Positions 1 through 25,584 of a stretch of DNA of 25,584 bases are shown here, piece after piece. The notes beneath the pieces were generated by a model, which saw only the letters and a program-made list of their open reading frames with translations, was not told the DNA's origin and ran no database searches. A program made the position numbers and the translations under genes. The stretch's first letter is position 1; every line of letters begins with the position of its first letter. The stretch is taken from contig JAUCGD010000028.1 of assembly GCA_030377945.1 (NCBI GenBank), positions 1-25,584 of the forward strand, read 5' to 3'. Source of the stretch: Desulfobacterales bacterium HSG17. GTDB lineage: Bacteria > Desulfobacterota > Desulfobacteria > Desulfobacterales > Desulfococcaceae.

Positions 1-2
1 GG

Positions 3-296
3 GTTATTCCTTCTATTTATGAAGGAATGAAAAGCGGCCATATTGAAATTTACGATTTACTATTAGGAAAAATTAACAATTTCTTGTCAAGTTTAGGAAT
101 CCGAACACATGGAGTAGATGTTGGTCAAAAAGTTAATTACGATTTCTGTAGCCCAACTGAATCAAATGAAAATGAAACTAACGATTATAAGCTTAAAGAA
201 GTTATAAAAGAAGTTAGAATGTTGCCTTATATTTTCAATGAAAAACACATTGTTGTTGAAGGTGAAGTCATTGTTTGGAGGTTTAGAAATGAGTAA
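3..296 (+). CDS. GrpE-like protein, C-terminal part (5' truncated by window edge)
   Basis: The reading frame is open from the first bases of the window, so the N-terminus is missing; about 97 codons remain. The visible part has a helical stretch (IYDLLLGKINNFL), a Gly-Ile turn and an acidic segment. It ends in a beta-like tail, VVEGEVIVWR, which resembles the C-terminal beta wing of GrpE nucleotide exchange factors (short loop, then a final hydrophobic strand). Similarity is weak and judged by eye. Its stop overlaps the start of the downstream Hsp70 by 8 nt (ATGAGTAA), which implies translational coupling and fits an exchange factor paired with that Hsp70. It could instead be an unrelated small helical partner. 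GrpE-like function is an inference. Confidence 0.4.
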   Translation, partial: VIPSIYEGMKSGHIEIYDLLLGKINNFLSSLGIRTHGVDVGQKVNYDFCSPTESNENETNDYKLKEVIKEVRMLPYIFNEKHIVVEGEVIVWRFRNE

Positions 297-1770
297 TAAC
301 GATCTATATTTAGGGATAGATTTTGGCACATCCACGAACTATGTTACGAGATGGAATGCCCAAAAAAAAGTAGCTGTCCCTGTTGTGGGTATAACTAAAG
401 ATCATGGAGGTTCTAATTTCATTGACAATATTATCTACTATGAATCTGTGAATAGTCAGATCATCGGAAAGCTTGCTTTTAAAAAGGGTATTACCGAACC
501 TTTCAATGTAGTTGAAGGTATAAAGCGCAAGCTTGAAAATGATAATTGGAAACAAAGAATTCCATCATTGAGAGAAGAACTTTCTGCTGAAGAAATTACA
601 ACAGATATTTTCAGAACTATTAAAAATCGTGTTGAAGAAATTCATGGCGGAAAAACTGTTGACGGTGTCGTAATCAGTGTTCCCTTTGCATTTCAGAGTA
701 AAGAACGGCAAAGAATAAAAAATGCTGCTGAAAAAGCAGGACTTAATGTGATGAAACTAATTGAGGAACCTGTTGCTGCTGCCATATGTTTCGGTTTGTT
801 TAACGAGGTTATCAAAAATAATATTGAAGAAAAAGTGCTTATTTTTGATTTAGGGGGAGGAACATTTGATGTAACTATATTTAACTTAGTAAAACAGTCA
901 GATAGTAATATTCGTGTTGAAGTATTGAATACAGATGGGCATAAAACATTAGGTGGCAAAGATATTGATGACATGCTCGTAAGAAAATTTGAAGAAAATA
1001 TTGGTTATGAATTAGCATTAATCTCTGATGAAAGGGAAAGAAGAAAAGACCAGTTAAATTTGATTGAAGAAGCAAAAAGAGTTAAAGAAGCTCTGGCGTT
1101 AGCGGAAGAAGACGATGCCTGCTGTACAGGTTTGGCACAGGGTAAAATGCTCGAAATGGATATAACATTAGATGATTTTAACGAATGGCTTATCAGACAT
1201 GGATTTATCGGTAGAATAAAAGAAGTCCTCGAAAATGCACTTGACGAAATTGAATTTGAACCTAGTGATATTGACAGAATTGTCTTAGTCGGCGGATCAA
1301 GCAATATAGCACTCATACAAGAAGAAATAGAGAAATTTTTTGGGAAAAAAGCAGAGTCAATAAAAAATCCAGGTGAACTTGTTGGTGAAGGTGCCGGTAT
1401 TTATTGTGGCAGTCTTTTAGATAAAAATCTGAGCTATGAAATTATTACAAAAATCAGTCATGCCATTGGTGTCAAAACAGGGACAAAATTTACTCCCCTT
1501 ATACAAAGGAATAGTAAATATGAAACATTCTCTGATATTCGATATTTTAGTATAAAAAATAAAACAAACAGGAATACAAAAATTGATGTTTATCAAGGTA
1601 ACTCAACTGATATCATTGAATGTTCATTTGTTGGTGAAATTCAAATTGACGGTTCTGAATTCCCTGACAACAAAATAGGGATTCAACTTGGAACAGATAA
1701 AAACGGCATTGTCAGCTATAAACTTTATAAAATTGAAGAATCTGATCCATTCTATGCAGGGAGGGTTTAA
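289..1770 (+). CDS. Hsp70-like ATPase 1 (short, lidless DnaK-type)
   Basis: A 493-residue actin-fold ATPase of the Hsp70 family. It shows the phosphate-1 motif GIDFGTSTN (residues 9-17), a lysine at the DnaK K70 position (IKRKL, K79), EEPVAAA (about 159), phosphate-2 DLGGGTFDV (from D187) and adenosine motif VLVGGSS (about 332-338). About 120 residues follow the ATPase, starting ISHAIGVK, consistent with a reduced SBD-beta. The helical lid is absent (DnaK is about 640 residues) and there is no DnaK-like hydrophobic linker. The ATG at 289 is chosen because GGAGG (277-281) sits 7 nt upstream; the in-frame ATG at 238 has no such site. The gene overlaps its upstream neighbour by 8 nt and the next gene by 1 nt, so it lies inside an operon. 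Family assignment is certain; the client is unknown. Confidence 0.93.
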   Translation: MSNNDLYLGIDFGTSTNYVTRWNAQKKVAVPVVGITKDHGGSNFIDNIIYYESVNSQIIGKLAFKKGITEPFNVVEGIKRKLENDNWKQRIPSLREELSAEEITTDIFRTIKNRVEEIHGGKTVDGVVISVPFAFQSKERQRIKNAAEKAGLNVMKLIEEPVAAAICFGLFNEVIKNNIEEKVLIFDLGGGTFDVTIFNLVKQSDSNIRVEVLNTDGHKTLGGKDIDDMLVRKFEENIGYELALISDERERRKDQLNLIEEAKRVKEALALAEEDDACCTGLAQGKMLEMDITLDDFNEWLIRHGFIGRIKEVLENALDEIEFEPSDIDRIVLVGGSSNIALIQEEIEKFFGKKAESIKNPGELVGEGAGIYCGSLLDKNLSYEIITKISHAIGVKTGTKFTPLIQRNSKYETFSDIRYFSIKNKTNRNTKIDVYQGNSTDIIECSFVGEIQIDGSEFPDNKIGIQLGTDKNGIVSYKLYKIEESDPFYAGRV

Positions 1771-3905
1771 TGGGGAAACAAAATAAAAAAAAGGTTGATA
1801 AAAAAAGTAAACATAAAAAGCCAATTAATAACGTGCCTGAACTTAAAGGAGATTATAAGGATTATTTTGATAAAGATTCAATTGCTGAAAAACGATATAA
1901 TTGCGCTAAAGAACATATCAATAATAGACTTCAAATGTCTGAAATTGTAAAAAAATATGGTGTGGAAGATGCATTCGTCAAAGATGCGGTAAAGAGGTTT
2001 AAACAAAACGGTGGCATTCATTGCTTCAAAGATGATGATGACATGAAGGATCCTCATTCTTCAACGATGAACGAAACTGGAACAAATATAAGTTTAACAA
2101 AAAAAATGTGTAACTTGTTTAAAGGAGAAAAAGATAAAAATAATACCAATGATAAATCTACTGATGAAAGAAAAAAAATGATACCTAATAAATCGGATAC
2201 TAATGATACTGAAAAAAGTGAGGAAGGAAAATATTCAGATATAGATTCAATAAATAAAAACCAGACTAAAATATTTGAAAAATTTCAGACTAAAATATTT
2301 GAAAAAATTGAAACAATAGAAAAATCGTTAAAAAATGACTTATCAAAAATTTATGGTTTTCAGGAAAGCATTCAAGCCATCAAAAATAAATTTGATGATA
2401 GTAGCCAATTTCTTGAAAATATTTCAAATTATTCTTCATCTACAAAAACAAACCTACAAAAACAAACAAAGATGGTCGAATCAGTACAAAATATTGTTAA
2501 ACAATTGCCCTCCAATATGGAAATTAAAAGATCACAAAGCGATGTTTCAAGTCGGTTAAAAAATATTGAAGAAGATATTTCTGATCTAACAATGGACATT
2601 CCAAAAAAACTTAAATTTATTGAACAGTCATTTGATTTACTACAAGGAAAACTTGGTTCCCTTGACGATATTCAAGAGACACTTAAAGATAAAGGTATTT
2701 CAATAAGGCAGGAATTCCCACCGACTGGAGAAGAAGAAGATGTTATTATTCAACTCGCTAAATATGGTGAAAAGATTCTTAATCATCTGACAATAGCCGC
2801 AAGGCATTATGCAAGAAACCGGCAAGATATCTCACGCGCAGGTCATGAAAAACATTTACAAGAGCTACAAAAAGAACAAAAAAAATCCTTTAAAAATGGT
2901 AAATCAGAAGGTAAAATCGAAACTGTTGAAGACTTAATAAAACAATTTGACTTAGGTTCACTCTTTAATAGCAAATCTCAAGAAGGTCAAACCATAGTCG
3001 CTTTTTTGAAAAATAATGGCTTAATAGAAGATGAAGAACTTGTACAGGATACTGTTATAGAAATTGATGAAAAAAATAGAGGTCAACTTGAAGTGAAAGC
3101 GAAATTTCAAGGTCTTGGTGCATTTAGTGTCAAAAAATCCTGTCTTAAATTAGGCGGAAAAATTATCCGCAAGGCAGAGTTAGAAGCAAATGAAGGTACT
3201 ACTGAAAGAAATAAAAAATCAAAAACAATTCCTGACATCCAAATAGAAGCAGAGTACAATAATGAGAAGGGTATGAAGTCAGAAGTTTCTCCGAATAATG
3301 AAGAAAAAGCATCTTCAGATCAATCTCAACAAGACAAAGATGTTATTACAAATGAGAATGACGAAAGTGTAAAAAGTTCAACTCCTGACATCCAAATAGA
3401 AGCAGAGTACAATAACGAGAAGGGTATGAAGTCAGAAGCTTCTCCGAAATTTATTGATAAACAAGTCCATAAAACAGATAATGTTAATATAGAAAACGAT
3501 GAAGCAGACAAAAATATTTACAACCATGAGAATATACCTGTTGAACAAAGTGATGAAGAAAAAGTATCTCCAGATCAATCTCAACAAGGCAAAGATGATA
3601 TTAAAAATGAGAATGACGAAAGTGTAAAAAGTTCAACTCCTGACATCCAAATAGAAGCAGAGCACAATAATAAGAAGGGTATGAAGTCAGAAGCTTCTCC
3701 GAAATTTATTGATAAACAAGTCCATAAACCAGATAATGTTAATATTGAAAACGATGAAGCAGACAAAAATATTGAAAACGATGAGAATATACCTGTTGAA
3801 CAAAGTGATGAAGAAAAAGCATCTTCAGATCAATCTCAACAAGGCAAAGATGATATTAAAAATGAGAATGACGAAAGTGTAGAAAGTTCAACTTCAGGGG
3901 AGTAG
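1770..3905 (+). CDS. HTH / coiled-coil protein with GrpE-like segment and acidic repeat tail
   Basis: A 711-residue protein I cannot name. A lysine-rich start is followed by a helix-turn-helix-like segment (about residues 37-86; SEIVKKYGVEDAFVKDAV) of the type seen in transposase or regulator N-termini. Then comes a low-complexity charged linker and a long coiled coil (about 165-320) containing an 8-residue duplication (QTKIFEKF, DNA 2262-2309). A compact domain spans about 325-470 and ends GGKIIRKAELEA, which recalls the last beta strands of GrpE. The tail (from about 488) is acidic, Ser/Gln/Asn-rich and built of repeats of 85 residues. The ATG shares one base with the stop of Hsp70-1 (TAATG), with GGGAGGG at 1759-1765. 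It may be a scaffold or adaptor and exchange factor for the neighbouring Hsp70s; that role is an inference. Confidence 0.85.
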   Translation: MGKQNKKKVDKKSKHKKPINNVPELKGDYKDYFDKDSIAEKRYNCAKEHINNRLQMSEIVKKYGVEDAFVKDAVKRFKQNGGIHCFKDDDDMKDPHSSTMNETGTNISLTKKMCNLFKGEKDKNNTNDKSTDERKKMIPNKSDTNDTEKSEEGKYSDIDSINKNQTKIFEKFQTKIFEKIETIEKSLKNDLSKIYGFQESIQAIKNKFDDSSQFLENISNYSSSTKTNLQKQTKMVESVQNIVKQLPSNMEIKRSQSDVSSRLKNIEEDISDLTMDIPKKLKFIEQSFDLLQGKLGSLDDIQETLKDKGISIRQEFPPTGEEEDVIIQLAKYGEKILNHLTIAARHYARNRQDISRAGHEKHLQELQKEQKKSFKNGKSEGKIETVEDLIKQFDLGSLFNSKSQEGQTIVAFLKNNGLIEDEELVQDTVIEIDEKNRGQLEVKAKFQGLGAFSVKKSCLKLGGKIIRKAELEANEGTTERNKKSKTIPDIQIEAEYNNEKGMKSEVSPNNEEKASSDQSQQDKDVITNENDESVKSSTPDIQIEAEYNNEKGMKSEASPKFIDKQVHKTDNVNIENDEADKNIYNHENIPVEQSDEEKVSPDQSQQGKDDIKNENDESVKSSTPDIQIEAEHNNKKGMKSEASPKFIDKQVHKPDNVNIENDEADKNIENDENIPVEQSDEEKASSDQSQQGKDDIKNENDESVESSTSGE
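2262..2309 (+). repeat. 24-bp tandem duplication inside the coiled coil
   Basis: Two adjacent copies of a 24-bp unit beginning CAGACTAAAATATTTG encode QTKIFEK-type octads at the start of the coiled coil. The phase is kept (8 codons), so this is a small in-frame expansion. Confidence 0.8.
3231..3893 (+). repeat. In-frame tandem repeats (255 bp) encoding the acidic tail
   Basis: The motif CCTGACATCCAAATAGAAGC recurs at 3231, 3384 and 3639. The last two units are 255 bp each (85 residues, starting PDIQIEAE and ending near DESVKSST), nearly identical to each other. The first unit is only 153 bp (51 residues) and lacks a 102-bp, 34-codon internal block. All length differences are multiples of three, so the reading frame is preserved. 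The high identity between units points to recent duplication. Confidence 0.92.
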
Positions 3906-3961
3906 CCATTATTTTCAGGCAATTTTTTTTGCAAAATTACGTTAATTAAGGAGTAAATATA

Positions 3962-5608
3962 ATGTCTCTACCGTTTTTTTGTGGAATAGACTTAGGTACA
4001 ACAAATAGTACTGTATCAATAATCAGAATGGAGAGAAGAAGTGATGACCCCATGGATCATTTGGAAACTCGGCCTATCCATCAATATGATGAAAGTTTTC
4101 ATTTTGACAAGGATAGTATAATTCTTCCTTCATCAATTTATTTTGATTTGGACAACAGCAGAGTTTATACAGGAAAATATGCAAAATCAATGTATGCCAC
4201 CGGAGACAGGCCGATGCAAACTATTCGGTCTGTTAAAACTCGAATAGGGGGGGAATCTTTAGTTGAAATTCCGAAAATTAATAGCCCTGATAACATTCAA
4301 TACTTTGACATGGTTCAATGTTCTGCATTACTACTCAAGACAATTCGTCAATCTTTGAAGGAGCAATTTGGACAGGATATTGATGAAACGTTTATAACAG
4401 TTCCGGCCGCTTTCAATACAGATGAAAGGCAGGCAACCATTAATGCTGCTTTTTTGTCTGGATTCAAAAAGATTGGCATTTTAGATGAACCTACAGCCGC
4501 CTTATTATACTATATTAATGGCGGTGAAGGAGATCTGTCTGATGATTTTATAGAAAATGATAGTGAGTATAAATTAGTGTACGATATTGGTGGAGGAACA
4601 CTTGATGTTAGTATAGCAAAAATTTCAGAAGATGATGAAGGAGATGTAGAAGTTGATATTGTTGCAAGGTCTCCCAGAATGGATTTAGGGGGGGATGATT
4701 TTGATCAATATATAGCAGCATATTTCCTGTCTGAATTTGAGAAACCAAGAAAATCTATTGAAAAAAGATCTAAAGAAGAGCAGAGTAAAATTATAGCAAG
4801 AATTGTTTCACAGGCAGAAAATTATAAAATTGAGTTGAATAAAGCAATCAAACAAAAGTTGGGAGAATCCAAAAAACTGGAAAAAATTAAAAAATATGTC
4901 AATTTTGAAATTGTTAATAACATGTATATTCAGGAGATTGTACTGACAAAAGAAATTGTAGATCAAATTTTATCAGGTTTGATTAATGGAAAAATATTAG
5001 ACCCTGTGGAAAGAAGTTTAAAAAGTGCAAAACTTAATAAAAGCAAAATTTCAGAAGTATTGATTACTGGCGGTATGTCAAATTTTTATTCTGTTGAGGA
5101 AGCACTACGAAATTTTTTTGGTTCAGGTATTCGTTTAATTCCAATTGATAGCGTTACAGCAGTTTCAAAAGGAGCTGCTATTCATCATTATACCAAGTAT
5201 AATGATAAGCTTATAAAAATAAAACTAAAAGACATTATGTCTGATGATATTTTTATCAAAATAGGTGATGAATTTGAAATTTTTATTCCTAAAACAACTA
5301 AACCGGATACAGAGGGTACTTTTACATACACAGTACCAGAAGCTTTGGCAGATTTAGCTGTGTTTTTATATAGTGGAACCGGGAGCAAACCGGAAAATTT
5401 TGTACCTCTGTCTGGTAAATTTATTCCATTATATCGGAGATATCTTGAAAGAGAAGAAATAACAATTCATTGGAAGCTTAATAAAAATAAGATTATTTCA
5501 ATTGAAATTCCTGAACTTAATGGACACTTTAAGGTTCAAAAAAATCAATCTTATGGAACAAAAGAAATTGAAAATAATTTTATCCAAAAACTTAAGATAA
5601 ATGAGTGA
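3962..5608 (+). CDS. Hsp70-like ATPase 2 (strongly diverged substrate domain)
   Basis: A 548-residue Hsp70-family protein. The ATPase domain has GIDLGTTNST (residues 8-17), VKTRIGG with a lysine at the DnaK K70 position (K92), VPAAF, LDEPTAAL, DIGGGTLDV (from D208), DLGGDDFD, and an altered adenosine motif LITGGMSN (about 367-374). After SKGAAIHHY the remaining region (about 405-548) has no recognisable DnaK linker or SBD-beta signature. It contains its own beta-rich stretch (IFIKIGDEFEIFIPK, TFTYTVPEA), so the client-binding part is new or highly diverged. AAGGAG (3948-3953) lies 8 nt before the ATG. The gene begins after a 56-nt gap and overlaps the next gene by 8 nt (ATGAGTGA). It is probably an ATP-driven partner within the same complex as the other two Hsp70s. 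Confidence 0.92.
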   Translation: MSLPFFCGIDLGTTNSTVSIIRMERRSDDPMDHLETRPIHQYDESFHFDKDSIILPSSIYFDLDNSRVYTGKYAKSMYATGDRPMQTIRSVKTRIGGESLVEIPKINSPDNIQYFDMVQCSALLLKTIRQSLKEQFGQDIDETFITVPAAFNTDERQATINAAFLSGFKKIGILDEPTAALLYYINGGEGDLSDDFIENDSEYKLVYDIGGGTLDVSIAKISEDDEGDVEVDIVARSPRMDLGGDDFDQYIAAYFLSEFEKPRKSIEKRSKEEQSKIIARIVSQAENYKIELNKAIKQKLGESKKLEKIKKYVNFEIVNNMYIQEIVLTKEIVDQILSGLINGKILDPVERSLKSAKLNKSKISEVLITGGMSNFYSVEEALRNFFGSGIRLIPIDSVTAVSKGAAIHHYTKYNDKLIKIKLKDIMSDDIFIKIGDEFEIFIPKTTKPDTEGTFTYTVPEALADLAVFLYSGTGSKPENFVPLSGKFIPLYRRYLEREEITIHWKLNKNKIISIEIPELNGHFKVQKNQSYGTKEIENNFIQKLKINE

Positions 5609-6230
5609 TGCTATGCATGATTTTAACAAACCATTAGTTTATCAAACTGTTGAAAGAATTAGAGAATCCATAAACCGTCGATTTGAAAAAGATGCGAATT
5701 TATATATTTCAAATCAGGATAGCCAGAAAATAAAAAATGCCCTGAGAAATTCAAACCTGAATATCATTTATTTATGGTTTAAAAACAGAAAACATTCAGC
5801 TGAAATACTGACTAAAGTTATATTAAAAAATGCGTGGTTAATGAAACCTATTTCTTATGAAAAAATGAAAGAATTTTTTAAGCCAATATTTGATACATGT
5901 GAACAAAAATTTTTTCTTGAGGTCGCAAAAGAATCTATTGAAAATAAAACCGAAACATCTTTCGATCTAAAAAGACTGTTAAATGACATATATTATGACA
6001 AGGCTGATATACAACTATGTGAACATATTTTAGAAAATGGACATAATGATCTTGAAGTTTTAAAAACATGTTTTCAAAAAACAATAAAAAATAATTTATC
6101 TGGCAATCTGATATATAAAAAGGTGAAAAAATATTTAAAGAATTATCCAAATTTGAACCAGAGTATTCGGGCACTTAATATCACTCATCTAACAGAAGAT
6201 GAACAAAAAAATTTAGCAGCCATCATTTAA
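5601..6230 (+). CDS. Helical-repeat protein, N-terminal part (ends at in-frame TAA)
   Basis: 209 residues, predicted almost wholly alpha-helical, rich in Lys, Asn, Leu and Ile, with helix pairs suggestive of HEAT/TPR-like repeats (LTKVILKNAW, KRLLNDIYY, LEVLKTCFQKTI). No catalytic motif, signal peptide or membrane segment is visible, and I do not recognise the family. Its start overlaps the stop of Hsp70-2 by 8 nt, so it is probably translated by coupling; no strong Shine-Dalgarno precedes it. Its TAA (6228-6230) is in the same frame as the following gene. The frame stays open straight after the stop, so this may be the front half of one roughly 458-codon gene. A scaffold or client-adaptor role next to Hsp70s is an inference. 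Confidence 0.75.
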   Translation: MSDAMHDFNKPLVYQTVERIRESINRRFEKDANLYISNQDSQKIKNALRNSNLNIIYLWFKNRKHSAEILTKVILKNAWLMKPISYEKMKEFFKPIFDTCEQKFFLEVAKESIENKTETSFDLKRLLNDIYYDKADIQLCEHILENGHNDLEVLKTCFQKTIKNNLSGNLIYKKVKKYLKNYPNLNQSIRALNITHLTEDEQKNLAAII

Positions 6231-6269
6231 AAAAATGAAATTGAAAATGAAAAACCAAATCAAATATGG

Positions 6270-6977
6270 TTGGAGAGATTTAGGCGATTGGGAAAGAATG
6301 CTTTTGATGTAACAAAAGAGTATCTTGTTAATTCGGGATTCAAAGATCCTAATTATAAACTAATGGTGAATGATATTATCATAAGAATAATTAAGAATGA
6401 AAGAAGATACCAAGATTACTTTCTCAAAAATCTTACAGAGTTATATCGCTCTAATTCAAACGTAAGATATAGTTTAATACATGGTGTTAAAAGAATTACG
6501 GACACAGATATCAAAAACAAAATTATTCGAGAATTCCAAAATATTGGAATCCCGGATGTAGAAGTTCTTCAAGAGATTACAGATGAGATATTAACAGGAT
6601 ACGAAGATGAATTATGGATCGACTGCATTGAAGATGTTTATAACGAAATTATGCAAAATTCAGAAAAAAAATATATTGCATATATTGCCCATATATTTAG
6701 AAAAAATGATAATTTTAAACCTTGGTTTAGAAAGTTATTATCCGAATATGGCGATCAGCAATTGGTACAGGAATTTGTTGCAGAACTTTTGAAGAAAGAA
6801 AGAAATTCATATTATGTTAATATCGCATTAGATTATTGGAATAAAAATCAGGATGATTACTTAAAAAGAAAACTGTCAGAAGTAATAAAGGAAAAGCAAT
6901 TTCGGAGTCCAACAATCAAAGCTTTTGTTTTTGATCATGATTTTGAACTGGCTAAAAGACTGTATAGCCAAGCTTAA
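6270..6977 (+). CDS. Helical-repeat protein, C-terminal part (possibly split gene)
   Basis: About 235 residues, all-helical, same composition and style as the preceding gene (VNDIIIRIIKNE, LIHGVKRI, EFVAELLKKE), resembling HEAT-type repeats. No family is recognised. The frame is open back to the TAA at 6228-6230 and holds no in-frame ATG before 6363. Possible starts are TTG at 6270, without a Shine-Dalgarno, or TTG at 6288, with GGAGAG at 6272-6277. The absence of a good start and the shared frame suggest it is the second half of the upstream gene, cut by one nonsense codon. An independent TTG-started gene cannot be excluded. It ends 18 nt before the ATG chosen for Hsp70-3. Confidence 0.6.
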   Translation: MERFRRLGKNAFDVTKEYLVNSGFKDPNYKLMVNDIIIRIIKNERRYQDYFLKNLTELYRSNSNVRYSLIHGVKRITDTDIKNKIIREFQNIGIPDVEVLQEITDEILTGYEDELWIDCIEDVYNEIMQNSEKKYIAYIAHIFRKNDNFKPWFRKLLSEYGDQQLVQEFVAELLKKERNSYYVNIALDYWNKNQDDYLKRKLSEVIKEKQFRSPTIKAFVFDHDFELAKRLYSQA

Positions 6978-6995
6978 AAGGGAGTGGATTTAAAA

Positions 6996-8456
6996 ATGGG
7001 TATTTCAGTAGGAATAGATTTGGGGACAACAAACTCGGCGTGTTGTGCTTTGATAAACGGGAAATTTAAATTTTTAAAATTCAGAGGTAAAGAACTTCTG
7101 CCTTCAGCAATTTTATGGCAAGATGGGAAATTAACTGTCGGTGAAAAAGCGCGCAAAAAATCTGTAATCTATTCAGATAATTTTATCAAATCGTCAAAAA
7201 CTTTTATGGGAAATTTTAAAAAAAAATGGACAATTGAAGATAGAAATTTTTCGACTACAGATGTTGCCAGCGAAATATTAAGCCATATCAAAAAAGCAGC
7301 TGAAAAATACTTTGAAACAAATCAAAAAATCACATCTGTTATTACAGTTCCAGCTTATTTTACTGCAAACCAGATTAACGAGACAAAAATTGCTGGAGAA
7401 AATGCTGGTTTTATAGTCAAACAGATTATTACAGAACCTGTAGCAGCAGCAATTGCCTATGGATTTGAAGACCAAATAAATCAAAAAATTTTTGTGGTTG
7501 ATATCGGTGGTGGGACTTTTGATGTCTCAATTTTAGAAATAGATGGAAACAAATATCAAACCCTTGCTATTGAAGGAGATAATAAGCTTGGCGGAGATAA
7601 TTTTGATGAAGTTATATTGGAGATGTGCTTCAAAAAAATTCGTCAGACAGCAGGTCTTGACTTATCAAGCATGGAGAAAACAGCACTTCCAAAAAATGAT
7701 TTTCTTCAAGCAAGACAAAGATTGATTATAGAATCTGAAATAAAAAAAATAGAACTAAGTGAAGTTGAAAATGTTGAAATTGAAATACCTAATCTATTCA
7801 ATTATAAAGAAAAACCCTATAATTTTTCACTTTCACTTTCAAGGGATGAATTTCAAGAAGAGGCAAAGTATCTTTTAAATAAAATCAGGCGAACAATAAA
7901 AAAGTGTATTGACGACGTTTCCATTAGTTCTTCAGACATAGACAAGGTTATTTTGGTTGGCGGAACATCTTACATGCCAATAATTCAAAATTATATCAAA
8001 GAATTATTCGGGCAAAAACCATATTCAGACATGGATTTATCAAAATTAGTTGCTATGGGAGCAGCTTTAGTTGCAGATAATGAGAACGATACAATTAAGG
8101 TGCGAGATATAATCTCACATTCACTAGGCATTGAAATAATTGGAAAGGAATTTGCAAGAATATTATATAAAAATGATAATTATCCTATTTCTAAATCAGA
8201 AATATTTACGACAACTGTTGATTATCAAGAAAACATTGATGTTAGGGTTTTTGAAGGAGAAGATGAAAAATTTGTTGATAACAACGAATTCTACGGGAAC
8301 TTTATTTTGAATGAAATTGAACGAGCAAGAGCTGGAAGCCCCCAAATTGAGGTATCCTTTATGTTTGATAGAAGTCGCGATTTACATGTTATAGCAAAGG
8401 ATTTAAGAACTGGCTCAAAAAAATCTAAGACAATAAAAATTGATAAAAATATGTGA
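6996..8456 (+). CDS. Hsp70-like ATPase 3 (lidless, canonical SBD-beta)
   Basis: A 486-residue Hsp70, the most DnaK-like of the three. Motifs are GIDLGTTNSA (residues 6-15), SSKTFMGN with a lysine at the DnaK K70 position (K68), VPAYFTANQ, ITEPVAAAIAYG, DIGGGTFDV (from D169), LGGDNFDE and VILVGGTSY (G322). The C-terminal part (about 366-486) keeps SBD-beta landmarks: ISHSLGIEI, FTTTVDYQENIDVRVFEGE, FILNEIERARAG, and a late IEVSF strand. The protein then stops, so there is no helical lid. The ATG at 6996 is preferred (GGGAG at 6980-6984, 11 nt upstream). A GTG at 6984 would add four residues but lacks a Shine-Dalgarno. It is the last gene of the operon and probably holds unfolded or exposed hydrophobic peptide with weak, fast-exchange binding. 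Confidence 0.93.
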   Translation: MGISVGIDLGTTNSACCALINGKFKFLKFRGKELLPSAILWQDGKLTVGEKARKKSVIYSDNFIKSSKTFMGNFKKKWTIEDRNFSTTDVASEILSHIKKAAEKYFETNQKITSVITVPAYFTANQINETKIAGENAGFIVKQIITEPVAAAIAYGFEDQINQKIFVVDIGGGTFDVSILEIDGNKYQTLAIEGDNKLGGDNFDEVILEMCFKKIRQTAGLDLSSMEKTALPKNDFLQARQRLIIESEIKKIELSEVENVEIEIPNLFNYKEKPYNFSLSLSRDEFQEEAKYLLNKIRRTIKKCIDDVSISSSDIDKVILVGGTSYMPIIQNYIKELFGQKPYSDMDLSKLVAMGAALVADNENDTIKVRDIISHSLGIEIIGKEFARILYKNDNYPISKSEIFTTTVDYQENIDVRVFEGEDEKFVDNNEFYGNFILNEIERARAGSPQIEVSFMFDRSRDLHVIAKDLRTGSKKSKTIKIDKNM

Positions 8457-8657
8457 AGATCAAAAATCTTGTTTAGCTATCCACTTAAGCCGAGACATCC
8501 TGATTTTAAAGGATTTCTTGCAACAAATTGTTGGGCTTTAAATAGCAGAAGCAAAGTCCCGTTTGAATTGAAAAATGAAAAAATTTCCACTACTTTTATA
8601 AATTAAGAAATCACTGTCGAAAACAGCGTAATAACTCTCTGGTTTAAAAAAAACGAC

Positions 8658-8773
8658 TATAGCTCCGGTCATATGAATTGATACTCGTTTTTAGATTCCT
8701 GGCCTAATAATATCAGAATGTTAGCTTGATATTTTACGATATTTTGGTATCAATTCATGTGACCGGAGCTATA
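8658..8773. repeat. 27-bp inverted repeat around a 62-nt loop (MITE-like)
   Basis: Left arm 8658-8684 and right arm 8747-8773 are reverse complements except at one position (T8672 opposite G8759, a G-U pair in RNA). The core is TAGCTCCGGTCA. Total length is about 116 bp with no coding capacity. This suits a miniature inverted-repeat element or an IS-end remnant. As RNA it would form a long stem, but the 62-nt loop and lack of a T-run argue against an ordinary terminator. Confidence 0.8.
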
Positions 8774-8779
8774 AGGGAT

Positions 8780-8808
8780 TTGACTTTAGGTTTATACAAA
8801 TCTGTAAC
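8780..8808 (+). promoter_or_regulatory. Possible sigma-70 promoter of the plsC-sfsA-dnaE operon
   Basis: TTGACT (8780-8785) and TGTAAC (8803-8808) are separated by 17 nt, about 25 nt upstream of the plsC start codon and just after the inverted repeat. The -10 matches consensus at four of six positions. Assignment is by motif only. Confidence 0.4.
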
Positions 8809-8832
8809 TCAAAATATCAGCCAAGGAGGCAA

Positions 8833-9648
8833 ATGGACAGAAAGCAGTTCTGGAACGTATTAAGAAAAGATTTCAAATACCAGACCCGGAAAGCAAAACA
8901 ACTTTATATTGAAAAAATTCCTAATGGACCGACATTTTTTTATTATTCTAAAATAATGAAGGTTGTATTTAATCATGGCATAATTGCAGGACAAAATAAT
9001 TATTCCCGTGAAATATGGATTAACGGTTCATGGGAAATGATTAATATTGCCGAATCTGCCGGAGCTAGGGTGTGTGTATCAGGTCTGGAAAATGTTTCTG
9101 AATATAAAGGGCCTCTGGTTTATATTTCTAATCATATGAGTATGGTAGATGCTTTTTTTCTGCCCGGGTTTTTGCTGGGCTTTAATGATGTTACTTTTGT
9201 TATAAAACAGGATTTGCTTTATTATCCGCTTTTTGGCAATGTGATGCAGGCAGTAAATCCTATTGCTGTTACCCGCAAAAATCCCCGTGAAGATTTAAAA
9301 ACCGTATTAAATGAAGGTCTGAAAAGACTTTCAAGGGGATGTTCAGTTATTGTATTTCCCCAGGCTACAAGAAGCCATATTTTTGATGCTTCAAAATTCA
9401 ATTCCCTGGGTATTAAACTTGCCCGTAAAGCCGGGGTTCCGGTTGTTCCAGTGGCTTTGAAAACAGATTTTCAGGGATATGGAAAATATATTAAAGATAT
9501 GGGAAAGATTGATCCCGCAAAAACCATTTATATACAATTTGGTAAACATATGGACATCAAAGGCAAAGGCCAGAAAACCCATGAACATATAATTAAATTT
9601 ATTTCAGAAAATGTAAGGCAATGGGGTGGAGAAGTTAAGAATGTCTAA
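8833..9648 (+). CDS. Lysophospholipid acyltransferase (PlsC-like, LPLAT family)
   Basis: A 271-residue glycerolipid acyltransferase-type protein that would transfer an acyl chain to a lysophospholipid or 1-acylglycerol-3-phosphate at the inner membrane. The catalytic NHxxxxD motif is NHMSMVD (residues 100-106). The usual FPEGTRS substrate-binding block appears as FPQATRS (175-181), where the glutamate is replaced by glutamine, followed by ARKAGVPVVPVAL. The Glu-to-Gln change suggests a different acceptor from phosphatidic-acid synthesis, so I give no gene symbol. AAGGAGG (8823-8829) precedes the ATG. It is the first gene of a four-gene operon and overlaps sfsA by 8 nt. Confidence 0.85.
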   Translation: MDRKQFWNVLRKDFKYQTRKAKQLYIEKIPNGPTFFYYSKIMKVVFNHGIIAGQNNYSREIWINGSWEMINIAESAGARVCVSGLENVSEYKGPLVYISNHMSMVDAFFLPGFLLGFNDVTFVIKQDLLYYPLFGNVMQAVNPIAVTRKNPREDLKTVLNEGLKRLSRGCSVIVFPQATRSHIFDASKFNSLGIKLARKAGVPVVPVALKTDFQGYGKYIKDMGKIDPAKTIYIQFGKHMDIKGKGQKTHEHIIKFISENVRQWGGEVKNV

Positions 9649-10402
9649 TAAAACTCCCAGGCTGGACTGGCCTGAACTTATTAAAGGAAAACTTGTTAAA
9701 CGTTATAAACGTTTTTTAGCTGATATTGAGTTATCTGATGGAAATATAATAACAGCCCATTGTGCAAATTCAGGTAAAATGACAGAATGCTGCACTTCTG
9801 GACAGCCTGTATGGTTATCTTATCATGATAACCCCAAAAGAAAATTGAAATATACCTGGGAATTGATACAAATGGCCACATCTTTAGTTGGTGTAAATAC
9901 CCAGGTTCCCAACCGCCTTGTGTCCATGTCTGTTGAATCAGGAGCAGTTAAAGAACTTGCAGGTTATGAAAATATAAAACGCGAAGTAAAAACCGGGGAT
10001 AATTCAAGGCTTGATATTCTTTTGACAAAAGAAAATTCAGAACAATGCTTTATTGAAGTAAAAAACTGCACTTTGGTAAAAGACCGGATAGCTCAATTTC
10101 CTGATGCTGTTACCAAAAGAGGCCATAAACATCTGGTTGAAATGCAGAAACTCACAGCATCCGGTATTCGCTGCGTAATGTTTTACCTGATTCAAAGAAC
10201 AGATGCAGATGTTTTTAAACCTGCTGATTCCATTGACCCTGAATATGGGAAAGAATTAAGAAAAGCTGTGAAAAACGGTGTTGAAATCCTGGCTTATGAT
10301 ACAGGTATTGATCTTAAAGGTATATGGTTGAATCGCAGGATTTCTTGTGAGTTGGATTCCGATACTAAACTGTTGACTAAAACACAAAGCGAGAAAAAAT
10401 GA
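9641..10402 (+). CDS. sfsA: SfsA family DNA/RNA nuclease-like protein
   Basis: 253 residues matching the SfsA (sugar fermentation stimulation) family along its whole length: an OB-like N-terminal part (VKRYKRFLADIEL, AHCANSGKM) and a PD-(D/E)xK-like core (RLDILLT followed by CFIEVKNCTL), then FPDAVTKRGHKHL. The cellular role of the family is poorly settled; older work linked it to maltose gene regulation, and the fold suggests a nuclease. The ATG at 9641 is chosen because GGAG (9628-9631) lies 9 nt upstream; a GTG at 9626 would add five residues. Its stop overlaps the dnaE start (ATGA). Confidence 0.93.
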   Translation: MSNKTPRLDWPELIKGKLVKRYKRFLADIELSDGNIITAHCANSGKMTECCTSGQPVWLSYHDNPKRKLKYTWELIQMATSLVGVNTQVPNRLVSMSVESGAVKELAGYENIKREVKTGDNSRLDILLTKENSEQCFIEVKNCTLVKDRIAQFPDAVTKRGHKHLVEMQKLTASGIRCVMFYLIQRTDADVFKPADSIDPEYGKELRKAVKNGVEILAYDTGIDLKGIWLNRRISCELDSDTKLLTKTQSEKK

Positions 10403-13400
10403 CCTCCCAAAATATTGATTTTGTCCATCTTCATCTGCATACCCAATACAGTCTTTTAGACGGGGCTATCCGTATTGATGCCCTGCTTAAACGGGCTAAG
10501 GAATTTGGTATGGATACTGTGGCTGTCACTGACCACGGCACCATGTTCGGGGCAGTTGAATTTTATGAAAAAGCCAATAAAGCAGGTATAAAGCCCATTG
10601 TAGGCTGTGAATGTTACCTGGCTCCCAGAAAGCTCAGTGATAAAACACCTATTGACAGTAAAGGATTGTGTCACCTGGTTTTGCTGGCAAAAAACCAGGA
10701 AGGGTATAAAAACCTCTGCAAACTGGCAAGTATCGGTCAGTTGGAAGGATTTTATTATAAACCCAGGATAGATAAAAATGTTTTAAAAGAATACAGCAAA
10801 GGTCTTGTTGCATCATCTGCGTGCCTTCATGGAGAGATTCCCAGGCTGCTAAAAGATGATAAAATTGAGCAGGCTGATGAAGCTGCCCGGTTTTACCTGG
10901 AGGTATTTGGAGAGGATAATTTTTACCTGGAAGTTCAGCATAATGGAATTCCTGTTCAGGAAAAGGTAAACCAGGGGCTTCTTGATATGAGTCAGAGGCT
11001 TTCCATTCCTTTGATTGCAACCAATGACTGTCATTATCTGGATAAAGAGGATGTGCGGGCCCATGATGTGCTGCTATGTATTCAAACAGGGAAAACCGTT
11101 AATGATCCAGGCCGGTTTAAATTTGCAACAGATGAACTTTATTTTAAATCAGGCCGGGAAATGCAGGCCCAGCTTGGTCAGTATCCTGATGCATTGTCAA
11201 ATACCCTAGAAATTGCAAAGCAATGTGCAATTGAATTTGATTTTAATACCTATCATTTTCCCCAGTTTTCATGTGAAGCTGATCTTTCGGTTGATGATAT
11301 GTTTGAAAAAAAAGCCAGGCAAGGTTTTGCTGACCGAATAGAACAAATTAAAGTTAAAAATCCTGATATAGATGAAAAAGTTTACCTGGAACGACTTGAT
11401 TATGAAATCGGCATAATTAACCAGATGGGTTTTCCAGGATATTTTCTTATTGTTGGTGATTTTATTCAATATGGAAAGGAAAACGGGGTTCCGGTTGGAC
11501 CTGGGCGAGGCAGTGCTGCCGGAAGTATGGTTGCTTACAGTATGGGAATTACAGACCTTGATCCCATTGAGCACGGCCTTATTTTTGAACGTTTTTTAAA
11601 CCCGGCCCGTATAAGTATGCCTGATATTGATGTGGATTTCTGCATTAACGGCAGGGAAAAAGTATTTAAATATGTAGTTGAGAGATATGGGGGCGGCGAT
11701 TATGTTGCACAGATTATCACATTTGGAAAACTTAAACCCCGTGCTGTGATCCGGGATGTGGGACGTGCCCTTGATATTTCTTTAAAAGAAGTTGATGCCA
11801 TTGCAAAAATGATTCCTGAAGTTCTTAATATCGGTCTTGAGGATGCACTTGAACAGGAGCCAAAGATTTTGGAACTGGCTGATAAAGATCCGAAAATCGC
11901 TGACCTGATAAAAATCTGCAAAACCCTTGAAGGACTGCCCCGCCACGCTTCCACCCATGCAGCCGGTGTTGTTATCGGTGATAAACCCCTTGTTGAGTAT
12001 CTTCCATTATATAAAGGTAAAAAAGGTGAAGTTGTAACCCAGTTTGACATGAAGCGGGTTGAACAGATCGGACTTGTTAAATTTGACTTTCTTGGACTGC
12101 GAAACCTTACTGTCATTGAAAATACTTTGCAATTAATAGAATCAGGAGGAAAGCCAAGGCCAGATCTGCTTCTTATAGATTTTGAAGATCCAAAAACCTA
12201 TAAGCTCCTTTCGGCCGGTGATACAACAGGGGTGTTCCAGCTTGAAAGCTCTGGCATGAAAGAACTGCTGACACGGCTTCGGCCAGCCTGTTTTGATGAT
12301 GTTACAGCTCTTGTAGCCCTGTACCGTCCTGGACCGTTGGACAGCGGCATGGTTGATGATTATGTGGAACGTAAACACGGCCGTCAGGAAGTCAGCTATC
12401 TTGTGCCTGAACTGGAACCACTGCTCAAGGAAACATACGGGGTTATTTTGTATCAGGAGCAGGTCATGAAGATTGCAGGTACCCTGGCAAGCTATTCAAT
12501 GGCTGAAGCTGACGGTCTGCGAAAAGCAATGGGTAAAAAAATTGTTGAAATCATGGCACAGCACCGTGAACGTTTTACCAAAGGAGCTGTTGAAAACGGA
12601 TTCCCTGAAGATAAGATTACCCAGCTTTTTGACTTAATGGAAAAATTCGGAGGATATGGATTTAACAAGAGTCACAGTGCTGCCTATGCTTTAATAGCTT
12701 ATCAGACAGCCTGGCTCAAAACCCATTATCCTTTGGAGTTTATGGCCTCGCTTCTTACCTGTGAAATGGGAAATATTGACAGTGTTGTCAAATTTATTGC
12801 TGAATGCAGAAGTCACAGTATAGAAGTTCTTCCTCCTGATATTAATGAAAGTTTTAAGGAATTTAACGTTGATAACGGGAAAATACGATTTGGTCTGGTT
12901 GCAGTTAAAAACGTAGGTGAAAATGCAATAGATGCAATTATCAAGGCCAGGGAAGAGTTTGGCAGATTTTCCTCTTTATATGAATTCTGTGAGCGGGTTG
13001 ACCTGAAAAAGATTAATAAGCGTGTTATGGAAAATCTGATTCAATGCGGTGCATTTGATTCAACAGGTGCTCACCGTGCTCAAATGATGGCAGCCCTGGA
13101 AGAAGCCCTTGATTATGGGCAGCGTATTCAAAGGGAAAAAAACAGTCCCCAGATGGGACTTTTTGACATGGCAGTTGATTCTCAGCCTGTAAACCCCCCT
13201 TCCCTGCCCCTGATTACTGAGTGGGATGAAAAGCAGGTTCTGACCCTGGAAAAAGAGTCCCTGGGATTTTACATTACCGGACATCCCCTGGGAGCTTATG
13301 AAAAAATTTTAAATAAATTTACCAATGCAGATACCCTGTCAATAAAGGAAAAAAATGACGGGGAACCAGTTCGTATCTGCGGAATTATTACAAATATCAA

Positions 13401-13923
13401 AGCCATTAAAACCAAAAAAGGGGATGATATGGCTTTTGTTACTAGCGAAGATATGACAGGGATTATTGAAACCATAGTGTTTCCATCTGTTTATGAGCTA
13501 TTTTCCGAAATATTGATAATTGATACACCTGTTATTATTGAGGGGCAGTTACAGAAAAATGAAAAAAATGTGAATATTCTGGCAGATAAAATAATTTCCA
13601 TTGATAAAGCAGAAGAAACATGGAGTGCAAGTGTTCATATCAACCTTGATATTACAAAAACAGACAGGGATATGCTTATTAAACTAAAGGAAATTTTTGA
13701 TAATCATCAAGGAAACTGCCCCGGATATATTCATTTGCTTGATCCTGAAAAAACTGAAACCATAATATCCTTATCTGAAAATATTCAACTGGCAGCAGGT
13801 GAAAAATTAAACTGTGAAGTGAATGCAATTCTTGGGTATAGTGCTGTTGAAACATCATGTAAGGCAGCTGCAACCTCAATTACATCAGAGAGAAAAGGTA
13901 AAAACGGAAATTTCAGGAAATAA
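10399..13923 (+). CDS. dnaE: DNA polymerase III alpha subunit
   Basis: The replicative polymerase subunit, 1174 residues, within the normal size of DnaE1-type enzymes. Order of domains: PHP (HLHLHTQYS at 10-18, TDHG, VGCE, NDCHY all retained), polymerase core with GPGRGSAAGS and the catalytic PDIDVDF (D409, D411) plus KFDFLGLRN (D563), tau-binding/fingers region, helix-hairpin-helix region, and a C-terminal OB fold (VRICGIITNIK). The PHP motifs look complete, unlike the degenerate E. coli domain, so a metal-dependent activity there is possible. It is coupled to sfsA by a 4-nt overlap and followed after one base by the thiamine pyrophosphokinase gene. Placement in one operon with lipid and cofactor genes suggests a growth-linked transcript. 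Confidence 0.98.
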   Translation: MTSQNIDFVHLHLHTQYSLLDGAIRIDALLKRAKEFGMDTVAVTDHGTMFGAVEFYEKANKAGIKPIVGCECYLAPRKLSDKTPIDSKGLCHLVLLAKNQEGYKNLCKLASIGQLEGFYYKPRIDKNVLKEYSKGLVASSACLHGEIPRLLKDDKIEQADEAARFYLEVFGEDNFYLEVQHNGIPVQEKVNQGLLDMSQRLSIPLIATNDCHYLDKEDVRAHDVLLCIQTGKTVNDPGRFKFATDELYFKSGREMQAQLGQYPDALSNTLEIAKQCAIEFDFNTYHFPQFSCEADLSVDDMFEKKARQGFADRIEQIKVKNPDIDEKVYLERLDYEIGIINQMGFPGYFLIVGDFIQYGKENGVPVGPGRGSAAGSMVAYSMGITDLDPIEHGLIFERFLNPARISMPDIDVDFCINGREKVFKYVVERYGGGDYVAQIITFGKLKPRAVIRDVGRALDISLKEVDAIAKMIPEVLNIGLEDALEQEPKILELADKDPKIADLIKICKTLEGLPRHASTHAAGVVIGDKPLVEYLPLYKGKKGEVVTQFDMKRVEQIGLVKFDFLGLRNLTVIENTLQLIESGGKPRPDLLLIDFEDPKTYKLLSAGDTTGVFQLESSGMKELLTRLRPACFDDVTALVALYRPGPLDSGMVDDYVERKHGRQEVSYLVPELEPLLKETYGVILYQEQVMKIAGTLASYSMAEADGLRKAMGKKIVEIMAQHRERFTKGAVENGFPEDKITQLFDLMEKFGGYGFNKSHSAAYALIAYQTAWLKTHYPLEFMASLLTCEMGNIDSVVKFIAECRSHSIEVLPPDINESFKEFNVDNGKIRFGLVAVKNVGENAIDAIIKAREEFGRFSSLYEFCERVDLKKINKRVMENLIQCGAFDSTGAHRAQMMAALEEALDYGQRIQREKNSPQMGLFDMAVDSQPVNPPSLPLITEWDEKQVLTLEKESLGFYITGHPLGAYEKILNKFTNADTLSIKEKNDGEPVRICGIITNIKAIKTKKGDDMAFVTSEDMTGIIETIVFPSVYELFSEILIIDTPVIIEGQLQKNEKNVNILADKIISIDKAEETWSASVHINLDITKTDRDMLIKLKEIFDNHQGNCPGYIHLLDPEKTETIISLSENIQLAAGEKLNCEVNAILGYSAVETSCKAAATSITSERKGKNGNFRK

Positions 13924-13924
13924 A

Positions 13925-14572
13925 ATGCGGGTAATAATATTTGCAAATGGTGAATTTAATGGTGTTTCCAGGGAATTGATAAAATCAGGGAATTATATTA
14001 TTGCAGCAGATGGAGGCGCTCTCCACTGTATTGGCATGAAAATAATTCCTGATGTGGTAATAGGGGATTTTGATTCATTATCTTCTGAAAATATAATAAA
14101 CCTTCAGGAATCTGGAGCTGACATCTTGAGATTTCCTGCAAAAAAAGATCAGACAGATCTGGAACTGGCTTTGGAACATGCTGTTTTGCAGGGTGCAAAA
14201 GAAATTATAATACTGGGCGCTTTGGGCGGACGCTGGGACATGACTTTTTCCAATGTGCTGCTCATGGCAAAACTCAGTTATTCAGACTGTTTGGTCCGTG
14301 TTATTGATGAATATAATGAGATTGTTTTGATAAAAACAGGAGAGCGTATTAAATTGTCAGGCAGAAAAGGCGATACGCTTTCCCTTATTCCCTTAGCAGG
14401 AGATGCCCTGGGAATAACAACAGAAGGTCTGGAATATCCTCTTGACAGTGATAAACTTTCTTTTGGCTCTCCAAGAGGTGTCAGTAATGTAATGCTTGGA
14501 CAAAAAGCCGGTGTACATATAAAACAGGGAACTCTCCTTTGTTTGTTAACGCATAAAGCAAATGAACGGTGA
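13925..14572 (+). CDS. Thiamine pyrophosphokinase
   Basis: 215 residues, thiamine diphosphokinase family, which transfers pyrophosphate from ATP to thiamine to make the cofactor TPP. Visible motifs: AADGG (D29), IGDFDS (46-51), KKDQTDLELAL (73-83), GALGGRWDM (98-106; more often GGRxDH), and a C-terminal beta domain with GDTLSLIP and SNVMLG. The ATG at 13925 is selected because it follows the dnaE stop by one base and has AGGA at 13915-13918; an earlier in-frame ATG lies inside dnaE. No TPP riboswitch is seen nearby. It is the last gene of the plsC operon. Its stop is one base from the stop of the opposing diguanylate cyclase gene. Confidence 0.92.
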   Translation: MRVIIFANGEFNGVSRELIKSGNYIIAADGGALHCIGMKIIPDVVIGDFDSLSSENIINLQESGADILRFPAKKDQTDLELALEHAVLQGAKEIIILGALGGRWDMTFSNVLLMAKLSYSDCLVRVIDEYNEIVLIKTGERIKLSGRKGDTLSLIPLAGDALGITTEGLEYPLDSDKLSFGSPRGVSNVMLGQKAGVHIKQGTLLCLLTHKANER

Positions 14573-14573
14573 T

Positions 14574-15983
14574 TTATTCTATTGTCCCAGCCGGCAATAC
14601 ACCTTCCATGGATTTATCATAAAAAATAAAACTACCATGCTCCTTTTTTGCTTCATACATGGCAATATCAGCACATTTTATCAATTCTTCTATTTCAACA
14701 GCATCTTTGGGATAAGCACTTATTCCTATGCTGGGAGAAATAAAATCTACTACATGATCTTTAATTCTATATGGCTGAGACAGATTTTCAATAATCCTTA
14801 TAGCTGCTGTTTCAGGACAGGAAGGTTGCGCATTATTAAGTATGACAGTAAATTCATCCCCCCCTAACCTGCAAACATGATCGGTCTCACGTAAAGAAGC
14901 TTTAAGTCTTATTGCTACCTCCTTTAAAACCTCATCACCTATATCATGTCCAAAATTATCGTTAACCTGCTTAAACCTGTCCAGATCCAGATAAAAAATA
15001 TTTTTTTCAATCTGATCCCGCTTTGCAAATGCCAGGGTTTCTTTGAGTCTTTGAAAAAAGGCTTTTCTATTATACAGCCCTGTAAGGGAATCATGATAGA
15101 CCAAAAAGAGCAGATCACTTATATCTCTGGCAATTCCCCTGAATCCTATGACCTCGTCTGAATCATCTTTTATAAGGGATACGGAAATTTCCACATAACA
15201 CACTGTTCCGTCTTTTCTTATCAGTCTCCATTCAAACCCTCTTCTGGGTTTTCCGGTTTCATAAGCTTTCTCAAAGGTCTGAAAAGCTTTTATTTCGGTT
15301 TCTTCATCTGTAAATTCCCGAAAATTCATACCCACAAGTTCATCTTTGGAGTATCCCATCATTTTGTAAAAAGCATCATTAAAAAATATCAGGTTTCCCA
15401 GCAGATCCACTTCATAAAAAAATTCTTCAATATTTTCAAGCATTGCACGATAACGATCTTCACTTTTACGCAAAGAAGCTTCCTCAGCACTGCTATTTTC
15501 AATTTTCTGTTCCAGCCTCTTTATGACCAGGGAATAATCATATGCACGTTCTCTTGTCAGTTCATTTTCCCGAATAAGTTCATTGCATTCATTTTGACAA
15601 TCAAGAAGTTTCTGTTTAATAAGTCCAAAATTTTTCCCCATCTTGTGTAATGCTGAACCTAGTGTTCCAATTTCACCTTTTCCCGTAATATAACTGCAAA
15701 ATGAAATATCTCCTTTTAAGATATATTGTTCTGCAATTTCCTTAAGATGAGTTATCGGCCTGAGAATATGATTTAAAAACAGGATTATTATGATTATGGA
15801 AACGCTAAAGGCAGGGATTAAAAATAAAATAATTCTGTAATGCAATTCTGTGTTAACCAGTTCAGGGTCAATCAATTCTGGATTAATCAGGGGAAAGCAA
15901 AAAAACAAAAGGACAGCAGAATATCCCAGGAAAATAAATATGACAGATATTAATACTTTTCTGAAAAGAACGGATGAAAACAT
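14574..15983 (-). CDS. Membrane-anchored PAS-GGDEF diguanylate cyclase
   Basis: 469 residues that should make cyclic di-GMP from two GTP at the inner membrane. Two N-terminal transmembrane helices (about 8-33 and 49-70) bracket a very short periplasmic loop. They are followed by a HAMP-like linker and coiled coil (about 70-175), a PAS domain (about 185-295; GYSKDELVGMNF, FRGIARDIS), and a GGDEF domain. The active motif GGDEF is intact (374-378) and the inhibitory I-site RETD (365-368) lies five residues before it, so product feedback is expected. No EAL domain is present. GAGGA sits just before the ATG, and the gene starts 10 nt after the exoribonuclease stop, so the two are probably co-transcribed. 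Confidence 0.95.
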   Translation of the reverse strand: MFSSVLFRKVLISVIFIFLGYSAVLLFFCFPLINPELIDPELVNTELHYRIILFLIPAFSVSIIIIILFLNHILRPITHLKEIAEQYILKGDISFCSYITGKGEIGTLGSALHKMGKNFGLIKQKLLDCQNECNELIRENELTRERAYDYSLVIKRLEQKIENSSAEEASLRKSEDRYRAMLENIEEFFYEVDLLGNLIFFNDAFYKMMGYSKDELVGMNFREFTDEETEIKAFQTFEKAYETGKPRRGFEWRLIRKDGTVCYVEISVSLIKDDSDEVIGFRGIARDISDLLFLVYHDSLTGLYNRKAFFQRLKETLAFAKRDQIEKNIFYLDLDRFKQVNDNFGHDIGDEVLKEVAIRLKASLRETDHVCRLGGDEFTVILNNAQPSCPETAAIRIIENLSQPYRIKDHVVDFISPSIGISAYPKDAVEIEELIKCADIAMYEAKKEHGSFIFYDKSMEGVLPAGTIE

Positions 15984-15993
15984 ACGATCCTCG

Positions 15994-18030
15994 TTAGCTT
16001 ATAAAAACGGACAGCGCGTCTTTTCTGGCGTTGACATGTTGTATGGTTACGCGAACAAGATCTTCAGGCTTTACATTAATGCCGCTTGATAAAGGAAGGA
16101 AGCACTCAATCATATATTCAGTCATAAGTGTCAGATAACTGCTCCTGCGTTTTTTCAGCACAATAGCTTCTTCTTTCTGGCCTATCCTGGTTTCTAGGTA
16201 TTTCAACAGCCAGTATCGTTTTCTCCTGTTTTGAAGTCTTGAAACATACATCATGGGCTGCTCCAGAGCATTAATTGCCTGCTTTATTTCTTTTGAACTG
16301 CATGGAGCATTAAGACCGAATATTGAACGAATCTGCCTTTGGGTAATAAGATCGAAATATTTCCGTATAGGGGAGGTAGAAGTTACATACTCTTCCAGTC
16401 CCAGTCCTGAATGACGTTCTGATTCAGAATTTAATACAAAGCGGCTTAATAATTTTCTCTGCATCCAGTTTTGATAAAGGGTGCCGTCATCATCTTTATA
16501 AAGACGGTCTTTAGGACCTGGCTGGGATCTGAAAATTGCAGAAACTTTATTTTCCGAAAGAAATTTTGCCATAAGCCAGTTTGCCATTATCATTATTTCG
16601 GAAACCAGCATCCGCCCCGGACTTTCCCTGTTGGTTTTATTTACTATAAGTTCTCCGTCTTCATTTATCCAGACATTCACTTCAGGAAGAGAAATCTGCA
16701 CTGCACCGTCAGAAAGCCTTTGCTGCCTGAAGTTCCGGGCTATTTTCTGAAGGGCTATAATATCAATATTATCTTCTGCCATGAGATTGACATCATAATA
16801 TGTCAGTTTCTCCGCAACCCTTATAATACTTGGCACAATTTCATAATCTATTAAATCACCTGTAAGGCTTAAACGTATCATTGTGCTTATGGCCGGTCTT
16901 ATCTCTCCGGCTTTAAGGCTGCATCTGTCTTCAGCCAGGCTTGGGGGGAGCATGGGGATTTTCATGTCAGGCATGTATATTGAGCTTCCCCGTATGATTG
17001 CTTCCCGGTCAATGGGGCTGCCTTTGTCAACATAATGACCCACATCAGAAATATGAACACCTAAAAGATAGTGATCTTTTCTGGTTTCAAGGCTGAGTGC
17101 ATCATCAAAATCAAGAGTTGACTGACCGTCAATAGTTATAATGGAAAGAGATGTAAAATCCTTTCTGTTTTCTTTATAAAAAGATTCCTTGCAGGTTTGG
17201 GAAATATTAAAAGTGTATTCTGTCAGTTTTTCGGAAAATTCCGTTGGTACAGCATAACGATATATATCAATGTTTTCATTTGAATTCCAGATATTAAGTT
17301 TGACAAACAAATGGAACAAAATTTCAGCATCACCAATACCTGCATTTGCAAGCATTGCCTTTCCAAGGTCACTGTACGGGCTTTCTTTTTCAAAAAGATA
17401 AAAAGATTTGAGTATTTTTACAAATCCTTTTTGATCTTTGCTTAAAATTGGGTCTAAAATTGGGTCTAAAACTGGGTTTAAAATTGGGTTTGAAACTGTA
17501 TTATTGCTGCCTGAAAGTATTTTTTTAAGCCAGTCTGCTCCTGCTTCAATGATCCGGTTCTTTTCCTCTGCTTCACGGGCTTTTGCACTGACCTGATGAA
17601 CCTGTTCTTCTGAATAGGGAAAAAATCCGTCCTGGGTATATTTAAAATACAGCCGGTTGGAAAAAAAAGCCCTTACAACCGCAGCCTCATGATCGCCCCC
17701 TTTTTCTGCCTGAAAACAGAACTCAGTCATGGTTTCAAGATCTATCCATTCCTGTTCTGTATTCAGAATCTCCCATAATTCTTTAATCTGGATTTGACCG
17801 GCCAGTTGCTTTCGAATCTGGGATTTCTCTTTTAATCTTCCTGCCAGCTTTTCTCTTCCCTGGGAAAGATCAAGATTTATTTTTGACTTATGTGAAAGAC
17901 GGTTAACGGAAAGCTTGACTTCACGATTATTTTCATTAAGAAGACGCAGACGCATGTTTTTTATTTCCAAAACAACAGCGCATAATATCTTCTGACGGTC
18001 AATGTATTCTACAATATTTCCTGATTCCAT
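15994..18030 (-). CDS. RNase II/RNB-family 3'-5' exoribonuclease
   Basis: 678 residues, RNB-domain exoribonuclease that degrades single-stranded RNA from the 3' end. The catalytic signature TIDGQSTLDFDDALS (acidic cluster about 307-310) is followed by GVHISDVGHYV, RGSSIYMPD, MLPPSLAEDRCSL, MANWLMAKFL and VTSTSPIRKYFDLITQRQI. The N-terminal RNA-binding region is diverged. The C-terminal S1-like region is short (VKPEDLVRVTIQHV). An insertion near residues 180-195 consists of four 4-residue repeats (PILN, PVLD, PILD, PIL). The Shine-Dalgarno before the ATG is weak. It is upstream of the diguanylate cyclase on the same strand. Confidence 0.92.
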   Translation of the reverse strand: MESGNIVEYIDRQKILCAVVLEIKNMRLRLLNENNREVKLSVNRLSHKSKINLDLSQGREKLAGRLKEKSQIRKQLAGQIQIKELWEILNTEQEWIDLETMTEFCFQAEKGGDHEAAVVRAFFSNRLYFKYTQDGFFPYSEEQVHQVSAKAREAEEKNRIIEAGADWLKKILSGSNNTVSNPILNPVLDPILDPILSKDQKGFVKILKSFYLFEKESPYSDLGKAMLANAGIGDAEILFHLFVKLNIWNSNENIDIYRYAVPTEFSEKLTEYTFNISQTCKESFYKENRKDFTSLSIITIDGQSTLDFDDALSLETRKDHYLLGVHISDVGHYVDKGSPIDREAIIRGSSIYMPDMKIPMLPPSLAEDRCSLKAGEIRPAISTMIRLSLTGDLIDYEIVPSIIRVAEKLTYYDVNLMAEDNIDIIALQKIARNFRQQRLSDGAVQISLPEVNVWINEDGELIVNKTNRESPGRMLVSEIMIMANWLMAKFLSENKVSAIFRSQPGPKDRLYKDDDGTLYQNWMQRKLLSRFVLNSESERHSGLGLEEYVTSTSPIRKYFDLITQRQIRSIFGLNAPCSSKEIKQAINALEQPMMYVSRLQNRRKRYWLLKYLETRIGQKEEAIVLKKRRSSYLTLMTEYMIECFLPLSSGINVKPEDLVRVTIQHVNARKDALSVFIS
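17444..17491 (-). repeat. 12-bp minisatellite in the RNB gene
   Basis: Four head-to-tail 12-bp units (plus-strand form AAAATTGGGTCT, with small variations) encode N/D-P-I/V-L tetrapeptides on the minus strand. The unit length is a multiple of three, so copy-number change would keep the frame. Confidence 0.9.
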
Positions 18031-18111
18031 AACTTGCCATCATATCAATATGCCATATGAAAGTCAATCTCTGAAACAAAAGACTTATCAAACGCTTATG
18101 AATAATTCAGA

Positions 18112-19458
18112 CTACCCCCTTTCCCTGTAATTAAAGCATATCCACCCGGCGGTCAGTGTTCCTGCAAAAAATGAAAGCAAATAGATTATTTCCCTTAAAA
18201 CACTTTTAATATTTCCCTGGCGCACAAATATATCTGTCAAAGCATTAAGCCCCCATGCCAGAGGTGAAATATTACTGATCTGCTGCATGTTTTTTGGCAT
18301 AACATAAACAGGAACCATAATTCCTCCCAGGGCTGCGCCAATAACAACCGACACTGCCCCGAACATGGATGCCTGTTCATAGGTTCTTGCCATGCTTCCC
18401 AGCATGACCCCGTATCCTGAAGCAGCAAGAGCAGCAGCTATAACAACAAAAAGTATGGCAAGAGGCTCTGTGCCCATTTCCAGGACAGGCATACCAAGCA
18501 TGGGAAGCAAATATTTTCCTATGAGCATAATAATTGTAAACTGACACAAGCATACCAGAACATATGCCATAACCTTACCCAGAAGCAAAACTCCGTAGGA
18601 AACAGGAAGGGTCATGAGCCTGACAAGTGTGCTGTTCTGTCTTTCCCTTATTAATGAACCTCCCAGGGGCACTACAATGAAAAACATGCCGAAAAGTGCC
18701 CATGCCGGTACATTTTGCTGCACTGATGTTGGAAGTTTGGCAGCCCTGCCTGATGCTGCCTGTTTTTCCTGAATACCCATCAACCGGCTGCTGCCCCATT
18801 CATGACTCATTTCAGGAAAAGCATCCTGGGCAACATTAGGACCAAACATTGAGCGCAGCATTTCATTTCCCTGTTTTGGAATAGCTTCAGCCAGTGCTCT
18901 GGCCTTCATCTCCATTTCAAGCCCTAAGATTATACGAAAAAGAGCATTTGTTAAAGATGCACGAAATGAACCCTGGACAACAGGGTCAAAATAAACAATG
19001 AGTTCAGGAACAGGAACATTTTTTTTTCCCAAAGTTTCACCATCCTTATTTTCATCTTTTTTTTCAAACATTCCCGAAACCTGGACTTCCATTCTTTTAT
19101 TTATGCCCTCTGTCATGCCCTCAGGAATAATAATACAAAATTGAAAATCCCCGTTGGCCAGTGATGCTCTGGCAGTTTCTTCGTCAGGTTCTTTTCCATC
19201 TATGGTCTTAACAATCTCAATGGAATTTAAAACTGACATCTGCTCTTCAATAATCTTTCCCAGCTCCTCATGCTCTTTATCAATAAATAGCATTTTTATC
19301 TCGGTTTCACCTGTGGCCTTTAAGATGTTTTCCTGAACCAGAGATATAACAATAACCAGAACAGCAGGCATGAGAAATAATACCAGAAGCCCTGATCTGT
19401 CCCTGATTAAAAGCAAAAGTTCCTTAAATATGGTTGCAAAGAGCTTTGTTAAAAACAT
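18112..19458 (-). CDS. ABC-2 type transporter permease
   Basis: 448 residues, membrane subunit of an ABC exporter. One transmembrane helix lies near the N-terminus (about 22-42; LVLFLMPAVLVIVISLV). A large extracytoplasmic domain follows (about 45-255), then a cluster of about five helices in the last 190 residues with the ABC-2 coupling region SLIRERQNSTLVRLMTLPVS and SPLAWGLNALTDIFV. This topology is typical of the DrrB/YhhJ-like ABC-2 group exporting drugs, lipids or other hydrophobic molecules. Its ATG shares one base with the stop of the ATPase gene (TGATG), so the two form an exporter. The substrate cannot be read from sequence. Confidence 0.93.
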   Translation of the reverse strand: MFLTKLFATIFKELLLLIRDRSGLLVLFLMPAVLVIVISLVQENILKATGETEIKMLFIDKEHEELGKIIEEQMSVLNSIEIVKTIDGKEPDEETARASLANGDFQFCIIIPEGMTEGINKRMEVQVSGMFEKKDENKDGETLGKKNVPVPELIVYFDPVVQGSFRASLTNALFRIILGLEMEMKARALAEAIPKQGNEMLRSMFGPNVAQDAFPEMSHEWGSSRLMGIQEKQAASGRAAKLPTSVQQNVPAWALFGMFFIVVPLGGSLIRERQNSTLVRLMTLPVSYGVLLLGKVMAYVLVCLCQFTIIMLIGKYLLPMLGMPVLEMGTEPLAILFVVIAAALAASGYGVMLGSMARTYEQASMFGAVSVVIGAALGGIMVPVYVMPKNMQQISNISPLAWGLNALTDIFVRQGNIKSVLREIIYLLSFFAGTLTAGWICFNYRERG

Positions 19459-20285
19459 CAGTCCCTTAATTTCCTGCCTGTAAGTTTGAGAAACAGATCA
19501 CCCAGATTATTGCAATCAGGCTCTTTTTCGATTAACTGCCCTGGCTCACCTTTTATAATAATCTCGCCTTCATCAATAATACCAACCTGGGTACACAGCA
19601 TTTCTGCTTCTTCCATATAATGAGTTGTGTAAACCATGCTAATTCCTTCCTGTCTCAGCAAAACCAGCTTTTCAAGAATCATATTCCTTGACTGGGCATC
19701 AATGCCAACAGTTGGTTCATCTAAAAATATAAGGCAGGGTTTATGCAAAATACTTGCAGCCAGGTTTGCACGTCTTTTCATACCCCCTGAATAGGTTGAT
19801 ATTCTTTGATCTGCCTTTTGCGCAAGCCCTGCCAGTTCAAGACTTTCCATAACCCTGGTTTTTAGCTTTTTTCCCATAAGCCCGTACATTCTGCCAAAAT
19901 ACATAAGGTTTTCCCTGGCAGTAAGATCAGGATACAGGGCAATATCCTGGGGTACAAGGCCAAAACAATTTCTTGCCTTTGCAGGATGCTTAAACACATC
20001 AATTCCGCAGATTCTAACCTGACCCCTGTCAGGCTGTATCAGGGAACTCATTATGGAGATGACTGTTGTCTTTCCTGCCCCGTTTGGCCCTAAAAGTCCG
20101 AATATTTCACTTTCCTTGATATTAAGGGAAAAATCCTTAAGTGCAGTATTTCCCGTTTTACTGTATGTTTTTTTCAGGTTCTCTGCTATCAGTACAATAT
20201 TTTCAGGTAAATTGTCCGAAATTTGCTTTTTTATTTCCAAATTAAACTTTCCTGTAACTGTAAAAAAATCCGAAACATTGTCCAT
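19458..20285 (-). CDS. ABC transporter ATP-binding protein (exporter type)
   Basis: 275 residues; energises the permease encoded directly downstream. Walker A is GPNGAGKT (66-73), signature YSGGM (166-170), Walker B LIFLDE (186-191), D-loop VGIDAQS, and H-loop TTHYMEEAE (about 220). It carries about 30 extra N-terminal residues before the usual VLIAENLKKTY start of the domain. The ATG at 20285 has no Shine-Dalgarno on the minus strand. A TTG at 20238-20240 (residue 16), preceded by AGGAAAG, is a possible alternative start. It is divergently arranged relative to the radical SAM gene, sharing a 188-bp intergenic region. Confidence 0.94.
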   Translation of the reverse strand: MDNVSDFFTVTGKFNLEIKKQISDNLPENIVLIAENLKKTYSKTGNTALKDFSLNIKESEIFGLLGPNGAGKTTVISIMSSLIQPDRGQVRICGIDVFKHPAKARNCFGLVPQDIALYPDLTARENLMYFGRMYGLMGKKLKTRVMESLELAGLAQKADQRISTYSGGMKRRANLAASILHKPCLIFLDEPTVGIDAQSRNMILEKLVLLRQEGISMVYTTHYMEEAEMLCTQVGIIDEGEIIIKGEPGQLIEKEPDCNNLGDLFLKLTGRKLRD

Positions 20286-20410
20286 ATTTAAGGAGGTCTG
20301 TCAATGTTTTTTCTTCCTTAATCCGGCCAATAAAAATGATGAAAACATACCCAGCAGAATTGTTGTTGCTTTTTAAGACAAAAAAAGTATAATTTCCGTT
20401 TTATTTTTAG

Positions 20411-20466
20411 CATCAGTATATTTAATTGCCATCAGTATATTTAATTGCCATCAGTATATTTAATTG
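20411..20466 (+). repeat. Three tandem 19-bp repeats upstream of the radical SAM gene
   Basis: CATCAGTATATTTAATTGC occurs at 20411-20429 and 20430-20448, then again at 20449-20466 lacking only the last C. The array ends at the GAGGG (20466-20470) that serves as ribosome binding site for the ATG at 20474, so it lies in the 5' leader or promoter. It could hold repeated regulator sites or be a slippage array. Confidence 0.92.
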
Positions 20467-20473
20467 AGGGTTT

Positions 20474-21775
20474 ATGAAAATTTTATTAATCAACCCGCCA
20501 AACAGCGGTAAAAGTATTCCTGAAGAAGAGTACGGAATAAATAATTTAAAAATGATATTCAGGGGGGAGCCTCTTTGCCTGGAAGTATTGGCTGGTAATC
20601 TCAGGGAACACGAGGTTGTTATCTCGGACCAGAAAGCAGCACCTGATTCCCTGTGGACAGATATAGAAACTTTTCAACCTGATATTGCAGGCATTACAGG
20701 AGTAACCTGTGAAGCAAACTGGGTATTAAAAACAGCCCGGCAGATAAAAGACAGGTACAGGAACCTGAAAATAGTTGCAGGAGGCCATCATGCCTCATGT
20801 GACCCTGAATTTTTCAATACCAAATCCATTGACTATGTTGTACCTGGGCTTGGAAAATTGAGTTTCAGAGAACTGGTACATGCTATTGAAACAGGAACTG
20901 CTGCAAATGGCATCCCTGGAGTTGCAAAAACCAATCCCCAATCATCTCTTTCATATATTCCCAGAAAATATTCAATTGAGGATTTAGTGGATTCAAAACC
21001 TCCCCGCTATGATCTTGTGAAACAACACAGGGATAAATATGTTATGCAGGGAGTGGGAGGAAAAGTCGGATTTGTTGCAACAGCTTTTGGATGTACCCAT
21101 AAATGTTCATTCTGCTCTATTCCCAATCTTACAGGGGGGAAATACCTCAGCCATTCTATTGATGCTGTTTTAAGAGATATGAACCTGCTTTCAGACATTC
21201 CCCTTATCCGCTTTGTTGATGCCAATACATTTGGAAATGTTGAAACAGCAGTGAGCCTGGGAAAAAAGATCATAGAATCAGGCATAAACAAGCAGATCGT
21301 GGCAGATGTGCGCTCAGATACTGTTGTAAAAAATCCCGAGCTTTTTAAATTATGGAAACAGGCAGGACTGGCTTCTGCTGTTATAGGTTTTGAAGAAGTC
21401 AGTGATGCACGCCTGGATCAGTATAATAAAAAAAATCAGGTTAAAACCAATATAAAGGCCATGAAATTTTTAAAGAAAATCGGCATAAAGGTTATTGGTG
21501 ATTTTATTGTATCTCCTGATTATACATATAAAGATTTTGAACAATTGCAAAAATTTGTAAATTCCCATGATATTGATCTGCCCCTGCCCTCTATTCTTAC
21601 CCCCCTTCCTGGAACCCCGATTTATGAAAAACTGAAACATAAAATTGTCATACATGACCTGGATTATTACACATTTACCAATGCCGTGCTCCCAACCCGG
21701 ATTGAAGAAAAAGCATTTTATCAAACCTATTCAGACCTGTTAAGCACCTTTCTGGCCCATGTTCAGCACGATTAA
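20474..21775 (+). CDS. B12-binding-type radical SAM protein
   Basis: 433 residues. The N-terminus (1-140; MKILLINPPNSG, ITGVTCEANWVLKTARQIK, VAGGHHAS) has the Rossmann-like cobalamin-binding domain layout but lacks the DxHxxG histidine motif, so any cobalamin would be bound base-off without a His ligand. The radical SAM core begins at FGCTHKCSFCSIP with the [4Fe-4S] cysteines C207, C211 and C214. It continues with IRFVDANTFGN, VADVRSDTVV and VIGFEEVSD, typical of the BchE/HpnP-like group that methylates or rearranges hydrophobic or aromatic substrates. It precedes the ketosynthase III gene by 45 nt in the same direction, so the two enzymes probably serve one pathway. The exact reaction is unknown. 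Confidence 0.92.
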   Translation: MKILLINPPNSGKSIPEEEYGINNLKMIFRGEPLCLEVLAGNLREHEVVISDQKAAPDSLWTDIETFQPDIAGITGVTCEANWVLKTARQIKDRYRNLKIVAGGHHASCDPEFFNTKSIDYVVPGLGKLSFRELVHAIETGTAANGIPGVAKTNPQSSLSYIPRKYSIEDLVDSKPPRYDLVKQHRDKYVMQGVGGKVGFVATAFGCTHKCSFCSIPNLTGGKYLSHSIDAVLRDMNLLSDIPLIRFVDANTFGNVETAVSLGKKIIESGINKQIVADVRSDTVVKNPELFKLWKQAGLASAVIGFEEVSDARLDQYNKKNQVKTNIKAMKFLKKIGIKVIGDFIVSPDYTYKDFEQLQKFVNSHDIDLPLPSILTPLPGTPIYEKLKHKIVIHDLDYYTFTNAVLPTRIEEKAFYQTYSDLLSTFLAHVQHD

Positions 21776-21809
21776 TTCAACACCATTAATAAGGATAAAC
21801 ACGATTAAA
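21767..21809 (+). repeat. Imperfect ACACGATTAA repeats in the radical SAM/ketosynthase gap
   Basis: GCACGATTAAT (21767), ACACCATTAAT (21780) and ACACGATTAAA (21799) form three similar 11-mers across the gene junction. They may be chance in AT-rich DNA. Confidence 0.35.
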
Positions 21810-21820
21810 AGGAAGTAAAT

Positions 21821-22969
21821 ATGGACGTATTTATTAACGATATAGCTGCATTTTTACCAAACAAACCCGTATTTAATGAAGATATCGAAGATGTTATGGG
21901 CAGGATAAACAACCTGAAGTCAAGAGCTAAACGCATTGTTTTAAGGAACAATCAGATTAAAGCACGTTACTATGCTATTGACCCTGCAACAGGGAAATTA
22001 ACCCACAGCAATACGGAACTGACTGCTGAAGCTGTGAAAAAACTAAGTCCCTATCCAAAATTTAATATAGATCAAATCCAATGCCTGTGCTGTGGAACCA
22101 CTGCCCCTGATCTTCTCATGCCAGGCTTTGGCATCATGGTTCTCGGTGAACTGGGTATTCCCGAATGTGATGCAGTTACAACTTCAGGTATCTGTATTGC
22201 AGGTATGACAGCTTTAAAATATGCTTTCATGAATGTAGCTTCTCAAACGTCGGAAAATGCAGTGGCAACAGGTTCCGAACTGTCATCCTCTTTTTTTAGG
22301 TCCAATTATATGACCCCCTATATAAATGAAAAGGATGAATCAGGACTTGATAAAAAGCCCATAAGAGCCTTTGATGCGGATTTCCTGCGCTGGATGCTCT
22401 CAGACGGTGCAGGTGCTGCATTTCTTTCAAACAAGCCAAATACAGACAGCATATCCCTTAAAATTGAATGGATAGATCACATCTCCCTGGCAGGCTCCCT
22501 TGAAACCTGCATGTATTGCGGCGGTGTAAAACAGGAAGACGGCAAAGTGGTCGGATGGCGTGACACAGAGCGCATTGACCAGGCATCAAAACCATACCGA
22601 ATGTCAGTGCGCCAGGATATAAAACTCCTGGATAAAGAAATCGTAAGCTCAATGGGACATGTCCTGTCCCGTATTATAGAAAAGCGCAAATTAAAACCCG
22701 AAGAAATTGACTGGTTCCTGCCCCATTATTCATCAGCATACTTCCGCCCCAAGTTTTATGATGAAATGAAAAGAATCAACTTTGAAATTCCCTATGAAAA
22801 ATGGTTTACAAACCTGTCAGAAAAGGGAAACACAGGAAGTGCTGCCATTTACATAATACTTGAAGAAATATTTCATTCAGGAAAACTTAACAAGGGTGAA
22901 AAACTGCTGTGCTTTATCCCGGAAAGCGGTCGCTTTTCACATTGTTTTATGCTGCTAACAGTTGTTTGA
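21821..22969 (+). CDS. 3-oxoacyl-ACP synthase III-like ketosynthase
   Basis: 382 residues, thiolase-fold ketosynthase III family. The catalytic triad is readable: Cys125 in TSGICIAGMTALKY, His302 in LPHYSS and Asn337 in EKGNTGSAA. It is longer than FabH (about 317 residues in E. coli), and the His motif PHYSS differs from the usual PHQAN. This suggests a specialised starter condensation rather than housekeeping fatty-acid initiation. AAGGAAG (21809-21815) precedes the ATG. It likely follows the radical SAM gene on one transcript; no acyl carrier protein gene is next to it. A role in making an alkyl or polyketide-type metabolite is an inference. Confidence 0.92.
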   Translation: MDVFINDIAAFLPNKPVFNEDIEDVMGRINNLKSRAKRIVLRNNQIKARYYAIDPATGKLTHSNTELTAEAVKKLSPYPKFNIDQIQCLCCGTTAPDLLMPGFGIMVLGELGIPECDAVTTSGICIAGMTALKYAFMNVASQTSENAVATGSELSSSFFRSNYMTPYINEKDESGLDKKPIRAFDADFLRWMLSDGAGAAFLSNKPNTDSISLKIEWIDHISLAGSLETCMYCGGVKQEDGKVVGWRDTERIDQASKPYRMSVRQDIKLLDKEIVSSMGHVLSRIIEKRKLKPEEIDWFLPHYSSAYFRPKFYDEMKRINFEIPYEKWFTNLSEKGNTGSAAIYIILEEIFHSGKLNKGEKLLCFIPESGRFSHCFMLLTVV

Positions 22970-22987
22970 ATCATGATTAACTGATTG

Positions 22988-23031
22988 AAATGATTTAATA
23001 TGAATATTCATGTCAATCACATTAATCATTT
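22988..23031 (+). repeat. Imperfect inverted repeat after the ketosynthase gene
   Basis: AAATGATTTAAT (22988-22999) pairs with ATTAATCATTT (23021-23031) with one bulge. The loop contains a perfect palindrome ATGAATATTCAT (23000-23011). It may help end the radical SAM/ketosynthase transcript, but there is no T-run after the stem. Confidence 0.4.
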
Positions 23032-23068
23032 AACCATGGTCAAAAACAGAAAATATTTAAAGAAATAG

Positions 23069-23097
23069 TTGACAGAAAACTTAGTTTAGCCTATTAA
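23069..23097 (+). promoter_or_regulatory. Sigma-70-type promoter of the tRNA-Arg gene
   Basis: A consensus -35 TTGACA (23069-23074) and a -10 TATTAA (23092-23097) are separated by exactly 17 nt. The expected start of transcription, about 23104, is about 10 nt before the tRNA 5' end. Confidence 0.75.
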
Positions 23098-23113
23098 GCC
23101 TTATCAATTCAAA

Positions 23114-23190
23114 GCGCCCGTAGCTCAGCTGGATAGAGTGCCGGACTACGAATCCGTAGGTCGCACGTTCGAATCGTGCCGGGCGTACCA
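23114..23190 (+). tRNA. tRNA-Arg (anticodon ACG)
   Basis: 77 nt, reads arginine CGU and, with inosine at position 34, CGC and CGA. Acceptor GCGCCCG pairs with CGGGCGT (G1-U72 wobble). The D-arm is GCTC/GAGT, the anticodon loop is CTACGAA, the T-arm is GCACG-TTCGAAT-CGTGC, and the 3' CCA is encoded. The first pair of the anticodon stem (27-43) is a C-U mismatch. Its 3' end abuts the integrase gene of an integrated element, so it is the likely integration target. Confidence 0.95.
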
Positions 23191-23198
23191 TAAAAATC

Positions 23199-23233
23199 AA
23201 GGGGTTAACCAACATCGGTTAATCCCTTTTTTT
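23199..23233 (+). terminator. Rho-independent terminator after tRNA-Arg, inside the integrase 3' end
   Basis: AAGGGGTTAACC (23199-23210) and GGTTAATCCCTT (23217-23228) form a 12-bp stem with one G-U pair and a 6-nt loop, followed by a run of seven T (23227-23233). The sequence lies over the last codons of the opposite-strand integrase. On the minus strand the hairpin is followed by TTTTTA, so it may act in both directions. Confidence 0.85.
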
Positions 23234-24380
23234 GTTTGGTTGCGGATAGGTTGCGTTTGGTTGCGGATTTGACTTTCACATCATCCAAACGGTCAACAGC
23301 AGCCTTATTACCACCGGGAGTCAAATGACCATAAATATCCACAGTCACTTGAATACTGTGGTGTCCGAGCTGATCTCTAACGTATGCCAATGATTCACCA
23401 GCCTGGATTAACAAGGTTGCGTAAGTATGCCGTAGGTCATGAACTCTGACTTGTCTAACGCCTGCTGTCTTCAAAGTTCTGTAAAATACCCGCTTGCGCC
23501 AGTTGTTCATATCCAGAGGGTTGCCTTTGCTGTTTGTAAAAACCCATTCGGGAAATGTGCTCCCATTAACTTCAGCCTTCTTCTGCTCCTTGAATTTCTG
23601 CAAAACAGCTGTCAATTGGTTTGACATGTCAACAGTTCTGGACTTCCCATTTTTAGGCACATCAATTTTACATCTTGAAAAAGTTCTGCTCACATCAATT
23701 GAGCGGTTATCAAAATCAACATCTTTCCATTTCAAACCAAGACATTCCCCAAACCTCATACCTGTCCTTGCCATTGTAAGCGCAACAGGAAAGTGATCTT
23801 GATATTTTTCCTTGAATGTAGATAATAGAGTTGAAAGTTCCTTTGATGTCAGCGGATTAATATCATCTTTAATAACCTTCTTTTTGAATAATTTCCCAAG
23901 ACGCTGTGCAGGATTAGCAGCAATAACTTCATCATCAACCGCAAGGCTTAAAGGGCCAGATATACAGCTTTTCATATGTGAAACTGTACTGGAAGCAAAA
24001 CCTTTCTGAATTTTTTCCATCAGGAACTTTTTAACCATCATTTTGGTAATATCATCAACAGGAGTATTCCTGAAGACAGGCAAGACATGTATATTCATGA
24101 TACTTACGTAATCCTTATGTGTTGATGATTTACATGTAACGGGAACTGTTACACCAAGCCAGGTCTCTGCATAATCTTTGAATATCGGTATTGCAGGCTG
24201 TTCATTATTATCAAGCATTCCAACATCTCCAAGAGTAAGCTTTGCTTCAATCTTTTTGGCAACCTCCAGAGCTACTCTTTTGTTATTACCGATTTTTTTA
24301 GCTTTCCTTTTTCCTTTGTGGTCTATAAAAACCCACCACTCTCCTGAATCTTTTTTCTTTTCTCTTACTTTAACTCCCAT
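23205..24380 (-). CDS. int: Tyrosine-family site-specific integrase
   Basis: 391 residues, phage/ICE-type tyrosine recombinase. An N-terminal arm-binding domain (1-50; GEWWVFIDHKGKRKAKKIG) is followed by a SAM-like core-binding domain (about 63-165) and the catalytic domain with R209 (ARTGMRFGE), a lysine near 246, HDLRH (H314, R317), LGHH (H340) and the nucleophile Y350 (VDIYGHL). All catalytic residues are present, so it should be active. The last residues (SATKRNLSATKQKK) come from repeated GGTTGCGGAT-type DNA. AAGGAGG lies 7 nt before the ATG on the minus strand. Its position next to the tRNA indicates integration into tRNA-Arg. Confidence 0.96.
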   Translation of the reverse strand: MGVKVREKKKDSGEWWVFIDHKGKRKAKKIGNNKRVALEVAKKIEAKLTLGDVGMLDNNEQPAIPIFKDYAETWLGVTVPVTCKSSTHKDYVSIMNIHVLPVFRNTPVDDITKMMVKKFLMEKIQKGFASSTVSHMKSCISGPLSLAVDDEVIAANPAQRLGKLFKKKVIKDDINPLTSKELSTLLSTFKEKYQDHFPVALTMARTGMRFGECLGLKWKDVDFDNRSIDVSRTFSRCKIDVPKNGKSRTVDMSNQLTAVLQKFKEQKKAEVNGSTFPEWVFTNSKGNPLDMNNWRKRVFYRTLKTAGVRQVRVHDLRHTYATLLIQAGESLAYVRDQLGHHSIQVTVDIYGHLTPGGNKAAVDRLDDVKVKSATKRNLSATKQKKGLTDVG

Positions 24381-24411
24381 AATAGTTCCTCCTTTTCTGA
24401 GTATAATTGCA

Positions 24412-24477
24412 TTAACTCACCCCTTGAGGAACTATCCACGAACCACCTTTTTTATTATCACGCAAATAAAATTCCAT
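24412..24477 (-). CDS. Possible 21-residue leader peptide upstream of int
   Basis: An ATG-started frame encodes MEFYLRDNKKGGSWIVPQGV plus Ser and ends in TAATG. That ATG begins a further 14-codon frame that runs over the integrase Shine-Dalgarno and start. The peptide has a protein-like composition. Translation through this stretch could control access to the int ribosome binding site. No strong Shine-Dalgarno precedes it, and it may be a chance frame or a remnant of a longer gene. Confidence 0.25.
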   Translation of the reverse strand: MEFYLRDNKKGGSWIVPQGVS

Positions 24478-24698
24478 TGCAAATCCAATTTTTAAAAAAA
24501 ACTGGATTAGATTGATTAAATATTTTTCGATACACTTGCAATCAGAATTTAGCAGTAATGAATTTTAACTGAGGAGGTTTTCTTTATTGCAAATCCAATT
24601 TTTAAAAAAAACTGGATTAGATTGATTGAATAATTTTCGATACACCTACAATCAGAATTTAGCAGTAATGATTTTTTAATGCTGAGGAGGTTTTCTTA
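24476..24698 (+). repeat. Tandem duplication of a regulatory segment (110 + 113 bp)
   Basis: Unit 1 (24476-24585) and unit 2 (24586-24698) both begin ATTGCAAATCCAATTTTT and end GAGGAGGTTTTCTT, with a handful of substitutions and three extra bases in unit 2. Each holds an inverted repeat AATCCA...TGGATT around an A/T tract (operator-like) and a Shine-Dalgarno. Only unit 2 leads to an ATG (24700). In unit 1 the corresponding position is ATT, the start of unit 2. Confidence 0.92.
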
Positions 24699-24699
24699 A

Positions 24700-24960
24700 A
24701 TGGGTAAGGATTGGAACAAAAGGGGAATTTATCAAGAGTATCTTAGCATCTCCGATCTGGAGATATACTCAGGAATATCCCGGAGAACCCTTTGGGATCT
24801 TGTCTATAACCCGATTAATCCGATTCCTCATTTCAGAATTGGGGCTGCTGGAAGACTCGTCAGGGTAAAACGACAAGACTTCGACCAGTGGATCAAGGGT
24901 TATAAAGCTGACAACATTAAAGTAGATATTGACGATATTGTCAACGAAATCCTGAACTAA
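24700..24960 (+). CDS. Excisionase-like / MerR-type HTH DNA-binding protein
   Basis: 86 residues with a winged HTH of the excisionase (HTH_17) type at about 14-66: LSISDLEIYSGISRRTLWDLV, then an Arg/Val-rich wing (GRLVRVKRQDFDQWI). GAGGAGG (24684-24690) lies 9 nt before the ATG, inside the second unit of the duplicated upstream segment. Divergent placement from the integrase suggests it controls excision direction and possibly int expression. It could also be a simple regulator of the element. Confidence 0.8.
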   Translation: MGKDWNKRGIYQEYLSISDLEIYSGISRRTLWDLVYNPINPIPHFRIGAAGRLVRVKRQDFDQWIKGYKADNIKVDIDDIVNEILN

Positions 24961-25014
24961 AAAAACATTTCAATATTGTAAACAGGTGATTAGGCAATAC
25001 CCTCAACGCTAATA

Positions 25015-25050
25015 TTTTTTGACCCTTTTATGCTAAAAAAAAATGACCCC
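25015..25050. repeat. Paired TGACCC repeats (possible IS terminus)
   Basis: TTTTTTGACCC (25015-25025) and AAAAAATGACCCC (25038-25050) carry the same TGACCC core 24 nt apart. Short spaced repeats of this kind are found at the ends of IS21-type elements. No transposase is present. Confidence 0.35.
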
Positions 25051-25210
25051 ATATTGCACAACACATAACTTTCAAATTGAGTTATAAAATTGAAGTCCTG
25101 CTATCCCGCCCTAAAAAAAAAGAAAAGTACCCCGCACTAGCTGCCCCAAGCTGGCCTTATGCTAAGCCGAAGTTATATATTCACAGATAATGATAACCGG
25201 TGTTACCAGC

Positions 25211-25251
25211 GGTGAAAAAGTGTACCAAAATCAACGGATAAAAATATACCA
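25211..25251. repeat. Paired AAAAAGTGTACC-type repeats (possible IS21-like end)
   Basis: GGTGAAAAAGTGTACCA (25211-25227) and GGATAAAAATATACCA (25236-25251) are near-copies spaced 24 nt apart, with a third weaker relative, AAAAGTACC, near 25123. This resembles the multiple terminal repeats of IS21-family elements. It is probably a remnant. Confidence 0.4.
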
Positions 25252-25378
25252 GTCCAAAATTTGTGCACACATCTCCTCCTTCTCACATACGATTTTTTTT
25301 TAACGATGCCTATCACAAAAACTAAAAATCACTTGATTTTATTTTGCTAAAGCTAATCCTGTCAAAGCAAAAGCATTA

Positions 25379-25493
25379 ATCGCATTGCGATCAATCGCAT
25401 AAAAAAACAATTCTCTCTCAGCAAGATCAATGTATTTAAAATATAGTGTGCGATTTGTTTTAAATATTCGTTTTGTGAATGCGATGCGATATG
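25379..25493. repeat. Cluster of GCGAT/ATCGC motifs
   Basis: ATCGCATTGCGATCAATCGCAT (25379-25400) contains an inverted ATCGCA/TGCGAT pair. Further GCGAT copies follow in GTGCGATT (about 25449) and ATGCGATGCGAT (about 25479-25490). Six copies within about 115 bp of AT-rich DNA could be binding sites for an element-encoded protein. Confidence 0.4.
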
Positions 25494-25584
25494 GTTTTCG
25501 GACAGATACCAACATAAAAATAAAATGTAATGGGGTAAAATTCAGGTTGAGCTAACTTAGATCCCTACTTGCGTTTAAGTATTG

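Follow-up and report, generated by a model that had tools for sequence, protein, structure and literature searches.

A tight operon in Desulfobacterales bacterium HSG17 encodes three lidless Hsp70s, two of which look like a co-inherited pair

Positions 3-8456 of the window, the whole stretch of 25,584 nucleotides analysed here from Desulfobacterales bacterium HSG17, form a single tight operon on the + strand that encodes three different Hsp70s lacking the helical lid. Relatives of two of them, Hsp70A and Hsp70B, share contigs and, judged by sequence comparison, look co-inherited as a pair in divergent relatives, an association that is new here. It is tentatively proposed, with somewhat less than even confidence, that the locus is an accessory Hsp70 machine rather than a housekeeping chaperone locus, working as an ATP-gated assembly/disassembly switch, possibly of the conflict-system type; both the heteromeric and the defence roles are ones that we infer.

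The operon consists of a cut-off ORF, Hsp70A, a 711-aa protein, Hsp70B, two small ORFs and Hsp70C (Table 1), whose genes overlap or are spaced by 6-56 nt, the following gene lying 376 nt off. These positions agree with the compact operon with three Hsp70s described in a first-pass annotation, and its remark that the block is more AT-rich than its neighbours is confirmed by a GC content of 26.5-33.7% in the operon genes vs 35.1-42.2% in the eleven genes to the right. The contig edge, which is the left end of the window, truncates the first ORF, and the operon is visible in part. For Hsp70A the likelier start is 289, with GGAGG seven bases upstream, which corrects the listed 238. Besides the three Hsp70s, a Pfam scan found no DnaK, DnaJ or GrpE among the 19 ORFs of the window, and no domain in the operon passes the Pfam cut-offs except the Hsp70/actin-fold families.

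Table 1. Features of the operon block (window positions).
Feature	Position	Strand	Basis
ORF C-terminal part, cut by contig edge; possible end of GrpE-like nucleotide exchange factor	3..296	+	hhalign to GrpE profile
Hsp70A (listed ORF begins at 238), lidless, about 493 aa	289..1770	+	PF00012 219 bits; own clade, support 87; ribosome-binding site before 289
711-aa protein with a weakly HTH-like segment near its N-terminus, a middle part that by eye looks helical or coiled-coil, and acidic C-terminal repeats of 85 aa	1770..3905	+	
255-bp tandem repeat, 2.3 copies, encoding the acidic tail of the 711-aa protein	3298..3893	+	
Hsp70B, 548 aa, lidless	3962..5608	+	PF00012 157 bits; AF2 model; DnaK fold; tree
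209-aa ORF, no family above any cut-off	5601..6230	+	
235-aa orphan ORF, predicted all-helical, possible alpha-solenoid	6270..6977	+	
Hsp70C, 490 aa, lidless; nearest of the three to DnaK	6984..8456	+	PF00012 351 bits; 37.0% to reference DnaK
Inverted repeat, 27 nt, 96% complementary, 62-nt loop; MITE-like right edge of operon block	8658..8773	.	

Membership of the Hsp70 superfamily is clear for all three proteins, which score 219.1 (Hsp70A), 156.7 (Hsp70B) and 351.5 bits (Hsp70C) against PF00012, for which the curated cut-off is 20.6; their mutual identity is 23.3-25.1% over 450-469 columns, so that the three Hsp70s are indeed non-identical, as annotated. The annotation also held that the ATP-binding motifs, including the K70-equivalent lysine, are kept and that the lid is missing, and in both respects the alignments are in accord with it: the K70-like lysine, the first phosphate loop, DxGGGT and the E171-like glutamate (E. 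coli DnaK numbering) are present in each, and in alignment with DnaKs all three stop after the beta substrate-binding domain. For Hsp70B, the only one of the three modelled, the AF2 model (mean pLDDT 87.2, pTM 0.89) likewise comprises the ATPase domain, the beta domain and just two short terminal helices, and has full-length and open ATP-state DnaK as its best matches. Similarly to DnaK, HscA and HscC, these proteins thus combine an ATPase domain with a beta substrate-binding domain, but those chaperones, according to published reviews, carry a helical lid, and they occupy separate branches in the tree. Scores against the DnaK equivalog NF001413 (200.5, 150.0 and 387.1 bits for Hsp70A, B and C) fall below its 648-bit cut-off, the HscA equivalog cut-offs are reached by none, and the HscA/HscC branch, in a tree with one HscA and one HscC, excludes all three.

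Since Hsp70B groups with Hsp70s of plasmid operons, Hsp70A forms a clade of its own and Hsp70C branches just outside DnaK/HscA/HscC, the three are, on these trees, separate lineages and not local duplicates. Hsp70A and Hsp70B are both far from DnaK, HscA and HscC. For Hsp70B, the Hsp70s carried by a Priestia plasmid and by a Klebsiella plasmid make up the sister group (support 99 when both are included), as does the Priestia Hsp70 alone in a second tree (again 99). Its identity is 32.9% to the Klebsiella piece and 26.9% to the Priestia protein, the latter no higher than to DnaKs. Hsp70B also has a sub-threshold Pfam match to SduA_C. Hsp70C is sister to the DnaK/HscA/HscC group, which has a support of 96 without it, and is 33-39% identical to the compared DnaKs. 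A sister relationship between Hsp70C and a Haloplanus plasmid Hsp70 was set aside, its support having dropped from 99 to 81 in the second tree and the identity being no higher than to DnaKs.

The pairing of Hsp70A with Hsp70B emerges from their relatives, for which the listings give the longest contig per cluster for the best 120 of each. In 17 of the 119 listed Hsp70A clusters this contig is exactly equal in size to that of one of the 119 listed Hsp70B clusters, vs 0.2-0.5 expected by chance as estimated from near misses; one of the 17 shared contigs is from Desulfamplus. The divergences of the two proteins are correlated (r=0.94 over 18 pairs, a value reached by 0 of 5000 permutations), as expected from any co-inheritance. 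Hsp70A and Hsp70B therefore look like a co-inherited pair. For the Hsp70B relatives P0010, P0012, P0016 and P0018, on contigs of 24-36 kb, no Hsp70A of an equal-sized contig is among the matches listed. Lengths are 481-513 aa for listed Hsp70A relatives, with a single exception of 410 aa, and 545-569 aa for those of Hsp70B, with exceptions of 481 and 517 aa; a T199-like threonine is kept in 117/120 of the former, and the checked ATP residues are intact in 120/120 of the latter.

A GrpE-like tail had been ascribed to the first ORF, of which the C-terminal 97 aa are the sole part present and the basis of the comparison: with an 81-sequence GrpE profile, hhalign placed it on the C-terminal region of GrpE with a score of 22.6 and a probability of 9.8%, while the highest score among 120 controls was 19.2, hmmsearch against GrpE was not significant, no Pfam match appeared at E up to 1, and sequence comparison with solved structures returned no GrpE, so the likeness is only suggestive. 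In the 711-aa protein the annotated acidic repeats stand (255 bp x 2.3, 95% matches), the coiled coil is judged by eye and the HTH stays below threshold; as a remote GrpE homologue this protein received no support from the comparison made. Matches of the partner ORFs to PHROG are weak, the best (E 0.00016) falling in the repeat region of the 711-aa protein. The 209-aa ORF has sub-threshold Pfam matches to RnlA-toxin_DBD and FeoB_Cyto and a weak PADLOC match to HerA (11.6 bits), and the 235-aa ORF a sub-threshold match to MA3. The model of the latter has no Foldseek match at E up to 0.001, and its sole sequence match of note, Mediator subunit 10 (PDB sequence, E 0.0052), is taken as chance. With no relative of the 235-aa ORF but itself among 336 candidates, and no match to the 711-, 209- or 235-aa ORFs in 72,556 plasmid records, the notion of dedicated partner proteins is not borne out. 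Profile searches of the operon proteins recovered the three Hsp70s (PF00012) and, outside the Hsp70/actin-fold families, nothing above the Pfam cut-offs, and the PADLOC matches were weak: PDC-M61B aligns with Hsp70A (31.8 bits) and Hsp70C (35.1 bits), in each case through some 200 of the 588 positions of its profile, PDC-M61 does not match Hsp70B at E up to 0.1, and none of the three matches its Hsp70-like protein in full length.

Wider searches by tblastn revealed no close relatives of Hsp70A or Hsp70B on plasmids or phages, the best place in every record being below 60% identity; the matches listed are mostly annotated dnaK, hscA or hscC or are unannotated, with a few labelled 'Hsp70 family' (H2, H4, H13, H62). 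For Hsp70C all 269 plasmid records are likewise below 60%, the 40 listed being at 35-38%. Several IMG/VR scans were empty, three stretches from another gave no tblastn alignment with proteins of the window, and in a further scan the 80 best of 156 matches are 25-31% identical to Hsp70A. A contig scan of genomes yielded generic Hsp70 patterns only (best 31%). Whole-genome searches found true members in 0/391 Clostridia, 0/250 Bacilli, 0/198 Bacilli (overlapping the 250-genome draw), 0/397 genomes of one family, 0/247 of one order, 0/67 of another and a set of 10 (0/10); 12 further genomes matched only at about 28-35%, in long frames, and 72/345 matched in frames of 605-652 aa, none of which looks A-like because these are of DnaK length. 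Run with self-chosen cut-offs and no positive control, the genome searches indicate no more than that the system is uncommon in the genomes covered. No paper describing this gene set was found in the open-licence PMC literature, which does not imply its absence from print in general.

Conflict systems containing Hsp70 with GrpE, or Hsp70 with HEAT units, are in print (PMC7159879; PMC11090510, available parts), and the operon might be the visible part of one, of the GAP1-N2 GTPase type or CoCoNuT-like, with GTPase and effector left of the contig edge that cuts the first ORF; this is improbable. In the available text on the second GAP1-N2 theme (Kaur et al. 2020, PMC7159879), which has firmicutes among its carriers, HSP70 occurs with GrpE, and a subset of systems adds a further Hsp70 that lacks the peptide-binding domain; type III CoCoNuT CnuD, in the accessible part of its description (PMC11090510), unites Hsp70-like NBD/SBD, HEAT-like helical repeats and coiled coils. 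However, Pfam at E up to 1 lists no GAP1, GTPase domain, McrB, McrC, HEPN, FNIII, DnaJ or TPR for the visible operon; neither GAP1-N2 and GTPase genes nor the CoCoNuT hallmarks (McrB-like NxD GTPase with coiled coil, McrC homologue) are listed for this part, but the contig is cut upstream. Moreover, three Hsp70s exceed what these published descriptions give in their available parts, each has a beta domain (by alignment, and for Hsp70B by its AF2 model), and the ATP motifs are intact here whereas the Walker-A-like motif of CnuD is described as degenerate (PMC11090510). A plasmid operon for which no name was found (L220, L219) is related through its Hsp70, of the Hsp70B sister group (support 99), whose neighbours are an MBL-fold protein, a protein of 476-527 aa and a HEAT protein; it differs from the present operon in having a single Hsp70, a recognisable HEAT protein and an MBL-fold gene, although for the last the comparison covers only the visible operon, in which no such gene is listed and which is cut upstream.

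The three could instead be specialised stress chaperones, divergent Hsp70s assisting a few clients in folding, with no conflict role, comparable to HscA/HscC. Their intact ATP sites and the kinship of Hsp70C with DnaK would suit such proteins, and Myxococcus is reported to have a specialised Hsp70 paralogue whose own exchange factor lies upstream of it (PMC11019930); the distance of Hsp70A and Hsp70B from DnaK, HscA and HscC, the position of Hsp70C outside that group, the lack of the lid in all three and the lack of a J-domain family in the visible operon (Pfam) make this unlikely. Least credible, indeed very unlikely, is a decaying island in which leftover Hsp70 genes were retained by chance near a MITE-like repeat. 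The AT-rich block does end near an inverted repeat, two Desulfamplus-like Hsp70A proteins have lost DxGGGT, and the Desulfonema magnum Hsp70A copy is 410 aa, but the ORFs of the window are open and tightly packed and the ATP residues are intact in it and in nearly all listed relatives.

In the accessory machine favoured here, Hsp70A and Hsp70B would act together on a single dedicated client or scaffold, cycling on and off it with ATP rather than trapping peptides beneath a lid. Resetting Hsp70A would be the task of an adjacent exchange factor, a role putatively filled by the cut-off first ORF; scaffolding or client adaptation may fall to the 711-aa and the helical 235-aa proteins, and Hsp70C, with its DnaK-like beta domain, could supply general substrate binding. 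The output would be the ATP-gated assembly/disassembly of a complex, a threshold switch like that proposed for Hsp70-containing bacterial conflict systems; no effector can be recognised in what is visible of the operon, and one may sit beyond the contig edge. A bolder and rather doubtful version is an obligate hetero-assembly of two lidless Hsp70s of different lineages, with the third as substrate receptor, that would act within a mobile conflict (phage-defence) system as a sensor or switch timed by ATP and would be a new class of Hsp70 machine.

Most work on Hsp70 deals with a single chaperone that has a lid and operates with a J-protein and GrpE. That Hsp70A and Hsp70B appear to travel and evolve together hints that they are no ordinary chaperone but a switch or remodelling machine driven by ATP; if true, the co-inherited lidless pair would represent a second use of the Hsp70 ATPase, in the form of paired switches. 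It would also open to testing the idea, put forward on the basis of gene neighbourhoods, that bacteria gate immune or stress complexes by Hsp70 cycles.

The seven ORFs of the operon lie on one strand and overlap or are separated by short gaps, in agreement with the first-pass annotation, which had described a compact block. Their order is a 97-aa fragment that continues past the contig edge, Hsp70A, a 711-aa protein, Hsp70B, a 209-aa ORF, a 235-aa ORF and Hsp70C; a GGAGG precedes base 289, the better Hsp70A start, which results in an 8-nt overlap with the first ORF. The contig is as long as the window itself, 25,584 bases. The block was also said to be more AT-rich than its neighbours, and its genes indeed have a GC content of 26.5-33.7% versus 35.1-42.2% for the eleven listed genes to the right. 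A 376-nt gap separates it from an acyltransferase gene, sfsA and dnaE, and holds a near-perfect, MITE-like inverted repeat of 27 nt, no further copy of whose arm occurs in the window with up to three mismatches allowed. Elsewhere in the window, a tRNA-Arg (ACG) gene directly precedes a phage-type integrase gene encoded on the opposite strand; another mobile island, distinct from this block, likely has its edge there.

Coordinates of the operon and of related or neighbouring features
Feature	Record	Coordinates	Location
Seven-ORF operon	window	3-8456	
Inverted repeat	window	8658-8773	between Hsp70C and the acyltransferase gene
tRNA-Arg and integrase	window	23114-24380	
Sister operon	L219	1894-10884	Klebsiella grimontii pNY3A
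Sister operon	L220	2618-10874	Priestia megaterium pNCT2_2
Hsp70-GrpE cluster	L221	4651-13065	Haloplanus plasmid
Hsp70-GrpE row	L222	3218-9220	Nostoc 40-kb plasmid

The three Hsp70s had been described as non-identical and lidless with intact ATP-binding motifs, and alignment bears this out for all three: their mutual identity is 23-25%, the phosphate loops, the K70-like lysine and the E171-like glutamate are kept, and the lid of the aligned DnaKs is missing. Each scores above the Pfam cut-off and below that of the DnaK equivalog, with identities to one reference DnaK (from IMG/VR contig L159) of 28.9% for Hsp70A, 26.9% for Hsp70B and 37.0% for Hsp70C. Each has another sequence in place of the DnaK linker VLLLD, and a lobe I stretch of ~22 residues, present in the two reference DnaKs shown in the alignment, is missing from all three; a review gives a comparable deletion for HscC (residues 76-101; PMC8215388). 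The predicted Hsp70B model, built from a 34-sequence alignment, comprises an ATPase domain and a beta domain, and is best matched by full-length DnaK and open ATP-state DnaK (TM-score ~0.77 by query length).

None of the three Hsp70s is a local duplicate of another. A tree built on 475 columns from 43 Hsp70s puts Hsp70B relatives in one clade (support 100), whose sister group consists of the Hsp70s from two plasmid operons (99), and Hsp70A relatives in a separate one (87). Hsp70C pairs with a Haloplanus plasmid Hsp70 (99), and the sister of this pair is a branch (support 96) that holds DnaK, HscA, HscC and a Nostoc plasmid Hsp70. In a second tree of 350 columns, from which HscA, the Klebsiella piece and one DnaK were dropped, Hsp70B still groups with the Priestia Hsp70 at 99; since its identity to this protein (26.9%; 32.9% to the Klebsiella piece) is about the same as to DnaKs, the plasmid link stands on the trees. 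The placement of Hsp70C is uncertain, as support for its pairing with the Haloplanus Hsp70 drops to 81 in this second tree and its identity to that protein is no higher than to DnaKs.

The nearest plasmid relatives of Hsp70B belong to one operon recurring on two unrelated plasmids, which looks like a mobile Hsp70-containing system and for which no name was found. Its genes code for an MBL-fold protein, which is beta-CASP in Klebsiella, a 527- or 476-aa protein judged coiled-coil-like by eye, an Hsp70 that the Klebsiella annotation splits into two ORFs, and a HEAT protein, and there are two further small ORFs. Among 72,556 plasmid records, only these two contain relatives of the 476-aa protein. 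Singly, the 527- and 476-aa proteins score 16.7-16.9 against GrpE in hhalign, within the control range; aligned jointly they reach an uncontrolled score of 21.0 (probability 1%), matching the same GrpE end as the first window ORF.

Among known systems, PMC7159879 describes GAP1-N2 systems with Hsp70, GrpE and an optional truncated second Hsp70, PMC11090510 describes CoCoNuTs containing Hsp70-like and HEAT-like units, and PMC11019930 reports an exchange factor immediately upstream of a specialised Hsp70 in Myxococcus. Pfam found the defining GTPase of neither GAP1-N2 systems nor CoCoNuTs in the visible operon of this contig, which is cut at its left edge, and search listings of the open-licence PMC literature yielded no description of an operon with three lidless Hsp70s, nor of the Hsp70A-Hsp70B pair. 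On other plasmids, the Nostoc row, a complete private Hsp70 set, consists of consecutive genes for a TPR protein, a DnaJ-domain protein, GrpE, Hsp70 and a TPR protein; the Haloplanus cluster, in which a vWA protein, Hsp70, GrpE and a tubulin-like protein lie near each other, resembles the conflict systems described by Kaur et al. (PMC7159879).

Protein-database searches (E <=1e-20) returned 2,989 proteins for Hsp70A and 2,899 for Hsp70B, generic Hsp70s among them, and the best 120 of each were compared, one contig (the longest) being given per cluster. With the window left out, 17 of the 119 listed Hsp70A clusters have a longest contig exactly equal in size to that of one of the 119 listed Hsp70B clusters, versus 0.2-0.5 chance matches expected from near misses; from their equal size these pairs, one of them a Desulfamplus MAG, are presumed to be common contigs. 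The smallest contig has 6,541 bases, so that both genes lie near each other there. Pairwise distances of Hsp70A and Hsp70B correlate across the 17 pairs and the window (r=0.94, reached by none of 5,000 permutations; 0.98 when two Desulfamplus-like pairs are left out), with identities to the window down to 39-40% (Hsp70A) and 45-46% (Hsp70B) in the most distant pairs. Speaking against the pairing, several listed Hsp70B proteins whose contigs measure 24-36 kb lack a counterpart of equal contig size among the best 120 for Hsp70A, and lone Hsp70A or Hsp70B genes are possible. The closest named Hsp70A relatives among the matches listed come from a Deltaproteobacteria MAG, Desulfonema magnum and Desulfamplus, and judged by these the host probably belongs to the Desulfobacterota; named carriers among the best 120 include Intestinibacter, Selenomonas, Oscillibacter, Neobacillus and Cryptobacteroides for Hsp70A, and Intestinibacter, Clostridium perfringens, Peribacillus, Fictibacillus and Lachnospiraceae for Hsp70B.

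In the two Desulfamplus-like pairs the Hsp70A proteins (P0135, P0136) have lost the DxGGGT threonine and their Hsp70B partners retain the motif, which suggests that the ATPase of Hsp70A may be dispensable and that of Hsp70B not. Another Hsp70A relative, P0223, likewise deviates at this column, and that of Desulfonema magnum (P0134) has only 410 aa and an R at the K70-like position. The window operon is real, unusual and accessory, with a function that we infer, and the one new fact, which is well supported, is that two lidless Hsp70s from different lineages appear to be inherited together.
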